The notes under the pieces: generated by a model
Databases searched by the model: none
Seen by the model: the letters and a program-made list of their open reading frames with translations, nothing else
Told to the model about the DNA's origin: nothing
In this document: in pieces, positions 1-64,000 of the stretch
Layout: each line of letters starts with the position of its first letter
Numbering within the stretch: the stretch's first letter is position 1
Made by a program: the position numbers and the translations under genes
Source: Bdellovibrio sp. SKB1291214
GTDB taxonomy: Bacteria; Bdellovibrionota; Bdellovibrionia; Bdellovibrionales; Bdellovibrionaceae
NCBI RefSeq assembly: GCF_002209355.2
Contig: NZ_CP106855.1
Span: forward strand, 124,001 to 188,000
Reading direction: 5' to 3'
Length of the DNA: 64,000 bases

Positions 1-852
1 AATCCATTGGGAATCGCCGGCGGAGTTGATAAAGATGCCGAGCACTTGAGTGACTGGTGGAGACTAGGTTGCGGTTTCGTCGAAGTCGGCACTGTGACTC
101 CCCAAGCACAGACCCCGAATCCGGGGAAAATCATGGACCGCGATATGAAGCTCACAGCAATGTGGAATAAAATGGGTTTCCCGAGCCACGGGGCTGATGA
201 AGTTTTCTATAATCTAGCCTCTTATGCTCCCAACTTTCGAACTCCCGTATTTGTAAACATCGGCAAAAATCGACAGACCCCCAATGCTCACGCCGTGAAG
301 GATTATTTGGAACTGGTCGATAAGTTGCGCCCGTGGGCTGATGCCTTTGTCGTGAATATCTCAAGTCCCAACACTTCGGGTTTACGTGAGTTGCAAAAGA
401 AAGAAAATCTGGGAGCTCTTTTAAAACCTATTTTGGATCGAGTTTCACACTTTGAACCGACACCGGTTTTGGTCAAGCTAAGCCCTGACATGGGCGAAGA
501 AGGCTTGGCGGAAGCAGTGGCTAATTGCCAAGAAATTGGTGTCGATGGCTTCGTGTTAACAAACACGACTTTATCGAGACCCCAAGGCTGTCAATTCCCT
601 CAGGAAGGTGGTCTGTCGGGGGCTCCGCTGAAAGATCTCTCACAACGCGCATTGCAAATTGCTGTTCAAACTTTAGGCAAAAAGCGTCAAGGAATGCTGA
701 TAGTGAGTGCTGGAGGCGTCCTAACCCCTGAAGATGTTTTTGAAAGATTGCAAATGGGCGCAGATCTTGTTCAAATTTACTCTGCACTCGTGTTTCATGG
801 ACCTCGTTTTTTCCACGACGTTGCAGCTAGAAGGAAAGATGTCGGCAGATAG
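1..852 (+). CDS. pyrD: dihydroorotate dehydrogenase (quinone), 5'-truncated by window edge
   Basis: Oxidises dihydroorotate to orotate in pyrimidine biosynthesis, passing electrons through FMN to quinone (class 2, membrane-associated). The reading frame is open from base 1, so the true start lies upstream; 283 residues are visible. Family motifs in order: NPLGIAGGVDKD at the start (FMN/substrate region), NISSPNTSGLREL (class 2 catalytic serine loop), VLVKLSPD, TNTTLSRP, GGLSGAPL and the FMN-phosphate motif VSAGGV near the C-terminus. The 3' end overlaps the next gene by 14 bases, indicating translational coupling in an operon with the Nudix and glycosyltransferase-like genes. Confidence 0.95.
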   Translation, partial: NPLGIAGGVDKDAEHLSDWWRLGCGFVEVGTVTPQAQTPNPGKIMDRDMKLTAMWNKMGFPSHGADEVFYNLASYAPNFRTPVFVNIGKNRQTPNAHAVKDYLELVDKLRPWADAFVVNISSPNTSGLRELQKKENLGALLKPILDRVSHFEPTPVLVKLSPDMGEEGLAEAVANCQEIGVDGFVLTNTTLSRPQGCQFPQEGGLSGAPLKDLSQRALQIAVQTLGKKRQGMLIVSAGGVLTPEDVFERLQMGADLVQIYSALVFHGPRFFHDVAARRKDVGR

Positions 853-1297
853 TGTTGAGTTAAAACCAAGAAAACCAAAAATCCGTAAGGGTCATTGGAT
901 TCCAGTTGTTGCAGGATTCTTGCGCAAAGACGGAAAAATCTTGGTCGGTCAACGCCCCGAAAACAATTCCTTAGCGGGACAATGGGAATTTCCTGGTGGA
1001 AAAATCGAAAGTGGCGAGACACCTGAACAGGCATTAGCTCGCGAACTTGATGAAGAACTCGGCATTGAAGCTGAGGTTGGCGACCTTAAACTAGCATGCA
1101 CTCATTCCTATGGAGATGTAGGGATTCTCATATTGTTTTATGAAATCCTGTACTGGAAAGGCGAACCTCGCGCCAAACATCACATGATGCTTGAGTGGAT
1201 ACATCCGGAAGAACTAAAACACCGCAATATCCCTGAAGCCAATCGTAAGATTCTGAACCGAATCTACAAAGCCCTGGGACTTGAATGGCCAAAATAA
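839..1297 (+). CDS. Nudix hydrolase, MutT-like (8-oxo-dGTPase type)
   Basis: 152 residues. The complete Nudix box G-x5-E-x7-REL-x2-EE-x-G is at residues 53-76 (GGKIESGE, then ARELDEELGI), preceded by LAGQWEFPGG, which is typical of MutT-type nucleotide sanitisers that hydrolyse oxidised (d)NTPs. ATG 839 is chosen because AAGGAAAG sits directly upstream inside the end of pyrD; a longer in-frame reading from 734 runs through pyrD and has no support. The stop overlaps the next start (ATG 1285). Substrate cannot be fixed from sequence: other MutT-like pyrophosphatases share this pattern. Confidence 0.88.
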   Translation: MSADSVELKPRKPKIRKGHWIPVVAGFLRKDGKILVGQRPENNSLAGQWEFPGGKIESGETPEQALARELDEELGIEAEVGDLKLACTHSYGDVGILILFYEILYWKGEPRAKHHMMLEWIHPEELKHRNIPEANRKILNRIYKALGLEWPK

Positions 1298-2400
1298 TTC
1301 TTGTTAGCACCAAAACTCAAAGTACGACATGGCAATTGGCTCAAGCCTTGCGCTCCCAACAGCATGAAGTCACTGTGCTGACAAGCTACGGTGAAACACC
1401 CCCGGAAAATACGAACGGCATTGAGTACATGGCTTATTTTAAGAAATGGTCTGTGCTTGAGGGACTGAAAATCATCCCAGGCCTTTTCGGTATTCAACCC
1501 CACATCTTGCACTTGATCTTAGACGATGATCGCATGAATGCCGCACAAGTGGTGCTTTCGACATTTGCAAAATCTCATCCTTACTGCGTGCTAACGACGT
1601 CACTTTTGCATATCAAACGCGGCCTTAAAAAAACCAACCCCGTACGTTATCTGGTCGAGGAAAGTGACATCATCACTTTTCCAACCGTGGAATCGTTGGC
1701 ACAGCTGCGTGGCTTGAACGTGCGGTCCGCAAGGCAAGGTCGCGGTATTTTACCACCTGCTTTTGATTTTAAAAATCAACCTGCACAAGTTGTATCTTTA
1801 GACGATGTTGAACAGTCGTTGTTAACAAATTTAGAGGGCCAGGAGTTTTTCATCCTGCCTTTTCGTGAAGGACGCTTTAATCCAGAATCGGATCGCTTTG
1901 CAAGACTGCTTATGCTGGCTCGCAGACATAAAGTTGTCCTGTGGGGAACGTATTCCCACTGGTCCCTTCGTGAAAGAAAACAGTTCGCGCAGTGGATGGA
2001 AAAAAATAGCTGCGGGGATCACTGGCTTGTAACCGGAGAAATTACTCCTCACCTTTCCAAAATCTTACTGGAAAAAGCCACAGCCTTTGTCATGGCTGGA
2101 CAGCAATTTACTCCCATTGAAATGACTGAATATTATATGCGGGCCATCCAGGCTCAATCGACTTTGATCTTGGATTCAAAACAAACAAGCGTGCATGCGG
2201 ACCTTTGGAAAAACACTGTGAACTGCTGGGTTCTAAATTCCCACCATCTTAATAAAGATCTGCACAAGCTTTTAGAACGATCGACCTTAAAGCTGCCCCA
2301 AACACTGTCTGAAGACTGGGCGCAAAGCAGCCACATGGTCGACTCATCAATGAATGAATTAAATCGTCTTTATAATCGGGCCTTGGCTTCTGCCAGATAG
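1285..2400 (+). CDS. glycosyltransferase-like protein (divergent GT-B fold candidate)
   Basis: 371 residues, start overlapping the Nudix gene. The N-terminus (AKIILVSTKTQSTTWQLAQAL, then EVTVLTSYGE) looks like the first Rossmann strand and helix of GT-B glycosyltransferases. The second half has FVMAGQQFTPIEMTEYYMRAIQA where family 4 enzymes carry their donor-binding E-x7-E segment, but the motif is not canonical. No signal peptide or membrane helix. Position between Nudix and a clearer GT4 gene suggests a paired role in surface glycan assembly. It may be an inactive or accessory partner; the function is inferred. Confidence 0.6.
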   Translation: MAKIILVSTKTQSTTWQLAQALRSQQHEVTVLTSYGETPPENTNGIEYMAYFKKWSVLEGLKIIPGLFGIQPHILHLILDDDRMNAAQVVLSTFAKSHPYCVLTTSLLHIKRGLKKTNPVRYLVEESDIITFPTVESLAQLRGLNVRSARQGRGILPPAFDFKNQPAQVVSLDDVEQSLLTNLEGQEFFILPFREGRFNPESDRFARLLMLARRHKVVLWGTYSHWSLRERKQFAQWMEKNSCGDHWLVTGEITPHLSKILLEKATAFVMAGQQFTPIEMTEYYMRAIQAQSTLILDSKQTSVHADLWKNTVNCWVLNSHHLNKDLHKLLERSTLKLPQTLSEDWAQSSHMVDSSMNELNRLYNRALASAR

Positions 2401-2417
2401 TCTTTTAATCTAAATTC

Positions 2418-3680
2418 ATGTTCGCAAAGAAATCCGCGGTGCCGGAAACCCTTAACATTTGCCTGACCTCGCATCGTTTTCCGATTCTTAGTCGGGCGAC
2501 TGATCATGGTTTTTTATGGCCGATCGCTCGTGGACTTGCACGGGAAGGTCACAAGGTCACAGTCATTTCTGCGAATTCTCCATTAAAAAAACCAGAAGTC
2601 ACTCGTGATGGTGTGCGCGTATTTTACCTGAATGAGGGCGAAAAAAATCTGGCTCACCTGCGTTTTCAAATGGCGGTTCGCCAGAAGTTCATGCAACTTC
2701 ATCGCGAAAATCCATTCCACATCGTGCACAGTATCGATAAGTCAGGTTACCGCATCGGCAACCGAAAAAAAGATTTGAAAGTCGCAGTCGCTTACGATGT
2801 TGAGGCGACGCAAATGTCGCAGCTTTTTGCGATCCTGGCGATGAAGCAGGAAACCTTACCAAGCATCCTGACGACGGGATTGGCGACGGCTTATAAATTT
2901 TTGACGACTTATTATGGTGGCGATCGCCAGTTGCTTTCCACAGCAGATGGAATTTTCGTCACAAATCCACAACAGAAAATTATCTTAGAAAGATATTATC
3001 TGTATCCAGATTTCCATACTTACACCGTTCCTTATGGAATTGATCTGGGGGATTTGACTCCGAAAGAGCAATCACTCGAACTTCGTAAAAAATTGAATCT
3101 GCCAGAGAACTCTCACATCGCGGTGACTATCAACGATATGACCGACGCTCATGAGATGCTGCCACTGTTGCAAGCTTTTGAAAAAGTCGCGATCAAAAAG
3201 CCCAACAGCTATTTGATCGTGGTGGGCAACGGACCCAAGTTTAAAGACATCGAATACCAAGTTTTAAACCTGGCCCTAGGCAACCGCGTGATCTTAGCCG
3301 GCGCGGTCCCTGCCGCTGAACTTGAAGATTACATTGTTTTGGGCGACGTTTTCATCAACATGGGTTCTAGAAGCACCGGTTTTGAACCTTCCACGTTGGA
3401 AGCCATGGCCCAGAAAAAAGTTGTCATGGGTTCAGAGGTTTCACCGATCGCCAACATCATTGAAGATGGTCGTGATGGCTTCCTGTTGCGCCCAGCTGAC
3501 GTAGATTCGATTTCAAACCTTTTGGTGGAGATTTTTTCGGGAACTATGCCCGCAGACGAGATCGGCGAAAGAGCGCGTCAACGCGTCATGGACCTGTTCG
3601 ATACGGGCAAAATGGTCCAGGCCGTCATTGATGCCTACCGTAAAATCCTTCTCAATACCGGAATGTATAAGAAGCAATGA
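2418..3680 (+). CDS. glycosyltransferase family 4-like protein
   Basis: 420 residues, 17 bases after the previous gene. N-terminal GT4 acceptor-side domain (NICLTSHRFPILSRATDHGFLWPIARGLAREGHKVTVIS), a linker ending VPYGIDLGDLTP, and a C-terminal nucleotide-sugar domain with YLIVVGNGPKFKDIE, NRVILAG and GFEPSTLEAMAQKKVVMGSEVSPIANIIEDGRDGFLL. The usual first Glu of E-x7-E is replaced (S/T at that spacing), although a Glu lies four residues later, so donor binding may differ. Cytoplasmic. Probably transfers a sugar during envelope polysaccharide synthesis, working with its upstream neighbour. Confidence 0.82.
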   Translation: MFAKKSAVPETLNICLTSHRFPILSRATDHGFLWPIARGLAREGHKVTVISANSPLKKPEVTRDGVRVFYLNEGEKNLAHLRFQMAVRQKFMQLHRENPFHIVHSIDKSGYRIGNRKKDLKVAVAYDVEATQMSQLFAILAMKQETLPSILTTGLATAYKFLTTYYGGDRQLLSTADGIFVTNPQQKIILERYYLYPDFHTYTVPYGIDLGDLTPKEQSLELRKKLNLPENSHIAVTINDMTDAHEMLPLLQAFEKVAIKKPNSYLIVVGNGPKFKDIEYQVLNLALGNRVILAGAVPAAELEDYIVLGDVFINMGSRSTGFEPSTLEAMAQKKVVMGSEVSPIANIIEDGRDGFLLRPADVDSISNLLVEIFSGTMPADEIGERARQRVMDLFDTGKMVQAVIDAYRKILLNTGMYKKQ

Positions 3681-3722
3681 GTTAAATCATTGAAAAGTGG
3701 TAGTCAGCCCCCGCACACTCTG

Positions 3723-3728
3723 TATAAT
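3723..3728 (+). promoter_or_regulatory. -10 element of the HU/IHF gene promoter
   Basis: Perfect TATAAT between the glycosyltransferase operon and the HU-like gene, 42 bases before its ATG. No good -35 lies 16-18 bases upstream; the nearest TTGAAA (3690-3695) is 27 bases away. The AGAGGA ribosome site is at 3757-3762. Confidence 0.5.
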
Positions 3729-3770
3729 CGGGAGTGTTATCAATACTTTATGTTCTAGAGGATCTGGACG

Positions 3771-4055
3771 ATGACTAAAGCGGATTTGATTAATTTGATC
3801 TCTGAAAAAGCTGGTATCACTCGCGTGAAAGCAGAGACAGTTGTGAATACAATCTTCGATTCTATGGTTGAAGCTTTGATGCGTGATGACCGTATCGAGA
3901 TCCGTGGTTTTGGTTCATTCGTAAACCGTCAATATGGTGCCTACAAAGGCCGCAATCCTCGTACTGGCGAAATCATCAACGTTGAAGAAAAGAAACTTCC
4001 CTTCTTCAAAGTCGGTAAAGAACTTAAAGAAGACATCAACGGCGGAAAAGAGTAA
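3771..4055 (+). CDS. HU/IHF-family nucleoid DNA-binding protein
   Basis: 94 residues, normal family length. Starts MTKADLINLISEKAGI and carries the DNA-intercalating beta-arm motif GRNPRTGE and the flanking IEIRGFGSF strand, hallmarks of the HU/IHF fold. Such dimers bend DNA and organise the nucleoid. Sequence alone does not separate an IHF subunit from HU; the SFVNRQYGAYKGRNP stretch is somewhat IHF-alpha-like. It has its own promoter (TATAAT at 3723) and terminator, so it is monocistronic. Confidence 0.93.
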   Translation: MTKADLINLISEKAGITRVKAETVVNTIFDSMVEALMRDDRIEIRGFGSFVNRQYGAYKGRNPRTGEIINVEEKKLPFFKVGKELKEDINGGKE

Positions 4056-4075
4056 TTCACTCTTCCTACTGAATG

Positions 4076-4104
4076 AAAAAGGGACCACACGGTCCCTTTT
4101 TTTA
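4076..4104 (+). terminator. intrinsic terminator of the HU/IHF gene
   Basis: Perfect stem GGGACC/GGTCCC (4081-4086, 4091-4096) with ACAC loop and a seven-T run. An A-run on the 5' side makes it possibly active on both strands, serving the convergent EpmA-like gene as well. Confidence 0.85.
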
Positions 4105-4166
4105 TGCCTTTTATACGGCTGTTTTTGGAGAACAGACCGCTCCGACAGAGTCGGAGCTTAAACCAG

Positions 4167-5378
4167 CTACTTTGGAAATACAGAAATATCCGAGATTTTT
4201 CTGATTCCGTGAAGTGCCATAAATAGACGCTCAACTCCCAGCGCAATTCCCCCACTTGGCGGCAAACCTGCATCCAAACATTGGAAGAATTCTTGATCGA
4301 GAGAGATCACTTCTTTTTGGGATTCCTGTTTTTTTTGCAGATCTACTTCGGAACGCTGTCTTTGAATTTGTGGATCGTTGAGTTCGTGGAACGCATTGCA
4401 AAGTTCAAGGCCTTTCCAGTAAGCCTCGAAACGATCTCCCCATCCATCCTTAGTCAAACGAGCCAGAGCTGCCTGATACGGAGGATACTTTTCAACGAAG
4501 ATCAAATCCTCGCCGTGCAGTTGCGATTCGATTTTATCCATAAAAATCAAAAAGAAATAATCGTCGATACTTTCAGCGCTGTGCACGTCGACGCCCAGCT
4601 TTTGCGCCAGTTCTTTCAATTCCTGTTTCGTTGTTTCCGGGGTGAAATCAAATCCGCAGTGAATTTTAAACAACTCAGCTACGGAATAACTTAGGATTCG
4701 CCGCGGAGGTTCGAATTTTAAAACCTTCACCAAGTGTTGAACCAGATCGATGACATCTTGCTTAATCGTCGCAAGGTTGTCGTACGCCCGGTACCACTCC
4801 AGCATCGAAAACTCGGGTTGGTGACGCTCCGTCACCTCACCGTTTCGAAAGCACGGCGCGATCTCAAAAATTTTCTCTGCCCCCAGTGCCAGGGCTTTTT
4901 TCAAATGAAGTTCAGGACTGGTTGGCAGATAAAGTTTCTCTGTGCGAGAACCCACCTTTAGCTCTGTCGCAAAAACATCCAGTGCTGGCTCTGTTCCAGG
5001 ACAAACAACAAGCGACGGAGTTTTTACTTCTAAAAATCCTTTACGACGGAAAAAATGACGAACCTCTTCAACGTAACGATTCCATTTTTCCAAAATGTCT
5101 TTATCGTACGTGCGCGTTGGCAGGGATGATTTATTGGGAGCCAACAAAACTATTTCCGTTGCAGAGATAATCGCAACGATATCTCCTTCAATCAGAAATT
5201 CTGACTGCGGTGGAGCTTTGTCGAACGTGATGATCTGTTCTTGGTTGTCACGGATTAAGCTGATCTCAAGACCACCCTCTTCACGTTCAAGGCGATAAAT
5301 TCGTCCCGCCGCCTTACAATCTGCAGGCATCGCGGGATAAGACTTCCAATGCTGATTTAAAAAAGTATTTCTATCCAA
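4167..5378 (-). CDS. epmA: EpmA/GenX/PoxA-type lysyl-tRNA-synthetase paralogue
   Basis: 403 residues. The class II aminoacyl-tRNA synthetase catalytic core of the LysRS-like EpmA family, which attaches (beta-)lysine to elongation factor P. Core features: RHFFRRKGFLEVKTPSLVVCPGTEPAL (motif 1 region), LPTSPELHLKKALALGAEKIFEIAPCFRNGE then RHQPEFSMLEWYRAYD (motif 2 region), and GGIALGVERLFMAL (motif 3). It lacks the full anticodon-binding domain of lysS, supporting EpmA over LysRS. About 75 extra N-terminal residues precede the core relative to the roughly 325-residue E. coli enzyme and look like a small beta-rich remnant. No efp or epmB gene is in this window. Confidence 0.85.
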   Translation of the reverse strand: MDRNTFLNQHWKSYPAMPADCKAAGRIYRLEREEGGLEISLIRDNQEQIITFDKAPPQSEFLIEGDIVAIISATEIVLLAPNKSSLPTRTYDKDILEKWNRYVEEVRHFFRRKGFLEVKTPSLVVCPGTEPALDVFATELKVGSRTEKLYLPTSPELHLKKALALGAEKIFEIAPCFRNGEVTERHQPEFSMLEWYRAYDNLATIKQDVIDLVQHLVKVLKFEPPRRILSYSVAELFKIHCGFDFTPETTKQELKELAQKLGVDVHSAESIDDYFFLIFMDKIESQLHGEDLIFVEKYPPYQAALARLTKDGWGDRFEAYWKGLELCNAFHELNDPQIQRQRSEVDLQKKQESQKEVISLDQEFFQCLDAGLPPSGGIALGVERLFMALHGIRKISDISVFPK

Positions 5379-5427
5379 AGTCCCTGTAGCTTAAAGGTAC
5401 GGACACACTTTTGGTAGCAAGAGCGCG

Positions 5428-5664
5428 TTAGCGGCACAGACCTTGGCTACGAAGAGTTCCAAGTTCGGCTGAGATAGCTTCAAGATCATCAGCTCCATAG
5501 ACGACTTGGTCGCCCACAGAAATTCGATGTTTAACCCAAGCACCATCAAAAATTCCTTCGCTGCTCAACAAGCAAGACGGTTTCACTTCCATTGTTGCAG
5601 CTGATGACCAGCTCGCTAGAAATGACAAAATAAGTGTAGTTCCGATTGCTAAAAGAATTCTCAT
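5428..5664 (-). CDS. small secreted protein of unknown function
   Basis: 78 residues with a clear signal peptide (MRILLAIGTTLILSFLASWSSA, cleavage near Ala22-Ala23). The mature part is about 55 residues and contains two Cys (one near the start, one at the third last position) that could form a disulphide. A strong ribosome site (AGGAGAAAGGGG) precedes ATG 5664. No family recognised; the next feature upstream is the inverted-repeat block. Confidence 0.7.
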   Translation of the reverse strand: MRILLAIGTTLILSFLASWSSAATMEVKPSCLLSSEGIFDGAWVKHRISVGDQVVYGADDLEAISAELGTLRSQGLCR

Positions 5665-5781
5665 GGTTTCCCCTTTCTCCTGTTTCCCTAATTGGCTCCA
5701 GGACCCTCATGCTCCTCCTTCTAAAGCAATGTGCTTGCCAACGGATTTCTAGTCACTTTGACACCGAAGTCTTGGCTCGCC

Positions 5782-5953
5782 TGGAGTGGAACTGGGGTTG
5801 CAGAGGGGCTGCTACACTCGGACAGTCCTCGCTCGATTTTGTCACTGTTCCTTTCCTTTGTTCACGGGCTCGATGTTGTTCTGTTTCACGTTCGTTACCA
5901 CAAAGGCCTGCGGAACTCGCACGCGTCCCCTCTGCAACCCCAGTTCCCCTCCA
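5782..5953. repeat. inverted repeat pair A (27 bp arms)
   Basis: Left arm 5782-5808 and right arm 5927-5953 are reverse complements with 26 of 27 matches (one T/G difference); the 118-base loop contains one arm of repeat B. It lies in a 790-base gene-free interval (5665-6456). The only reading frames here shadow each other in several frames and carry no family signature. Confidence 0.8.
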
Positions 5954-6223
5954 TGCGACGAAGTTTTATGTTTCAAAGTAACCGTGCATGTTGGCCTTCC
6001 TTCTTCGGAACTCGGGGTCACGACGCACCAGAAACAAAAATTGGAAATCCACCGCTTGTCGTTGCCCAGCAAACTTCACCGCAGACCATCGAACGAAGCC
6101 GACTGAAAATAAGCCCCTCAATCCTATTTTGCCCAAAAACCTCGCACTTGTTTTCCTTTGAGGGATGGGGGCTGGGGGACTCCTGGAGTGAGCCCTGCCG
6201 CGTGCGAGCTCCGCAGGCCTTTG
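5901..6223. repeat. inverted repeat pair B (25 bp arms)
   Basis: Arms 5901-5925 and 6199-6223 are reverse complements with 24 of 25 matches, sharing a core AAGGCCTGCGG and a CGCACGCG end. One arm abuts repeat A and the other abuts repeat C, so the same module occurs twice in opposite orientation. Confidence 0.8.
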
Positions 6224-6361
6224 TAGCCCCAAGTATGCCGTGAAACATCATCGAGCCACTGAATCCAATAATGACTCAAATCAAGGACGAGCGAGGACTG
6301 ACTGAGCTAAGCGGCGGGGCTCACTCCAGGGGGCCCACAGACGCCAGCCCTCAGAGGAAAA
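6151..6361. repeat. long imperfect inverted repeat C (51 bp arms)
   Basis: Arms 6151-6201 and 6311-6361 align end to end with about 43 of 51 matches, enclosing 109 bases. Both ends and the middle pair, so this is a deliberate-looking palindrome or MITE-like unit. No clear target-site duplication is visible at its edges. It ends about 95 bases before tldD. Confidence 0.75.
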
Positions 6362-6456
6362 GAAGTTCCGGGAATTATGAACAAAAACAGGCATTAAGGG
6401 TTGTTTTTCCCTCTGTGCGTTGCTATGGGAAAGGTGAATTTTGAAGGGAGCATAGA

Positions 6457-7881
6457 ATGCTTGATTTGCAGAAAGCGCTGAACAATCTGAAGGGTGCCGT
6501 TGATTGGGCTCAGTTGAGATTGGTTAGTGAGAAGACTACTTGGCGTGTGATTCGCAATGAGCAGTTTGAAAGCAGCGACATCAGCTTTGAAAATGGCTTG
6601 ATGGTGGAAGTTCTTGTCAACGGTCATTTCGGTTATGCCGGAACCAGTGATTTAAGTTCTGATGGCGTTAAGCGTGCTTTTGATAAAGCGGCTTTGATGG
6701 CTCGTCAGGCTTCAGCCTTTAAAGTTCATGACTTTTCTGTTTTACAAAGACCGGTTGCTAAAGGCACCTACTCCTCTCCGGTCGTCCGCCCGATGGATTC
6801 TTATTCTGCCAAAGAAATCACAGATCTTTTTATCGACGCCACAGCTGCCATGAAAGTTTCGGATAAAGTTATCAACCGTACCGCGATGGCAATGATCGTT
6901 GAATCTGAATTTTCTGTGGTCAGCACTCATGGTTCAGATGTTCACCAAAAATTTTCTATCGTCAGCACAGACTTTAACGCCACAGCAATGGACGCCGGTG
7001 AAGTTCAACAACGTTCTGACAGCGGTGGCCTTGCACGTTGCAACCAAATCGGTGCTGAAGTTTTTGATCGCTCTTCGATTTTGGAACGCGCGAAAATTAT
7101 CAGCCAAGAAGCGGTTGAATTGCTTTCAGCAGAAAACTGCCCCTCTGAAACTATGGACTTGTTAATTGCTCCAGATCAAATGACTTTGCAAGTGCACGAG
7201 TCTATCGGTCACCCTCTTGAATACGATCGCATCTTGGGTGATGAAAGAAACTATGCTGGCTGGAGTTTCGTGAAGCCCGAAGACTTCGGCAAACTTCAGT
7301 ATGGTTCAAAACTAATGAATGTGACTTTCGATCCGACAGTTCCCGATGCGATGGCTTCTTATGCTTTCGATGATGCTGGCGTAAAAGCAACTAAAGAATA
7401 TTTAATCAAAGACGGCGTGCTAATGTGTGGTTTGGGTTCTTTGGAATCTCAAGCTCGTTTAAGCCTGCCAGGTGTTGCAAACTCTCGCTCATCCAGTTGG
7501 AATCGCGCTCCGATTGATCGTATGGCAAATATCAACCTCGAGCCCGGGACATCTAAGCTTTCAGATATGATCGCTTCAGTAGAGCGTGGTGTGTTCATGC
7601 ACGCGAATAAATCTTGGTCCATTGATGATTATCGCAACAAATTTCAGTTCGGCTGCGAATACGCGCAACTGATCGAAAACGGCAAGCTAACTAAGACTTT
7701 GAAAAATCCGAATTATCGCGGGACGACGGTTAAGTTCTGGAATTCTTTAAAAGCAGTCAGCGAAAATCGCGAAACTTACGGATCACCTTTCTGCGGTAAA
7801 GGGGAACCAAACCAAGTGATCCGTGTGGGTCACACAACGCCATACTGCCTATTCGGCAGCATGGAAGTGTTTGGAGCGTAA
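6457..7881 (+). CDS. tldD: TldD-family metalloprotease
   Basis: 474 residues. TldD is the zinc-carrying subunit of the TldD/TldE heterodimer, a cytoplasmic protease that digests unfolded peptides and matures some RiPPs. The catalytic HExxxH is HESIGH at residues 247-252 in the context QVHESIGHPLEYDRILGDERNYAG. Good ribosome site (GAAGGGAG). The partner gene tldE/pmbA begins one base after the stop, so the two are co-translated. No RiPP precursor or modification gene is adjacent, so a general proteolytic role is the simpler reading. Confidence 0.9.
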   Translation: MLDLQKALNNLKGAVDWAQLRLVSEKTTWRVIRNEQFESSDISFENGLMVEVLVNGHFGYAGTSDLSSDGVKRAFDKAALMARQASAFKVHDFSVLQRPVAKGTYSSPVVRPMDSYSAKEITDLFIDATAAMKVSDKVINRTAMAMIVESEFSVVSTHGSDVHQKFSIVSTDFNATAMDAGEVQQRSDSGGLARCNQIGAEVFDRSSILERAKIISQEAVELLSAENCPSETMDLLIAPDQMTLQVHESIGHPLEYDRILGDERNYAGWSFVKPEDFGKLQYGSKLMNVTFDPTVPDAMASYAFDDAGVKATKEYLIKDGVLMCGLGSLESQARLSLPGVANSRSSSWNRAPIDRMANINLEPGTSKLSDMIASVERGVFMHANKSWSIDDYRNKFQFGCEYAQLIENGKLTKTLKNPNYRGTTVKFWNSLKAVSENRETYGSPFCGKGEPNQVIRVGHTTPYCLFGSMEVFGA

Positions 7882-7882
7882 T

Positions 7883-9220
7883 ATGAACTTTATCGAATCA
7901 ACGCAAAAAACGTTTAATGCAATTGCTGATGCTGTTTTCGCAAAGATTAACGCGGGCGAAGAAGCGAATTTAAACCTGAACGCTGAAGACTCTGTCTTCA
8001 TTCGTATCAACAACAACAAAGTTCGTCAGAACACGCATGTTGAACAACGTACGATCAGCATGCAGTTTCAAAAAAACACTCGCACCGCTAAAATCACTTT
8101 TGATATCACGGGTGAGGCAGCTACGGACACCGCTCGTGCGCTTGAAATGCTTGAGATGGCTCGCAAAGAGTGCGCCCTTTTGCCAGAAGATCCCAAACAG
8201 GTTCCGATGCGCAACAACGGAACAAGCAGTAACTACGTCAAAGGCAGCTTACTGACTCACCAAGAGATGTTTGAAAAACTCACAGCCCCTGCCGCGGGCT
8301 CTGACCTTGCAGGTATCTACTGCGCGGGCCCTCGTGTTTCTGCAAATCGCAATTCTGCGGGACAAAATCATTTCTTCGCAACCGATTCGTTCTTTATCGA
8401 TTACTCTTTGTACCTAGGCGAAAAGGCTGTGAAAGGCACTTACGCAGGCACAGCTTGGAATCAAGAAGATTACGCCGCGAATTTGGCGCAGAATAAAAAT
8501 CAATTAAGGCTGATGGATCGTCCGAAAAAGGTTTTGCAACCCGGTCCGTATAAAGTGTACCTAGCTCCCGCTGCTGTTGCTGAGATGGCTGGCATGTTCT
8601 CGTGGAGCGCGATGAGCTATAGTGCTTACAAGCAGGGAAGCAGCCCATTGCAAAAGCTTGCGGATAAAGAAAAGTCTTTTTCTCCCCTTTTCTCGATGCG
8701 GGAAAATTTCTCGACAGGTCTTACTCCCCCTTTCAATTCATTGGGTGAAGTCTCCGCAGAGAAAGTTGAATTAATTAAAAACGGTGAATTGATCACGTTC
8801 TTGATTTCTTCTGGTACAGCCAAAGAATACGGAGTTGAGGGAAATTTAGCGAGTCCTAGCGAAGGTCCTCGTGCCCTAGAAATCATGCCGGGCACTTTGA
8901 CGAAGGAAAATATTTTGAAAGAGCTAGGAACAGGTGTTTACCTTTCTAACCTTCACTATTTGAATTGGTCGGATCGTCCCACAGCCCGTATCACGGGTAT
9001 GACTCGTTATGCATGCTTCTGGGTGGAAAACGGTGAGATCGTGGCACCCATAGCAGATATGCGCTGGGATGAGAGTTTGTTCGATGCCTTAGGTGAAAAC
9101 TTATTAGCAGTCACAAGTTTCCAAGACATTGATCCATCGGTTGATACATACAACAGCCGTGCATGGGGCGGAAAAAAACTGCCAGGGCTTTTGATCAAAG
9201 ATTTTAAATTTACTCTTTAG
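7883..9220 (+). CDS. tldE: TldE/PmbA-family protease subunit
   Basis: 445 residues from ATG 7883; an upstream in-frame TTG would overlap tldD and is not needed. Same PmbA/TldD fold as its neighbour but lacking the HExxxH motif, as expected for the non-catalytic half of the complex. Recognisable C-terminal family block: GLTPPFNSLGEVSAEKVELIKNGELITFLISSGTAKEYGVEGN and YLSNLHYLNWSDRPTARITGMTRYACFWVENGEIV. Directly downstream of tldD, with the DUF4286-like gene 12 bases behind. Confidence 0.88.
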   Translation: MNFIESTQKTFNAIADAVFAKINAGEEANLNLNAEDSVFIRINNNKVRQNTHVEQRTISMQFQKNTRTAKITFDITGEAATDTARALEMLEMARKECALLPEDPKQVPMRNNGTSSNYVKGSLLTHQEMFEKLTAPAAGSDLAGIYCAGPRVSANRNSAGQNHFFATDSFFIDYSLYLGEKAVKGTYAGTAWNQEDYAANLAQNKNQLRLMDRPKKVLQPGPYKVYLAPAAVAEMAGMFSWSAMSYSAYKQGSSPLQKLADKEKSFSPLFSMRENFSTGLTPPFNSLGEVSAEKVELIKNGELITFLISSGTAKEYGVEGNLASPSEGPRALEIMPGTLTKENILKELGTGVYLSNLHYLNWSDRPTARITGMTRYACFWVENGEIVAPIADMRWDESLFDALGENLLAVTSFQDIDPSVDTYNSRAWGGKKLPGLLIKDFKFTL

Positions 9221-9232
9221 GAGATTCACAAA

Positions 9233-9556
9233 ATGGTTACCTACATTCAGCAAACAACAGTTCAATTTGAAGTCTACGATGAGTACGTCGCGTGGCTTAA
9301 AAGTGACTACATCCCTAAAGCGTTGGAAATTCCAGGATTTATCAGTGCCGATCTTTGCCTTCGCAAAGGCGGTGCGATGGAATCTTCGGCAAAAGAACTT
9401 CGCATCGTTTTCAAAGTCGAGAGTGAAGACTCGATTAAGACGTATATTGCACAGCATGCGTTGCCACTGCGCGAAGCTGCGACTGAAAAATTCCCAGGCA
9501 GATTCTCGAACAATCGTGAAATCTGGCTCGACACCATTACTTTTATGTCAAAATAA
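9233..9556 (+). CDS. DUF4286-like small dimeric alpha/beta-barrel protein
   Basis: 107 residues, preceded by AGGAG. The pattern VTYIQQTTVQFEVYDEYVAWLKSDYIPKALEIPGFISADLC, ending in a second beta-alpha unit, matches the DUF4286/dimeric ferredoxin-like type (a short protein with YxxWLxxxHIPxxLxxPGF). Function unknown for the family; monooxygenase-like or stress-related roles are only guesses. Probably the last gene of the tldDE operon. Confidence 0.65.
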   Translation: MVTYIQQTTVQFEVYDEYVAWLKSDYIPKALEIPGFISADLCLRKGGAMESSAKELRIVFKVESEDSIKTYIAQHALPLREAATEKFPGRFSNNREIWLDTITFMSK

Positions 9557-9577
9557 CGGACAAATCTTTTAATTCCC

Positions 9578-9600
9578 GGACCACGGGTGTACAGTGGTCC
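9578..9600 (+). promoter_or_regulatory. perfect hairpin in leader of H1-like gene
   Basis: GGACCAC/GTGGTCC inverted repeat (7 bp, nine-base loop) 24 bases before the H1-like start codon. No T-run follows, so it is more likely an operator or leader structure than a terminator. Confidence 0.4.
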
Positions 9601-9624
9601 CGAAGCTCTTGAAAGGAGAAGATC

Positions 9625-10089
9625 ATGTCATCTGCATCATTTCAGAAAATTTTGAATAACCTCTCAAAGAACAAGAACGTACAAAGCCTTCTTGAAAATT
9701 TCCAAACTTTGAGTGACGAAATCAAAAAACGCGAAGGCGAACTTAAAGGTAAGTTCGACAAATCTAAAGACGAAAAAATCCAACAAGCGTGGGATAAATA
9801 CCAAGAAATCGTGAAAGTGCTTAGCGCTTCCGAAGAGAAACTTGAAAAAGAAGTTTCCAGCACGATCGCGAAAATCAAAAAGTCCGCGGACTCTCTTGAG
9901 AAAAACATCCAAGTAGCTAAGAAAAAAGCCATCATCCAAAAAGCAAAATTGGAAAAAGCTCTTTTCAAAAAAACGATGACTGCAAAAAAAGGCGCTGCAA
10001 AAACAGCTAAGAAAACAGCTGCAAAACGCCCAGCGAAAACGGCAAAAAAGGTCGTTCGCAAGGCTACAAAAAAGGCTACTCGCAAATAG
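9625..10089 (+). CDS. histone H1-like protein with lysine/alanine-rich tail
   Basis: 154 residues in two parts. Residues 1 to about 110 form a highly charged, probably coiled-coil helix (SLLENFQTLSDEIKKREGELKG, LEKEVSSTIAKIKKSADSLEKNI). From about 110 to 154 the chain is almost only Lys, Ala, Thr, Arg and Pro (TAKKGAAKTAKKTAAKRPAK) like eukaryotic H1 tails and the bacterial HctA/AlgP-type proteins. Expected to bind and compact DNA. Strong ribosome site (TGAAAGGAG) and its own terminator. In predatory bacteria such proteins could condense the attack-phase nucleoid, but this is inference. Confidence 0.78.
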   Translation: MSSASFQKILNNLSKNKNVQSLLENFQTLSDEIKKREGELKGKFDKSKDEKIQQAWDKYQEIVKVLSASEEKLEKEVSSTIAKIKKSADSLEKNIQVAKKKAIIQKAKLEKALFKKTMTAKKGAAKTAKKTAAKRPAKTAKKVVRKATKKATRK

Positions 10090-10104
10090 CCGTCTCACTT
10101 TGAA

Positions 10105-10145
10105 ACGGCAATGGGTCGGTTTGTTCCCTCATTGCCGTCTTTTTC
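10105..10145 (+). terminator. intrinsic terminator of the H1-like gene
   Basis: Nine-base stem ACGGCAATG/CATTGCCGT (10105-10113, 10130-10138) followed by CTTTTT. Confidence 0.85.
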
Positions 10146-10342
10146 AGCTTCAAGGAAACCTGAGTTTTCTCCCCATTTCTTGACCATTTCTTATTAGTTC
10201 GAGTTGGCGTACCCACAAACTGCTCCCCAAAAACATGACTATTTTTTAAATTTCATTCCCGCAATGGAGCTTAAGCCATTGATTTCCCTTACCGAAGAGT
10301 CCTAAGGAACGTTTTTTAACGACTTCTTAACAGGGACGTCTC

Positions 10343-13300
10343 ATGCGAATCGGTAAAAAAATAACAACCACTTTTGCGATACTGGTGCTCGGATTTATTG
10401 CATCCGTTGCGCAAGCTTCTCCGCAAAAACTCACATATCAAGGCCGCATTTTAAACTCTGCTGGTCAGCCACTTACTTACAACGACGTCTCTTTTAGATT
10501 CCAAATTACTTCAACAGATGGAACGTGTGTTCTTTATTACGAAGAACGCCAACACGTGAACATGCAAAACTCTGACGGTATTTTTGATATCGCAATCGGC
10601 GATGGAACTGTGATTTATGCGGCAGGTGGTGCAAACAAACTTTCTGATTCATTCACAAATGGAATTACATACAACTGCTATGGTGGCGGTACTTGGAATG
10701 CGTCTGCCACATCTGAACGCCTTTTAAAAGTGAGCTTTCATGATGGAACTGGTTGGCAAGCGATTGATCCTGCCAACACAATCCGTTCCGTGCCTTTTGC
10801 GATGTCTTCATATAGCGCACAAACGTTGGCTGATAAAACCATCAACGACCTTGTGTTGAAAGCAAGTTTAACTTCTTGTTCTGCGGGCCAAGCGCTTAGT
10901 TGGAACGGCACTACGTTTAGCTGTGTGGCAACTTCCACGGGTTCCATCACAGGTGTAACTGCTGGCAGCGGTCTTTCTGGCGGTGGTACCTCTGGCACTG
11001 TGACTGTATCGCTTGCAAACACGACAGTAACTGCAGGCACATATGGTTCCGGCACTTCAGTTCCCGTATTTACGGTTGATGCTCAAGGCCGTATCACAGG
11101 AGTAACGCCAACAACCATCACAGGTGCGGCACCAACTGGTTCTGCAAGCGGTGACTTAAGTGGTACTTATCCGGGACCGACAATCGCAAACAGCGCTGTG
11201 ACTTCAGGAAAAATTGCTGACGGTACCATCGTAGGCGCAGATTTAGATTTTACCGGCACTAACGTTGCTACTTCTGGTTTGGTAATTAAAGATTCAACGG
11301 GTAAATTCGCAAACTTTGCTTGTTCAACCGTGGGCCACGTCGCTACGTGGACTGTAGTCGGTTGGGCCTGCCAAGCTCCCTCAAACACGGACCCTACGAA
11401 ATTGCCGCTGGCCGGTGGTACGATGGCTGGCGCTATTGATATGGACAGCAACAATGTCACTAATCTTGGCTATATGACAATGTCAGCAGGTAAAAGCCTG
11501 CACGTTTCTAACAATGCTTCAGATCCAAGCTTAGTAGCCGCAGATAAAGGTAAAATCTGGTTTAACTCGACATCGAACGAGTTGAAATACTGGAACGGAA
11601 CATCGGCGGTTGCAGTTGGTTCTTCAGGTTCTGGGATCACGACATTAACTGGTGACGTCACCGCTACGGGCCCAGGCTCGGCGGCCGCGACGATTGCTTC
11701 CGGTGCCGTGACCAGTTCAAAAATTGCCTCTGGTACTATCTTGGGTTCGAATATGGACTTCACTGGTACGAACGCAAGTACGGCCAATTTGGTTATCAAA
11801 GACTCGACAGGCAAATTCGCAAATTTCGGGTGCTCCACAAACGGTCACGTTGCGACTTGGTCTGCATCGGGCTGGTCATGTGCCGCTCCGTCTCCCCTCC
11901 TTCCTACTCTTAATGATGGCACTATGTGGATCGGAAATAGTTCCAACGTAGCGACAGCTGTGACAATGTCTGGTGATGCTACAATCACGAACGCAGGCGT
12001 ATTGTCTTTGAAAAATACAGGCACTGCAGGCACATATTATAAAGTTACAACGGATGCTCAAGGCCGCGTAAGTTCTGGTACAGCATCATTAGCTGCCTCA
12101 GATATTCCGAACCTTGATTGGTCAAAAATCACAACGGGTACACCAACGACAGCGGCGGGTTACGGTATCACTGATGCGTTTGTAAGAGGTGGTAACTCTT
12201 TTGGTGCCGCAGCTTCCATTGGTACAAACGACAGTAATCAATTAACGATTAAAACAAATAATACTGATCGCATAACGATCGACGCTGCAGGTAACGTAGG
12301 TATTGGTGGGGCTCCAGCTTATAAAGCTCATATCAGAAACGGCGTCCTTGCAGTTAAAGGTGACACCGGTTCATCGAATGCTCCGTCGACGGAATCCGTT
12401 GCTTCCTTCGACAGAGAAGCTGTCGGTGGTGTCGGCGTGAATATGTACACGATGAATGCGCAACCTGCGACATTCTATTTCGGTAACACCTCTTCACCAC
12501 AACAAGGTTCTATCAGATATCAGGTTGATGCTTCAACGCCCGCGAACCAGTACATGGCTTTCAGAGTGAATTCTGGAGAAAAAGTTCGCATCGATTCAGA
12601 TGGTGACGTCGGCATTGGTGTGACGAATCCAGCCTACAAATTAGATATTGCCGGTGACGTGAACATCACAGGTAACTTTAAAATCAACGGTACAAATATC
12701 TCGACAGGTGGCGGTACTATCACGGCATTAACTGGTGACGTCACTGCAAGTGGTACGGGTTCAGTCGCAGCGACAATTGCCAACAGTGCTGTGACAAATG
12801 CCAAAATGGCCAATATGGCGGCAAATACTTTAAAAGGTAATAACACGGGTTCTGCTGCCGCTCCGACGGACATCACGATTGCAAGTTTACAAGGCACAAC
12901 AGCGACGACGTTTGCGGCAGGTAATGACTCTCGCATTACGGGCGCCTTACAAAGTGGTGCGACGGCTGGTGGTGATCTGACAGGTACTTATCCAAATCCG
13001 ACGGTTGCAACAGGTGCAATCACCTCTGCAAAAATCCTGGATGGCACCATCGTTGGCGGCGATATGGATTTCACAGGCACAAACGCCGGTACGGCAAATC
13101 TTGTGATCAAAGATTCTTCTGGTAAATTTGCAAACCTAGGATGTTCTTCAGCGGGCGATGTTGCAACTTGGACTGTTTCCGGTTGGGCTTGCGTGACACC
13201 TTCCCCACTGCTGCCTTCGTTAGCTGATGGCAAAATCTGGGTTGGTAATGGATCAAATGCTGCGACGGCGGTGACGATGAGTGGTGATGCGACGATTTCA

Positions 13301-14992
13301 AATGCGGGCGCATTAACATTAGCGACTGTTGCAACGGCAGGTACTTATACGAAAGTTACTATCGATGCCAAGGGACGTGTGACGACAGGAGCAAACTTAG
13401 CCTCTTCAGATGTCACAACGGCTTTAACCTACACTCCAGTGAATAAGGCTGGCGATGTGATGACGGGCTCTTTAGGTTTAGGTAATTATACCGACTCGAC
13501 GGAAGCCACTTTAATCACAGGTTGGGGCGCTTCAGACAAAGGTAAAACTTGGTTCAACACGACGTCGAATGTTGTGAAGTACTGGGATGGTTCTGCTGCT
13601 AAAGTGGTAGGTTCAGTGGGTGCAAGTATCGTTTCTTTAAACGGCTTGACGGGTTCGACTCAAACCTTCGCCACTCCAGGGACTTCGGGTACGGCACCCG
13701 CTTGGTCGTCATCAGGTACTGCTCACACGCTAAATATCCCGATGGCTTCTGCGGCTTCTGTGACAGCGGGTCTTATCAGCAAAACTGATTACGACACTTT
13801 CAACGCCAAGCAAGCAGCTGGTAACTATATCACGGCGTTAACGGGCGATGTCACTGCTTCAGGTGCTGGTTCAGCTGCCGCAACTATCGCTGCGGGAGCA
13901 GTGACGACATCGAAAATTGCAAGCGGTACGATCCTTGGGACCAATATGAATTTCACGGGCGTGAATACAGCGACGTCAAATATGGTCATTAAGGATTCCA
14001 CAGGCAAATTCTACGATTTCGGATGTTCTACCGCGGGTCATGTTGCCACTTGGACTGTCTCTGGTTGGGCATGTCAGGCAGTCACTGTGACGGCTTCAAG
14101 TTTTGGAACACAAACTCAAAAAACATTCTTAGCAGCTCCCACTGGTGCGGACGGTGCGACTTCGTTTAGAACGATCGCCTCAACTGACTTGCCATCTTCA
14201 GTTTATTTAAACGGCGGTAACTCATTCGGTGCTGCTGCAACAATAGGTACTGCTGACGCCAATTCATTAACAATTAATACTAACGGCAGTGCTCGAATGA
14301 CTTTCCTTTCAAACGGTAAAATCGGTATCGGCCAAACGACTCCGACTTATGCTTTGGAAGTAAACGGTTCTGGCTCGGCCGGTGACTATACGACAGCACC
14401 CATTAGCACTGACGGTAACTTGCGCATGGGTGGTTTCGACTATTCCTCAGCACAAGGCCGTGGTGTCTTGATGGCAAAAGTTTACGACAGTACGAATGCA
14501 CACAAAGGTTACATCTACTTTGGCACTCCGAGTGGTAATGGTGTTGCCGTTCAAATGAGAACTGCGGACCAATCCATGTCGACAAGTATTCAATTGATCA
14601 ACTCTGACGGTCGCTTAAGCTTCCAAACTGGCGGCACAGAAAGAATGTCTATTGCCAACGCAGGTACAATCACGACTAAATATGCGGTCGCTGGTACGCC
14701 CACAACTGTTGCTGCTGCGGCGGTTGACCTTTCAACAAGCAATACTCACACATTGGCATCAGTTGGTGGCTCGACAATCACATTGTCCAACATGGCGAAT
14801 GGTGGTCACTATACTTTGGTGATTACAGACACAACGTCGCGCACATACACATTCTCAGGTTGTAACTCCACGAAATTCTCGCCTTCAAATCAGGCAACAG
14901 TTTCAGGAACTCCTTCAATCTATTCCATCATCACGATTTACAATGGTTCCACTTACGACTGTTACGTGACTTGGTCGACAGGATATAACTAA
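10343..14992 (+). CDS. giant secreted repetitive fibre protein (tail-fibre/adhesin-like)
   Basis: 1549 residues. Signal peptide 1-25 (ending VAQA), then an N-terminal domain (about 26-165; SPQKLTYQGRILNSAGQPL, VPFAMSSYSA) also seen at the base of other bacterial fibre proteins. The shaft has repeats of about 78 residues: full copies start near 270, 437, 877 and 1168, a degenerate one near 798. Each runs GD-L/V-T..., AVTxxKIxxGTIxGxxMDFTGTN, VIKDSTGKFANFGCS, HVATW, GWxC. Two phage-fibre-like modules (GGNSFGAAA...IGT...LTI.TN, then GNVGIG or GKIGIG) lie near 615-650 and 1290-1335. The C-terminal 100 residues form a distinct tip with two Cys. No intramolecular chaperone is visible. Resembles the mosaic trimeric fibres described in Bdellovibrio; prey-binding role inferred. 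Confidence 0.8.
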   Translation: MRIGKKITTTFAILVLGFIASVAQASPQKLTYQGRILNSAGQPLTYNDVSFRFQITSTDGTCVLYYEERQHVNMQNSDGIFDIAIGDGTVIYAAGGANKLSDSFTNGITYNCYGGGTWNASATSERLLKVSFHDGTGWQAIDPANTIRSVPFAMSSYSAQTLADKTINDLVLKASLTSCSAGQALSWNGTTFSCVATSTGSITGVTAGSGLSGGGTSGTVTVSLANTTVTAGTYGSGTSVPVFTVDAQGRITGVTPTTITGAAPTGSASGDLSGTYPGPTIANSAVTSGKIADGTIVGADLDFTGTNVATSGLVIKDSTGKFANFACSTVGHVATWTVVGWACQAPSNTDPTKLPLAGGTMAGAIDMDSNNVTNLGYMTMSAGKSLHVSNNASDPSLVAADKGKIWFNSTSNELKYWNGTSAVAVGSSGSGITTLTGDVTATGPGSAAATIASGAVTSSKIASGTILGSNMDFTGTNASTANLVIKDSTGKFANFGCSTNGHVATWSASGWSCAAPSPLLPTLNDGTMWIGNSSNVATAVTMSGDATITNAGVLSLKNTGTAGTYYKVTTDAQGRVSSGTASLAASDIPNLDWSKITTGTPTTAAGYGITDAFVRGGNSFGAAASIGTNDSNQLTIKTNNTDRITIDAAGNVGIGGAPAYKAHIRNGVLAVKGDTGSSNAPSTESVASFDREAVGGVGVNMYTMNAQPATFYFGNTSSPQQGSIRYQVDASTPANQYMAFRVNSGEKVRIDSDGDVGIGVTNPAYKLDIAGDVNITGNFKINGTNISTGGGTITALTGDVTASGTGSVAATIANSAVTNAKMANMAANTLKGNNTGSAAAPTDITIASLQGTTATTFAAGNDSRITGALQSGATAGGDLTGTYPNPTVATGAITSAKILDGTIVGGDMDFTGTNAGTANLVIKDSSGKFANLGCSSAGDVATWTVSGWACVTPSPLLPSLADGKIWVGNGSNAATAVTMSGDATISNAGALTLATVATAGTYTKVTIDAKGRVTTGANLASSDVTTALTYTPVNKAGDVMTGSLGLGNYTDSTEATLITGWGASDKGKTWFNTTSNVVKYWDGSAAKVVGSVGASIVSLNGLTGSTQTFATPGTSGTAPAWSSSGTAHTLNIPMASAASVTAGLISKTDYDTFNAKQAAGNYITALTGDVTASGAGSAAATIAAGAVTTSKIASGTILGTNMNFTGVNTATSNMVIKDSTGKFYDFGCSTAGHVATWTVSGWACQAVTVTASSFGTQTQKTFLAAPTGADGATSFRTIASTDLPSSVYLNGGNSFGAAATIGTADANSLTINTNGSARMTFLSNGKIGIGQTTPTYALEVNGSGSAGDYTTAPISTDGNLRMGGFDYSSAQGRGVLMAKVYDSTNAHKGYIYFGTPSGNGVAVQMRTADQSMSTSIQLINSDGRLSFQTGGTERMSIANAGTITTKYAVAGTPTTVAAAAVDLSTSNTHTLASVGGSTITLSNMANGGHYTLVITDTTSRTYTFSGCNSTKFSPSNQATVSGTPSIYSIITIYNGSTYDCYVTWSTGYN
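11150..14085 (+). repeat. in-frame tandem-type repeats inside the fibre gene
   Basis: About 235-base coding repeats begin at 11150, 11651, 12971 and 13844, with a partial unit at 12734. They are diverged at the DNA level but keep phase and protein motif, so they reflect protein-repeat expansion, not a CRISPR or transposon. Confidence 0.75.
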
Positions 14993-14994
14993 TC

Positions 14995-15948
14995 ATGAAT
15001 AAAACCATCGGCTCAATCATGATGATTTTGCTTTCTGTGTCTGAGTTAGCTCTGGCACAGATTCCTGGCACGCAGACGGGATTGCCTTCGGCGCATAATA
15101 GCCAAGAATGCAAAAGCCCTGACCGTGCCGCATGGATGCCTAAAGCAAACAATGTGAAAGCTTTATGGCACATGGATGGTACCGCCGGCACGATCGCCAA
15201 CGGTGCATCGATCGCATCTGGATTTTCCGGAGGCCCTGCTGCGGCAGCGACAATCTCTGGGAATACCCTGTCTTACGCCACCTCGACAATTGCAAATTTT
15301 CGGCAGGCGATTACGGCAACAGGCGCCACAGCAACAGATACGATTTCGTTAACAAACTCTGCGACAGATGTCTCAGCAGGCACTTGGAGCTTCTGGGTAA
15401 AAATGGCGATACCCTCCTCTGGGCAACAACGTTTGTTTTATAAAAGTGATAACAACAGCGGAGCAGGTTATTTGGCTGCCATTTATTCTGACGGTACACT
15501 TGAATTCGTCAAAGTAAAATCAAGCAGCAATATGAAGCTGCAAACGTGCAAGCTAAACTCTACTTATTTCGCAAATACCTGGCGTCATATCGTTATAACG
15601 TGGGATGGAACGACGACTTACACGGCTGACAACGTGACCAATCAAACTGGCGTTAAAATGTATATCGATGGCGTGGAACTGACGAATCCTGGAGCTGCCG
15701 ACACAACTCGTTTTACAGGGACATGTTCAAATACGGGCAACTACGGTGGTTACGCTTACGCTCAGCCGGGATCAGGTACCGCCGGTGCCGATACTGGACT
15801 TCCTTTATTCTTAATGGGCATCAATGCCTCTTACACCAGTCCAACCGCCACGGCTTTTACGGGCAGTATGGACGAGTTCATGATCTGGAATGTGGCTTTA
15901 TCGGCAGCTGAAGTTGCTGCGGTCTACAAACATCAAAAGTGCAATTAG
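14995..15948 (+). CDS. secreted LamG/concanavalin-A-like lectin-fold protein
   Basis: 317 residues, ATG two bases after the fibre stop, so co-translated with it. Signal peptide 1-22 (ending LALAQ). From about 50 the pattern of a LamG/pentraxin jelly-roll is visible: VKALWHMDGTAGT, GTWSFWVKMA, WRHIVITWDGTTT, VKMYIDGVELTNPG and the closing FTGSMDEFMIWNVALSAAEVAAVYKHQ. These domains bind glycans or other surface ligands, often with calcium. Likely a partner or tip factor of the fibre, or a separate adhesin secreted with it. Confidence 0.82.
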   Translation: MNKTIGSIMMILLSVSELALAQIPGTQTGLPSAHNSQECKSPDRAAWMPKANNVKALWHMDGTAGTIANGASIASGFSGGPAAAATISGNTLSYATSTIANFRQAITATGATATDTISLTNSATDVSAGTWSFWVKMAIPSSGQQRLFYKSDNNSGAGYLAAIYSDGTLEFVKVKSSSNMKLQTCKLNSTYFANTWRHIVITWDGTTTYTADNVTNQTGVKMYIDGVELTNPGAADTTRFTGTCSNTGNYGGYAYAQPGSGTAGADTGLPLFLMGINASYTSPTATAFTGSMDEFMIWNVALSAAEVAAVYKHQKCN

Positions 15949-16015
15949 ACTTTGGATGGTCCTGACGCCCTCGTTATTGAAAAGATCCAGTTCCTTTTAG
16001 TATGATCAAGCCTGA

Positions 16016-16675
16016 ATGAAACTTTTTAAGTTCCTTGCGAAATACACTCTGATTTTCGCTGTGGTAAGTATTGTCACAGTCTTCACTGCCATTGGTGGTG
16101 CGACTTACTATGTTTTGAATCACATTCACGAAGAAAATGAAAACAATCACAACCTGCATGAAGTGATGAAAATTGGCGAAGGCTATATTGACGAACTTCA
16201 ATCTTTCGAAGGCCTGCAAAAGATGCTGCAGAATAAGAAAATGCCTCCTTTTTGTAAAACCATCTGCAATCCCAGTTCGCTCAATCAGGACATGCTTTTA
16301 ACCGAGCGCACTCAGTACTTAACGCAGTTTTATAAGGCAACTGGCCCCCAAGCCCTGCAAGATCCTTTGTTCCGCTTTAAACTTGAGCAAATGGGCTCGG
16401 TTGCCAAAGCCGTCCCTGACTCCGTCCGTGGTGTGATCAAAGACGTTTTGGACAAAGATGGGATAAAATCAAAAAACAAGGTGTTACTGGCTTTGAAAGT
16501 CGAAACGACCCTGTTAACAGAGCTTCCAACCCTTTCAGAACGTCTGGAATCGTTTAAAGCGGACTCAGAGCGCCTAGATTTGGCCCGGACTTGGATCAAA
16601 GCCTGCCAGTCGGGAGCGAACTCTAAGAAAATCATGACGGAGTGTCAGGCAGAGTTTGATACTGCCTCGCATTAG
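16016..16675 (+). CDS. single-pass membrane protein of unknown function
   Basis: 219 residues. One N-terminal membrane helix (about 10-34, LIFAVVSIVTVFTAIGGATYYVL) and an otherwise soluble, helical periplasmic-side part with four Cys (CKTIC pair near 80, and two near the C-terminus at ACQSGANS and TECQ) that could form disulphides. No recognisable domain. Weak ribosome site. It lies alone between the fibre operon and gcvP. Confidence 0.6.
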   Translation: MKLFKFLAKYTLIFAVVSIVTVFTAIGGATYYVLNHIHEENENNHNLHEVMKIGEGYIDELQSFEGLQKMLQNKKMPPFCKTICNPSSLNQDMLLTERTQYLTQFYKATGPQALQDPLFRFKLEQMGSVAKAVPDSVRGVIKDVLDKDGIKSKNKVLLALKVETTLLTELPTLSERLESFKADSERLDLARTWIKACQSGANSKKIMTECQAEFDTASH

Positions 16676-16748
16676 CCTAGTCGCTTCCCCTACAAAGCTT
16701 TAATAGAATTCCCCAGTATGCTAGGCTGCTTGGCGTATTGAGGTGCAT

Positions 16749-19619
16749 ATGAAAATCGACGATTTATCTCCACGTAACGAATTTATTCCTCGCCATATTG
16801 GTCCAAACGATTCTGACATCCAAGCGATGTTGAAAGAATTGGGTTTTGCCTCTTTGGACGAATTAGCTAACAAAATCATTCCCTCTCAAATCCGCACGGA
16901 TCATAAATTCGACGGCGTTGGCCCTGGCATTTCTGAATTCGGTTTATTGAACCATTTGAAATCAATGGTTTCAAAAAACAAAGTCATGAAATCTTACATC
17001 GGTTTGGGTTTCCATGACTCTATCACTCCAACAATCATTCAAAGAAACATCTTTGAAAATCCAGTGTGGTACACGGCCTATACTCCTTACCAAGCCGAGA
17101 TCGCCCAAGGTCGTTTGGAAGCTTTGTTGAACTTCCAAACGATGGTTGCTGATTTGACTGGAATGGAAATTTCCAACTCATCCCTTCTTGATGAAGGAAC
17201 AGCTGCTGCCGAAGCGATGTTCATGGCTCATGCACTTTGCAAAACTAAAGCAACAGCGTTTGTTGTTTCAGACAAAATGCACCCACACGTGATCGAAGTC
17301 CTGGGGACTCGCGCAGAGCCATTGGGTCTTGAGATGATCGTGACTAATCCAGCGACTTACGATTTCGCGAAACCAGCATTCGGTGTGTTCTTCCAGTACC
17401 CTGACACTGAGGGTGCCGTAGAAAATTACTCAGACCTTGCAAAAAAATATCAAGCGCAAGGCGCACACGTTGTTGCTTCCGTTGATTTGTTGGCAATGAC
17501 TCTGCTAACTCCTCCGGGCGAGTGGGGTGCTGACATCGTTGTCGGTAACTCTCAACGTTTCGGCGTACCATTGGGTTACGGTGGCCCGCACGCTGCGTTC
17601 CTTGCAACGAAAGATGCTTACAAGCGCATGATGCCGGGTCGCTTAGTCGGTGTATCTGTAGATTCTCAAGGCAAACAAGCTTTGCGTTTGGCTTTGCAAA
17701 CTCGTGAACAACATATCCGCCGTGAGAAAGCGACTTCCAACATCTGTACAGCGCAAGTTCTTTTAGCGAACATGGCTTCGATGTATGCGGTTTACCATGG
17801 ACCTGAAGGTCTTAAGAAAATCGCTATGCGCGTGAACCGTTTGACGGCGATCATGGCAGATGGTCTTTCCAAACTTGGTTACAATGTTTCTAAAGGTGCC
17901 TTCTTTGATACGATCACTGTTGTTTCTGACAACGCGGCTGGTATCATCGCTCAAGCTGAACAATTAGGTATGAATTTCCGCCAGATCAACGATAAGACTT
18001 TAAGCATTGCTCTGAACGAGACAGTGACTTTGACTGACGTTGAAACCGTTTGGATGGCGTTCAACGGAGGCAATAAAGCCGCCTTCGATGCTTTGGCGAT
18101 CGACGACACATTGAAATTGGAAATCCCAGCTGATTTGACTCGTAAGTCTAAATTCATGACAAACCCTGTGTTCAACTCTCATCACAGCGAGACTGAACTG
18201 CTTCGTTACATCCATCATTTGCAAAACAAAGACATCACTTTGACTCACTCAATGATTCCATTGGGTTCTTGCACAATGAAATTGAATGCAACAACTGAGT
18301 TGGTTCCAGTTTCTTGGCCAGAGATCAGCAAACTTCACCCGTTTGCACCGGTTTCTCAAACTTCTGGTCTGATTGAAATGATCAAAGACCTTGAAAACAA
18401 ACTTTGCGATATCACTGGTTTCGCCGCAGTAAGTTTGCAACCAAATGCAGGTTCTCAAGGTGAATACGCAGGTCTTCTGGTTATCCGCAAATACCACCAA
18501 TCTCGTGGTCAAGGTCACAGAAACATCTGCTTGATCCCTTCATCTGCGCACGGGACAAACCCTGCTTCAGCTGCACTAGCTGGTATGCAAGTGGTTGTTG
18601 TGAACTGCGATGACTTGGGTAACGTTGAAATTTCTGACCTTAAAGCAAAAGCCGAACAACACAAAGACAACTTGGCTGCGTTGATGATCACTTATCCATC
18701 CACTCACGGTGTTTACGAAGAAGGTATCAAGGAAATCTGCGATATCGTTCACGCAAACGGCGGCCAAGTGTACATGGATGGTGCCAACATGAATGCCTTG
18801 GTTGGTATGTGCCGCCCAGGTACTTTCGGTGCTGACGTTTCTCATATGAACTTGCACAAAACATTCGCGATCCCTCACGGTGGTGGCGGTCCGGGTGTGG
18901 GTCCAATCGGTGTCGGCGCTCACTTGAAAGAATTCTTGCCTAAGCACTCTTTGGTTCCTGAGGCAGGTCCCGCAAACGGTATCACTTCAACGACGTCAGC
19001 TCCGTGGGGTTCAGCATCGATCCTTCCGATCTCTTGGGCTTACATCACAATGATGGGTGCTAAGGGTCTTCGCAAGGCGACTTTGGTGTCAATTTTGTCA
19101 GCAAACTACATCGCTAAGAAATTGGAAAAAGCATACCCAGTTCTTTACAAAGGTAAGTCTGGTTATGTGGCCCATGAATGTATCATCGACGTTCGCGATA
19201 TCAAAAAGTCGTCTGGCATCGATGTAACTGACGTTGCCAAACGCTTGATCGATTACGGCTTCCATGCTCCGACTATGTCATTCCCAGTTGCGGGCACATT
19301 GATGATCGAACCAACAGAGTCAGAACCAAAACAAGAAGTCGATCGTTTCATCGATGCTATGCTTGCGATCCGCAAAGAGATCTCTGCGGTTGAATCTGGC
19401 AAAATGGACAAGGAAAACAACGCTCTTAAAAATTCTCCGCACACTGCGCAGATGATGATGAAACCAGAGTGGAATCATCCATACACTCGCGAAGAAGCTG
19501 TGTACCCGGTTGAGTGGTTGCGCACGAACAAGTTCTGGCCAGTGGTCGGCCGCGTGGATAATGCCTACGGCGACCGCAACTTGATCTGTTCTTGCCCATC
19601 GATCGAAGAATACCGCTAA
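16749..19619 (+). CDS. gcvP: glycine dehydrogenase (decarboxylating), P protein
   Basis: 956 residues, the length of the fused single-chain P protein. A PLP enzyme that decarboxylates glycine and passes the aminomethyl group to lipoyl-GcvH. Seen: N-terminal [20 protein letters not shown], the tandem repeated fold, and the PLP lysine Lys704 in [20 protein letters not shown] 16749 preferred over the GTG two codons upstream because GAGG then has normal spacing. Its partners gcvH and gcvT are about 7 kb away on the other strand, so the system is split into two transcription units. Confidence 0.97.
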
Positions 19620-19663
19620 AAGGTGCCAGGTCCCGTTTACGGGAGCGGCGCTTCAAAGGATTT

Positions 19664-20635
19664 ATGAAACGTATTTTACTTATTCGTCTAGATAAGATCG
19701 GCGACTTGATCTCCACCATGTGCGTGGATCAAGCCGCTTTTTTATCTGACTATGAAGTGAAATGGGTCATTGCCAAGGGCCTTAGCTTTGTTCCCGATAA
19801 TGCCGATCCAAAACGTTCCTTCGTCGAACTTTCCAAAGACGATTGGAAGACTTCATTAAAGACATTGCGCTTATTCATCCGCGAATTTAAACCTGATGTT
19901 GCCGTAAGCTTTCAAGCTCCATGGTGGGTCAGTTTTGCATTATGGGCTGAGGGCGTAAAAGTCCGCGCGGGCGTAAAATCCCAATGGCACAGCTTTTTGT
20001 TTTTGAATAAAGGTCTGCGCCAACGTCGAAGCAAAGCCGTGCAACACGAAGCTGACTATAACATGGATTTGTTGCGCTTTGCTTTGAATGAAAAATCCAA
20101 AGAGCCAACTCCAGTTTTAAAATTAACTGCACCCAACAATCCCGAGCTTCTGGCGAAACATTCTTTGACCGAGAAAAATTATGTTGTAGTCCACGCCGGA
20201 ATGGCTGGTTCTGCACTGAACTGGCCAACGGCTCGTTATATTTCTTTGATTGAACAAATCACTCCCTTTGCCAAGGTCGCCTTAACGGGAACTCCTGCAG
20301 ATGAGCCATTTCTAACAGAGATCAAAGCTCGTTTTAAAAACGATGCTCAAGTGGTCAACCTACAAAGCCAGCTCAAACCAGCAGAGCTTTTCACGGTACT
20401 TAAGAATGCGAAAGCCGTCGTAGTACCAAGCACAGGTGTTGCCCATATGGCTTCCTCCCTGGGGGCGCCGGTTCTGGGCCTTTACTCCCCCATCCGCGTT
20501 CAGCATCCCCGCCGTTGGGCTGCCCGTGGAGAGAATGTAAAAATTTTCGTATCCAAGAACGAAAATCCCCCTTACGACCACGCGATGGAAGAAATCCAGG
20601 TCGATGATTTGCTAAAAGCCCTGAACAGTCTGTAG
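19664..20635 (+). CDS. glycosyltransferase family 9 (heptosyltransferase-like)
   Basis: 323 residues from ATG 19664 (AAAGGA ahead); a longer in-frame reading overlaps gcvP. N-terminus ILLIRLDKIGDLISTM matches the GT9/ADP-heptose transferase start. C-terminal domain has VVVHAGMAGSALNWP, VALTGTPADEPF and VVVPSTGVAHMASSLGAPVLGLYSP, the donor-binding GT9 block. Cytoplasmic face of the inner membrane; probably adds a sugar (heptose type) to LPS core. No other LPS core gene is next to it. Confidence 0.88.
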   Translation: MKRILLIRLDKIGDLISTMCVDQAAFLSDYEVKWVIAKGLSFVPDNADPKRSFVELSKDDWKTSLKTLRLFIREFKPDVAVSFQAPWWVSFALWAEGVKVRAGVKSQWHSFLFLNKGLRQRRSKAVQHEADYNMDLLRFALNEKSKEPTPVLKLTAPNNPELLAKHSLTEKNYVVVHAGMAGSALNWPTARYISLIEQITPFAKVALTGTPADEPFLTEIKARFKNDAQVVNLQSQLKPAELFTVLKNAKAVVVPSTGVAHMASSLGAPVLGLYSPIRVQHPRRWAARGENVKIFVSKNENPPYDHAMEEIQVDDLLKALNSL

Positions 20636-20648
20636 AATCCCGCCATCC

Positions 20649-21665
20649 ATGCAAAGACAATTTACAGTCCCGGCAAATTTCGAAGAGGCTATCGCGAAAG
20701 CATTAGCAGACTATAAGCTGACCTTGAAAGATTCCAAGGAGCTGGCGAAGTGCGTGCTGGCGCTGTCTGATTTCTTTATCACTCAGCCCGACGGCCAAAC
20801 TCCATGGCATGAACCCTGGGCGCAAGTGGCTTATCTTTGTTATTATCTCCCTTTAAATGCAGCCCGCCTGCGTGCGGTCATCTCAGAGGGCGAAAAACGC
20901 GGCTTCTTTGCAGGTCTTGAAGAGGTCATCGATTTCGGCGCGGGCCTTGCGACAGCGTCCCTAAGTCTTTCTGAAACTCAGAATCTCAAATACACATTGA
21001 TCGAGCGTGCTGCGGAACCTCAGCGTTTGATCGAGAAACACTTTCCGTTTTTTAAATCGCAAGAATGGCTTCGCACCTTTAATGGTGGACGCCTGAAGAA
21101 CCCCACCAAGACGATGGCGTTGTTCTCATATTCTTTGACGGAACTTAGCGATTTGCCTGATTGGGCTTATGAGTGTGAGGCATTGTTTATCGCTGAACCC
21201 TCAACGCAGCAAGATGGCCGCAAGCTTTTGCAATTACGTGCGAAGCTTTTGGAAAAAGGTTTCCATGCCTGGGCACCTTGTACTCATGAGGGACCATGTC
21301 CACTGTTAGCACAGTCTAAAACTGACTGGTGCCATGATCGTATTCACTTTAATGCGCCTGAATGGTTCCTAGCCATGGAAGAACAACTTCCAATGAAGAA
21401 CCGCACTTTAACAACAAGCTTTTTGCTGATGAGAAAACAAAAGCCAACAGCAATTCCCGCGGCTCGCGTGGTCGGTGATACCTTGAAAGAAAAAGGAAAA
21501 GATCGCCAAATGATCTGCCGCGGTCCCGATCGCGAGTTCCTAGCGTGGATGCATAAATTCAAGATTCAACAAGAAATCCCACGGGGTTCTTTGATTGAAA
21601 TCCCCGAGGGCTTACAAAAAGTTTCAAACGAGCTACGGGTCCAACAAGAAATCCAAGTTCTGTAA
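20649..21665 (+). CDS. Rsm22-like ribosomal small-subunit methyltransferase
   Basis: 338 residues, 13 bases after the GT9 gene. A SAM-binding Rossmann motif EVIDFGAGLATASLSL (around 96-111) and the Rsm22-type cysteine cluster CTHEGPCPLLAQSKTDWCHDRIHF (Cys211, Cys217, Cys231), which in mitochondrial relatives binds Fe-S or Zn near the ribosomal small subunit. Upstream block WHEPWAQVAYLCYYLPLNAARL is also typical. Probably assists small-subunit assembly or methylates rRNA; activity of this family is not firmly established. Confidence 0.75.
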   Translation: MQRQFTVPANFEEAIAKALADYKLTLKDSKELAKCVLALSDFFITQPDGQTPWHEPWAQVAYLCYYLPLNAARLRAVISEGEKRGFFAGLEEVIDFGAGLATASLSLSETQNLKYTLIERAAEPQRLIEKHFPFFKSQEWLRTFNGGRLKNPTKTMALFSYSLTELSDLPDWAYECEALFIAEPSTQQDGRKLLQLRAKLLEKGFHAWAPCTHEGPCPLLAQSKTDWCHDRIHFNAPEWFLAMEEQLPMKNRTLTTSFLLMRKQKPTAIPAARVVGDTLKEKGKDRQMICRGPDREFLAWMHKFKIQQEIPRGSLIEIPEGLQKVSNELRVQQEIQVL

Positions 21666-21698
21666 ATAACAGGCTACTTTTTTTTAAAATCTTTTAGC

Positions 21699-24113
21699 TT
21701 AAGCCGATCGTTGCATTTCCTGGGCAAGGATTTTCTTCATCCATTTGATCAAAACCGCCCTAACGCGTTTTTTATCGATTGGCTTGGATACGAAATCATC
21801 CATGCCACTCTTCATGGTCTTTTCTTTATCTTCCTTCATCGCATTGGCAGTCATTGCGATAATTGGAATATTATTATTCCCGATGGCTTTACTGGTACGA
21901 ATGACCGAGGTTGCCTCGTAACCATCCATCTCAGGCATGTGGCAATCCATCAGAATCATGTCATAACAACGACTGTGGGCGGCCTCGACCACTTCACGGC
22001 CGTTCCCCGCAATGTCCGCGCGTATCCCGAAATGCTCTAGCATTTTCAAAATAATGATCTGATTGATTTGATTGTCTTCGGCAATTAAAATACGCCAAGG
22101 CTTATCACGTTTTGGCATCTCCTCATCGGGTGAATCATGCTCTGTCGCATAGACTTCATTTTGGCCAGCCATCAAATGCATCGTGAACCAGAAATTAGAT
22201 CCCTGTCCATTTGCTGAAACCACCCCAAGCTCGCCGTTCATCTTCTCTACCAAACGTTTACAGATGGCCAAGCCCAACCCTGTTCCACCGTACTTGCGAG
22301 TGGTTGACAAGTCGGCCTGAATAAACTCTTGGAAAAGAGTATCAATTACTTCCTCTGAGATTCCAATCCCAGTATCGATAATTTCAAATTTAAACAGATA
22401 TCCGTATTCATCCTTAGATTTTACCGAAGCCTTAATTTTCACAGAGCCTTCATGGGTAAACTTGATCGCATTGCTGATCAAATTTAAAAACACCTGCCGA
22501 ACGCGACCGGGATCGCCCTTTACAATCGCAGGAAACACAGGTTCGATATCTAACGTCAGATCAATATTTTTCTGACGAGCCGTAAAGCTAAAAGACTTGT
22601 GAATATCATGTAATGTACTAACAATATCGAAATCCAAATTTTCAAAGGTCATATGACCTGATTCAATTTTTGAGAAATCAAGTACGTCATTGACCAACGT
22701 TAACAACGCATCAGCAGAGGCTTTGATCGCATTGCCATAGTCTCGCTGCTCATCCCCCAGATTCCCTTCCATCAAAAGGCCCGTCATACCCATGATTCCA
22801 TTCAGTGGAGTTCTGATTTCATGAGACATGGTTGCCAAAAACCGAGATTTTGCCAAAGTTGCACGCTGAGCCTTATCAGTGGATACGATCAAGTCAGCTT
22901 GTGTTTTTTCAAGGTCTTCGATGAGCTTTAATTTTTCCGTAAAATCTTGCGCTTGAGCCAGTGCTCCCGCAAGACATCCCGTAATAATTTTTAACGCTTC
23001 CACCGCATCTTGCTCAAAGTGATTCAAACTGGAGGAGTAGTTTTTCAACACGCCCAGAATTCTTCCATGATGATGCAAAGGCACGACAACCATTGAAGCC
23101 ACACTGACTTTATTGGCTAAAGTTATGTGGAGATCTTTATCTAACTGACTGATATCGGGACAGCTGATCGTTTGCATTTCGCGCAAACACTTGCCTGAAA
23201 ATGTTCCATCAATTTTTACGCGGATATCTTTATAGGGTTCAGCAGTTCCGTACACATGCTTATAAACGAATTCGTCTCCATCAATAAGTTCCAGGACCGC
23301 ACCGTCAGCACCCGTCAGACGCGACGTAATCTTAACGATCATATCCATGACGTCGACTTCTTTTAAAGACTCACGGCTACCCAACTCGTTCTGCAATTCG
23401 ATAACTTGCTTAGCGTGATCACGTTGGCGCTCTAATGATTTGTTAGATTGGGCCATCTCCTTAATCACTTTCGTTCTTGCAAAGTAAGACCTCGCAATAA
23501 GATACATCAGCAATGAAATCAGCAAAGTTTCGATGATACTTCCAGCATATAAAATAATCTTACTTTGCTGAACGATGTTTTCCATCCATTCACCACGTTG
23601 TAAAACTAAAAGCTTTTGCTCATCATCCATTGTTTTTAACAGGAAACGCAGATCTGACATGTAAGCCTGGCCATCACCATGCTTAACCAATCTTAAGGCT
23701 TCAGCGGTCTTCCCAGCCATTTTCAAGCTAACGGTCTTATCCATTTCGTCCAATTTTTTATTGATAAGAACTTCAACTTTTTTTAGACGATCTAACTGAT
23801 TTTTTTGTTTGGAAAGTTTTAATTCGATTTCTTCATAAGCTAAAGGAATCTGTTCCACGGCTTCACGGTACGGCTGTAAATACGACGGATCACCCACTAA
23901 AAGGAATCCTCGTTGACTTGTTTCAACATCCGTCAAAAGATTTTCAAGACTTACAATACGGTACGCATTCGAGCGCGCCTCAGCGCGAAGTTGACTGACT
24001 TCTTTGATCAAACTTATACTTTGCTGCTGGTGATATCCGATTGTGATTGTGATGATCAAACAGATCGTAAAACCTGCCGTCGTTCGGAAATTAAAGTTTT
24101 TTAGGATGTTCAT
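21699..24113 (-). CDS. CHASE3-GAF hybrid sensor histidine kinase with receiver
   Basis: 804 residues. Two membrane helices (about 13-28 and 186-208) bracket a CHASE3-like periplasmic sensor (LENLLTDVETSQRGFLLVGDPSYLQPYR). A GAF domain (about 250-400), coiled linker, HisKA with phospho-His431 in ATMSHEIRTPLNGIMG, an HATPase (N box NLISNAIKFTHEG, G boxes DTGIGI and GGTGLGLAICKRLVE), then a C-terminal receiver (RILIAEDNQIN, phospho-Asp723 in MILMDCHMPEMDG, Lys in VSKPID). It phosphorelays internally; no Hpt protein or cognate regulator is adjacent. Convergent with the Rsm22-like gene. Confidence 0.92.
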   Translation of the reverse strand: MNILKNFNFRTTAGFTICLIITITIGYHQQQSISLIKEVSQLRAEARSNAYRIVSLENLLTDVETSQRGFLLVGDPSYLQPYREAVEQIPLAYEEIELKLSKQKNQLDRLKKVEVLINKKLDEMDKTVSLKMAGKTAEALRLVKHGDGQAYMSDLRFLLKTMDDEQKLLVLQRGEWMENIVQQSKIILYAGSIIETLLISLLMYLIARSYFARTKVIKEMAQSNKSLERQRDHAKQVIELQNELGSRESLKEVDVMDMIVKITSRLTGADGAVLELIDGDEFVYKHVYGTAEPYKDIRVKIDGTFSGKCLREMQTISCPDISQLDKDLHITLANKVSVASMVVVPLHHHGRILGVLKNYSSSLNHFEQDAVEALKIITGCLAGALAQAQDFTEKLKLIEDLEKTQADLIVSTDKAQRATLAKSRFLATMSHEIRTPLNGIMGMTGLLMEGNLGDEQRDYGNAIKASADALLTLVNDVLDFSKIESGHMTFENLDFDIVSTLHDIHKSFSFTARQKNIDLTLDIEPVFPAIVKGDPGRVRQVFLNLISNAIKFTHEGSVKIKASVKSKDEYGYLFKFEIIDTGIGISEEVIDTLFQEFIQADLSTTRKYGGTGLGLAICKRLVEKMNGELGVVSANGQGSNFWFTMHLMAGQNEVYATEHDSPDEEMPKRDKPWRILIAEDNQINQIIILKMLEHFGIRADIAGNGREVVEAAHSRCYDMILMDCHMPEMDGYEATSVIRTSKAIGNNNIPIIAMTANAMKEDKEKTMKSGMDDFVSKPIDKKRVRAVLIKWMKKILAQEMQRSA

Positions 24114-24351
24114 CGCGCTCCTCGAAAATACTAAACACAGAATACCGAATGTCGGAAAACTTACTGTTGAATTTCAGTAATTGAAAAAGATTCGGACTAT
24201 AGGTCCCAAGTCCAAGGAATAACTTCTCAAGAAACCTTAAAGAAGCCGTGGGAAATCCATAACTTAATACGAAATCAAAAGTGTTTCTGTCTCAAACTGA
24301 GATTGATTTATAAAGCTCCAGCTGAAGAGTTGAAATTCCGATATTGAATAC
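24114..24351. other. divergent promoter interval
   Basis: 238 bases between two divergent genes (hybrid kinase, membrane protein). AT-rich, without ORF, repeat or convincing paired -35/-10. TCCGATAT (24337-24344) lies just before ATG 24352 but has no properly spaced -35 partner. Confidence 0.5.
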
Positions 24352-25200
24352 ATGTCACATCCAGGCGATTCAGCATCATTCGTACCGCGAGAAAATCTAA
24401 AGCGTACGTTGACCTATAGACGACACATCAAATGGTTCTATTGGGCGTGCCTGGCGTTGGCACTGGTTGCTGGCTCCTTATTAGCATTTAATTGGGTAGC
24501 AGCACTGTTGGCTTTAGCGATTATCGCACCGGCCAGTCGAATCCTTAGAACCAAAGCTCACTCTTCTGTTACGGTCTTCAGTGACCGAGTCGAGATCGAA
24601 AGCCTGGGGCAAAAAACAGTCTTTCCATTCGAAGACATTAAAGAGATCAAATTCAACTATGCTCCTTATTTGAGTGGTTTGTTCCAAATTATTTCAGATA
24701 AAGGAAGGTACAAGTTCCCGATTTCTCTGGAGCGGAGCGAATACGTTCTGGAGGCGATCATTGCCTATAATCCAAAGCTAGCTTCCAAAGAAGAAATAGA
24801 AAAATACCGTAAGACCGCTGTTTTAACAGATCACGGTTGGGCGTACTTTCACGATAAGTTTCCAAGCATCACGAAGATACTCTTAAAATTCATTGTAACT
24901 CCAGTCATCGCAGCCGTCCCGCTTGCGATCATCAGTGGATACCACGAATCAGATTTCGACTATGTCAAATTGATCGTTATGTCGGTATTCTTTGGCGTCA
25001 TCCAAGTTTTGATGTCGGGCTTAGCCATGAAATTAGAATCGATCATTCTAATCAGCAAAGCCGCGCCAGAACTTACGAAAAATCCCAACAACTTAAAACG
25101 AAATACGGAATTTGAGAACAAGGTTTACCGTCGTAGCGAACTCCTGCAAAAAATCCTTTTGGCAATTCTAGTGTTAATCTATTGCTTTAGACTTCTATAA
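24352..25200 (+). CDS. multi-pass membrane protein with PH-like insert
   Basis: 282 residues. Two close N-terminal helices (about 28-62, WFYWACLALALVAGSLLAF and WVAALLALAIIAPASRIL), then a soluble part (about 70-150: SVTVFSDRVEIESLGQKTVFPFEDIKEIKF, IISDKGRYKFPISL) resembling bacterial PH-like domains, then three more helices to the C-terminus. No enzymatic motif; function unknown. The ATG has no clear ribosome site, so a very short leader is possible. Confidence 0.65.
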   Translation: MSHPGDSASFVPRENLKRTLTYRRHIKWFYWACLALALVAGSLLAFNWVAALLALAIIAPASRILRTKAHSSVTVFSDRVEIESLGQKTVFPFEDIKEIKFNYAPYLSGLFQIISDKGRYKFPISLERSEYVLEAIIAYNPKLASKEEIEKYRKTAVLTDHGWAYFHDKFPSITKILLKFIVTPVIAAVPLAIISGYHESDFDYVKLIVMSVFFGVIQVLMSGLAMKLESIILISKAAPELTKNPNNLKRNTEFENKVYRRSELLQKILLAILVLIYCFRLL

Positions 25201-25292
25201 CAGGACTGCCCTTAAACAATATTTTAAAGGCATAGTTCCAAAACCGACGAATCGTGCTTCTCTTTCCCAATATCCAGGATTAACGTGGGTGC

Positions 25293-26126
25293 ATGACAGC
25301 TTTAAGCCCTATTCACGCCTGGCACTATGACATGCTGATTGATCATCAGCGAAACCATTTCTACGAAGACATCATTCGCAAAAACTGCAAAGACAAAATC
25401 GTTTTAGAAATCGGCGCCGGCAGCGGCCTCATGTCAGTCCTAGCAATCCGCCACGGAGCCAAGCAAGTCATCTGCTGCGAAGCGAACCATCTATTAGCAA
25501 AAGCCGCCGAACTACTAATCCGCAGAATGGGCCTGCAAGATAGAATCAGATTGATTCAAGGATTCTCAACAGACATCCCCACAGAATCAATTCCCAAAGT
25601 GGACATGGTCCTTCACGAACTCTTCGCCTCAGACCCCTTCGCAGAAGACGTGATTCACTCCCTAAGAGACGCCAAACGCTTCATGAAACCCGACGCCATC
25701 TTTGTCCCGGAGGGCATTCAGTTAACGTATCAAGCAGTACGAGGCCACGCTTTAAGACAAGAATTAAAATTCGCAGGAATTGAATTGCACGAAATGACTC
25801 AGTTATTGGGCCAAGTTCACCCAGCCCTCAGAAACAACAACATACCAGGCTCCCCTAACAAAACTTACTTCCTTCCAAAAGTAAGCATGGAAAGCCTAGT
25901 AAAAAACTCCTACGACTATCTAGAAACAAATCCCGACCTAGTAGGAATCGACGCCATCGAACTAACCTACATGATCTACGACGGCGACCAACAAATGCAA
26001 GCAGCCCCCTTCGGCCTCCTAGCAGAAAACCGCCACTGGTCCACAATCTTCTTCTACAAAACCAACCTACAAACCAACCAAGTCCAATTCCACCTACAAG
26101 ACGAAATCAAACTCCTAATGAACTAA
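25293..26126 (+). CDS. PRMT-like class I SAM methyltransferase
   Basis: 277 residues. PRMT-type features: HYDMLIDHQRNHFYEDII before motif I, VLEIGAGSGLMSVLA (motif I), acidic ribose ligand in VICCEAN, and the double-Glu-loop-like segment VLHELFASDPFAEDVIHSL, which corresponds to E...E-x-x-x-x-x-L in PRMTs. That makes protein arginine methylation the best guess, closest to PRMT7/9-style enzymes. The 3' half uses almost only A or C at third codon positions, unlike its neighbours, grading into the hairpin array downstream. Confidence 0.72.
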   Translation: MTALSPIHAWHYDMLIDHQRNHFYEDIIRKNCKDKIVLEIGAGSGLMSVLAIRHGAKQVICCEANHLLAKAAELLIRRMGLQDRIRLIQGFSTDIPTESIPKVDMVLHELFASDPFAEDVIHSLRDAKRFMKPDAIFVPEGIQLTYQAVRGHALRQELKFAGIELHEMTQLLGQVHPALRNNNIPGSPNKTYFLPKVSMESLVKNSYDYLETNPDLVGIDAIELTYMIYDGDQQMQAAPFGLLAENRHWSTIFFYKTNLQTNQVQFHLQDEIKLLMN

Positions 26127-26135
26127 ATGAACGAT

Positions 26136-26358
26136 CCGCCGGAAGGCGGCAGTGAAAAGCGAGCCCGCCAAAGGCGGAAGCAAGTCGAGCTCTGCAAGAG
26201 CGAGGTCCCCGTCGAACGAAGACGAGTGCCCCAAGAGGTTGTGCCCGCGCTAAAACAGTCCGGGGGACTGTTTTAGTGTGGAGCATGGAGGGAGAAGGAC
26301 CGCGAAGGCGGTCCGTACGACCGACAGTCCCGAGCGGCGGCCCCCATCCCGTAGGGAT
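26136..26358. repeat. array of seven consecutive short perfect hairpins
   Basis: GC-rich gene-free block between the PRMT-like gene and tRNA-Leu. Stems: CCGCC/GGCGG at 26136-26149, again at 26165-26177, GCTC/GAGC at about 26188-26201, CGTC/GACG at 26210-26224, a 12-bp perfect stem 26250-26261/26265-26276, GGACCGC/GCGGTCC 26297-26314, ATCCC/GGGAT 26346-26358. None has a T-run, so these are not terminators. Confidence 0.75.
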
Positions 26359-26381
26359 CAGCGAAGCTCAATCAACCCCAC

Positions 26382-26412
26382 AAATAAAAAAAGCCGACGA
26401 TTAAGTCAGCTT
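26382..26412 (-). terminator. intrinsic terminator of tRNA-Leu
   Basis: On the minus strand AAGCTGAC/GTCGGCTT (one G-T pair) with a six-base loop and TTTTTATTT, 30 bases beyond the tRNA 3' end. Confidence 0.75.
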
Positions 26413-26442
26413 CGATTATTCTTCAATCAGAGAAGAAAGATT

Positions 26443-26525
26443 TGGTGCCCCGCGAGGGACTTGAACCCCCACGCTTGCGCACTAGATCCTAAGTCTAGCG
26501 TGTCTGCCAATTTCACCAGCGGGGC
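26443..26525 (-). tRNA. tRNA-Leu (anticodon UAG, reads CUA/CUN)
   Basis: Full cloverleaf on the minus strand: acceptor GCCCCGC/GCGGGGC, D arm with TTGGCAGA, anticodon stem CTAGA/TCTAG around loop CTTAGGA (anticodon TAG), a long class II variable arm TGCGCAAGCGT, T arm with GTTCAAGTC, discriminator A and an encoded CCA. The long variable arm plus UAG identify leucine. Confidence 0.96.
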
Positions 26526-26583
26526 AACACCGTTTTAGCGGAAACAAAGATTTAGCGAATTGTATCCGCTAAATCAATAAAAA

Positions 26584-26973
26584 TTATTTCTCTGCGATCA
26601 ATTTTTTATAGTCTGGAGCTCTCATTAGGTTCGCAAGCTCTTTTTCCGTATCCATTTCGATACGAACCAACCAGCCTTCGTTCACTGGATCATCATTCAA
26701 AACTGATGGATCGTCGCCCAAAGCAGCGTTTACTTCGATTACAGTGCCAGAAACTGGCGCGTAAAGGTCAGAAACAGCTTTTACGGACTCAACAACACCG
26801 AAAGTTTGGCCTTGAGTGATTTTTTGACCTTCTTCTGGAAGTTCAACGTAAACGATCTCGCCCAAAGAATCTTGTGCGAACTCAGTGATACCAACAGTTA
26901 CGATGTTCTCGTCAACTTGAGCCCATTCGTGTTCTTTAGTGTAGTAATAGTCTTCAGGAATATGAAATGCCAT
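26584..26973 (-). CDS. gcvH: glycine cleavage system H protein
   Basis: 129 residues, family length. Lipoyl carrier that shuttles the aminomethyl group between GcvP, GcvT and the lipoamide dehydrogenase. The lipoylated residue is Lys65 in GVVESVKAVSDLYAP. Starts 11 bases after gcvT with AGGAG in the gap, so the two are one transcription unit read leftward. Confidence 0.97.
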   Translation of the reverse strand: MAFHIPEDYYYTKEHEWAQVDENIVTVGITEFAQDSLGEIVYVELPEEGQKITQGQTFGVVESVKAVSDLYAPVSGTVIEVNAALGDDPSVLNDDPVNEGWLVRIEMDTEKELANLMRAPDYKKLIAEK

Positions 26974-26984
26974 GCTAGGGCTCC

Positions 26985-28067
26985 TTATTTCGAAATAAAT
27001 GGTGTTTTAACAACAACCGCTTTCACTTTACGGCCACGGATATCAAGTAGGAACTCAGTTCCCTCTTTAGCAAAGGCCACATCGATAAATGCGATGCCGA
27101 TTGGTTCATCCAAGCTTGGTGAGTGAGTACCACTAGTTACCTTTCCGATCTCTTTATTGTCAAAAGAAAACAGGGAGTAACCTTGGCGAGGGATGCCCTT
27201 CTCAAGCATCTTAAATCCCACAAGATTTTGCTTAAGACCGGCCTCTTTGACCCCAACGATTTGCGCCTTGTTCATGAAGTCCTTCTTAGCCGGTTTTACC
27301 ACCCAACCAAGTCCCGCCTCATATGGATTCGTCGTGTCATCGATCTCGTGGCCATACAAAGAATATTTCATCTCTGTGCGCAAAGTATCGCGAGCGCCCA
27401 AACCAATCGGTGCCACTCCCAAGTCTTTACCTTGAGCCAAAAGTTCATTCCACAATGCCGAAGTGCCTGCGGCATCTACGAAAACCTCACAGCCCTTCTC
27501 CCCGGTATAACCAGTCGTAGCGACCATGATGTTATGGTTTTGGAATTTTCCAGATTTAACAGTAAACGGTTTCATCTCGCTGACTTTGAAACCAAAAACG
27601 CGGTCACAAAGTTCCAAAGCCTTAGGACCTTGAATAGCAATCTGCCCCCATTTGTCAGACTCATCCGTCATGTCTGAGCCCTTGTTATGCTTTGTCATCC
27701 ACGCAAAGTCTTTGTCTTTGTTGGAAGCATTCACGCACACCAAGTAGTCAGAATTTTTCGACAAGCAATAAACGATAATATCGTCAACCAATCCACCTTG
27801 GTCATTCGGCAAAAGAGAGTACTGAGCCTCACCATCGTTCAAACGAGCGACATCATTCGTCGTTAGCCACTCCAACGTCTCAAGAGCTTTTGGGCCTTTC
27901 ACACGGATTTCACCCATGTGAGACACATCAAAAAGACCTACGTTCTTACGAACGTTGTCGTGCTCTTCACGAAGGCCGACATATTGAACAGGCATGTACC
28001 AGCCGGCGAAATCGACCATACGGGCACCCAAAGAAACGTGGTTATCTGCTAACGGAGTTTTTTTCAT
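26985..28067 (-). CDS. gcvT: glycine cleavage system T protein (aminomethyltransferase)
   Basis: 360 residues from ATG 28067 (MKKTPLADNHVSLGARMVDFAGWYMPVQY); a longer frame adds 24 residues without family similarity. Transfers the methylene group from GcvH to tetrahydrofolate. Motifs: FDVSHMGEI, IAIQGPKAL, GYTGEKGCEVFVDA, ARDTLRTEMKYSLYGHEID, and EAGLGWVVK. First gene of gcvTH; gcvP is elsewhere. The leader to the divergent methyltransferase gene is about 98 bases and shows no tandem glycine riboswitch that I can recognise. Confidence 0.95.
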   Translation of the reverse strand: MKKTPLADNHVSLGARMVDFAGWYMPVQYVGLREEHDNVRKNVGLFDVSHMGEIRVKGPKALETLEWLTTNDVARLNDGEAQYSLLPNDQGGLVDDIIVYCLSKNSDYLVCVNASNKDKDFAWMTKHNKGSDMTDESDKWGQIAIQGPKALELCDRVFGFKVSEMKPFTVKSGKFQNHNIMVATTGYTGEKGCEVFVDAAGTSALWNELLAQGKDLGVAPIGLGARDTLRTEMKYSLYGHEIDDTTNPYEAGLGWVVKPAKKDFMNKAQIVGVKEAGLKQNLVGFKMLEKGIPRQGYSLFSFDNKEIGKVTSGTHSPSLDEPIGIAFIDVAFAKEGTEFLLDIRGRKVKAVVVKTPFISK

Positions 28068-28165
28068 GCGCAGGAGTTTCCAACGCCCTCCCAAAACAGT
28101 CAAGAAACGCTCGCGATGTGACAGCGCAGTGGCTTTCAAATAGGCTCTGTGCTAGGTATTCCAGC

Positions 28166-28672
28166 ATGTTTAAACTTTCTGATCGTATGCAGGCTGTCTA
28201 TGACCATTTGATTCCTGGAGAACCCGTATGGGATTTCTGCTGCGATCATGGCTATCTGGGATTGAGTGCATATCGCAGCGGACAGTTCCCAGAAGTTCAT
28301 TTTGTGGATCAAGTTCCACACATCATTGAAAAATTGAAAACGCGCTTTGAACAAAAGCATCAGAAGTATGAAAAGGATCAACGCGCGTATTTTTGGGCGC
28401 AGAGTGGCGAAAGCCTCACTCATAAAGTTTCTGGAACAGTCGTGATCATCGGAGTGGGGACACATACCATCACTGACATCCTGCGTGGAATTCACGAGAA
28501 AAATTCGGGGCTTATCAGTCGCTATATACTTAGCACTCACAACTATGAAGACAAATTGGACGCCTTTTTGAGCGAGTTTGAACCTTTCAAAACTGCACAT
28601 AAACTCACCAAATTCTGTAATGTTCCGGAAAACGGACGAGTACGTAAGTTATTGATATTCGATAAAATTTGA
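28166..28672 (+). CDS. TrmK-like SAM-dependent methyltransferase (COG2384 type)
   Basis: 168 residues from ATG 28166. LSDRMQAVYDHLIPGEPVWDFCCDHGYLGLSAYRSGQ matches the start of the TrmK (tRNA m1A22) family, where the motif I is ADIGSDHAYLP-like. The later HKVSGTVVIIGVGTHTITDIL corresponds to the VAGMGG segment. Shorter than TrmK (about 225), lacking part of the C-terminal coiled domain, and the GxGxG is altered. tRNA modification is the likely role but not certain. The same frame extends into gcvT and is rejected there. Confidence 0.7.
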   Translation: MFKLSDRMQAVYDHLIPGEPVWDFCCDHGYLGLSAYRSGQFPEVHFVDQVPHIIEKLKTRFEQKHQKYEKDQRAYFWAQSGESLTHKVSGTVVIIGVGTHTITDILRGIHEKNSGLISRYILSTHNYEDKLDAFLSEFEPFKTAHKLTKFCNVPENGRVRKLLIFDKI

Positions 28673-28767
28673 AAATCGTGACGCATCAGATTGAACTCTA
28701 TTAAATTGCTGTAAGGATGTGAACAAAGAATTGATTATTCGGTCCCCTCCAAATAGATATCTCCGCC

Positions 28768-29250
28768 ATGCAAGACCAAATTAAAAACTCAGATTTTCGT
28801 CAGTTCCTTGAGGACGAGTTAGCTCGTCGCAGTCAAAATTACCCACGCTATTCTTTGCGTGCGTTCGCAAGACACTTGGAAGTTGATTCTTCATTCTTAT
28901 CAAAAATTCTTAACGGCAAACGCACCGTAACTATGAGAACTATTCGTATGTTCGGCGAGCGTTTGAATTTACCGGGCGAGCAACTACAACAGTTCGCCGA
29001 AGTAAGCCGCGAAAAGAAAATGAAGCGTAAACTTGAGCGTCTTCTTGAAAAGATGCCTAGTGAAGATCGCGAACAATCAACAATCACTATCACCGTTGAT
29101 GAAGCTCGTTTGGATGAAGCAAAAGAGAAAATCAAATCGTTCCGCAAAGACCTTGCGCAATGGTTGGATGCTGGCGTGACTCAACAGGGTAAAACATACC
29201 AAATCTCTGTTTCGATGTTCCCAGTTTCTGGCTTCGGACTTAACGACTAG
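28768..29250 (+). CDS. mini TIGR02147-type HTH regulator
   Basis: 160 residues. N-terminal DFRQFLEDELARRSQNYPRYSLRAFARHLEVDSSFLSKILNGKRTVT is the XRE-like HTH typical of TIGR02147 proteins, which are abundant in Bdellovibrio and Fibrobacter. The C-terminus (EKIKSFRKDLAQWLD, TYQISVSMFPVSG) corresponds to the usual C-terminal end of that family. The large central region of typical 270-residue members is missing, so this is a compact form. Probably a DNA-binding regulator of an unknown target. Monocistronic with a terminator. Confidence 0.75.
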   Translation: MQDQIKNSDFRQFLEDELARRSQNYPRYSLRAFARHLEVDSSFLSKILNGKRTVTMRTIRMFGERLNLPGEQLQQFAEVSREKKMKRKLERLLEKMPSEDREQSTITITVDEARLDEAKEKIKSFRKDLAQWLDAGVTQQGKTYQISVSMFPVSGFGLND

Positions 29251-29277
29251 TCTTGCATTTCTAATCTTAGAAACTTG

Positions 29278-29311
29278 AAAACCGAGTGCTCTCAAGGCGC
29301 TCGGTTTTTTT
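29278..29311 (+). terminator. intrinsic terminator of the mini regulator
   Basis: Stem AAACCGAGTGC/GCGCTCGGTTT (one G-T pair) and a T-run. It sits at the convergent boundary with the solute-binding protein gene. Confidence 0.85.
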
Positions 29312-30092
29312 ATTGCTTCGTTTCTAAATCCGTTGGCGCTTCGGCCGCATGAAGCCCGTATTTAACGGCTATCTTTTCCACGACTTTTTCCTCCAGCATC
29401 TTTTTTAGCTGAGTATCGATCTGCACGAATTCTTTTTCAGAAAAAGTCTTTCGGGAAAATACAAAATGAAAGTCGACGTTTTTAGTTAAATGGGGCACTT
29501 CCTTCATTTTACTGCGATAACGTTTGACCCAATATCTACCATTGTCGGCATTCACATACGCCAATTGATAAGTTCCTAGATCCGCCATCTTCAACGCGAT
29601 CAAAGTATCCCGTTCTTTCACGATCTTTATTTTTCCGCCAAGTCCGTCGTTGATTTCGTTAAGAGCAATCATCGAGATCGAGGGATTGGTCACTCCGACC
29701 TTTTTTCCTTTAAGATCTTCATATTGGTGAATCTTTTTGGTGTGCTTGTCTAAGCCGAAAAATGCCAGCGAGGTATGGAACACCGGTGTCGAGAAATAGA
29801 AGATCTTTTCCCTCTCTTCGGTTTTAGCCATAGGCCCGCCCATCGCGAATTTGCCATCGGAAATCCTTTGGATGGTTTCAGAAAACGGAAGAATCGTAAA
29901 ACGACAGGCCATTTTTTCTCGTTCACAAAGCTGCTGCATGATCTCATAACCCGCACCCGAAATGCCCGTGGCATCAGGTCGCATATAAAACGGAGGCATA
30001 TTGAAACCCACGAACGTCAAACGTTCATCTTCATGACCCGACGACGCTCCCATCAACAGGAAAGCTATTAAGGCGACGCAGATTTGTTTCAT
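29310..30092 (-). CDS. periplasmic solute-binding protein, family 3 (amino-acid type)
   Basis: 260 residues from ATG 30092. Signal peptide 1 to about 20, then LTFVGFNMPPFYMRPDATGISGAGYEIMQQLCEREKMACRFTILPF, the family 3 opening, followed by GKKVGVTNPSISMIALNEI and YQLAYVNADNGRYWVKRY. No membrane permease or ATPase gene is adjacent, so it may feed a distant transporter or act as an orphan sensory protein. Bdellovibrio-like genomes contain many such orphans. Confidence 0.8.
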   Translation of the reverse strand: MKQICVALIAFLLMGASSGHEDERLTFVGFNMPPFYMRPDATGISGAGYEIMQQLCEREKMACRFTILPFSETIQRISDGKFAMGGPMAKTEEREKIFYFSTPVFHTSLAFFGLDKHTKKIHQYEDLKGKKVGVTNPSISMIALNEINDGLGGKIKIVKERDTLIALKMADLGTYQLAYVNADNGRYWVKRYRSKMKEVPHLTKNVDFHFVFSRKTFSEKEFVQIDTQLKKMLEEKVVEKIAVKYGLHAAEAPTDLETKQ

Positions 30093-30180
30093 AACCAAAT
30101 CTTATATATGTTTAGTCGCAACTTGTAGCACGTCTGTAAAATACAGTTGTTGTCTTTTGAAATAGAACGAACGTTCGTTG

Positions 30181-30594
30181 TTAGTTTCCGTTTTTTGCCA
30201 GGGCTGTGCAGATGGGGACGCCGAAGTTGGTAGAGAGCTTGAAGTTTGGTGGGCACTCGCCGTCGATTGGATCGACGGTGGCTATGTTTCTTTTTTTAAT
30301 GCCGTCTAACGTTTTAAATGAGTCGCAGCTATGGAAATCTTGAGAGGAAGGGTTGATTGTTCTTAAGATCACTACACAAGCCATGTAGGTTTTGCGTTCA
30401 TCCGAGGCGCTGGAAACCTCTTGATGAAAAGAAACGCCGCTTTCTGTAATGGCTGATCCTACATTGATTGCTAGGTACATGACATAGCCGATGCTTCCCC
30501 AGAATATGGAATTCAGGATATAAGCACGAAAGACCTTGAGCTGAGCCAGTTCTTTCTCGAGGTTAAATTTGTACCGGGACGGATCCATACTCAT
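30181..30594 (-). CDS. single-pass membrane protein of unknown function
   Basis: 137 residues. One helix at about 25-48 (AYILNSIFWGSIGYVMYLAINVG). The C-terminal half has four Cys (at YMACVV, FHSCDSF, GECPPN and PICTAL) suggesting two disulphides in the periplasm. Start at MSMDPSRYKF; no recognisable domain. Alone between the solute-binding protein and the haem-oxygenase-like gene. Confidence 0.6.
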   Translation of the reverse strand: MSMDPSRYKFNLEKELAQLKVFRAYILNSIFWGSIGYVMYLAINVGSAITESGVSFHQEVSSASDERKTYMACVVILRTINPSSQDFHSCDSFKTLDGIKKRNIATVDPIDGECPPNFKLSTNFGVPICTALAKNGN

Positions 30595-30729
30595 CTAATT
30601 ATACCCGTTGTACGCATTTCTAAAGCGTCTCTAAATGATATTTTTCCCTAGAGAGCTCTATGATTTTTCGGCATTCTGAAACGAGTACTTTACGAAAGGT
30701 ACCAGTGAAAACTGGTTCGTTCTGAGATT

Positions 30730-30773
30730 TGCCCTAGAAAAAGCAAAGCCCGGAGTCTTGAACCCCGGACTTC
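30730..30773 (-). terminator. intrinsic terminator of the haem-oxygenase-like operon
   Basis: On the minus strand AAGTCCGGGG/CTCCGGGCTTT (G-T pairs), then TTTGCTTTTT, just downstream of the stop at 30794. Confidence 0.75.
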
Positions 30774-30793
30774 TTTGAAAATAACGAAAAATA

Positions 30794-31438
30794 TTAAGCT
30801 GCTTTAGAGGGGCGAACTTTTGCTTGTTGTTTGCACTCGTTCAACATCTGCTCATAGTAGCTCAATGTCTGTTTCAAGTTCTGCAACACCGTCGTTTGAT
30901 GATGTGCTGGCAAAGAAGCAATTTTATTCAAAGCTTCGTCGGTGTGACCAATGTCTTCTTCAGCATGCACACGGATGAAGTGCGCGGCTTTTGGCCCCCA
31001 CGCCTTTTCAACACGGGAATTAACGTGATCACCAAAATACGCAGCCAAAGCCTCAAGACCCAAGATATAACCAAAGAACGCCATAGGAGATTGATGTTCA
31101 ATGTAATAGTACTGAGTTTGGTAAAGAGCGCATGTGCCTGGCATTTCTGGCCACTCTTCCATTTTGCTGCCCAATGTTTTCAAATCATTTACCAACAATT
31201 TATCATGACCTTTTTCTTCTGTGGTATGAGTCAAGAAACGGTTGTGGAATTCTGGAGCAGCGAACTCCGTGCGCGCCCCTGCAAGAGCCAACAAACGAGT
31301 TGTATGACGAGCAAAGTAATATGTCTGGGAAACCCAAGCAGAGTATGCTTGTTTATCTTCCCACGGGAAGTTTTCGATTTGTTGTTTTGAATACTTAAGC
31401 AGCTCTTTCAATTCTTCATTTACGTTCTTAGTTTGCAT
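30794..31438 (-). CDS. haem-oxygenase-like (TenA-fold) iron-containing redox enzyme
   Basis: 214 residues from ATG 31438 (AGAGAG ahead); a start nine codons upstream is also open. All-helical. Candidate metal ligands are spread as in haem-oxygenase-like diiron proteins (PF14518 type): HNRFLTHTTEEKGHDKLL, YYYIEHQSPMAFFG and FIRVHAEEDIGHTDEAL. Such enzymes oxidise fatty acids, amines or amino acids in natural-product pathways. It follows a GNAT-like gene by about 47 bases on the same strand, so the two probably form one operon. Substrate unknown. Confidence 0.75.
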   Translation of the reverse strand: MQTKNVNEELKELLKYSKQQIENFPWEDKQAYSAWVSQTYYFARHTTRLLALAGARTEFAAPEFHNRFLTHTTEEKGHDKLLVNDLKTLGSKMEEWPEMPGTCALYQTQYYYIEHQSPMAFFGYILGLEALAAYFGDHVNSRVEKAWGPKAAHFIRVHAEEDIGHTDEALNKIASLPAHHQTTVLQNLKQTLSYYEQMLNECKQQAKVRPSKAA

Positions 31439-31485
31439 ATATCTCTCTTTTCTGGTTTGGGACATTATTTATGGAAATAAAAAAA

Positions 31486-32166
31486 TTAAGCAGCTTTTCT
31501 AAATGGAATCACTCGGCTGTCATCTAAGATTGTCGTGTGATTTGCCTTTTGGTTCCAAAGGTTCTCCAGCAACTCCGCTGATTTCGGTTCAGATAAGGGT
31601 TGAACTTCGCCACGTTTCGTCATCAAAATTTCGCACTCATAGTTCATCTTGATAACGCTGCCGAAATAATTGGAACCACTCTTCGCAGCTTTGCGACGAA
31701 CATTTAAATCACGACGAGCAGTGCCTACCAGGCAATCCCATGGACCTGCTTCCATCACTTTGCTGCCAAGTGCGATAATGATCTCGGACCAGTTTATTTC
31801 CGAGTTACGCGAACGGTACTCAGGAGAAACTGTTAGGTACTCCATACTCATCATCGTATTAATCCCGCGGTTCTTGAATTTTTCGATGATCGTTTCGTCA
31901 AACGCTTTCATATAGTGATGATCACGTAAGGCGTTCGATCTTAGGTCAAAAGAACTGTACAAGTGGAATCCGAAAACTTTACTGTCATCAGTAAGCGCAA
32001 CGATGACGTCGCATCGGTGAAAATCATCTGGATTCAGTGGTTCACCCACTTTGCCCAAAACATCTTTGTAGACTGTTTGCCACAAAGTATAAACATCGTT
32101 ACTAAGTTTGATTGTATCTGCAGATAAAGATCTTGGATTGAATAAATGATACTGAATACGGCCCAT
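31486..32166 (-). CDS. GNAT-like N-acyltransferase candidate
   Basis: 226 residues; excellent ribosome site (GGAGG). DVYTLWQTVYKDVL followed by VIVALTDDSKVFGFHLYSSFDL and MSMEYLTVSPEYRSRNSEINWSEIIIALGSKV has the strand-loop-helix rhythm of the GNAT acyl-CoA site and recalls N-acyl amino acid synthases and the PEP-CTERM-associated acyltransferases. C-terminal part is polar. The pairing with a haem-oxygenase-like enzyme suggests a small biosynthetic operon making an acylated amine or signal; this is inference. Confidence 0.55.
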   Translation of the reverse strand: MGRIQYHLFNPRSLSADTIKLSNDVYTLWQTVYKDVLGKVGEPLNPDDFHRCDVIVALTDDSKVFGFHLYSSFDLRSNALRDHHYMKAFDETIIEKFKNRGINTMMSMEYLTVSPEYRSRNSEINWSEIIIALGSKVMEAGPWDCLVGTARRDLNVRRKAAKSGSNYFGSVIKMNYECEILMTKRGEVQPLSEPKSAELLENLWNQKANHTTILDDSRVIPFRKAA

Positions 32167-32336
32167 GCATTATCCTCCGCGGGAATGTTTCGGAAGTTGC
32201 ATTTGCGAACTTTACGTCTGATTTTTCTTTCCAAAATTCGTACGTGTGATTTTTAGAAATGCAGAGTATTGGCTCCACTAATCTTTATTCGAAACATAAA
32301 CAAAATTCTTTGACAACATTCCATCACGAGACGAAA

Positions 32337-32366
32337 TCAGAAAAACAAAGCGGGCCTTACGCCCGC
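32337..32366 (-). terminator. orphan minus-strand terminator upstream of the GNAT-like operon
   Basis: GCGGGC/GCCCGC stem (32350-32355, 32361-32366, loop CTTAC). Read on the minus strand it is followed by TTTGTTTTT. It lies upstream of the minus-strand gene starting at 32166 and has no ORF feeding into it, so it may end a small RNA or act as an attenuator. Confidence 0.6.
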
Positions 32367-32369
32367 ATT

Positions 32370-32734
32370 CATTAACCACTTGATATAAACACGACCTAGT
32401 TAATCGTTGAGTCCAATTTTTTTGTTAGAGGTCGGAAATTTTATCGCGCAAAACTTTGGTGCTTCTAGTTTCACTGAATGCCGTTGAAATTGGTCCCTAA
32501 ATTCTGGGATCAGTGAACCAACCACGTCCAGGAAAATGTTTGCGCCATCGCTTTAGGTTGAATTCTTAAAAAGCACGGTCGCCGCGGATTTGCGGTGCAA
32601 GTGCGCAAATGATTTTAAGATGGTGTGAAGGAATCTTCAAACCTCTGGTGGAACACGACTTTCTGACTAGACTTGTTACCTTTTTCTAATGTTCTGGGTT
32701 GATTTAACCATCTGGCAGTTGTTATTCAATTTGT
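32370..32734. other. gene-free interval, candidate leader/sRNA region
   Basis: About 365 bases between the orphan terminator and the plus-strand kinase. No ORF longer than about 12 codons on the minus strand. Contains a GC-rich patch (CGGTCGCCGCGGATTTGCGG, about 32578). Candidate source of a minus-strand RNA ending at 32337; no promoter could be defined. Confidence 0.35.
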
Positions 32735-34243
32735 ATGAGCACAAACACAAATAACACTGAAGTCTTATTGGAAGAGAACAAACAACAGGAATCGTCGCCA
32801 GTTACAAATAAATCGACATTCGAAAGAAAAGCATTGCTAATCCTGTCAGCAGTATTTGTAGCGGTCCTCGTGGGCGCCTGGGGATACGCCATGAGAGTGC
32901 GTGAGAGCGTGGCATCAAATAGCATGACGACGCATGCTGACCCAACCGCGCTGATCGAGGTTGAGCGTCTTCGCAACCTTGCTTCGTCGCAGTTGGATAA
33001 CAGCCGCGCCTATTTCTTGTTGGGTTCACAAACTATTTACGACAAACAAAAGAAAGAAAAAGAATCTTTGATGGATTCTTTGGCTGTCTTTGAAAAAGAA
33101 CACAACCTGCCAGGTGTTTCCGACGTCGTTAAGCGCATTAAGGACATTGAAACAAAAAACCAAGAATTCTTTGACCAAGCTGTTGAACATCGCGAGAAAA
33201 AAACCGAATCAAAAATCGTGGGCCAATTCTATCAAGCTAGAACAAGCCCCCTTCGCTCACAACTTAATGAAGCTTTTGATGATATCATCCATCTTCATCA
33301 AATCGAAATTGATAAAGCCAAAGCAGAAATCAAAGATGCTGCAAACCAAGCTGAAACTCAAATTCCTTTCGGTATGACTTGGTTGACAGGCTCTTTAACG
33401 GCGATTTTCCTAGGAATGGCATTTTTGGTTCTTCGCTTGGTGCGCAGACAATCCTTCCAATTGGCACAACAAAAACGTTTGTACGAAGAAGCTAAAAAGG
33501 CAGTTCAAGATCGCGATGAAACGTTGTTCGCGATTTCACATGATCTGCAAGATTCTTTAAAAATGATCTCGAACACAGCGGAACGCATGGCGACCACTCC
33601 GCAAGGTTTAAACATCGTGGAAAGTGGCGAATTTGTGAAAAGCACTGTTGCCACAATCGAAGGAATGATCAAAGACATTCGCGATCAAAAAAATATGGAA
33701 ATGAATGGTCTGACTTTACGTATGGATCAGCTTTCTATTGATGATGTTTTAGATAATGCCCGCTTGCTCATGCAACCTCTTGCAAAACAACACGACGTTC
33801 GTTTGCAAATTGATAGTGTCAATCCTCCCGTACTGGCTTTCTATGACAACGAAAGAGTGATGCGTGTTCTTGCTAACTTGATCGGTAACGCGATTAAGTT
33901 CAGTCCAAAAGGCGAAAAAGTTGTCGTGAAGGTACGCAGCGATCAAAAGTTCGTAAACATTTCAGTCATCGACAACGGCCCTGGAATTCCTGCCAGCCAA
34001 TTGCCAAATATTTTTGAAAACTTCTGGCAAGCTAAGAAGACCGCAGATAAAGGCGCTGGATTAGGTCTGGCGATCGTGAAAACCATCGTTGAAGCCCATG
34101 GCGGCACTGTACAAATCCAAAGCCAAACGGGCCGGGGCACGACTGTCACTTTCTCTTTGCCTCGACGTCGTCCGGTGGGAGCTTCACTTAAAAAACCTAA
34201 TGTGACTGTAAAACACTCTGGCGCAACGGCGGAGTGGCAGTAA
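32735..34243 (+). CDS. membrane sensor histidine kinase
   Basis: 502 residues. Two membrane helices (about 33-53 and 214-236) around a helical periplasmic sensor (LRNLASSQLDNSRAYFLLGSQTIYDKQ, a four-helix-bundle type). HisKA with candidate His269 in FAISHDLQDSLKMI, then HATPase with NLIGNAIKFSPKGEKV, DNGPGIP and GAGLGLAIVKTIVEAHGG. The H-box residue after His is Asp-Leu-Gln instead of the usual Glu-x-Arg/Lys, still within known variation. Classical kinase without a receiver; its cognate regulator may be the OmpR-type at 36194. Confidence 0.88.
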   Translation: MSTNTNNTEVLLEENKQQESSPVTNKSTFERKALLILSAVFVAVLVGAWGYAMRVRESVASNSMTTHADPTALIEVERLRNLASSQLDNSRAYFLLGSQTIYDKQKKEKESLMDSLAVFEKEHNLPGVSDVVKRIKDIETKNQEFFDQAVEHREKKTESKIVGQFYQARTSPLRSQLNEAFDDIIHLHQIEIDKAKAEIKDAANQAETQIPFGMTWLTGSLTAIFLGMAFLVLRLVRRQSFQLAQQKRLYEEAKKAVQDRDETLFAISHDLQDSLKMISNTAERMATTPQGLNIVESGEFVKSTVATIEGMIKDIRDQKNMEMNGLTLRMDQLSIDDVLDNARLLMQPLAKQHDVRLQIDSVNPPVLAFYDNERVMRVLANLIGNAIKFSPKGEKVVVKVRSDQKFVNISVIDNGPGIPASQLPNIFENFWQAKKTADKGAGLGLAIVKTIVEAHGGTVQIQSQTGRGTTVTFSLPRRRPVGASLKKPNVTVKHSGATAEWQ

Positions 34244-34244
34244 T

Positions 34245-34586
34245 TTATTTTGCTTTTAAGGACAACTTTTTAGCTTCGGCGCGAGAGTTGTCCCATTTTT
34301 GATGGGCGCTATCGTGCGCATCCTGAGTCACCTGCTTCACGTATTCTTCACGCATCTCTTCTTCAGGGACTTTGTAGATCTCACACATCTTTTGTAATAC
34401 TTCGAGTGGCGGCTTCCGATTTCCCCGCTCCATATTAGACAAAAATTGGGAACGACTGTACCCAAGCAACTTTGCAGCTTCTTGCTGGGTTAGAAATGCC
34501 CCCATCCGTTTTTTCTTAATAAAATCAGATAATGCCACTGTTAAATACTCCGGATTTATAATAATCTGGGAGCGTCTTGCTAACAA
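34245..34586 (-). CDS. XRE-family helix-turn-helix regulator
   Basis: 113 residues. LTQQEAAKLLGYSRSQFLSNMERGNRKPPLEVLQKMCEIYKVPEEEM is a complete Cro/CI-type HTH (about 32-80). C-terminal tail is charged and helical. Convergent with the kinase (one base apart) and divergent from the PAS protein. Cytoplasmic DNA-binding regulator; target unknown. Confidence 0.85.
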   Translation of the reverse strand: MLARRSQIIINPEYLTVALSDFIKKKRMGAFLTQQEAAKLLGYSRSQFLSNMERGNRKPPLEVLQKMCEIYKVPEEEMREEYVKQVTQDAHDSAHQKWDNSRAEAKKLSLKAK

Positions 34587-34746
34587 TTTCCGAATTCTTG
34601 TGTCCTAACAGCTGTCATAAAACTATCTCAAATAAGATTTAATATTTCTTCTATCTATGGTTTAAAATCTCAACCTATCAATTCCCGTGCTGAATATGTA
34701 ATCACTATTTGAAGTCACTGGTGGGATAATAAGTAGTGGGCGGTTT

Positions 34747-35802
34747 ATGAAACAGACTGAAAGCTTCCTTGTTAACAGAGTATACGCAGAACAAGACCTC
34801 GCGGTTTATCTAAGCGATCAAGCTGGTAACATACATGTCTGGAACCGGGCGGCTGAAGCTCTCTTTGGATATTCACAAAAAGAAATTCAAAACAAATCAG
34901 AGCGAGATCTTTTCTGGGATAAAAGCGAAGACATCAGCGACGGTGGCATTCGCTACTCTTGGAGAGTTACAAAAAATGCTGACCTAAAATTCGTCAAAGA
35001 ATCTGTCATAGAAATTTCCGATCCATCTGGCCCTGGCGATCAGTTTATGAAGATCATCGAGGATAATAGTGATGGCCTGACCATATGGGAACAATGTGAG
35101 TTATGGATATCCCATTATGCACATTCACCAGAAGGTATGTACGTCGTAAATGCTAAAACCAATAAATTTCAATTTATCAACAAAGCCTTTGCATCGATGA
35201 TGGATGAAAAGCCGGAAAATATTTTAGGTTCATCGGGGAACAACTTTAACGAACTAGGGCATCATTTAGGATATTTTCCAAAGGGAAATTCTCAAGCAAA
35301 AATAGCTGCCGAAGTGGACGTAAACTGTTTGCATGATGGTGCGAAAAAGCCAAAATACTTTGTAGGTCGCTTAGATCGCCTTCCAAATAAAAGAACGCCA
35401 TTAAGTGAAGTTGAAATTCCACTGCTGACAGCATCAGAAACACCTGAAGAAATCTGTCGCACTTGGTTTAAGAAATACTCGGCTATGCATATTGGTGCGA
35501 TCATCGTGGATGCCAAAAAAAATATCCTTTGTATTAACTCTTATTTAGCAAACTTGTTAGGTTATGAGTCTGAGGATCTGGAAAATAGATCGTCCGAAGA
35601 AATAACAAATGAATCCGACTCTTCCCAGTTAGCGAGTTCCGAAGCTGCGTGGAAAAACTGCACATTTACTTTCAAAACAAAAGATGGAAATGACTCGAAG
35701 TTTTCAGCCATTTCCATCTATGTTCGCAATATCAAAAAGGATATAGCTTATACCGTGTCGCTTTGCCGTCCTATCGATTCCATGACAGATCATCAAAGCT
35801 GA
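34747..35802 (+). CDS. triple-PAS protein without kinase or output domain
   Basis: 351 residues. Three PAS-like units: about 8-60 (DLAVYLSDQAGNIHVWNRAAEALFGYSQKEIQNKS), about 118-170 (EGMYVVNAKTNKFQFINKAFASMMDEKPENILGS) and about 245-340 (IGAIIVDAKKNILCINSYLANLLGYESEDLENRS). There is no histidine kinase, GGDEF, EAL or HTH. No membrane segment. Probably a cytoplasmic ligand or redox sensing adaptor for one of the neighbouring kinases. Confidence 0.75.
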   Translation: MKQTESFLVNRVYAEQDLAVYLSDQAGNIHVWNRAAEALFGYSQKEIQNKSERDLFWDKSEDISDGGIRYSWRVTKNADLKFVKESVIEISDPSGPGDQFMKIIEDNSDGLTIWEQCELWISHYAHSPEGMYVVNAKTNKFQFINKAFASMMDEKPENILGSSGNNFNELGHHLGYFPKGNSQAKIAAEVDVNCLHDGAKKPKYFVGRLDRLPNKRTPLSEVEIPLLTASETPEEICRTWFKKYSAMHIGAIIVDAKKNILCINSYLANLLGYESEDLENRSSEEITNESDSSQLASSEAAWKNCTFTFKTKDGNDSKFSAISIYVRNIKKDIAYTVSLCRPIDSMTDHQS

Positions 35803-35814
35803 TAGGTTGCTTAA

Positions 35815-35979
35815 CTATCTTTCGCGAGAAGATCCGGAAGAGTTTGAACCTTGGCGTTGTCCTTGGTTTTTATTTTCTTGCCAGTTTTGATTTGATTTTT
35901 GAGATTGACCAGATTGGTTTTGATTCTGGTTTTGACCTTGATTTGAGCTTTGATTTTGGTTCTGATTTTGATTCGCCAT
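35815..35979 (-). CDS. Q/N-rich low-complexity micro-protein
   Basis: 54 residues from ATG 35979, with a textbook AAGGAGG ribosome site (an upstream in-frame start lacks one). 29 of 54 residues are Gln or Asn, in QNQNQNQ-like runs, with a Ser/Gly/Arg tail and no hydrophobic core. Likely disordered. Sits between PAS protein and response regulator. Such compositions occur in stress-related and prion-like proteins, but no function can be assigned. The strong ribosome site argues that it is a real gene. Confidence 0.65.
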   Translation of the reverse strand: MANQNQNQNQSSNQGQNQNQNQSGQSQKSNQNWQENKNQGQRQGSNSSGSSRER

Positions 35980-36193
35980 ATTGGCCTCCTTGTTAATGGT
36001 TACTTTAACGGTAGTCCCCAATATTCAATGAAAACAGTAAAATTTAGATGATTCTAAACAGATGCCTCCCCGTCAAACAACAAAGCTTAACTGGGACCTG
36101 CTATTCTACCAAGGTTGATGTAGATAAATTTTTAGTAAGCAAGTATCAAATCAATTATATATTCCCAGGACACAAGTTTGCTATCATCGTCTG

Positions 36194-36931
36194 ATGAAAT
36201 TTTTAATCATTGAAGACGACAAAGACATACAAAGCCTGATTCAACACGCACTTAAAGATCTAACGAACGACTTAGATTTTTCTACAAATTCACAAGACGC
36301 TATCAATAGACTAGCCAGCGAAGATTATCAGTTGATTGTTCTCGACCTCCATTTGGAAAATTCTGATGGAAGAGACGTACTTCGATACTTGAGTATGAAA
36401 AATCAAAATCTCCCTGTTGTTATTCTAAGCGCCAGCAACGGCATTGATGATCGTATTGAGGGATTGGGGCTGGGCGCAGATGACTACATCACGAAGCCGT
36501 TCTCGGGTATTGAACTTCAACTTCGTGCAAATGGCCTGCTTCGTAGGACTTTGCGCTACAAAGAAGTTGTCGAAGTAGGTCATATAAAACTCAATCGCCT
36601 AAAACGAGAGGTTTATTGTGACGGACACAAAACAGACTTCCAAACTCGTGAATTCAAGGTCCTAGAATTCTTAATGAGCAATCCTGACAAACTTATTTCT
36701 AAAGAGCTTTTAATTTCAGAAGTGTGGGGACTAGGATTTTCACCACAAACGAACGTGGTTGACGTGATGATTTGCCGGGTTCGTTCCAAGATTGAAAGAC
36801 AGGGATTTCCAAGGCAATTAGAGACTATCCGAGGCGGAGGCTATATTTTTCACAGCTTTGTTCAAAAAAAACCTCTCCCATCGGAGCTAACCAAGAAACC
36901 AAGTTATGCAAACTTGGCCTCTTGGCCCTAA
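36194..36931 (+). CDS. OmpR/PhoB-family response regulator
   Basis: 245 residues. Receiver domain with acidic pocket EDD (7-9), phospho-acceptor Asp51 in LIVLDLHLEN, and the ITKPF lysine near 98. C-terminal winged helix (about 130-225) with LNRLKREVYCDGHKTDFQTREFKVLEFLMSNPDKLISKELLISEVWG and VDVMICRVRSKIE, RGGGYIF. Cytoplasmic transcription factor; possible partner of the kinases at 32735 or 37557. Confidence 0.93.
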   Translation: MKFLIIEDDKDIQSLIQHALKDLTNDLDFSTNSQDAINRLASEDYQLIVLDLHLENSDGRDVLRYLSMKNQNLPVVILSASNGIDDRIEGLGLGADDYITKPFSGIELQLRANGLLRRTLRYKEVVEVGHIKLNRLKREVYCDGHKTDFQTREFKVLEFLMSNPDKLISKELLISEVWGLGFSPQTNVVDVMICRVRSKIERQGFPRQLETIRGGGYIFHSFVQKKPLPSELTKKPSYANLASWP

Positions 36932-36934
36932 AGC

Positions 36935-37330
36935 TTAGTGCCCGCGCATGATGGTTGCACGCCCCAGAACTTTTTCAGGCGTCACACCATCGTGTGCAAT
37001 CGATAAGATATAATTTACGGCCGTTTCACCGAGTGTCACGCCACCAGCCTGGCTTTCCATAATCAAAGTACATTCGTAAACGCCGTCATAAGAGATTTTA
37101 TGACAAGTCATTGTGATTTTATTCACGTACTGCCCGACTGAATTCTTTTTCAATCCACTCGCTAAAATGTCTTTCAAATTTTCACCGGTATGCACGTCAC
37201 CATCAACAGGGATATTTGCAGCGTCAGATATCAAAAGATCCAGACAAATTTGATCGATCTGTTGTGATGTGACGGATGCAAATGCGGAAAAACTCAAAAT
37301 ACAACTTAAAACGAACACTAGAATTTTCAT
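36935..37330 (-). CDS. small secreted protein of unknown function
   Basis: 131 residues from ATG 37330 (AGGGGTG ahead; a longer frame from 37441 has no such site). Signal peptide 1-18 (MKILVFVLSCILSFSAFA). The mature region has three Cys (QICLDL, MTCHKI, YECTLI) and mixed beta pattern. No family recognised. Convergent with the response regulator by three bases. Confidence 0.68.
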   Translation of the reverse strand: MKILVFVLSCILSFSAFASVTSQQIDQICLDLLISDAANIPVDGDVHTGENLKDILASGLKKNSVGQYVNKITMTCHKISYDGVYECTLIMESQAGGVTLGETAVNYILSIAHDGVTPEKVLGRATIMRGH

Positions 37331-37512
37331 ATTCACCCCTGTTACATCTCTCCGTTTATCATAGGGAATAGACCCATTTCCAACGTCTTCGTTTGGTATG
37401 CAGAAATTACTGAACTGATAACTTGTTAGACAATGATCCACTCGGATTGTCAGATAACGATGATGGTGAGAGAATGTATTGTGGCAGTTATCCCTTTCTA
37501 AGAAGAGGATTC

Positions 37513-37543
37513 AAACATTTGTTTAGTAATATATGTTTGTTTA
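37513..37543 (+). promoter_or_regulatory. direct TTTGTTTA repeats upstream of hybrid kinase
   Basis: TTTGTTTA at 37518-37525 and at 37536-37543 (18-base period), the first within an imperfect palindrome AAACA-TT-TGTTT. They precede the GGAGGAG ribosome site of the kinase at 37557. Possible operator; weak evidence. Confidence 0.35.
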
Positions 37544-37556
37544 ATCTGGAGGAGTT

Positions 37557-39221
37557 ATGGCAGCCGTCGTTAGCACGAATAAGAAAATCGAGCGCCTGGT
37601 AAGTGTCATTCAATCACTCTCCGCCGCCCGCAATCTTGACACTATAATGACCCTTGTGCGGTCAGCAGCTAGAGAAATGGCCCAATCAGACGGCGCCACA
37701 TTTGTCCTTAAAGATAATGGTTTCTGCTTTTACGCAGACGAAGATGCAATCAGTCCCTTGTGGAAAGGCCAACGTTTTCCCCTCACTTCTTGTATAAGCG
37801 GCTGGGCGATGTTGAATCAAAAAGCTGTCATTATTGAAGACATCTATAAAGATTCAAGAATTCCGATCGAAGCCTACCGCCCAACCTTTGTGAAAAGCTT
37901 AGCGATGATTCCGATTCGTCGCGATGATCCCATTGGCGCAATAGGAATTTATTGGGGCCAGCAACACCGATGTACCCCTCAAGAGTTAGAGATGATTCAA
38001 GCCTTGGCTGACACTGTGTCCGTCGCTATGGAAAATGTAAATCTTTATAACTCTTTAAACGCCAAAGTTAGCGAACTTGAAAAAGTAAACGAAGCTAAAG
38101 ACCTCTTCCTCATGACAGTTTCCCATGAACTGCGTACTCCGCTTAATTCAATTTTGGGTTGGACCGAAATTTTGAAGGATAGTGGATCTGCGGAAGACAT
38201 CGAAAAGGGATTAGATATCATCGATAGAAATGCAAAATCCCAAGCGCGCATCGTCGAGGATCTTTTAGATTCTTCGCGCATCATGGCAGGCCGGCTACGT
38301 ATTGAAAAAGAAAATATCAACTTAGTTGAAGTGGCTAAAAATGCTGTGGCAACTGTTCAAGCTGATGCAATGAAAAAAAATATTGAGATTCATTTAGCAG
38401 CTAAAATTGACAATGCCCAAGTATTGGGAGACCCGCTCCGCCTTACCCAAGTGTTCAATAATCTTTTGACCAATGCGATCAAGTTCTCTGAACCAAAAAG
38501 TGAAATTGTCGTTTCCATCGAAACCAGGGGCCCTGGCGTTGCCGTTCGTATCAAAGACACAGGTGTTGGCATCAGCACTGAGGGACAACAACGTCTGTTC
38601 ACGCGATTCTTTCAAGCAGATAGCACAACGACACGCAAACATGGCGGTCTAGGATTAGGGCTCTCAATCAGTAAATATCTTATTGACCAGCATAATGGTC
38701 AAATCAACATCTATAGCGAAGGTGAAGGTAAAGGTTCAACAGCTGAATTTGTTATTCCATTAGTAGAGGAGAAAAGTATGGAACGTAATGACGCCCTTAA
38801 TGAATATACAACTCCACAAAAACCTTTAAATGGAGTTCATGTCCTTGCAGTAGATGATGACCCTGATTGCTTGGGACTGGTCGAAACTGTTTTACGTAAA
38901 TCCGGAGCTCACGTGGAAAAAGCGAACTCGGTTCATGAGGCCCTTCGCCTATCCTCCTTATTCCACTTCGATGCCTTAGTCAGCGATTTAAGTATGCCAG
39001 AGGAAGACGGATTTTCTCTTGTACGTAAGGTCCGCGCCGGACTTACTGCAATGGAAAAAGAAATTCCCGCCGTTGCAGTCACTGCATTCAATGATAAAGA
39101 CAATCATGATAAAGCGATCTCTGCAGGATTCGATGATTTCTTTGGTAAACCATTTTCCTCGCACCAGCTGATCCATAGATTGGAAGTAGGAGCTCACAAA
39201 CCTCAAGAACTCAAACACTAA
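37557..39221 (+). CDS. GAF hybrid histidine kinase with C-terminal receiver
   Basis: 554 residues, cytoplasmic (no membrane helix). GAF domain about 12-160 (VKSLAMIPIRRDDPIGAIGIYWG), HisKA with His190 in LMTVSHELRTPLNSILG, HATPase with NNLLTNAIKFSEPKSEI, DTGVGIS and GGLGLGLSISKYLIDQHNG, a linker, and a receiver with phospho-Asp477 in ALVSDLSMPEEDG and the GKPFS lysine. The receiver is fused to the kinase without an Hpt domain. Upstream GGAGGAG is a strong ribosome site. Confidence 0.93.
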   Translation: MAAVVSTNKKIERLVSVIQSLSAARNLDTIMTLVRSAAREMAQSDGATFVLKDNGFCFYADEDAISPLWKGQRFPLTSCISGWAMLNQKAVIIEDIYKDSRIPIEAYRPTFVKSLAMIPIRRDDPIGAIGIYWGQQHRCTPQELEMIQALADTVSVAMENVNLYNSLNAKVSELEKVNEAKDLFLMTVSHELRTPLNSILGWTEILKDSGSAEDIEKGLDIIDRNAKSQARIVEDLLDSSRIMAGRLRIEKENINLVEVAKNAVATVQADAMKKNIEIHLAAKIDNAQVLGDPLRLTQVFNNLLTNAIKFSEPKSEIVVSIETRGPGVAVRIKDTGVGISTEGQQRLFTRFFQADSTTTRKHGGLGLGLSISKYLIDQHNGQINIYSEGEGKGSTAEFVIPLVEEKSMERNDALNEYTTPQKPLNGVHVLAVDDDPDCLGLVETVLRKSGAHVEKANSVHEALRLSSLFHFDALVSDLSMPEEDGFSLVRKVRAGLTAMEKEIPAVAVTAFNDKDNHDKAISAGFDDFFGKPFSSHQLIHRLEVGAHKPQELKH

Positions 39222-39287
39222 CTGATCGGTTTTGACATCGGCTTTTGTTTTGATTAACAATCTTGGTTATGCAAGAAGGTGGTTAAA

Positions 39288-39725
39288 ATGAAAGCCGTCA
39301 TCCAACGAGTCCAGTCGGCCTCCGTCACTGTCGACGGTAAGAAAATCTCTTCCATTGGCCCTGGATTTCTGACTTTGCTTGGTGTTGCTAAAGGTGACAC
39401 AGAGACTCAGCTACAAAAGTTAATAACCAAAATTATCGGCCTGCGTGTCTTTCCCGATGCCGAGGGAAAAATGAATTTATCCCTGAAGGACATCGGTGGA
39501 GAGCATCTCTTGGTGTCTCAATTCACGCTCCTGGGCGATACCTCCAAAGGAAATCGGCCCAGCTTTATCTCAGCAGAGTCGCCCTCTTTGGCGGAGCCTC
39601 TATACCAAAAAGCATTAGAGTTAAGCCAATCTCTAGGAGTGCCCACGCAAGGCGGAATCTTTGGAGCCGACATGAAGATTGAACTTCTGAATGACGGCCC
39701 CGTTACTCTGATATTAGAGGTTTAA
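39288..39725 (+). CDS. dtd: D-aminoacyl-tRNA deacylase
   Basis: 145 residues from ATG 39288 (AAGGTGG ahead). Hydrolyses D-amino acids wrongly attached to tRNA. Canonical start [17 protein letters not shown], plus [20 protein letters not shown] (the SQFTL motif) and the C-terminal [31 protein letters not shown] segment, which carries the cross-subunit GP dipeptide. Length normal. Confidence 0.96.
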
Positions 39726-39726
39726 G

Positions 39727-40110
39727 CTATTCACCGTGATAGACGGCTTCGATATTGTGCCCATCCGGATCTAAAACAAAAGCCCCGTAGTATTTATCGT
39801 GATAGTGAGGGCGAGGTCCGGGCTTTCCATTGTCTTTGCCTCCGGCTGCCAATGCAGCTGCGTAAAATTCATCGACTTGCTGTTTGGTTTTCGCGCGAAA
39901 TGCAACATGCACATGGGGTTTTTGGGGAATGCCGCTATTGATCCAAAAATCTGCTTTAGGTGGCTCACCAAAACCAGCAACATCGGCGCTTTTTGTAACG
40001 GCTGCAGAAAGCTCCATCAACATTTTATATCCAAGTGGCGCCAAAGCCTTTGCGTAGAATTCTTTACTTTTTGCAAAATCACTAACGGCAACACCTGTAT
40101 GATCAATCAT
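39727..40110 (-). CDS. VOC-family (glyoxalase-like) protein
   Basis: 127 residues from ATG 40110 (GGAGG ahead; a longer frame adds 16 unrelated residues). IDHTGVAVSDFAKSKEFYAKALAPLGYKM and YYGAFVLDPDGHNIEAVYHGE form the two beta-alpha-beta-beta-beta modules with a His and a Glu in metal-ligand positions. Members isomerise, cleave or bind small molecules; substrate cannot be read from sequence. Last gene of the leftward metallopeptidase operon. Confidence 0.82.
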   Translation of the reverse strand: MIDHTGVAVSDFAKSKEFYAKALAPLGYKMLMELSAAVTKSADVAGFGEPPKADFWINSGIPQKPHVHVAFRAKTKQQVDEFYAAALAAGGKDNGKPGPRPHYHDKYYGAFVLDPDGHNIEAVYHGE

Positions 40111-40129
40111 GACATCCTCCAATATTTTT

Positions 40130-41599
40130 TTATTCGCAAGAAATACCTGTTTCGCCACCCTGACATTTTAAAGCTTTCTTTATTTCAGGCTTGGCATAAT
40201 AAATTCGATTCACTCTACGTGCAGGATCTGGATGCGGAAGTGCAGAAGACTCCACATGACCATGCCCAAAATCCGAAAACTTTTGTAGAGACTTACAATT
40301 TGGTGCAGCGGCTGTGGCCTTGGCATACGCTTGGGATGCAATATCAGGACAAGCGGTGCTATACAAGATACCGGCTGAAGCGAAAGCAAAATCGTTCGCC
40401 TTATTCGCAGGTAAGGCAGATACTTTATCAGCCAAAACTTGTGAGGATATCCAGTCGGCAAAGGACTCATCAATTAAAATGCTTTGGGAAATCTCCTTAC
40501 AGCCCTTAAAATCTTCATAGTGCGCATTCAAAGAATCAATTTGATCATCAAGTCTGGCAGAGGTCGCATCCAGGCTTCTTCCGGCTGCGCCACCATCTTC
40601 CTCATCCCCATTCTGATTTTCACCCAATCCACTGGAGGCATTTTTACTTAGATAGTCCTGTTGTCGATTAATTTCACTGATCAACTTTTGCTTCGTTGGA
40701 ATTTGAACATTGATTGATGAAGGTGTTTGCAAACAAGAAATGACGCCGGCAAATGGATTGTCCTTTGCCTTGATTCCTTTAAAGGCTACCGGTCCTGACT
40801 TAACGTTCGCCATGACATCCATCCAATCGGGATACATTGCGCCGTCTTTAGCAAAATCCAAAGCACTTGAACATGGATCAATAGAATGCCCCAGCTCGTG
40901 CGCTAACGTACCCATAAGACTTGCCTCGGGCATATTCAAAACCTGAGGGCAAACGACAACCTCGTGTTTTTCTAAGTTGTACGCCGCATTTGGCAGCTCA
41001 CAACCATTTTCTGCCATTTCTTGAGCGCTGCCTGGAGAGGCGGCTTTGAATTTCACAGATTTCACTCGTTCAATCATATTATCGAGCTGCGAATCGTTGC
41101 TTCCATTTTTACGCTTTTGCAAAATTCCGACGAGACGAGCACGAGTGTCTTCCACAATTTTATTCAATCGAACTTTGGCATCCTCCAAACGACCTTTATT
41201 GGCGTTGAGGTTTTCAAGGCCTCCGGCGGCTTTCGCGTCTATGAACATCTTGGGATAGACGAAGGGATCATCAATTAAGGGTTTTGATTTCTGCACGCAG
41301 AGCTCAATTTCTTCAGATAGAAAAAGATAGGCGTAATTAGGAATCTGATGGCCTTCAGAATCTTGGTACAAGTAGGCACTTTGCCCACGGGACGCAAGCT
41401 TTCCGCAGTAACCTTCAAAAGTGCAGGCATCCGGAATTGGCATCGTACAACTTGAGCTGTCACTTGCTGACTGCTTAAGAGCTGCACGAATGCGTTCGAC
41501 CTTCGCAAGTATCTCGTCACTTTCATTTTTAGATAAGGCTTCTGCTTGAGCATAATTAAGCAAAGAAATAAAAACGAGCAGTGTCAGAATCGATTTCAT
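40130..41599 (-). CDS. secreted HELGH zinc metallopeptidase candidate
   Basis: 489 residues. Signal peptide 1-19 (ending NYAQA). Zinc motif AHELGHSIDPCSS at about 233, with a later DESFADWIS that fits the E-x-x-x-D gluzincin third-ligand motif. Fourteen or so Cys, a central coiled-coil-like region and a Ser/Asp/Asn-rich acidic linker. No known peptidase family assigned by eye. Exported to periplasm or beyond; degradation of prey or own envelope proteins is plausible. Start overlaps the stop of the upstream gene (TAATG). Confidence 0.68.
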   Translation of the reverse strand: MKSILTLLVFISLLNYAQAEALSKNESDEILAKVERIRAALKQSASDSSSCTMPIPDACTFEGYCGKLASRGQSAYLYQDSEGHQIPNYAYLFLSEEIELCVQKSKPLIDDPFVYPKMFIDAKAAGGLENLNANKGRLEDAKVRLNKIVEDTRARLVGILQKRKNGSNDSQLDNMIERVKSVKFKAASPGSAQEMAENGCELPNAAYNLEKHEVVVCPQVLNMPEASLMGTLAHELGHSIDPCSSALDFAKDGAMYPDWMDVMANVKSGPVAFKGIKAKDNPFAGVISCLQTPSSINVQIPTKQKLISEINRQQDYLSKNASSGLGENQNGDEEDGGAAGRSLDATSARLDDQIDSLNAHYEDFKGCKEISQSILIDESFADWISSQVLADKVSALPANKANDFAFASAGILYSTACPDIASQAYAKATAAAPNCKSLQKFSDFGHGHVESSALPHPDPARRVNRIYYAKPEIKKALKCQGGETGISCE

Positions 41600-41964
41600 T
41601 ACTTCACCTGAACTGCAAAGTTTCTGACTGTTTCAGTATTTCCAATCATTTGGCCGTACTGCGGACCTTCGCTGCAGCCGCTGCTTTTGGAAGTTTTTCC
41701 AGCATTTTTAATCGTAAAGACGAAAGTTCCTGACCAGCAACGCGATGCGGGCTTTCTTTCTGGTGCCACTTTAAGGGAATTCCATGCTGCCTTAACTTTT
41801 GGTGGAAGTTTCGTTCCAAGATCCTTTCCCTCAAAAATGTAATGCCCCTTTGACTCCTCGAAGGTTGTGACCTTGCTGAGGCCCATTTTATTAGAACGAG
41901 TAAAGGTGTAGTGTGCGCCCCAGGACAGCGACGAACAGAATGTAAGTACCAGAAATAGCTTCAT
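41599..41964 (-). CDS. small secreted protein upstream of the metallopeptidase
   Basis: 121 residues. Signal peptide about 1-16 (MKLFLVLTFCSSLSWG). Beta-rich mature part with two Cys (SRCWSG, SSGCSE). Translationally coupled to the peptidase by an overlapping TAATG. Could be an inhibitor, chaperone or substrate partner, but no family is recognised. Confidence 0.65.
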   Translation of the reverse strand: MKLFLVLTFCSSLSWGAHYTFTRSNKMGLSKVTTFEESKGHYIFEGKDLGTKLPPKVKAAWNSLKVAPERKPASRCWSGTFVFTIKNAGKTSKSSGCSEGPQYGQMIGNTETVRNFAVQVK

Positions 41965-42148
41965 TTCTTCATTCTAGGCTAAGCTGTGATCGCCTCCAAG
42001 ACATGCCTTTTGGTCCCAGCCCTTGGTCATTCCAGAACGACCCACTCCTGATTGCTATTGGCCCTTTAATATCTGCGTTAACGCATTCCTGACTTTCAAT
42101 TTGCAAGGCCCTGGTTTACAAAGCAGGCATTCAAAACAGGAGATACCT

Positions 42149-42508
42149 ATGAAACTTTTCGCAGTGATCGCACTTATCGTGACCGGTTCTTTGAACGCAT
42201 TTGCTGATGTAAACCCTCAAAACATCGTATGCGAAGGCACGCTGGATTCTGGAACATATGTAGAGTTCATAGCACAACAGACTGCTATCCCAACATACAT
42301 GAAGGCGGAATTGGCGTTCGATTACCGCGAATGGACAGCTGAGTTGGCCTGCACTCGTTCTGCAGACCTTAAAAACCTAAGCTGCATCGAGAAAATTCCG
42401 GGCGGCGACAAATTAAAAGTTATGGTGACAGCGGGCAAAGCAATCGTCGCTAAAGAAACTGCGAATGCTCAAGTTGATCGCGGTCTTGGCGTTCTGAACT
42501 GCAAATAA
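42149..42508 (+). CDS. small secreted protein of unknown function
   Basis: 119 residues from ATG 42149 (AGGAGAT ahead; a longer frame from 42023 lacks a signal). Signal peptide 1-20 (ending NAFA). Four Cys (IVCEG, LACTR, LSCIE, LNCK) consistent with two disulphides. No recognised domain. A hairpin CGGCG/CGCCG follows the stop without a T-run. Confidence 0.68.
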   Translation: MKLFAVIALIVTGSLNAFADVNPQNIVCEGTLDSGTYVEFIAQQTAIPTYMKAELAFDYREWTAELACTRSADLKNLSCIEKIPGGDKLKVMVTAGKAIVAKETANAQVDRGLGVLNCK

Positions 42509-42555
42509 AAATCTGCGCCGGCGTTCCTCGCCGGAGTTATACCTTGGAGCACAGC

Positions 42556-42690
42556 ATGGAATTGGATCCAAAAACAGAACCCCAATCAAAGCAAGTGTAC
42601 GTTCTGCTTGGATCCATTGCCGCGATCTTCATCGGATTTGGCGTTATCGCCATCCTTCTTTACCTTTACTTCGTGATGCCAGGACAATAG
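42556..42690 (+). CDS. 44-residue single-pass membrane micro-protein
   Basis: Short ORF with GGAG seven bases upstream of ATG 42556. Soluble N-terminus (MELDPKTEPQSKQVY) followed by one membrane helix (about 16-40, LLGSIAAIFIGFGVIAILLYLY) and a PGQ end. Composition, ribosome site and fitting between two other genes make it credible. Function unknown; could be a subunit or regulator of a membrane complex. Confidence 0.6.
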   Translation: MELDPKTEPQSKQVYVLLGSIAAIFIGFGVIAILLYLYFVMPGQ

Positions 42691-42700
42691 TCCAGTCGGA

Positions 42701-42727
42701 TCAACTCTGTTCTTAAAATGCCGATAA
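42701..42727 (+). promoter_or_regulatory. sigma-28 (FliA)-like promoter of the patatin gene
   Basis: TCAACTCT, 11-base spacer, GCCGATAA. The -10 equals the sigma-28 consensus GCCGATAA and the spacing is the canonical 11; the -35 matches TAAAGTTT at five of eight positions. The identical -35 octamer and spacing recur at 61310. ATG 42765 lies about 30 bases beyond the expected start site. Confidence 0.7.
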
Positions 42728-42764
42728 ATATTAAGCATTTTGTTAAAGAGCGGGAGTCAACCAC

Positions 42765-43901
42765 ATGGCTAAAAAATCGGGAATGGTCCTATCAGGCGGA
42801 GGCGCACGTGGCGCCTATCAAGCGGGAGTCTTAGTTGCCGCTTACGAGATCGCCCAAGCATCTGGTATTCCACTTAAATTCGATTTCTTAGCAGGTGTTA
42901 GTGCTGGTGCGATCAATGCAAGCTCTTTAGCAAGCAATGCCAACGATTATAAATACGCGACAGAATCACTAGCACGCCTGTGGAGTGAAGTTCACTTCGA
43001 TCAAGTTTTTTCAACGGATTCCCTGACCATGGGAAAGATCGGTATTCAATGGCTGAAAGAGCTTTCCTTAGGGGGCCTTGCAGGTACAACTCCGGGTCGT
43101 GGTTTACTGGATACCACTCCCCTTCGCGGCCTTATCAGTCGCAATATGGATTATGAGCGCGTTCAGAAGAACATCGATCAGGGTCATCTTGATGGCCTTT
43201 GCATCACATCTATCGAATACGCAAAATCTGCAACGACAACATTTGTCCAAAGTAGAGGGACTTTGGCAACTTGGGACAAAGGCAGAAAGCGCAGCGAGTA
43301 CAGTGCCATCACTACCGATCACATCATGGCATCTTCTGCGATCCCATTATTATTTCCTCCTATCAAAGTGAAGGAAAGATTCTTTGGAGACGGCGCCGTC
43401 CGCAATCACGCTCCGTGCAGCCCCTTGATTTATCTGGGTGCTGAAAAGCTAATGGTGATTGGCGTGCGTTTACAAAAATCCACAGCCTATGATTTACACG
43501 CCGCCAACAGCAATGAAGCCCCTAGTATCGCACGTGTTGTAAATACGATTTTAAACAGTGTATTGATGGATGCCGTTGAACAAGACGTCGAAAAACTTCG
43601 ACGTCTGAATGAATACGCGTCTGCAATCACTCCTGAACAACAAATCAAAGTTGGCATGCGTCCCCTGGATGTTTTATTCATTTCTCCTTCTGAAGACATC
43701 GGTGAAATGGCTGTCCAAAAAGCAGCAAAACTTCCACGCATCATCCGCTATTTGATGAAAGGTCTTGGCAGCATGCAAGATGCCAGCGAGATCATCAGCT
43801 ATTTAATGTTTGATCCTACATTCTGTTCGGATCTTATAGAAATTGGTCGCAAAGATGGCTATGCTCATAAGGAAGAATTAATTAAATTCCTTTTGAAATA
43901 G
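42765..43901 (+). CDS. patatin-like phospholipase
   Basis: 378 residues. Oxyanion GGGARGAYQ at 11-19, nucleophile elbow GVSAG with Ser46, and the catalytic Asp209 in GDGA: a Ser-Asp dyad lipid acyl hydrolase. No signal peptide, so cytoplasmic or exported by another route. Extended C-terminus (about 150 residues) as in RssA-like bacterial patatins. Preceded by a sigma-28-like promoter, which would place it in motile/attack-phase expression. Followed six bases later by the AraC-type gene. Substrate lipid unknown. Confidence 0.93.
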   Translation: MAKKSGMVLSGGGARGAYQAGVLVAAYEIAQASGIPLKFDFLAGVSAGAINASSLASNANDYKYATESLARLWSEVHFDQVFSTDSLTMGKIGIQWLKELSLGGLAGTTPGRGLLDTTPLRGLISRNMDYERVQKNIDQGHLDGLCITSIEYAKSATTTFVQSRGTLATWDKGRKRSEYSAITTDHIMASSAIPLLFPPIKVKERFFGDGAVRNHAPCSPLIYLGAEKLMVIGVRLQKSTAYDLHAANSNEAPSIARVVNTILNSVLMDAVEQDVEKLRRLNEYASAITPEQQIKVGMRPLDVLFISPSEDIGEMAVQKAAKLPRIIRYLMKGLGSMQDASEIISYLMFDPTFCSDLIEIGRKDGYAHKEELIKFLLK

Positions 43902-43906
43902 GTTTC

Positions 43907-44773
43907 ATGAGCGCAAAGTCCGAATTGAAAAGACGTCATCCCCTGGAATCTCTGGGCGTAAAAATGGTACGCCGTGGGGACATCCGTATTGAGCGTTTAC
44001 AGGATCGCCTGAATCCCAAAGTTCCCTTTCCTCACAAACATGATTTTTATCAAATCGTGATCCTCCACTCCGCAATGGGATGGCACGAAATTGATTTTAA
44101 AAAGTATCCCGTAAAAGGTTCGCAGGTTTTTCTGATCAAACCTGGTCAAATGCACGAGTGGAAACTTCCCGTTCGCAGTAAGGGCTTCGTCATTGAATAC
44201 ACCGAAGAATCTTTCAGCAAAGATTTTCTGGGAAAATTAAAGTTGGCTCAGCACAGCCGCCAAGTTCCCGATCACTTCAGAATTCCGCGCGGGAATAATG
44301 TTTTTTCGGACCGTTTCTTAACAATGATGGAACAAGAATTTCTGAATCCGGGTGATAACTTTGAATTGTGTCTGCAAAACTATCTCTGCTTGGTTTTGCT
44401 GGAAGCCCTTCGCCTTAGTAAAGCTGCTGATCGTCAGCTTGCAGAAAACGATGACGTGATCACTCGTTTTACTGACATGGTCGAAGAACACTTTCAAGAA
44501 CACCATCAAGTCGAATTTTATGCCGGAGAACTAGGTTTAACGGCAAAAGCCTTGTCGGCGAAAATTCAAAAAAACCTGCGACTCTCTGCTAAAGAATACA
44601 TATTAAACCGCTGCCTGCTAGAAGCGAAAAGGTTGTTGTCTTATTCAGATTTAAGTATTTCAGAAATTGGGTACAGCCTGGGTTTCGATGATCCGAATTA
44701 TTTCAGTCGCTTTTTGAAAAAGAATATGAAAATGAGTGCTGGAAAGTTTAGGAAAACTCCCCTTAAAGATTGA
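43907..44773 (+). CDS. AraC-family transcriptional regulator
   Basis: 288 residues. N-terminal cupin-like sensing domain (FPHKHDFYQIVILHSAMGWHEIDFKKYPVKGSQVFLIKPGQMHEW, with HKH-type ligand positions). C-terminal double HTH (about 190-288): VEFYAGELGLTAKALSAKIQKNLRLSAKEYILNRCLLEAKRLLSYSDLSISEIGYSLGFDDPNYFSRFLKKNM. Directly downstream of the patatin, probably the same transcript. Could respond to a lipid product. Confidence 0.9.
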   Translation: MSAKSELKRRHPLESLGVKMVRRGDIRIERLQDRLNPKVPFPHKHDFYQIVILHSAMGWHEIDFKKYPVKGSQVFLIKPGQMHEWKLPVRSKGFVIEYTEESFSKDFLGKLKLAQHSRQVPDHFRIPRGNNVFSDRFLTMMEQEFLNPGDNFELCLQNYLCLVLLEALRLSKAADRQLAENDDVITRFTDMVEEHFQEHHQVEFYAGELGLTAKALSAKIQKNLRLSAKEYILNRCLLEAKRLLSYSDLSISEIGYSLGFDDPNYFSRFLKKNMKMSAGKFRKTPLKD

Positions 44774-44777
44774 TGAC

Positions 44778-44966
44778 CTAAAACTTGTCCATCATGTGCT
44801 CTGGCGCCTCTTTTCCTTCAACATGGCTTTGTTCAGCATCAAGTGCGACCTTACCAGTGATTCCCACCCACTCCGGGTAAAAGAACGCAAGAACCGCATA
44901 AGCCATAAAGCTTATGATCGAGATCACGATTGCGCCACCGATAACAAACAGAGTGCCATTGTCCAT
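44778..44966 (-). CDS. 62-residue membrane protein
   Basis: ATG 44966 with AAGGAG ahead; the longer frame from 45017 lacks a ribosome site. One or one-and-a-half membrane helices (FVIGGAIVISIISFMAYAVLAFFYPEWVG, about 7-35), then a polar tail. Convergent with the AraC gene. Upstream there is GCCGATAT (minus strand, 44998-45005) but no matching -35, so regulation is open. Function unknown. Confidence 0.55.
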   Translation of the reverse strand: MDNGTLFVIGGAIVISIISFMAYAVLAFFYPEWVGITGKVALDAEQSHVEGKEAPEHMMDKF

Positions 44967-45126
44967 AAAAGGCTCCTTCAGGTAATTATTATGCCTCATA
45001 TCGGCAGTTCTGGCCATGGAGGAATTCCTTATGGACTAGCACAAATTTCCCCAGGCCCCTCTAAAAAAGCCTAGCTAGCCCTGCCGGAATCAGCATACAA
45101 TTTTGCTTTAACAAGGAAGTTAACGA

Positions 45127-46323
45127 ATGAAACTCGGTATTGAAGTTTTGCTTTCCGATGCAAAAATGTTGAAATCTTTAAAAGGAAAGCGTGTTGGTCT
45201 GGTTTGCCATCCTGCCAGCGTCAATGAGAACCTTGAGCACAGCCTGGATTTGCTTTCAAAAAAGATCAAACTTTCTTGCGCCTTCGGACCTCAGCATGGA
45301 GTGCGAGGTGATAAGCAAGACAACATGATCGAAAGCCCTGACTTTGTTGATCCAGTTCATAAAATTCCTATCTTTAGCCTTTACGGAGAAGTACGCAGAC
45401 CAACTGCAGAAATGATGAGCCATTTCGATGTCCTGCTTTTCGACCTTCAAGATTTGGGTTGCCGTATTTACACCTTCATCACGACATTGCTGTATGTGAT
45501 GGAAGAATGCGCAAAACTTGGTAAAACGATCATTATCTTGGACAGACCTAATCCAGCAGGACGCCCGGTTGAAGGTTTCAGAATGCTTCCAGGTTGGGAG
45601 TCTTTCGTGGGAGCTGCACCAATCCCTATGCGCCACGGTCTGACTGTGGGTGAGCTTGCTTTATACTTTGCCGATTTTTATAAAATGGATCTTGAACTTC
45701 AAGTGATCAAAATGAAAGGCTATGCACCTAGCAAGGGCCCTGGTTTTGGTTGGGACATGAAGCGCCCCTGGGTGAACCCTTCTCCAAACGCGGCTTCACT
45801 AAACATGGCGCGTGCGTACCCAGGAACTGTCTTGATCGAGGGAACAACATTATCTGAAGGACGCGGCACAACGCGCGCCTTAGAGGTGATTGGCGCCTCC
45901 GACATCGATTTTTCGGAAGTCCTAACAAGAATGAAAAAGAAAGCCCCACAATGGCACAAAGGCGTGACTTTGCGTGAGTGCTACTTCGAACCTACATTCC
46001 ATAAACACGTTGGAAAATTGTGTCACGGCTTCCAATTTCACACGGATGCAGGCACTTACAAACACGAAGCCTTCAAACCCTTCCGCTTGACAGCTCTGAT
46101 GTTAAAAGTAATCCGCGAAATGCATCCGAAATATCCAATCTACCGCGACTTCGCTTATGAATACGTAAAAGACCGTTTAGCATTCGACGTGATCAATGGC
46201 GGACCCGCTTTGAAAAACTGGATTGAAGACACAAAAGCCACACCGAAAGATCTAGATGCAGCAATGTCGAAAGACGAAAAAGGTTGGGAAAAGGAAAGAA
46301 AAAAATTCCTTCTTTATAAATAG
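45127..46323 (+). CDS. namZ: NamZ/DUF1343 exo-beta-N-acetylmuramidase candidate
   Basis: 398 residues. Family landmarks: GKRVGLVCHPASV, FGPQHGVRGDKQDNM, FDLQDLGCRIYTFITTL, ILDRPNPAGRPVEG, MRHGLTVGELALYF, PNAASLNMARAYPGTVLIEGTTLSEGRGTTRALEVIGASDID. DUF1343 is the GH171 family that removes terminal N-acetylmuramic acid from peptidoglycan fragments. No signal peptide is visible, unlike the secreted Bacillus enzyme, so a recycling role in the cytoplasm or unconventional export is possible. In a predator this could help digest prey wall. Terminated by a hairpin. Confidence 0.9.
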   Translation: MKLGIEVLLSDAKMLKSLKGKRVGLVCHPASVNENLEHSLDLLSKKIKLSCAFGPQHGVRGDKQDNMIESPDFVDPVHKIPIFSLYGEVRRPTAEMMSHFDVLLFDLQDLGCRIYTFITTLLYVMEECAKLGKTIIILDRPNPAGRPVEGFRMLPGWESFVGAAPIPMRHGLTVGELALYFADFYKMDLELQVIKMKGYAPSKGPGFGWDMKRPWVNPSPNAASLNMARAYPGTVLIEGTTLSEGRGTTRALEVIGASDIDFSEVLTRMKKKAPQWHKGVTLRECYFEPTFHKHVGKLCHGFQFHTDAGTYKHEAFKPFRLTALMLKVIREMHPKYPIYRDFAYEYVKDRLAFDVINGGPALKNWIEDTKATPKDLDAAMSKDEKGWEKERKKFLLYK

Positions 46324-46351
46324 CTCACTAGCGAATATAGCAATCAAAAAC

Positions 46352-46382
46352 AAAAAGCCCGGCTACAACCCGGGCTTTTTAA
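46352..46382 (+). terminator. intrinsic terminator of namZ
   Basis: AAAGCCCGG/CCGGGCTTT stem (46354-46362, 46370-46378) with flanking A- and T-runs; may also end the minus-strand micro-gene at 46386. Confidence 0.85.
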
Positions 46383-46385
46383 TTA

Positions 46386-46562
46386 TCATCCCACATTAAA
46401 AGCACGATCACTAACACCTCCATCATTCGAAGCAATCGAATACTCAATCACCTGCAAACTCCGCAACAGTTTCCGACGCAAGATACGATCCGCAACAGAC
46501 GCCTCCGAAACTGAATACGCTAACTGACTCCCCATAACCACCGCTAAAATAAAGAACCGCAT
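46386..46562 (-). CDS. 58-residue secreted micro-protein candidate
   Basis: Minus-strand ORF from ATG 46562 with AAGGGGG ahead. Signal-like N-terminus (MRFFILAVVMGSQLAYS) then VSEASVADRILRRKLLRSL, a basic amphipathic stretch. The stop lies just before the namZ terminator. Coding base composition is strongly G/T-biased on this strand, as in the patch near 26 kb. Could be a real small secreted peptide or an accident of this skewed sequence. Confidence 0.45.
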   Translation of the reverse strand: MRFFILAVVMGSQLAYSVSEASVADRILRRKLLRSLQVIEYSIASNDGGVSDRAFNVG

Positions 46563-46816
46563 CCCTGGCCCCCTTCCTGCCTATAAGACCAGCGAAGCGC
46601 ACCCGTCGGTTAATTCAAAATCACTTTTCTCATTAGATAAAATCGACCCCCGCCTCTCAACCCTCACCGCCCTACTAAGCAAAATAGCCGGCTAAAAATC
46701 CCTACGAAAACCATGCCCCTCGCGCAACCATTGGGTCTCCCCAATGATTAGTGCTTCTGAAAGATTCAAAAAGAATCCCCTGTCTCCCTTTTCATAATCC
46801 ATTCGATGTCTGAAGG

Positions 46817-46966
46817 CCCGCAGGCTTGGGCACAGCGGATGGATGCCCGCACGCAGTCGACCTCCGTCGGCGCACGATGCGCGAACCGGCGAAGCCGGCG
46901 ACGGTGAGCCCGGACGGCGTGTCGACGGAGCTGCGGGTAGCCAACCGATGTGACCAAGACTGCGGG
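46817..46966. repeat. nested inverted repeats forming a three-way junction
   Basis: Outer arms 46817-46829 and 46954-46966 match 12 of 13 in reverse complement. Inside, GTCGAC at 46856 and 46921. The core stem CCGTCG/CGACGG (46864-46869, 46899-46904) encloses two hairpins, GCGCA-CGA-TGCGC and CCGGC-GAA-GCCGG, directly next to each other. GC-rich in an otherwise gene-free interval (46563-46990). Reading frames across it overlap on both strands and show no domain. Confidence 0.72.
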
Positions 46967-46990
46967 ACTTCAGTCTCCGCAAAAAGGCAA

Positions 46991-47024
46991 AAAAAAAGGG
47001 AACCCAACGGGCTCCCTTTTTTTA
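46991..47024 (-). terminator. intrinsic terminator of the Lys/Glu-rich secreted protein
   Basis: AAAAAGGGAACCC/GGGCTCCCTTTTT with one mismatch, A- and T-runs on both sides, so probably bidirectional. Confidence 0.8.
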
Positions 47025-47044
47025 AGTCGAGAAGAAAGAACTAA

Positions 47045-47254
47045 TTACTTAGTTTCTGATTTTACTTCTTCTTTTTTGATCTCTTCTTTCTTAACTTCTT
47101 TTTTACCTTTTTTGTGTTTCACTTCTTTTTTCGCTTCAACTTTTTGCTCAACAGCTGCTGGCTGTTGTTCAGGAGCAGGTGCTGCTACAGGTTCGTTAGC
47201 TTGAGCGATAAGACCAGAGAAAAGGATAGCTGTAGTGATAACTGCGAATTTCAT
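47045..47254 (-). CDS. small secreted Lys/Glu-rich protein
   Basis: 69 residues. Signal peptide 1-19 (MKFAVITTAILFSGLIAQA). The mature part has an Ala/Pro/Gln stretch and then a Lys/Glu/Val low-complexity tail (KKEVKKEEIKKEEVK). Likely disordered or a charged helix. Strong upstream AGGAGG (ATGGAGG on the minus strand) at ATG 47254. No family. Confidence 0.65.
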   Translation of the reverse strand: MKFAVITTAILFSGLIAQANEPVAAPAPEQQPAAVEQKVEAKKEVKHKKGKKEVKKEEIKKEEVKSETK

Positions 47255-47371
47255 AAAACCTCCATTTGGTTTTGTATTTGTGTACTCGCCACAGAATCCA
47301 AGATAGCAAAGAGTTCTAAAGCTCCCATTAAAATCACATTAATTAATTTTTATCTGGAACATTAGGACCGC

Positions 47372-48373
47372 TCAGGAGTTTTTCATTATCTGCGATATAA
47401 GCTCAAAGGAGCGCAATCGGTCTGTATGTTCGTATTGATCTGAGACAATCATCAATTCGTCGGGTTCAAGAATATTAATGAACTCTCGCAGTTTTTTGTG
47501 GACCGTTTCAGGCCCACCGATAATTGCGGTGGCCAAACGGGATTTTACTAAAGCTTCTTCTTGAACCGTCCAATAGGGTGCCATTGAATCAACAGGTGGT
47601 TCAAGATTTACGCGCTGATTGCGAATGATACCCAGAAATCTGCGCATCACCGTTGTGGAAAGTCTTTGTGCCTTTTCGTCGGTGTCAGCTGCGACAATCT
47701 GGATGCCCAACATCACTTGCGGTTTCTTTAGATATTCTGAAGCTTGGAATCCGGCACGATACAATCGAACCGCATCGTACATTTCATCCGGCGCAAAGTG
47801 CCCTGCAAAGGCATAAGGAAGTCCCATCACCGCTGCAAGCTGAGCACTGTACAAACTTGATCCTAAAATCCACACTGGCACATTCACGCCGGCGCCAGGA
47901 ATCGCTCGCACGCGCATTTCTGAAGCAGATTCTTTAAAGTATCCCTGCAGTTCTTGAACTTGTTCGCCGAAATCAGGTTCACGATTTACATTGCGACGTA
48001 AAGCACGCATAGTTAAACCATCGGTGCCTGGCGCACGTCCCAATCCCAAATCAATTCTGTCGGGATATAAAGTTCCCAAGGTTCCAAACTGTTCTGCAAT
48101 CACAAGTGGCGCGTGATTCGGCAGCATGATGCCTCCCGATCCGACGCGAATATTTTTTGTTCCCTGGGCGATGTAACCAATCAACACTGAAGTCGCACTG
48201 CTTGCGATGCCTTCCAAGTTATGATGTTCCGCCAACCAATACCGGTTGTATCCCCAGCCTTCTGCATGCTGAGCGAGATCTAATGAATTGCGAAAAGAGT
48301 CCGCAGGAGTTTTACCCTGTGCGATAGAGGCGAGATCAAGAATCGAGTATTTTACTTCAGAGAGAGTTTTCAT
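47372..48373 (-). CDS. LLM-class flavin-dependent oxidoreductase (luciferase-like)
   Basis: 333 residues. Bacterial-luciferase TIM barrel: [110 protein letters not shown]. Uses reduced FMN or F420 to oxidise or reduce a small substrate, unknown here. Monocistronic, reads leftward. Closest to the MsnO8-type subgroup by pattern. Confidence 0.92.
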
Positions 48374-48458
48374 AATTGTAATTCCTTATCAGCTCTTTGC
48401 GCTTTTTTCTTCACCTAATTAAGTGTAGATCGACATCTCTAAAAACGAGAGAGGTCTT

Positions 48459-48830
48459 ATGAAAAAATTTATCACAGCACTACTAATCACATTCGGTTTC
48501 ATGGGCGCAGCACACGCTTCTAATGAGTGGACCGAAGTTTTAACTACGACAGTTATGACTCAATCTCCAGACTACAAAGATTATCTGATTCACAACAGCG
48601 GTAAGTATTCTCAAATCATGGTACAAGTTCGTTCAAAAACTCACATCGAGCGCATCGACACTATTTCCCATGTTCTTTGGGGCAAAAGAGTCGATGGAAT
48701 CGAAGGAGTTTACGAAGCAGACCAAACCAAAACTGCATACTTCGGTCCCGCGAAAGTTCGCTTTCTACGCATTTACGCGACATCAATTCCATTCGGAATG
48801 CCGATGCCCATTCGTGTTTGGATGAGATAG
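48459..48830 (+). CDS. small secreted protein of unknown function
   Basis: 123 residues. Signal peptide 1-20 (MKKFITALLITFGFMGAAHA). Beta-rich mature part with KYSQIMVQVRSKTHIERIDTISHVLWGKRVDG, no Cys. Good ribosome site (AGAGGT). The 3' end overlaps the convergent rhomboid gene by 48 bases, so their mRNAs are complementary there. Confidence 0.68.
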   Translation: MKKFITALLITFGFMGAAHASNEWTEVLTTTVMTQSPDYKDYLIHNSGKYSQIMVQVRSKTHIERIDTISHVLWGKRVDGIEGVYEADQTKTAYFGPAKVRFLRIYATSIPFGMPMPIRVWMR

Positions 48831-49529
48831 TTCCGACACAAGATCTTGTTGAGGGGAAGACACGGTGTCTTCCTCTTCGACAACATACTCGTACACCAAT
48901 GCCTTAGTGAATTCCTCACGACGAATAAAGTAATAAGTAAATCCGAACAACACGCCTAAAATGAACCCGACTAAGTGCGCACCGTAACTTACTTGAGGGT
49001 CGAATGCAGACGTCGGCATGAACACACTTAATGCCACCCCGACCGAGCGCAAAGTTCTTTGCGTGTAAGAACGCTTCTTATCCAGCATGAAGTAAAGTGC
49101 GAGCCATGCTCCGCCCATCCAGTACACGATCCCCGAGGCACCTATCAGTTTCACCTCAGGGGGATAACCCATTAGAACGAAATAGTTGGTGATACCACCA
49201 AAGAACATAGCTGCGACTGGAAATACCCATGAGCCAAAATAGCCCACTAGCAAATATCCAAGAACGAAAAATAAAAGAATATTATTGAGTAAGTGACCTG
49301 TGTCACCATGAGCAAACAAGGTCGTCCAAAGACGCCATACTTGCTTGCCGTGAAAGACGGCTTCATTTGAGGCAGCCATCCATTTATCCGCATGCAGGTA
49401 GCCCTGCCAGTTCATCACAGCGCCTATCACCAGGATTAATACCGTCAGTGCCGATATAAATCCTGCTAAAGGCGATGGTTTTCGACTCAGCCACGTTTCA
49501 CGAACGCGCTTCCAAATAACCTGCTCCAT
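48783..49529 (-). CDS. rhomboid-family intramembrane serine protease
   Basis: 248 residues, six or so membrane helices. The rhomboid signature: WRLWTTLFAHGDTGHLLNNILLFFVLG, nucleophile Ser132 in GASGIVYWMGG and His185 in YGAHLVGFILG. Cleaves transmembrane substrates in the inner membrane. Ends with an acidic cytoplasmic tail. Substrate unknown. Confidence 0.88.
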   Translation of the reverse strand: MEQVIWKRVRETWLSRKPSPLAGFISALTVLILVIGAVMNWQGYLHADKWMAASNEAVFHGKQVWRLWTTLFAHGDTGHLLNNILLFFVLGYLLVGYFGSWVFPVAAMFFGGITNYFVLMGYPPEVKLIGASGIVYWMGGAWLALYFMLDKKRSYTQRTLRSVGVALSVFMPTSAFDPQVSYGAHLVGFILGVLFGFTYYFIRREEFTKALVYEYVVEEEDTVSSPQQDLVSELSHPNTNGHRHSEWN

Positions 49530-49581
49530 CGGTCCTCCGTTGGCATTAAGTCTGAGTCCATTCCACGGGAAGTCAAGACGA

Positions 49582-49614
49582 CCAAAAACAAAAGGGCCGC
49601 CTTTCGGGCAGCCC
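49582..49614 (-). terminator. intrinsic terminator of the cytochrome b562-like operon
   Basis: Minus strand GGGCTGCC/GGCGGCCC with CGAAA loop, followed by TTTTGTTTTT. Confidence 0.75.
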
Positions 49615-49639
49615 TCATAAATTTGATTTGAAGTCTAAA

Positions 49640-50050
49640 TTAGTGATTATAAATTTTGTGACTATTTTCTTTCGCATCAAACAGCTGCTGTATCAACGCC
49701 GCCGCTGTTGCATTGTCATTGTTCTGAAAAGCCGTTTGCATTTGAACAGCAATGCTCAACGCATAGTTAATGTGCTCTTGATAGTTTTGCACAACAGCAG
49801 GCTGTTGATCAGCTGGCCATTGTTTGATGATCTCAGGAAACTTTTGAAGATTGGCTTGCATCAACAAAGCAATTTGATTGGCATTCACGGCGTTTTGTTG
49901 GTTTTGAGAGGCATCAGCAACGGTCGCTTTGATTTGTTTCGCAAGTTTTTCCACGTTCATCATGTCTTGTCTGATGCTAGTCACTTCGGCATAGGCCACA
50001 ACGGCAACTGCTGACAACGCTACGACAACGGAGACTAAAAATTTACGCAT
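49640..50050 (-). CDS. cytochrome b562-like periplasmic protein
   Basis: 136 residues from ATG 50050. Signal peptide 1-21 (ending AYA). The mature part is a four-helix bundle by pattern, with the two axial haem ligand positions of cytochrome b562: a Met in helix 1 (Met30 or Met31, VTSIRQDMMNVEKLAKQI) and a His near the C-terminus (His131, FDAKENSHKIY). Ligand distance (about 100 residues) matches the E. coli protein (95). Could carry electrons or merely bind haem; a second copy follows upstream. Confidence 0.68.
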   Translation of the reverse strand: MRKFLVSVVVALSAVAVVAYAEVTSIRQDMMNVEKLAKQIKATVADASQNQQNAVNANQIALLMQANLQKFPEIIKQWPADQQPAVVQNYQEHINYALSIAVQMQTAFQNNDNATAAALIQQLFDAKENSHKIYNH

Positions 50051-50065
50051 GATCAATTCCTTTAA

Positions 50066-50566
50066 TTAGAGTTTTTTGTGAGCGTGAGTGACTTTTTGAT
50101 TAACTTCGTCGTTTTTTGTTACGATCGCCGCATAGTCACGTTGGGCCTCAGGTGTTGCCAGCGTTTTTACAAGCAAATCACGATATTCGATCAAAGCGTC
50201 TTTGAAATCGCTCATGAAGTAAATGTAGTACTCGTTCAATTCAGCGCGCGCCTTCTCATCCATCAAGGAACCTTTGGTAGGCATCACAGCGTCCGTCGGT
50301 TTTGCAACAACTGCATCTGCACAAGCGATGGAAATATTCAAACCATCAATGCCTTTTTGAAGGTCTTGATCTGTAACTTTATCCCAAGGATCACCAATTT
50401 TTCTGGCTACGGTTTCGGCGTCGGCAAAGTATTTACCGAAGTTGCGCATAACACGATTGATAGTCAGTTCGGTTTCGCCGTTACGCAAAGGACAAGTAAC
50501 AGCAGTTTGTGCCAAAGACATTGCTGGCAACAACAGGACGACCGCAAGAACGATACGAGAAATCAT
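50066..50566 (-). CDS. second cytochrome b562-like periplasmic protein
   Basis: 166 residues from ATG 50566 (AAGGGGAG ahead; a longer frame lacks a signal). Signal peptide 1-19. Helical; Met40 (LTINRVMRNFGKYFADAETV) and a C-terminal His (161 or 163, KVTHAHKKL) are in corresponding ligand positions, with a longer loop region. Two Cys (TCPLRN, IACAD). Fifteen bases separate it from its partner, so they are co-transcribed. Confidence 0.55.
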   Translation of the reverse strand: MISRIVLAVVLLLPAMSLAQTAVTCPLRNGETELTINRVMRNFGKYFADAETVARKIGDPWDKVTDQDLQKGIDGLNISIACADAVVAKPTDAVMPTKGSLMDEKARAELNEYYIYFMSDFKDALIEYRDLLVKTLATPEAQRDYAAIVTKNDEVNQKVTHAHKKL

Positions 50567-50780
50567 GAGCTCCCCTTTTCTAAACAGTCCGAACCTAGTA
50601 GCTGAGGGGGACTTGCTTGTCATGGCTGTGGGCAATTGGATAGCTAATTGAAAACCAATTGGCGAAAATCCCTGCAAAAATTGCCCGGTTGTCGAGTGTT
50701 AACAGGTATTTACCCATTTTTGGTAGATTCTCAACTGGGGCCCCACGATCTGATTTAACCGTGGCCTTGACCTGAGAGAG

Positions 50781-51440
50781 CTAAATAGAAGCCTTACGAA
50801 TTTCCAGCAGGCTCGTCCCGCGGATATCGCCCAGAATTTCCAGGCTCATCGCGGCTGACAAATGCTGGCCCGCTAGATGAAAGGCACTCCAACCGTGTTG
50901 ACGCTGTTCACGAAGCAAAACATAAGCTCTGCCACCAGGTCTTAAGGAGTTCTCAATCCCACGCATCAGGTTCGCAAAATCCGAATCCAAAAAGAAACGG
51001 CAGCGGTTTTTAAATTCCGAGGGCGACAAGGTTCCTTGATCTTTATGAAAGTAAGGTGGGTTGCACAAAATTAAATCGTACTGGTTTTTATAATGTGCTG
51101 ATTGCAAGACATCATAATTTTCAGGAATGAATTTTATGACTGTTTTAGGATCCGTGACGTGAGCCACATTTTTGTCAAAGTGCTCTTGATAAATGTCAGC
51201 TTGGACTTCCAAAAAATCAAAAGATCTGGGAACAACTCCACGCTCTTTTTGATTATGAAATAAAAAATCCAATCCAATGATTCCGCAACCAGAACACAAG
51301 TCCAGACAAGCGGCGGGAGTCAACCCCTCGTCACGATACATCTCAAACACTTCGCGCGCCAGGAATACAGAATCATGAGAGAAATGGTAATCCTGGGGCT
51401 GCGAATATTCGAACGTAGGGTGCTCATTGATAGATGACAT
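50781..51440 (-). CDS. TrmN6-like tRNA1(Val) N6-adenine methyltransferase
   Basis: 219 residues. SAM motif CLDLCSGCGIIGLDFLF, the acidic VQADIYQEHFDKNV, and the N6-adenine signature NPPYF in LILCNPPYFHKDQGTLS. Closest to COG4123 enzymes modifying A37 of tRNA-Val. Convergent/overlapping neighbours do not help. Other N6-adenine methyltransferases share NPPY, so the substrate is inferred. Confidence 0.82.
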   Translation of the reverse strand: MSSINEHPTFEYSQPQDYHFSHDSVFLAREVFEMYRDEGLTPAACLDLCSGCGIIGLDFLFHNQKERGVVPRSFDFLEVQADIYQEHFDKNVAHVTDPKTVIKFIPENYDVLQSAHYKNQYDLILCNPPYFHKDQGTLSPSEFKNRCRFFLDSDFANLMRGIENSLRPGGRAYVLLREQRQHGWSAFHLAGQHLSAAMSLEILGDIRGTSLLEIRKASI

Positions 51441-51467
51441 CCCTTAAGAGTATCCGAGAAATCCTAC

Positions 51468-52619
51468 CTAAGGCAACGATCTGCACAGCTTTAATGACAA
51501 AGATTCCTCGGGATTCAACAAACCGCTTTGTCCATAGTGTCGCCCCAGATACTTCAGAACTGACTTATCCCCGTTTGCGCCTACGGGATAGATCTTATAA
51601 CCGCTGCGAACGGTGGGAGTGTATGCAACTCCAGAAATCACAGCTTTTCCCTGGCCCGGTTTGGTCAATCCCATGTACATAACTGCAGAAGCCTTCCGCT
51701 CGACGTCTTTCTGCGCAGCCACGAAGTTACCTAATGAATAAACGATGAATGTTTCACGCCCGTCGCTGGTCACGTATTTTTCCCAAGGTTGCAAAACGTG
51801 AGGATGGGATCCGACAACCGCCACCGCACCTGCTTCTAAAAAAGATTTTGCTGCCGACACCTGGCGCGAATTCGGCGTTTGTTGGTATTCATCACCCCAG
51901 TGCGGATATACGATAACAGCGTCGATATCAGAACGTGCCGACAATGTTTTAATCGTGTCCATCAAGCCAGACTTATAACAATTCATTACTTGAGCTTTAT
52001 TATCGGGCCGACCGTTGGTCATTTCAGTGCAACCAATGAAGGCGATATTCAGTCCTTGTATGTTCACCACACGGTAAAATGGATCATTACGATCTTGGGA
52101 GTGCCTTGCACCCGTCACTTGAATCCCCACGGTGCGGGCAGCCGTCATTGTGCGATCAATTCCGATCCAACCACGATCCAAAATATGATTATTCGCGAGT
52201 GTCAGTAAATCAATGCCACTGTGTTTCAGATCACTTAAAATTCTAGGATGATAATTGAAGGAAAAATGAGTGCCGGAGTATATTTTATCGTCGTAAATAA
52301 ATCCAACATCGCCCCAATCTCTGCCTTGGGCATCAATTCCTAATGCGGCCGGGCCCTCGAGATTCGCGACTGAAAAGTTGGCTTTAGAAAACATCGGATT
52401 GATCCCGCGCCAGATCTGCGAAAAGTCCTTAGTCTCTGCGACGACATTCACATACAGCAACTTATGAATAAGAATATCTCCGACAAATGAAATCGAAGCG
52501 AAATGCTGGCCCGGTCCGCAACGACCATTGAATTGCAAATCTCCGCCTAAAGCAAAAACCACAGATGGAAAAATCCCCAGCATTACTGCCAGGGATTTTT
52601 TAATAATAATGGATTTCAT
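51468..52619 (-). CDS. CapA-like metallophosphoesterase-fold secreted protein
   Basis: 383 residues from ATG 52619; a GTG start further upstream overlaps the preceding gene. Signal peptide about 1-24. CapA/PgsA pattern: ISFVGDILIHKLLYVN, FSVANLEGPAAL, IDLLTLANNHILDRGWIGIDRTM, VIVYPHWGDEYQQTP, GSHPHVLQPWEKYV and YSLGNFV. CapA takes part in poly-gamma-glutamate or other capsule synthesis; the phosphatase-like fold here keeps the metal-ligand motifs. No capsule polymerase genes are adjacent. Confidence 0.85.
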   Translation of the reverse strand: MKSIIIKKSLAVMLGIFPSVVFALGGDLQFNGRCGPGQHFASISFVGDILIHKLLYVNVVAETKDFSQIWRGINPMFSKANFSVANLEGPAALGIDAQGRDWGDVGFIYDDKIYSGTHFSFNYHPRILSDLKHSGIDLLTLANNHILDRGWIGIDRTMTAARTVGIQVTGARHSQDRNDPFYRVVNIQGLNIAFIGCTEMTNGRPDNKAQVMNCYKSGLMDTIKTLSARSDIDAVIVYPHWGDEYQQTPNSRQVSAAKSFLEAGAVAVVGSHPHVLQPWEKYVTSDGRETFIVYSLGNFVAAQKDVERKASAVMYMGLTKPGQGKAVISGVAYTPTVRSGYKIYPVGANGDKSVLKYLGRHYGQSGLLNPEESLSLKLCRSLP

Positions 52620-52623
52620 GGAC

Positions 52624-53163
52624 TTATGATTCAGACGAGTTGCCACGATCGCGAGCTACTTGTCCTTTGCGCGAACGAGCACTGGAAAATCCAGCTGCAT
52701 GCTTTCCCACGCTTTGAGGAGCATTGTCGAAGCGCGACTTCACATTTTCTTGACCGCGAGAATAAATTTTTTGTTTGGTTCTTTTTAAAAAACTTTCGCG
52801 AGGCTCATCCCCAATTTTCAGGTGCATCTTTGGTTGCTCCGTCAGACTTTTTTTACCACGAGCAGCTTTTGCTTTGCGTTTTTCGATGCGCTCTTTATTC
52901 AACACACGATCAAAGCGTTCCAATGTTTTTTCCATGCTGCGCAGACGGAAATTCAGCTCACGTAACGCAGTCTTATCATCAGCTTTTGCACGGGCATTTT
53001 TACGATGTTTTTTCACCACCTCAACAGCCTGTGCACGAGCCTTACGAATTCTTTCGCTAGGAATCTTTTTTAGGTCTGAATGACTTTGAGAAAATAGTTT
53101 GAATTCCGCTTTCGTTAGTCGTTTTTGCGCGGCTTTGTGTGAAGCCGGTACAGCTTGTGCCAT
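52624..53163 (-). CDS. basic lysine/arginine-rich protein of unknown function
   Basis: 179 residues from ATG 53163 (AAGGAG ahead; the longer frame lacks one). Very basic, helix-forming (VEVVKKHRKNARAKADDKTALRELNFRLRSMEKTLERFDRVLNKERIEKRKAKAARGKK), suggesting nucleic-acid binding. No fold recognised. Its end lies four bases before the CapA-like start, so they form an operon. Confidence 0.6.
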   Translation of the reverse strand: MAQAVPASHKAAQKRLTKAEFKLFSQSHSDLKKIPSERIRKARAQAVEVVKKHRKNARAKADDKTALRELNFRLRSMEKTLERFDRVLNKERIEKRKAKAARGKKSLTEQPKMHLKIGDEPRESFLKRTKQKIYSRGQENVKSRFDNAPQSVGKHAAGFSSARSRKGQVARDRGNSSES

Positions 53164-53281
53164 TACTTCTACTCCTTGTTGTGCGTATCTCAATGATAAG
53201 AGCAAGCTTCGCGCAGTCTCTATTGACAACTGCGCCCTTTGTTGGAAAGCATGATGGTAGGAATGAACGATTGGAGCCATC

Positions 53282-53824
53282 ATGAAAATCAAAAGAATCT
53301 GCGTCTATTGCGGAGCAAACCCTGGCAATAAGCCCGAGTACGCGCAAGCGGCTCGCGAGTTGGGACATCTTTTGGCCAAGAATAAAATCGAGTTGGTCTA
53401 TGGTGGAGGTAAGGTCGGTTTGATGGGTGCCATCGCTGATGCTGTCATGGAAAAAGGTGGCCAAGTGATCGGCATCATTCCTCAAAAATTAGTCGCCATG
53501 GAACAAGCACACGAAGGCATCACTGATTTGCGTGTTGTGAATGATATGCACGAACGCAAAGCAACCATGGCAACATTGGCGGATGCCTTTATCGCCTTGC
53601 CCGGTGGCTTTGGAACTTTGGAAGAGCTTTTTGAGGTCCTAACGTGGTCACAAATTGGTTATCATCAAAAGCCAATTGCTCTGGTAAATGTCATGGATTT
53701 TTATGGACATCTTGATACGTTCGTAAAACATGCGACCACTACGGGGCTGCTTCGCTCTGAGTATGCGCGCTATTTCCAACTAACGTCGACTCCACAAGAG
53801 GCTATCGATATCGTTCTTCGCTAG
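53282..53824 (+). CDS. LOG-family protein (cytokinin riboside 5'-monophosphate phosphoribohydrolase type)
   Basis: 180 residues. Hallmarks CVYCGANPGNKPEYAQAARELG, LVYGGGKVGLMGAIADAVMEKGG, and the catalytic PGGxGTxxE in IALPGGFGTLEELFEVLTWSQIG. Cleaves the N-glycosidic bond of nucleoside monophosphates (cytokinin or AMP/IMP type). In bacteria probably nucleotide metabolism. Confidence 0.92.
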   Translation: MKIKRICVYCGANPGNKPEYAQAARELGHLLAKNKIELVYGGGKVGLMGAIADAVMEKGGQVIGIIPQKLVAMEQAHEGITDLRVVNDMHERKATMATLADAFIALPGGFGTLEELFEVLTWSQIGYHQKPIALVNVMDFYGHLDTFVKHATTTGLLRSEYARYFQLTSTPQEAIDIVLR

Positions 53825-53867
53825 AATCATGATGGTTTCCCAAGTATTTCAAAAATGCAATTGGACA

Positions 53868-53886
53868 ACTAAACAAGTTGTTTAGT
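53868..53886 (+). promoter_or_regulatory. 19-bp perfect palindrome, operator candidate
   Basis: ACTAAACAA-G-TTGTTTAGT, ending 15 bases before ATG 53902, an ideal binding site for a dimeric regulator. TTGGAC lies at 53861. It shares TTGTTTA with the repeats at 37518. Confidence 0.55.
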
Positions 53887-53901
53887 AGTTAAATTGACGT
53901 A

Positions 53902-54546
53902 ATGGAATTCTTATTAAGACCCGAACCCTATATAGCTAGCTACCGTGCTGATTTGGAAGAGCTCTCAAAGCTTTTGCAGTCCTGCGGCTTCACGCTTCAG
54001 CCTTATAAAGATTTCAGCCTTCCTGAATTTCACAATCTTTTGCCTGAAACCCGTCAGCATGTGGCCCAAGCCCTTCATGCCTACGTGGGAGCTTTGAAAG
54101 CAGAGCTGCTTGAGGGCACCATGAATCCCGAGCGCTTCGTTCTTCAGTTTCTATTCCGAATTGGCCAGGCTCCGAATTCTGATCTGTACGACTTACTTCG
54201 TAACGAGCGTTATATTCAGATCTATAATCGCGATAATCTTCAAATTTTCCGCAGTCTTGCCTGCTATGAACGCTGCTCCTTCACACTTGAGCAATTGACC
54301 AGTCGTACTTGGTTTGAACTCTGGGAACGAGACAACCTCTTTTACATGGCATTTCTGGGCATGGCTCACAAAATGCGCGATGTGGTTAAATTCAGCTGCT
54401 TTAATTTTGATTTCCCATTCCATAAGGTCACTGAAATTGATTCCGCCATGAACTATTCCTTCCACTACAAGCTTAAAACCGTGTGTGGCTTAACTCGGCA
54501 GAATCAAATTCAATCAGCTTTGTTGATTGAGGACTGGGAATTCTAG
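53902..54546 (+). CDS. protein of unknown function
   Basis: 214 residues. No signal peptide or membrane helix. Mixed alpha composition with a notably aromatic C-terminal half (FELWERDNLFYMAFLGMAHKMRDVVKFSCFNFDFPFHKV). No known domain recognised. A perfect palindrome precedes it closely, so it is probably regulated. Ends 75 bases before rhlE. Confidence 0.55.
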   Translation: MEFLLRPEPYIASYRADLEELSKLLQSCGFTLQPYKDFSLPEFHNLLPETRQHVAQALHAYVGALKAELLEGTMNPERFVLQFLFRIGQAPNSDLYDLLRNERYIQIYNRDNLQIFRSLACYERCSFTLEQLTSRTWFELWERDNLFYMAFLGMAHKMRDVVKFSCFNFDFPFHKVTEIDSAMNYSFHYKLKTVCGLTRQNQIQSALLIEDWEF

Positions 54547-54621
54547 AAATCCCTGTATATTTGCTAGGATAAGGCTTTATACCTTGCGGTTTGGACAAGG
54601 ACCCTGTAGCTATTTGTCCCT

Positions 54622-56088
54622 ATGACTTCTTCTCAAAAATTCTCCGATCTTCCCCTTGTCGAACCTATCCAACGTGCTGTCGCTGAAACCGGCTACACAA
54701 CGCCAACTCCCATTCAGCAACAAGCGATTCCATATCTGTTGGAAGGCCGCGACCTTTTAGGCTGCGCTCAAACTGGCACTGGTAAAACAGCAGCCTTTGC
54801 CTTGCCTATCTTGAATCATCTGGCAAAACAATGGAATCGAGCTGAACCTAAGCATGCGCGCGTCCTTGTATTGGCTCCGACGCGTGAACTGGCGATTCAA
54901 ATTCATGAAAGCTTTCAAACGTACGGTAAGCATTTAAAAATCCGCACAGCTGTGATCTTTGGCGGAGTTGGACAAACTCCACAAGTTAAAGCGCTTTCAA
55001 GCGGCGTTGATGTGTTGATTGCAACGCCGGGGCGTTTGTTGGATTTGATTCAACAAAAATACCTGAAGCTCGATAAGCTTGAAGTTTTCGTCCTAGACGA
55101 AGCAGACCGTATGCTGGATATGGGGTTCCTTCCTGATATCCGCAAAGTTTTGACTTATTTGCCTAAACTTCGTCAGAACTTGTTCTTCTCGGCAACTATG
55201 CCCAAAGAAATTCAAAAGCTTGCGGATTCATTATTGGTAAATCCGGCAAAGGTTGAGGTCGCTCCGGTTTCTTCAACGGCCGAGATGATCGAACAATCCG
55301 TGATGTTCGTCGATAAAAGTAAAAAGCGCGATTTACTTCGTCACTTACTGGACGATAAGTCCTTCGATAAAGTGATCGTGTTCACAAGAACGAAACACGG
55401 TGCAAATCGTGTTGCTGAAGGTTTGGCTAAGAATCGCATCCCCGCTGAAGCTATTCATGGAAATAAATCTCAAAATGCACGTCAAAGATCTTTAGAGAAT
55501 CTGCGTGAAGGTAAAATCCGCGTGTTGGTGGCAACGGACATTGCAGCTCGCGGAATCGATATCGATGGCATCAGCCATGTGATCAACTTTGAACTTCCGA
55601 ACGAGTCAGAAAGCTACGTCCACAGAATCGGTCGTACAGCTCGTGCAGGAACTCAAGGTGTTGCGATTGCATTCTGTGACGCCGAAGAGCGTGCTTACTT
55701 ACGTGACATCGAACGCCTGATTGGCAAGTCGATCCCTGTAGTCACAGATCAACCGTATCACTCTGAAGAGGTTGCGGGCAGCAAGATCCTTTCTAAAGGC
55801 AAAGCAAAAGCAATGATCGAAGCGATGGAAAACCGACCCACAGTTGGTGGCTTTAAAAGCCGTCGCCGTTTGAACCCTCGTAAAAAACCACCAACGTTTG
55901 AACCTAAGGGTGGAGGCGCGAATGCTGATGCTTCCAAAGCTTCTGCCTCTAAACCTCATGCACCAAAACCTCATGGCGGTGGTCATGGCAATGGTCCTGG
56001 CCATGGTCCAAAAAAAAGTGGTGGCAACAAGCGACGCTTAGGTGGGTTCAGAGGGAACGGCAATAAAAGTGGAGGACCTAAAAAATGA
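54622..56088 (+). CDS. rhlE: DEAD-box RNA helicase, RhlE-like
   Basis: 488 residues. All motifs in order: Q motif [19 protein letters not shown], Ia [61 protein letters not shown]-terminal tail (about 400-488) is Lys/Arg/Gly/Asn/Pro/His-rich, an RNA-binding extension. Unwinds RNA in ribosome assembly or mRNA decay; cytoplasmic. Stop overlaps the hflX start (ATGA), coupling the two. Confidence 0.94.
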
Positions 56089-57515
56089 GTCTTCATGAAA
56101 CTGCAGAAAACGTTCCTAAGGCTGTCCTTGTCGGCCTTCAAATCGGCAGAACTTCTGAACAAGAAGTTCAAAATTCTTTGGTGGAACTTTCGCGCCTGGT
56201 AACAACATTAGGTTTCGAAGTTATCGGTAAAATGCACCAACGCCGCACCTCCACCAAAAGCGCAAATGTTTTGGGCGATGGTAAGCTGATGGAGCTTGCA
56301 AAATGGACGGGCGGCACCGGTAAAGTGGCCCCCACTTTCATTAAGAAAAAACATAAAGCTGCTTTGAAATTTGAAAAAGAAGATGACGACGATATCTTTG
56401 ATCTTGCTGATGAAGAAACTTTTGAAGAACAAGGACCTGAAGATTTCGTCGAGGAAGAAAATCCTCAAGACCAAGCTCAATGGGTTATCTTTGACTGTGA
56501 TCTTTCCCCCCTTCAATTGCGCAATCTTGAAAGCGCCACGGGTGCTAAGGTTTTAGATCGCACAGGGGTGATCATTGAGATTTTCAGCCGCCATGCTCGC
56601 ACGCGTGCTGCTCGCTTGCAGGTTGAAATTGCTCGCCTGACTTATGTGGCTCCACGTATGCGTGGAGTTTCCAGCGGCGATGATGACCGCATGGGTGGTG
56701 GCGGTAAAGGTGTCGGTGAATCTGCGATCGAATTGGATCGTCGTAAAATCCGCGACCGTATCAAAGAACTCAAACAAGAATTGGGCTCGATTGGCCAAGA
56801 GCACCTCACTCGTCGTTCGCAACGTTCGCAGGAAGCTTGCGTAGCCCTTGTCGGCTACACCAATGCCGGTAAGTCTTCGTTGATGCGTGCGATGACTGGC
56901 AGCGATGTTTATGTCGCAGATAAATTGTTTGCGACCTTAGATACAACAGTTCGCGCGATTCAACCTGAAACTCGTCCGAAAATTTTGCTTTCAGATACAG
57001 TTGGGTTTATTAAAAAACTTCCACATGATCTGGTCGCATCTTTTAAGTCAACGCTGGACGAGGCGTTGAATGCTTCACTCTTGTTATACATGGTGGATGC
57101 AGCAGATCCCTCCTTCCGTTCTCAACTGGAAGTTACCAAAGCAACTTTGGCTGAAGTCGGTGCTGGTGAAATCCCAAGCTTACTTATTCTTAATAAGCGC
57201 GATTGTTTGACAGAGGAACAGGCGTCTAGTTTGGCGGTCGAATTTCCTGACGCGGTATTTTTGTCTACACGCAATCCTCAAGATATTGATGATTTGCGCG
57301 GCAGATTGGTCAAGTTCTTTGAAAATTCAATGCGCGAAGAAGAGATCTTTATTCCATATAAAGTTCAAGGGGTTATTGGCGATATTAGAGCACGTCTAAA
57401 GGTTTTAGGTGAAGAATACGATGAAAAAGGTGTTCGTCTAAAAGTCCGTGCAAATGCTGAGGATTTTGAAAAAATCGCGAAGAAAATTCGCGACGCTCTT
57501 ATAGACATAGAATAG
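56085..57515 (+). CDS. hflX: HflX-type GTPase
   Basis: 476 residues. N-terminal HflX domain ([44 protein letters not shown]), coiled linker, then GTPase with G1 [11 protein letters not shown]3 [18 protein letters not shown]4 NKRD. Splits stalled or heat-damaged ribosomes. Unusual acidic insertion at about 72-131 ([23 protein letters not shown]) within the N-domain, where other family members are compact. Translationally coupled to rhlE, consistent with ribosome maintenance. Confidence 0.93.
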
Positions 57516-57576
57516 CTTAGTTTCATTAGAAAACTTTAACTCCAAAACTGACATCAAAACTTTTAAAGTAGCATCG

Positions 57577-58569
57577 ATGAAAACAGGTTTGTCGGTGCCA
57601 CTTTCAGTATTAGTCTCCACTCTAAGTTTGTTTCAGGGATCCCCTGCACAAGCTCAAGAGATCACGCCCTACTCTCCCAAGGACGAAAGAAAACTTTTAG
57701 GGCCTCGCTATGAAGGCCGCTTAGTTCCTTTGGCGCAAATGAATCAACTGACTGAATCTGATAGTGACGACACCATGATCTTCATTCACGGTAGGTCGGG
57801 TTCTATAAAAAACTTCACCCAATTATTATTGAACACGCCGAAATTTTCGGATTATCAACTTTACTATTTTGCCTATGATGATTTGCACCGTTCACTGAAA
57901 CGTTCTGCAGGTGATCTGGCATTGAATATTTTGAAACTCAAATCTCCACGCATCACCATCATTGCTCACAGCATGGGGGGACTGATTGCACGAGAGGCCT
58001 TAAACACGCTGACTCGAGCAGGACATAACGAACACCTGCCACAGATCCGGGTGATAAGCATCGATTCTCCGTGGCAAGGTGGCAGCTCAGTGAATGGCAA
58101 GCACAAGGGCGCAAACCTGGATGACATGGTCGAATACTTTATGCCAGCAGCCTTGGCAGATCTGCGTTCAAGTTCTGATTTTTTTCAACAGCTTTATAAA
58201 ACTGAATGGCCTAAACAGTTCAGCATGGAGCTGTACTTCGCTCAGCATGGGACGCAAGCTTTGGATCATCAGGAAGCTGCGATCCTTCGTTTACCGGAAA
58301 AGATCGCAAATCTTTTCACACTGAATGAACCGATGAAAGGTTCTTTGTATGAAATGAATTTCTGGAATGCGATTTCCACGTCGTCTCAGTATCCCGCTTT
58401 CGTGAACGAGCTTTCGGCTTTGCATGAATTTACGCAGTTAACTGCGGACGACGTAAAAAATCTTTTGGAAAAACACTATCCTCGGTTTCCAGGGGATCAC
58501 ACTTCCGTTTTAAATACTCATCCCTCAGCAGAAATGGATCTTTCCAAATATCTGCAAGCAGTCCTTTAA
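57577..58569 (+). CDS. secreted alpha/beta-hydrolase (esterase/PGAP1-like)
   Basis: 330 residues. Signal peptide about 1-26 (ending AQAQ). Catalytic fold: MIFIHGRSGSIKNFTQLL oxyanion region, Ser132 in IIAHSMGGLIAREAL, His possibly in PGDHTSVLNTHP near the C-terminus and an Asp in SIDSPWQG context. Likely an extracytoplasmic esterase or lipase. In a predator it could act on prey lipids; inference only. Confidence 0.82.
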   Translation: MKTGLSVPLSVLVSTLSLFQGSPAQAQEITPYSPKDERKLLGPRYEGRLVPLAQMNQLTESDSDDTMIFIHGRSGSIKNFTQLLLNTPKFSDYQLYYFAYDDLHRSLKRSAGDLALNILKLKSPRITIIAHSMGGLIAREALNTLTRAGHNEHLPQIRVISIDSPWQGGSSVNGKHKGANLDDMVEYFMPAALADLRSSSDFFQQLYKTEWPKQFSMELYFAQHGTQALDHQEAAILRLPEKIANLFTLNEPMKGSLYEMNFWNAISTSSQYPAFVNELSALHEFTQLTADDVKNLLEKHYPRFPGDHTSVLNTHPSAEMDLSKYLQAVL

Positions 58570-59825
58570 TGGATGGGTGGCACCGAGTTGATCGGGCCAC
58601 CTGTGGTATGCCCAGTTTTGTGAAAACGCGGATATAGAATAAATAAAATCCATGAAACAACACTAAACAGGCCCGCTAAGAAATATGCTGAGCCCGGGAA
58701 CTGAACGGATGCTTGCTCTGATGTGAACTTGGCAAAAACGTCCGTGTAAATCAATGGTCCCAAAATCGATGTTAAACTTGCGATGGAAATCAAAGAACCC
58801 TGCAGCTCTCCTTGCTCTTGCGGCGGAGTATCTTTAGAAATCAAAGACATCGAAGCGGGTCCTGTCACTCCATTCAGGCACGTCAACGCTAGCACCGCAT
58901 AGAGCATCCATCCATGAGTTGCAAAGGCGTATCCAAAATAGGCCGAAACGCTAAAGAAAATACCGATGTTCAGTGCCTTCATCTCTCCCCATTTCGGGAC
59001 GATGAGGCGAGTCAAATAGCCTTGTACAAAGGCGACCGATAATCCGACAAAGGATAAAGACAGTCCGACTTCGAAAGTGGACCAATTAAATTTGTACTGC
59101 GTATACAACGTCCAAATACTTGGATGTGACTGCCCAGACAAATACAATAAAAAGTAAATCCACACCATCACGCGCATTCCAGGCTTAAACAAAATCCGCA
59201 TCAACGATGCAAATGGATTTAGTTTTCCCCAACTCATTTTGCGGCGGTGAGCTTCGTCCAAGGACTCTGGCAAAATGAAATATCCAAAGGCAAAGTTTAA
59301 TAAGTTGAATACCGCAGCTGCGATGAACGGAGCTTGATGTCCATAGTGGCCCAAGATACCGCCCAGCCCCGGTCCTACGATAAAACCTAATCCGAAGGCC
59401 GCTCCAATCATACCGAAATTCGCTGAACGATTTGAGTCATCAGAAATATCCGCCATGTAAGAACTTGCGACGGTCATGCTAGCCCCCGTAAGTCCAGAGA
59501 CGATACGTCCCGCAAACAGAATTCCCAAGGTCGGTGCAAAGGCCATCAAAAGGTAATCGAGTCCTGCCCCTAACAAAGAGACGAGTAATACGGGTCTGCG
59601 CCCAAAGCGATCTGAAAGTGAACCCAACACGGGCGAAGCCAAGAACTGCATCAGGGCGTAGATCGAGATAAAGTAGCCGTAGTAATGATTCACAAACGAG
59701 GGATCATGACCAAAGCGACGTATAACATCTGGAAAAACTGGAATTAAAACTCCAATCCCCAACGCATCTAAAAAGATTGTCGCAAAAATAAAACGTACAC
59801 TTGCTGATGATGACTTCTGCTTCAT
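58566..59825 (-). CDS. MFS transporter, drug-efflux (TetA-like) type
   Basis: 419 residues, twelve membrane helices. MFS motif A GSLSDRFGRRPVLLVSL in the first loop and RIVSGLTGASMTVASSYMADISD after it, with GMIGAAFGLGFIVGPGLGG (motif C, antiporter signature). Suggests proton-coupled export of a small molecule. The last four bases overlap the esterase gene end; convergent. Confidence 0.88.
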   Translation of the reverse strand: MKQKSSSASVRFIFATIFLDALGIGVLIPVFPDVIRRFGHDPSFVNHYYGYFISIYALMQFLASPVLGSLSDRFGRRPVLLVSLLGAGLDYLLMAFAPTLGILFAGRIVSGLTGASMTVASSYMADISDDSNRSANFGMIGAAFGLGFIVGPGLGGILGHYGHQAPFIAAAVFNLLNFAFGYFILPESLDEAHRRKMSWGKLNPFASLMRILFKPGMRVMVWIYFLLYLSGQSHPSIWTLYTQYKFNWSTFEVGLSLSFVGLSVAFVQGYLTRLIVPKWGEMKALNIGIFFSVSAYFGYAFATHGWMLYAVLALTCLNGVTGPASMSLISKDTPPQEQGELQGSLISIASLTSILGPLIYTDVFAKFTSEQASVQFPGSAYFLAGLFSVVSWILFILYPRFHKTGHTTGGPINSVPPIH

Positions 59826-59908
59826 AATTCTCTCACTGTGATGATTGAGTAATTATTCTTTTATTAGCTATCTTTCACAAGTGGGAAATCAAACAGCGAT
59901 GTGTTAGC

Positions 59909-60547
59909 ATGGATCTATCGGAGGTTCCTATTTATCAAGGTGAGCGCTTCAATAGTATTAGCCACTTGATCGGTGCTGTTCTCGCAGTCGCGGGGACTTC
60001 TGTACTTGTGACATTAGCAAGCATTCAAGGTGATCTGATTAAGATTGTCAGTACCAGTGTTTATGGTGGGATGCTAGTTCTGCTTTATACCATTTCGACT
60101 CTATATCACAGCTTTCAAGGCCGAGCGAAAAAGATCCTGCAAAAACTTGATCACATGGCCATCTATTTATTAATCGCAGGAACCTACACTCCTTTCACGT
60201 TGATCACGTTGCATGGCCCTTGGGGCTGGTGGTTGTTTGGCATTAATTGGTCGCTGGCGCTGATTGGAATTATTTTTGAGCTGACTCTGTCCCATCGCAC
60301 GCGCATTCCATCCATGATTATTTATGTCGTGATGGGATGGTTGATTGTTGTGGCGATGAAACCACTTACGCAAAACTTGGATCCACGGGGTATGACGTTG
60401 TTAGCAACTGGTGGTGTTCTGTACACCGGTGGTATCGCGTTCTTTTTATTCGACGAAAAAGTGAAGCACTTCCATGGCATCTGGCATCTCTTTGTTATGG
60501 CGGGCAGCATCAGTCAGTACTTCTGCATTCTTTACTATCTTGTTTAA
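59909..60547 (+). CDS. HlyIII/YqfA (PAQR-type) membrane protein
   Basis: 212 residues, seven membrane helices. Family features: FNSISHLIGAVLAVAG, ISTLYHSFQG, LDHMAIYLLIAGTYTPFTLI and the terminal IWHLFVMAGSISQYFCILY. The conserved Ser/His/Asp residues could bind zinc as in the adiponectin-receptor-like fold. Named hemolysin III in Bacillus; bacterial role uncertain, membrane homeostasis is likely. Confidence 0.92.
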   Translation: MDLSEVPIYQGERFNSISHLIGAVLAVAGTSVLVTLASIQGDLIKIVSTSVYGGMLVLLYTISTLYHSFQGRAKKILQKLDHMAIYLLIAGTYTPFTLITLHGPWGWWLFGINWSLALIGIIFELTLSHRTRIPSMIIYVVMGWLIVVAMKPLTQNLDPRGMTLLATGGVLYTGGIAFFLFDEKVKHFHGIWHLFVMAGSISQYFCILYYLV

Positions 60548-60650
60548 AGCTTTTTTGAATCTATCTAAACTGAAAAGCAAAACGGCCTCTCGACGCTCGT
60601 GCAAATAATTAGACACGGCCTAGCCAGCTGTTCATAAATACGAATTCCTT

Positions 60651-61271
60651 GTGCTACCATATGTGAAATACAAGGACTTCGTTTTGCAGAAACAACTCTC
60701 AAACCTTTTTGTCGGCACTCAACCTCTGGATTTATCTCAGACGCTGGAACGTTATGCTTGCGTGTCGTTGATTCTGCGTGGACCGTTGGACGATTTACAG
60801 ATTGGTTTTATCCAACGAGCTGTTCAACCGAATGATCGTTGGTCAGGACAAATAGCTTTTCCCGGCGGAAAAAAAGAAGATATTGATTCGTCTGCTTTGG
60901 CGACGGCTCTTCGTGAGACGCAGGAGGAAGTCGGTATCATTTTGACGCCCGATGAAATGGTAGGCCGCTTGGATGATATACAGGCGCGTAAAGCGGGTTC
61001 TTTGTTGGATTTCTTCATACGCCCTTTCGTGTTTTATACTGAGAGAGATTTTGCGATCCAATTAGATCCGAATGAAGTGGCAGATTTCTTTTGGGTTCCC
61101 CTTAAACAGCTGGATAATCCCGATCGCAAAACCACTTATGAGCTGACTCGCGAGCAAATGCTGCTGCAGCTTCCAGCCATTTCCTTGGACCGCGAGATTC
61201 CACTCTGGGGTTTGTCTTATATGATCACTCAGGATCTTTTGATTAGACTAAAAACTCAGATCTCATTTTGA
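60651..61271 (+). CDS. Nudix hydrolase, CoA diphosphatase (NudL/YeaB) type
   Basis: 206 residues from GTG 60651; a TTG at 60684 (AAGGAC ahead) is an alternative start. Pattern LILRGPLDDLQIGFIQRAVQPNDRWSGQIAFPGGKKEDIDSSALATALRETQEEVGI is the NuCoA motif followed by the Nudix box, specific for CoA pyrophosphatases. Degrades CoA or oxidised CoA to adenosine phosphates. C-terminus short compared with some members. Confidence 0.85.
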   Translation: MLPYVKYKDFVLQKQLSNLFVGTQPLDLSQTLERYACVSLILRGPLDDLQIGFIQRAVQPNDRWSGQIAFPGGKKEDIDSSALATALRETQEEVGIILTPDEMVGRLDDIQARKAGSLLDFFIRPFVFYTERDFAIQLDPNEVADFFWVPLKQLDNPDRKTTYELTREQMLLQLPAISLDREIPLWGLSYMITQDLLIRLKTQISF

Positions 61272-61309
61272 GATTCTTTGGTTTTTTTTGAAAAACTGAA
61301 ATTTTCCCC

Positions 61310-61336
61310 TCAACTCTCCAAAGGTCTAGCCGATAG
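61310..61336 (+). promoter_or_regulatory. sigma-28 (FliA)-like promoter of the 29-codon ORF
   Basis: TCAACTCT, 11-base spacer, GCCGATAG: the same -35 octamer and spacing as at 42701 with one base different in the -10. A TATAAT at 61338-61343 overlaps the start-site region and could be a separate sigma-70 -10. Confidence 0.65.
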
Positions 61337-61382
61337 GTATAATATCAGAGGCCACGTAGGTGGCGAGCGAAAGGAGCCTTGA

Positions 61383-61472
61383 ATGGCACTCAAGCATGTA
61401 GCACGTTTGGAACACATTCTATCCACGGAGATTCGTGAATTGAATGACCTTCTCGAGACAGGACCACCGTAG
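61383..61472 (+). CDS. 29-residue micro-protein candidate
   Basis: ATG 61383 follows a near-perfect ribosome site (AAAGGAGCC), has a promoter ahead and a strong terminator behind, and no longer gene in between. Sequence MALKHVARLEHIL then STEIRELNDLLETGPP: an amphipathic helix with hydrophobic heptads, soluble, no Cys. Too short for family recognition. The expression signals are the main argument; it may also be an abundantly transcribed small RNA whose ORF is incidental. Confidence 0.5.
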   Translation: MALKHVARLEHILSTEIRELNDLLETGPP

Positions 61473-61512
61473 CTACCATCCTCCCAGCCTAGTAATAAAT
61501 GGGAAGATTAAC

Positions 61513-61550
61513 TAAAAAAAACCAGAACGCGTTTCGTTCTGGTTTTTTTG
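61513..61550. terminator. bidirectional intrinsic terminator
   Basis: ACCAGAACG/CGTTCTGGT stem (61521-61529, 61535-61543) with A- and T-runs on either side, ending both the 29-codon transcript and the barrel-protein gene. Confidence 0.85.
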
Positions 61551-61566
61551 TTTTTAAAAGCAATCC

Positions 61567-62523
61567 CTACAAAATCGAGAACGTCGTCGCAAAATTCACA
61601 GTCGTTGAGTCTGCAGAAAAAGTCTTAGGATAAAAATTAAAATACGGAGCAAAGTACACATCACGAGTGAAAGCGTAACCAAAGCCCAAACGTTGGCTGA
61701 GAGTTCTGTTCCACAAGACTGTGTTATCTTCAGTCCCGCGTGGGTTATTGAAATTTAGCGCCAAAGAACTGTAAGTGCTGAACTTGTCCGAGAATGCATA
61801 TTTAATTTGTGGATAAAAGCCTAAAGAATAGCGGCCTGTCGTAAGCTCTTTCTTAGCTTTTTGATCTGGTCCACGATCAAAGAAATAGTAATTAAAAGAA
61901 GCATCAATACCGACACCTACACGACTTGTCCCGAAGTTGTATAAAAGAGAAGTATCGTAACCCACACCCGCATATTCGCCAATGTCACGGTAGGTTTGAT
62001 TTGTTACGTAAGTAGCACTTACGCCATTTCGCATCTGCAGATCACCCACGCGCCCGTTACGGTCATAGCTGATATATGGATTCTTTGCCTCGTAACGGCG
62101 AGTTTCTTCATTGAATGGCGTCAGCATGTTTACGCCAGTCCCCAAAGACAATGCACTTTTAGAATCGAAACGGAAACGAGTTCCGAAAGAACCACCAAAA
62201 GATGTATCGCAGGCGCACACGCTGCCATCTGGATTTGGTTGTTTGTCATCAGATAGTCTGCCCACCGGAGGACCTGAATAGCTTAGAGAGAATTTCAAAG
62301 AATAGCGAGACAACGAACCTGAATCCGCTTTCATGCGTGCATCTGTGATGTCTTTATCGTCTTCAAATTTTTTATTTAAAACAGTTCCGGTTTTCAACGT
62401 GGAGGTTTGAGTGCCTGACTCAGCTTCTGTTGCCACGGGGCTTGGCAAAGACAGTTTAGAGGTTTGTCCAAAGGCATTGATCGACAGTCCAAGAAGGGCC
62501 GAGGCCAAAATTGCTTTGCGCAT
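61567..62523 (-). CDS. outer-membrane beta-barrel protein candidate
   Basis: 318 residues. Signal peptide 1-19 (ending AFGQ). From about 75 alternating polar/hydrophobic strands with many aromatics (SLKFSLSYSGPP, SFGTRFRFDS, SLLYNFGTSRVGVGIDASFNYYFF, YSLGFYPQIKYAF, FATTFSIL) suggest a 12-14-strand porin-like barrel; the C-terminal residue is not aromatic, so the usual beta-barrel signal is weak. One CAC pair. Function unknown. Confidence 0.7.
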   Translation of the reverse strand: MRKAILASALLGLSINAFGQTSKLSLPSPVATEAESGTQTSTLKTGTVLNKKFEDDKDITDARMKADSGSLSRYSLKFSLSYSGPPVGRLSDDKQPNPDGSVCACDTSFGGSFGTRFRFDSKSALSLGTGVNMLTPFNEETRRYEAKNPYISYDRNGRVGDLQMRNGVSATYVTNQTYRDIGEYAGVGYDTSLLYNFGTSRVGVGIDASFNYYFFDRGPDQKAKKELTTGRYSLGFYPQIKYAFSDKFSTYSSLALNFNNPRGTEDNTVLWNRTLSQRLGFGYAFTRDVYFAPYFNFYPKTFSADSTTVNFATTFSIL

Positions 62524-62688
62524 GAAATCTCCTGTGATTTTCAGCTTTTTAGCGGTTCCATTCGCAAAAAGATAGTTGGGTTTTTGTTAAGGATAAATTA
62601 ATGGAAAAACTACCTGCTTTTTTCCAAGCAACATTGCCCGAATTCGGGCGGCCTGGGACGCTATCGGAACAAACAAAAGAGGCGTCCC

Positions 62689-64000
62689 ATGAAAACCTCA
62701 CGACGAGGTTTCCTACAATTATCGGCCAGTTCGATTATAGGCTATTCTGCGCTCAATTCTCCCCTTTTTGCTGGGATCGCAGAGGCCGCAAGTGGATTCA
62801 CGGGCAGAATTCCCATCTGTCAGCATATGACGAATTCTTATTCGACTCAGATCACGGTTTTGACTGAGCTTGGCAATCCTTATGCTTACAAAGTATGGGA
62901 TTCACGAGGTCGCCCCGTTCCTTGCCAAGTATGGGACCACGATATGCGCAAAACCTATCATCAGGGCATCGATAAGATTTACGTGTCCGATCTTGAACCC
63001 GGGATGAAATACTATTTTCAGGTCATCGACAGGGACCGTGGAACCGTTTTAGACGAGCGGGTTTTTAAAAGTATTAAGCTTTCTTCCAAAAACAATATTC
63101 GCTTCGCAATGGCCAGTTGCGCTTGTGATTTTTATATCAGCCATTCACGTGTCATGTGGGACCTTCTTTTTGCACAAAAACCCGATTTTATATTTTTGGT
63201 GGGCGATGCGGTGTATGCCGATTTTCGATGTCCAACCACTGAAACCGATATCTGGCGACGCTATTGTGAAACGCGGTCTCGATTGCGGCATTTTCGGCAG
63301 CCCCATCTGATTCCAACCCTGGCTGTGTGGGACGATCATGATTACGGACGCGACAACATGTGCAAATCATTTAAATACAAAAATTCCTCAAAGCGAGTCT
63401 TTGATTTGTTCTTTGGAAGTCGCAACACCGATGGCTTTAAAAATACGATGGGTGTGGGCTCGCAATTCAATGCCTTCGGGCAAAGGTTCTTTTTCTTAGA
63501 TGACCGGTATTTTCGCGATGAAAAACAGTGTGGCGGCATGATGTGGGGTTATGACCAACAAGAACAATTTTTAGAAAATATTTGTCAGAATTCAAAACCC
63601 GCTTGGGTCTTTAACGGCAGTCAATTTTTTGGGAATTACATTAAGCAGGAATCTTTCCTGCAAGACTTTGGCAAAAATTTTACTGATGTGCTTAGCAAGC
63701 TTCGCAAGTGTCAGGCTCCTGTCGTTTTTGGTTCAGGGGACGTGCACTTTAGCGAAATTATGAGCGTAGATCCCAAGTATCTGGGCTATCGAACCTACGA
63801 ATACACATCCAGCGCCATACACAGCTTAAATCTTCCGCTAAAGTGGCTTTATAGAAATCCCCGTAGGGAGGCCTTTACTTGGCATCATAACTTTTTAATT
63901 ATCGACAGCACGACCACCGGTCATGGATTAAAAATTAAAGCCAAGTCGATTAATGCCAGAAACAAAGTTGCCTTTTCGCATGAAACCGTAGTTACCCGTT
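62689..64000 (+). CDS. PhoD-like phosphodiesterase/alkaline phosphatase D, 3'-truncated by window edge
   Basis: At least 437 residues visible, running off the window. Twin-arginine signal (SRRGFLQLSA at 4-13) exports it folded. An N-terminal beta-sandwich (about 45-130) is followed by the PhoD catalytic part: FAMASCACDFY, DFIFLVGDAVYADFRCP, LAVWDDHDYGRDN, ending at VFGSGDVHFSEIMS. These supply the two-metal ligands. Hydrolyses phosphodiesters (teichoic acid or phospholipid type in relatives). A different frame spanning 62601-62867 is a shadow. Confidence 0.88.
   Translation, partial: MKTSRRGFLQLSASSIIGYSALNSPLFAGIAEAASGFTGRIPICQHMTNSYSTQITVLTELGNPYAYKVWDSRGRPVPCQVWDHDMRKTYHQGIDKIYVSDLEPGMKYYFQVIDRDRGTVLDERVFKSIKLSSKNNIRFAMASCACDFYISHSRVMWDLLFAQKPDFIFLVGDAVYADFRCPTTETDIWRRYCETRSRLRHFRQPHLIPTLAVWDDHDYGRDNMCKSFKYKNSSKRVFDLFFGSRNTDGFKNTMGVGSQFNAFGQRFFFLDDRYFRDEKQCGGMMWGYDQQEQFLENICQNSKPAWVFNGSQFFGNYIKQESFLQDFGKNFTDVLSKLRKCQAPVVFGSGDVHFSEIMSVDPKYLGYRTYEYTSSAIHSLNLPLKWLYRNPRREAFTWHHNFLIIDSTTTGHGLKIKAKSINARNKVAFSHETVVTR

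Follow-up and report, generated by a model that had tools for sequence, protein, structure and literature searches.

The locus under study lies within a 64,000-nucleotide stretch of Bdellovibrio sp. SKB1291214 DNA (the window) and consists of a long fibre gene and, directly behind it, the gene of a secreted protein harboring a laminin G (LamG) domain [Table 1]. An earlier, sequence-only reading of the window had described a 1549-residue fibre with four full in-frame repeats, an N-terminal anchor domain and two phage-fibre-like LTI..TN..GIG modules, all of which were recovered in our analysis. The four in-frame shaft repeats, 89-91 residues each, share pairwise identities of 52-71% and are beyond chance, since comparison of the fibre gene DNA with itself returned matches of up to 246 nt at 70%, with a best E of 5.5e-28. 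The cores of the two LTI.TN..GIG motifs were found at residues ~634-655 and ~1309-1330 and are accompanied by a third, diverged GIG module, and the phage tail-fibre family phrog_7389 matched the protein best at residues 534-651 (whole-protein E 8e-18). At the N-terminal end, a signal peptide is followed by a ~145-residue domain, the profile of which found matches in 24/24 Bdellovibrio genomes, at 3-30 copies per genome.

Table 1 Features of the fibre gene and of the partner gene behind it, in window coordinates
Feature	Position	Strand	Remarks
MAT fibre gene, 1549 aa, non-S74	10343..14992	+	single open frame, ATG start
Sec-type signal peptide, residues ~1-26	10343..10420	+	sequence MRIGKKITTTFAILVLGFIASVAQAS; putative cleavage site
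N-terminal anchor domain of MAT proteins, residues 25-170	10415..10852	+	profile of domain
Shaft repeat 1, residues 264-352	11132..11398	+	protein repeat alignment
Shaft repeat 2, residues 433-522	11639..11908	+	protein repeat alignment
LTI.TN..GIG module 1, residues about 629-660	12227..12322	+	sequence
Third GIG module, diverged, residues about 740-758	12560..12616	+	sequence
Shaft repeat 3, residues 871-959	12953..13219	+	protein repeat alignment
Shaft repeat 4, residues 1163-1253	13829..14101	+	protein repeat alignment
LTI.TN..GIG module 2, residues 1302-1352	14246..14398	+	match to Bd3182 structure 8ojn
Conserved C-terminal tip, residues 1443-1549	14669..14989	+	beta-sandwich in model
Coupled partner gene, secreted LamG protein, 317 aa	14995..15948	+	start 2 nt past fibre stop codon
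Mature N-terminal segment of partner, residues ~22-42	15058..15120	+	kept through LamG exchange; candidate docking segment
LamG domain region, exchanged block	15121..15890	+	homology with G012/G022; approximate limits

The likeness to mosaic adhesive trimers (MATs) remarked upon in the sequence-only reading reflects membership in that published family, of which the genus holds many relatives. Residues 1302-1352 align with 8ojn, the structurally solved part of the MAT Bd3182 (E 3.7e-5), the N-terminal domain is that of the family, and a C-terminal peptidase S74 domain is absent from the fibre, the one S74 domain of the window genome (G000, 3.68 Mb) belonging to another gene at 2.375 Mb. By sequence, the protein is thus a non-S74 member of the MAT family of Bdellovibrio. 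In the genome matching B. bacteriovorus HD100 (G006), the Bd3182 segment is present at 100% identity and the anchor domain gave 19 matches, close to the 21 MATs published for this strain (Caulton et al. 2024, PMC10769870). With the MATs of HD100 the window fibre shares a signal peptide, a conserved N-terminal beta domain, a long repeat shaft, Bd3182-like modules and exchangeable ends (PMC10769870), its place being in the non-S74 subgroup; its mosaic build is apparent from shaft modules common to paralogues and from orthologues of unequal length with the same ends. It differs from the six solved MATs in its tip family, for which no solved structure gave a sequence match, and from published MATs at large in that close species share a conserved tip and that the fibre gene is coupled to another gene for a secreted protein (PMC10769870). 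With three anchor domains by profile, G000 has the fewest of the 24 genomes of the genus, the four genomes sharing the locus (G010, G011, G012 and G022) having 5-8; so few MATs may point to a more restricted choice of prey or to a different life style.

Orthologues of the fibre occupy the same place in four more species, adjoining an H1-like gene and, where seen, lying between tldD/tldE and gcvP. Their lengths span 1052-1847 aa with the same ends; the shaft lengthens and shortens while the ends stay. Were the gene a phage tail fibre gained recently, or what remains of a prophage, this would explain the phrog_7389 match and the shaft repeats common to viral contigs, but we regard such an origin as extremely improbable and, on the strength of the neighbouring genes and synteny, ruled out a prophage fibre: no virion genes were found near the locus, the neighbours being conserved housekeeping genes, the fibre and LamG genes keep their position and synteny in five species, and the protein bears an anchor domain of its own that is present throughout the genus. 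The gene behind the LamG gene (16016-16675), encoding a membrane-anchored protein of 219 aa with no Pfam match, diverges faster than the genes flanking it, with 41-67% identity between less related species.

The C-terminal tip had been thought unique and a possible determinant of prey specificity; it is not unique, and its distribution and conservation lend no support to that role. A second, diverged copy of the last 107 residues occurs in the same genome on a paralogue of 759 aa, and relatives were found in 20/24 genomes of the genus and in 63/144 Bdellovibrionia genomes from 29 genera. When C-terminal ends were compared between species, as that reading had proposed, the tip core (last 82 aa) proved 95-99% identical among three close ones, the window species being 95-96% identical to the other two and these 98.8% identical to each other. 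The paralogue (L041:2192-4471, minus strand; G000:C1 ~86.2-88.5 kb) is followed by a secreted Gly-rich protein of 710-730 aa without Pfam match that ends in WFFRGY, and homologous fibre/Gly-rich pairs are found in G011 and G022.

In an AlphaFold single-chain model, the tip alone was confident (pLDDT mostly 75-88). The best structural match overall was a phage capsid spike (Z 8.2), and ranks 2 and 4-9 were taken by T4 gp9, CpaA, a gp10-type baseplate protein, CBA120 TSP4 and StcE (Z 4.9-6.4), all listed as sharing the XD1 fold (PMC8825819). Among coherent groups of folds, the XD1 domains of T4 gp9/gp10 and CBA120 TSP4 come nearest to the tip model (Z 5.7-6.4 for gp9, a gp10-type protein and TSP4); with a modest model and a middling match, this resemblance is suggestive only. 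XD1 domains are trimeric modules of phage attachment proteins and serve in phages as an internal spacer (PMC8825819), whereas the tip domain of the window fibre is terminal. Searches of the PDB with the tip by phmmer and profile returned nothing credible, Foldseek with the tip model gave no trustworthy full-length match, and a pattern scan revealed no tip relatives in viral contigs. A crystal contact of Bd2133 (one hexapeptide per tip trimer) was considered as support and dropped, since no kinship of its tip to the window tip was evident. Since the XD1-like fold is also a glycan-binding domain in StcE and CpaA (PMC8825819), and published MAT tips bind glycans (Bd2439; PMC10769870), the tip might itself bind prey as in published MATs, with LamG, as a secreted lectin or a surface protein, acting on its own and being no more than co-transcribed with the fibre. 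This self-sufficient tip is the main rival of the interpretation developed below, and one that we consider rather unlikely on account of what lies behind the tip.

Tip-bearing MAT genes usually have a secreted protein of varied fold directly downstream, a coupling that is new here: in the main text of the MAT study (Caulton et al. 2024, PMC10769870), a term search retrieved no operon or neighbour-gene remark relevant to coupled partners, and no reports of such fibre partners were found in the open-licence papers searched. Within the genus, a secreted ORF began between -53 and +38 nt relative to the stop of the fibre gene in 28/45 tip-bearing genes versus 4/39 MATs with other tips (Fisher p 1e-6 by gene), and the difference persisted after clustering of similar tips (11/17 versus 4/22, p 0.007). 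Under the same rule, 35/230 ordinary ORFs had a secreted neighbour. To recognise signal peptides we applied a simple hydrophobicity rule and amended a few of its calls by visual inspection; the genus count of 28/45 includes one homologous partner that the signal rule had missed (L178) and leaves out two membrane proteins (L179 and L185). Outside the genus, in genera that were not used to form the idea, about 25/40 tips were coupled, as was each of the three full matches to the tip in named public contigs. A coupled secreted neighbour is missing from about 38% of tip-bearing genes, and the tip can therefore also function by itself or together with a partner from another locus; that some tips go without a partner speaks for the self-sufficient tip. 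Among the four MATs with other tips and a secreted neighbour, only L220 (G005:C1:879900-887000) resembles a similar pair: an S74-like MAT without this tip, with a secreted protein 1 nt downstream that contains two CDMTTDGGGWTR stretches as in fibrinogen-like proteins. It is perhaps another fibre-partner type.

The partners identified by Pfam have LamG, RCC1, NHL, DUF5122 or TSP1 folds, others being Gly-rich or Cys-rich sequences. That a single tip family precedes so many unrelated secreted proteins argues against the tip as the determinant of prey specificity and against its being self-sufficient. The window partner matched Laminin_G_3 (E 7.5e-16, best stretch residues 113-237), a fold from which we infer that it is an adhesin. 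Counting the window's own, the genus has nine full-length relatives of this LamG protein, each of them encoded immediately downstream of a gene with this tip; two weak partial matches occur in long proteins elsewhere. No sequence relative of the LamG partner was found in the PDB, and its structural model (pLDDT 36) was left unused. Elsewhere in the window genome, at G000:C1:211061-212365, is a 2049-aa frame with two LamG domains, adjoining no MAT tip found here.

Despite their unrelated folds, many partners carry a short aromatic stretch just past the signal peptide (GFWK, GAFWKR, PFGFFK, SFFK or LFFRG). The pattern was fixed on the genus set and then applied to partners held out from other genera, where it was present in 10/21, compared to 16/196 other secreted ORFs (p 1.6e-5); only this held-out test is relied upon, because the first count used a pattern chosen on the same data. 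The motif is absent from the window's own LamG partner. A common N-terminal motif is unexpected for proteins acting independently of the fibre.

The comparison of G012 and G022, two sister species sharing the locus, revealed where the fibre and its partner part ways. Identities between the two amount to 97% for tldE, 98% for the tip and 93% for the gene after LamG, but their LamG proteins are only 60% identical. At the DNA level, identity is 94-99% at the fibre end and 91-97% over the first ~40 LamG codons, falls to 51-66% in the LamG domain and returns to 87-98% past it. In the LamG block alone, G012 resembles the more distant G011 and G010; the flanks do not. Informative sites grouping G012 with G011 versus G012 with G022 numbered 109 versus 19 in the LamG core, and 11 versus 34 and 6 versus 65 in the flanks. 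Because G012 thus sides with G011 and G010 in the LamG block and with G022 in the flanks, the alignments indicate that the LamG domain was replaced between species and that the signal peptide and the first ~20 mature residues of the partner stayed with the local fibre. This is a single exchange event, and neither it nor the position of the genes is proof of binding. A tip that stays nearly identical between species while LamG changes is difficult to reconcile with a self-sufficient tip; what diverges and is exchanged is the LamG domain of the next gene, outside 10343-14992, where prey specificity had been sought.

We thus consider it somewhat probable that the fibre, a non-S74 MAT, carries at its conserved tip an exchangeable adhesin that is a protein of its own, made from the next gene. 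The fibre would be exported by Sec, be held at the predator surface via its N-terminal domain, and form a long trimeric beta shaft with the conserved beta-sandwich tip at its end. For MATs of this subclass, the tip would serve as the holder of a separate secreted adhesin, not as the variable recognition part. The adhesin (here LamG) would be translated from the next gene, dock onto the tip by its mature N-terminal segment and bind a prey glycan or protein, its domain being swapped between species while fibre and tip remain unchanged. Prey binding would then probably fall to a swappable protein distinct from the fibre that holds it. Whether this extends to a two-part recognition system across Bdellovibrionia, with the conserved trimeric tip as a general socket for separately encoded secreted adhesins of many folds that are recognised by a short segment at their N-terminus and swapped from species to species, so that prey recognition diversifies via the second gene and not the fibre, we rate as an even proposition.

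The layout proposed for the window fibre is that of the long tail fibre of phage S16, in which a gp37 trimer is capped by gp38, a separate adhesin that sets host range (PMC6851490). S16 gp38 is attached to gp37 by exposed aromatic residues of its N-terminal part, conserved tryptophans making the hydrophobic contacts (PMC6851490); among the held-out partners N-terminal aromatics are enriched, although the window's LamG lacks the motif, and some Bdellovibrio partners are Gly-rich. As in the gp37/gp38 arrangement, the putative adhesin gene is directly downstream and is exchanged independently of the fibre. The likeness has its bounds, in that no sequence relation to S16 gp38 (PMC6851490) was shown, the attaching part of gp38 is a helical bundle with three Trp whereas the one proposed for the Bdellovibrio partners is a short stretch, absent in the window partner, and these partners are of many unrelated folds. 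A gene directly downstream and translationally coupled is also reminiscent of phage fibre chaperones, and the neighbour might be an assembly factor absent from the finished fibre, as T4 gp38 assists the folding of gp37 (PMC6851490). This appears improbable given that the partners carry signal peptides, adopt folds typical of extracellular binding and have only their start in common, when a helper of one conserved tip would be expected to be conserved itself.

Prey recognition by predatory bacteria is largely open, and published work seeks specificity in the tip of the MAT fibre. Should a subclass of MATs carry a separate adhesin, binding screens restricted to tips would miss the ligand and single fibre deletions would be open to misreading; bacteria would, moreover, be using the fibre-plus-adhesin layout of T-even phages. 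The proposal is testable in the type strain, because one such pair, L193 (G006:C1:684576-690423), is present in the genome that matches HD100; its tip-bearing MAT ends at 688322 and the overlapping gene, at about 688288-690423, encodes a secreted NHL-like propeller with the stretch GGFWQK.

Follow-up and report, generated by a model that had tools for sequence, protein, structure and literature searches.

Within the 64,000-nucleotide stretch of the genome of Bdellovibrio sp. SKB1291214 analysed here (the window; host genome of 3.68 Mb, single contig), a short expression cassette is found on the plus strand. It is bordered on one side by a NUDIX gene (60651–61271; Pfam NUDIX, E 1.5e-12) and on the other by a convergent ORF of 318 residues without Pfam match (61567–62523, minus strand), for which the label “barrel gene” used below is a guess. 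The cassette starts with a FliA (sigma-28)-type promoter, TCAACT-N13-GCCGATA (61310–61335), composed of the boxes TCAACT (61310–61315) and GCCGATA (61329–61335) and a 13-nt spacer, CCAAAGGTC (61316–61328), which is conserved to the same degree as the boxes. Downstream follow a 5′ untranslated hairpin with the arms GCCAC/GTGGC (61351–61364), the Shine-Dalgarno sequence AAAGGAG (61370–61376; AAAGGAG or AAGGAGG across the genus), a 29-codon ORF, MALKHVARLEHILSTEIRELNDLLETGPP (61383–61472; ATG at 61383, stop codon TAG at 61470–61472), recognised by conservation and codon tests, and a weak, possible 3′ untranslated hairpin seen by eye, ATCCTCCCA/TGGGAAGAT (61478–61508). The unit is closed by an intrinsic terminator with the stem AACCAGAACG/CGTTCTGGTT (arms 61520–61529 and 61535–61544) and a T run (61520–61555). 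Promoter, strong ribosome site, 29-codon ORF and terminator were all found where the preliminary description of this DNA had placed them. There is one copy of the cassette in the host genome; the sole further search match is the opposite strand of the terminator. In this genome only, a perfect TATAAT (61339–61344) overlaps the start region; the relatives have TATGAT or TATGAC.

In the consensus fold, the terminator is the only well-supported structure, with compensatory changes at 4 of 11 stem pairs (22 sequences), and a weak 5-pair helix connects the ribosome-site region to codons 17–18. Hairpins of differing sequence are present at the position of the 5′ hairpin in about nine of the 24 genomes of the genus and there is none in the rest, while a hairpin similar to the possible 3′ one is contained only in G000, G015, G017 and G022. 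A hairpin inside the ORF (CACGAA...TTCGTG), considered as a conserved element, was discarded; it occurs in many species, but inspection shows its pairing disrupted in the HD100 group and elsewhere.

The ORF is present in all 24 genus genomes with a length of 27–30 codons, and it always ends in Gly-Pro-Pro-stop. By single-sequence tblastn, which the preliminary description had proposed together with a look at synteny, the peptide is recovered in 22 of these genomes (E ≤ 1), and in the remaining two (G004 and G013) it could be read behind the matching promoter; a peptide profile, built from most of the genus sequences that it then matched, retrieves all 24 (E 1e-20 to 8e-13) and, in addition, G034 of another genus. 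A comparison of neighbours at the 24 loci (~3 kb each) revealed both flanking genes, NUDIX and barrel, at 18 loci, the barrel gene alone at four and neither of them at two (G020 and G023); in G005, G008 and G012, the cassette sits at its usual place between these two genes but in the opposite orientation. Given that the cassette is kept despite changed neighbours and inversion, it is relocated and inverted as a whole. This is the reverse of the pattern that the preliminary description had named as speaking against a functional ORF, namely its loss beside retained flanking genes. Among curated families, there was no NCBIfam match (22 members), no Pfam match (3 members) and no Rfam family at the locus.

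Length differences of the ORF among the 24 genus genomes comprise whole codons only. In the tail, the Gly and both Pro residues are conserved in 24/24 genomes and the Thr in 23/24, with free wobble positions; this concerns the Thr codons (ACG 10, ACC 7, ACA 5, ACT 1), the Gly codons (GGT 11, GGG 8, GGA 4, GGC 1), the first Pro (CCA 18, CCG 4, CCT 2) and the second Pro (CCT 13, CCC 4, CCA 4, CCG 3). The stop follows directly after GPP in 24/24 genomes, encoded as TAA (15), TAG (5) or TGA (4). The pN/pS ratio is 0.51 for gap-free codons (0.54 for all codons), with column shuffles averaging 1.00 (sd 0.21) and 0 of 300 reaching a value as low, and variability by codon position is 0.37 at the third versus 0.22 at each of the first and second positions, in line with the dominance of third-position changes that had been suggested as a check. 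By these codon comparisons, the ORF is under protein-level selection. Because of this selection, which becomes evident from the wobble in the TGPP codons, the whole-codon indels, pN/pS and three different stops at one position, the RNA known from B. bacteriovorus HD100 as APsRNA5 is most likely a mini-mRNA rather than a non-coding RNA. The initial suggestion of a “micro-protein or a regulatory RNA” is, hence, supported, and the codon evidence favours the translated micro-protein.

APsRNA5 was described as an attack-phase RNA of ~176 nt (605,441–605,617, minus strand) and classed as an sRNA (Karunker et al. 2013, PMC3627812). In genome G003, the ORF (605,512–605,598, minus strand) falls within these coordinates and the published 3′ end lands in the T run of the terminator; a check of the coordinates located the c-di-GMP-I riboswitch (1,073,868–1,073,951, minus strand) within the published merRNA. 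The cassette is, by place, strand and 3′ end, the orthologue of the HD100 APsRNA5 locus. APsRNA5 reaches 388,842 RPKM in the attack phase and 73 in the growth phase (5,295-fold), a level second only to merRNA among eight HD100 attack-phase sRNAs and the largest fold change of all (PMC3627812), which agrees with the expectation of an abundant attack-phase RNA expressed in the preliminary description. By our own arithmetic, the RPKM value corresponds to ~226,000 reads or ~7% of the count of protein-coding-gene reads; the same formula yields 3.0 million reads for merRNA, in agreement with the figure in the paper. In the same part of the paper, it is stated that ORFs with blastX homologues at 1e-4 were dropped, and no homology outside B. 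bacteriovorus is reported (PMC3627812). A fragment of the predicted APsRNA5 peptide is EIRELALLTETGPP. ORFs behind ribosome-site-like sequences are also contained in other HD100 attack-phase sRNAs, i.e., in APsRNA2 (MLMVKNVDITKAEVTSS), merRNA (MRTHEHHDDELK), APsRNA6 (~100 codons) and APsRNA7 (74 codons), and these four may likewise be mRNAs.

Sigma-28-type −35 and −10 boxes in proper spacing are conserved in 24/24 genus genomes and in G034, as also seen in an alignment inspected by eye; when 3 mismatches at most are allowed, the pattern has one match in each of these genomes. It is absent from 41 other genomes of the family that were searched, and the reversed control gave 0/66 genomes. The spacer consensus CCAAAGGTCYA in the 24 genus genomes is conserved beyond what FliA should need, and an additional factor may bind there. 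A second exact TCAACT-N13-GCCGATA is present in the window at 42701–42726, ahead of an ORF starting with MAKKSGMVLSGGGARGAYQAG, which presumably resembles a patatin-like phospholipase. Based on the boxes, FliA would be the sigma factor of the cassette. The “FliA-driven” claim of the preliminary description is supported at the level of sequence; however, the mapped 5′ end of HD100 (605,617) lies 25 nt beyond the last base of GCCGATA (605,642), in the 3′ arm of a 5′ hairpin, the usual distance from the −10 box to the 5′ end being 6–8 nt. Also against it, the FliA column is blank for APsRNA5 in the published HD100 table; the attack-phase promoter consensus published there is TTAAG-N16-CCGATA (PMC3627812).

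Altogether, 33 of 143 genomes of the class carry the peptide, comprising the 24 of the genus and nine in three other genera; beyond those 33, the next match among the 143 (E 0.015) is not credible. Diverged members with the features ...E-L-L-E-L...ETGPP are found in 6/6 genomes of one genus (g19; E 2.5e-4 to 0.015) and in 2/2 of a second (g4; E 0.07 and 0.47), with FliA-like boxes ahead of them as judged by eye. The g4 match is weak in the first profile and strong in the second, the E-values of which are not independent because this profile already held both g4 and four of the six g19 members. Residues follow GPP in five of the nine genomes outside the genus (G034, G061, G063, G026 and G027), and the stop is, thus, not always adjacent to GPP.

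At all eight g4 and g19 loci, the peptide is preceded by a tiny ORF of 5–7 codons (M...[RK]PDI-stop) that has its own ribosome site. The pattern of ribosome site, ATG and RPDI-stop occurs in 4 of 140 genomes of the order, all at peptide loci (reversed control 0); as the loci themselves had served to define the pattern, the informative part is that it has no match elsewhere. Just after the [RK]PDI stop, a hairpin covers the Shine-Dalgarno sequence of the peptide in 7 of 8 minimum-energy folds, G027 being without it, where five of the eight folded stretches extended into the ORF because a late start was chosen. A ribosome on the upstream ORF would, according to these folds, be expected to open the hairpin over the ribosome site of the peptide. 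In an RpoB tree of 26 genomes (26 of 27 rpoB loci; the truncated G061 copy was left out), the ETGPP genera fall in three places, requiring 3 changes, and a single origin without losses gains no support from it. The peptide could either be an old family element that was lost or has diverged elsewhere, or a mobile one; if the upstream [RK]PDI ORF is ancestral, the genus of the window would have lost it.

The explanation that we favour, with somewhat better than even confidence, is that the cassette is a stand-alone mini-gene, the product of which is an abundant attack-phase mRNA encoding a trans-acting 29-residue micro-protein with slow termination at GPP. In this scenario, sigma-28 (FliA) would transcribe the short, highly abundant mRNA, and ribosomes would load at the strong Shine-Dalgarno sequence and produce a micro-protein predicted to consist of a helix (approximately residues 3–23) and a flexible E-T-G-P-P tail that is almost invariant. 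It would act in trans in the attack phase, docking on a partner via its EIREL part and the ETGPP tail, and the Gly-Pro-Pro-stop end would probably also slow termination; FliA as the sigma factor, translation, docking and slow termination are what we infer, whereas the anatomy, the conservation, the selection on the protein and the identity with the APsRNA5 locus are shown by the present analysis. Since no family matches the peptide, any binding partner is a guess. AlphaFold2 predicts, for the 30-residue G014 orthologue, a helix at residues 3–23 and an unstructured tail (mean pLDDT 80). The attribute “amphipathic” given to the peptide in the preliminary description holds for the peptide of the window (helical moment p = 0.011 versus shuffles), but it does not clearly extend to four orthologues (p 0.09–0.33). 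According to a review, pausing and tmRNA tagging are promoted by Pro-Pro at the C-terminus, where this pair is under-represented in bacterial proteins, and Gly-Pro-Pro causes an arrest that is relieved by EF-P (PMC3985003); given these stalling properties, the invariant GPP end is unlikely to be neutral. Small proteins are under-represented in a TMT proteome study, in the part of it covered (PMC12546842).

A more tentative reading, to which we assign a limited share of our confidence, is that of a dual-function RNA, in which the transcript, besides encoding the peptide, would act as RNA through its middle segment (GAGATTCGTGAATTG and adjoining sequence), by base-pairing or protein binding. It draws on the frozen codons of the ORF: 9 of 10 conserved E/I/R/L/V columns use a single codon in ≥95% of the genomes, while the frozen share of the conserved columns is 1 of 49 for the barrel gene and 0 of 7 for the NUDIX gene, with columns taken at 80% conservation for the ORF and at 90% for the genes, and with T, G, P and A also counted in the barrel set. 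Furthermore, the choice of GAA versus GAG is position-specific, and ATT, GTA and GAG of the frozen middle are not among the favourite codons of EF-Tu. As proof of an RNA role, however, the frozen codons are weakened by EF-Tu itself, which served as control and has 66 of 131 E/I/R/L/V columns frozen in 22 genus genomes (22 of 23 loci; the truncated G012 copy was left out, and G020 has none), i.e., about half as much freezing as the ORF. High expression, hence, explains part, perhaps most, of the freezing, which in turn fits high expression of the ORF. No conserved structure was found in the ORF, and GAGATTCGTGAATTG has no conserved antisense target among 10 loci examined in 4 genomes. Its antisense matches numbered 20, 16, 13 and 12 versus 2, 3, 3 and 4 in the reversed control (self matches included); those of the examined loci that recur between genomes are sense-coding, one of them lying in a gene which we take to resemble pilB. 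A second, RNA-level role of the middle of the transcript is possible.

It is unlikely, in our estimation, that the RNA is a ribosome-parking mini-mRNA, in which strong loading and the Gly-Pro-Pro stall would hold ribosomes in non-growing hunters, the peptide being merely the stalling device; ribosomes stored or queued on the mRNA would be freed on prey entry, and in the related genera the [RK]PDI ORF would gate the peptide by melting the hairpin. The invariant GPP with its fixed stop position in 24/24 genomes is consistent with this, as are the very high RNA level (PMC3627812) and the pausing at, and rarity of, C-terminal Pro-Pro in bacterial proteins (PMC3985003). However, the helix is conserved as a protein across genera, which is more than a stall alone needs, and residues beyond GPP occur in the five genomes mentioned above. 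A purely non-coding regulatory RNA with an incidental ORF would accord with the published sRNA class, as given in the covered part of the paper (PMC3627812), and with the frozen central nucleotides, but we regard it as very improbable and rejected it on the codon evidence, namely the codon-position pattern, the in-frame indels, the fixed stop position and the amino-acid conservation across genera. Scarcely any weight is given to a leader peptide controlling a neighbouring gene. The short ORF with its stall-like end would suit such a role, and the [RK]PDI ORF and hairpin of g4 and g19 are arranged like a leader, though one that would act on the peptide itself; the terminator directly after the ORF and the variation of neighbours between species led to its rejection, and in the window the next gene is on the opposite strand.

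Of the favoured mini-gene, the RNA is already known under the name APsRNA5. Its interpretation as a conserved mini-mRNA, the four-genus peptide, the FliA-type box and the upstream-ORF variant were not found in the literature searched. This literature, on small proteins and RNAs of Bdellovibrio (most subscription papers and supplements being outside its coverage), contained no publication on the peptide and no function for APsRNA5, the name of which occurs there only in Karunker et al. 2013 (PMC3627812). In the portions covered, a 2025 expression-toolbox paper makes no mention of sRNA or APsRNA (PMC12622784), and a paper on proline codon pairs has nothing on GPP (PMC8129111). Should APsRNA5 be an mRNA, a dominant micro-protein of attack-phase Bdellovibrio may have gone unrecognised, and the peptide and RNA hypotheses are separable by one start-codon mutation. 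The invariant Gly-Pro-Pro end, together with the [RK]PDI ORF and hairpin in other genera, would bear on translation pausing in hunting-stage cells.

Compared with known systems, the small, abundant RNA encoding a small protein is shared with the dual-function sRNA SgrS/SgrT, whereas here an RNA function is only a candidate. With APsRNA5 as published, the cassette has the locus in common by coordinates, strand and terminator end; the difference is that APsRNA5 was presented as non-coding and with no FliA promoter marked in the part of the paper covered (PMC3627812), while a putative mini-mRNA is proposed here, in which both the ORF and the FliA-type box are conserved. The sigma-28-dependent sRNAs of E. 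coli and Campylobacter, according to the portions of the sources covered, are likewise short RNAs made via the motility sigma factor, but they are base-pairing regulators (PMC10578931, PMC11187230), in contrast to the present RNA, for which no target was found among the loci examined and which encodes a conserved peptide. TnaC, SecM and the ErmC leader are arrest and leader peptides, from which the cassette differs in that there is no controlled downstream gene in the genus of the window and that stalling is predicted from the GPP motif. TnaC and SecM are treated as arrest peptides in the covered part of PMC3985003. The likeness to these three lies in the short ORF, in a proline end that possibly slows termination and, in g4 and g19, in an upstream ORF beside a hairpin masking a ribosome site.
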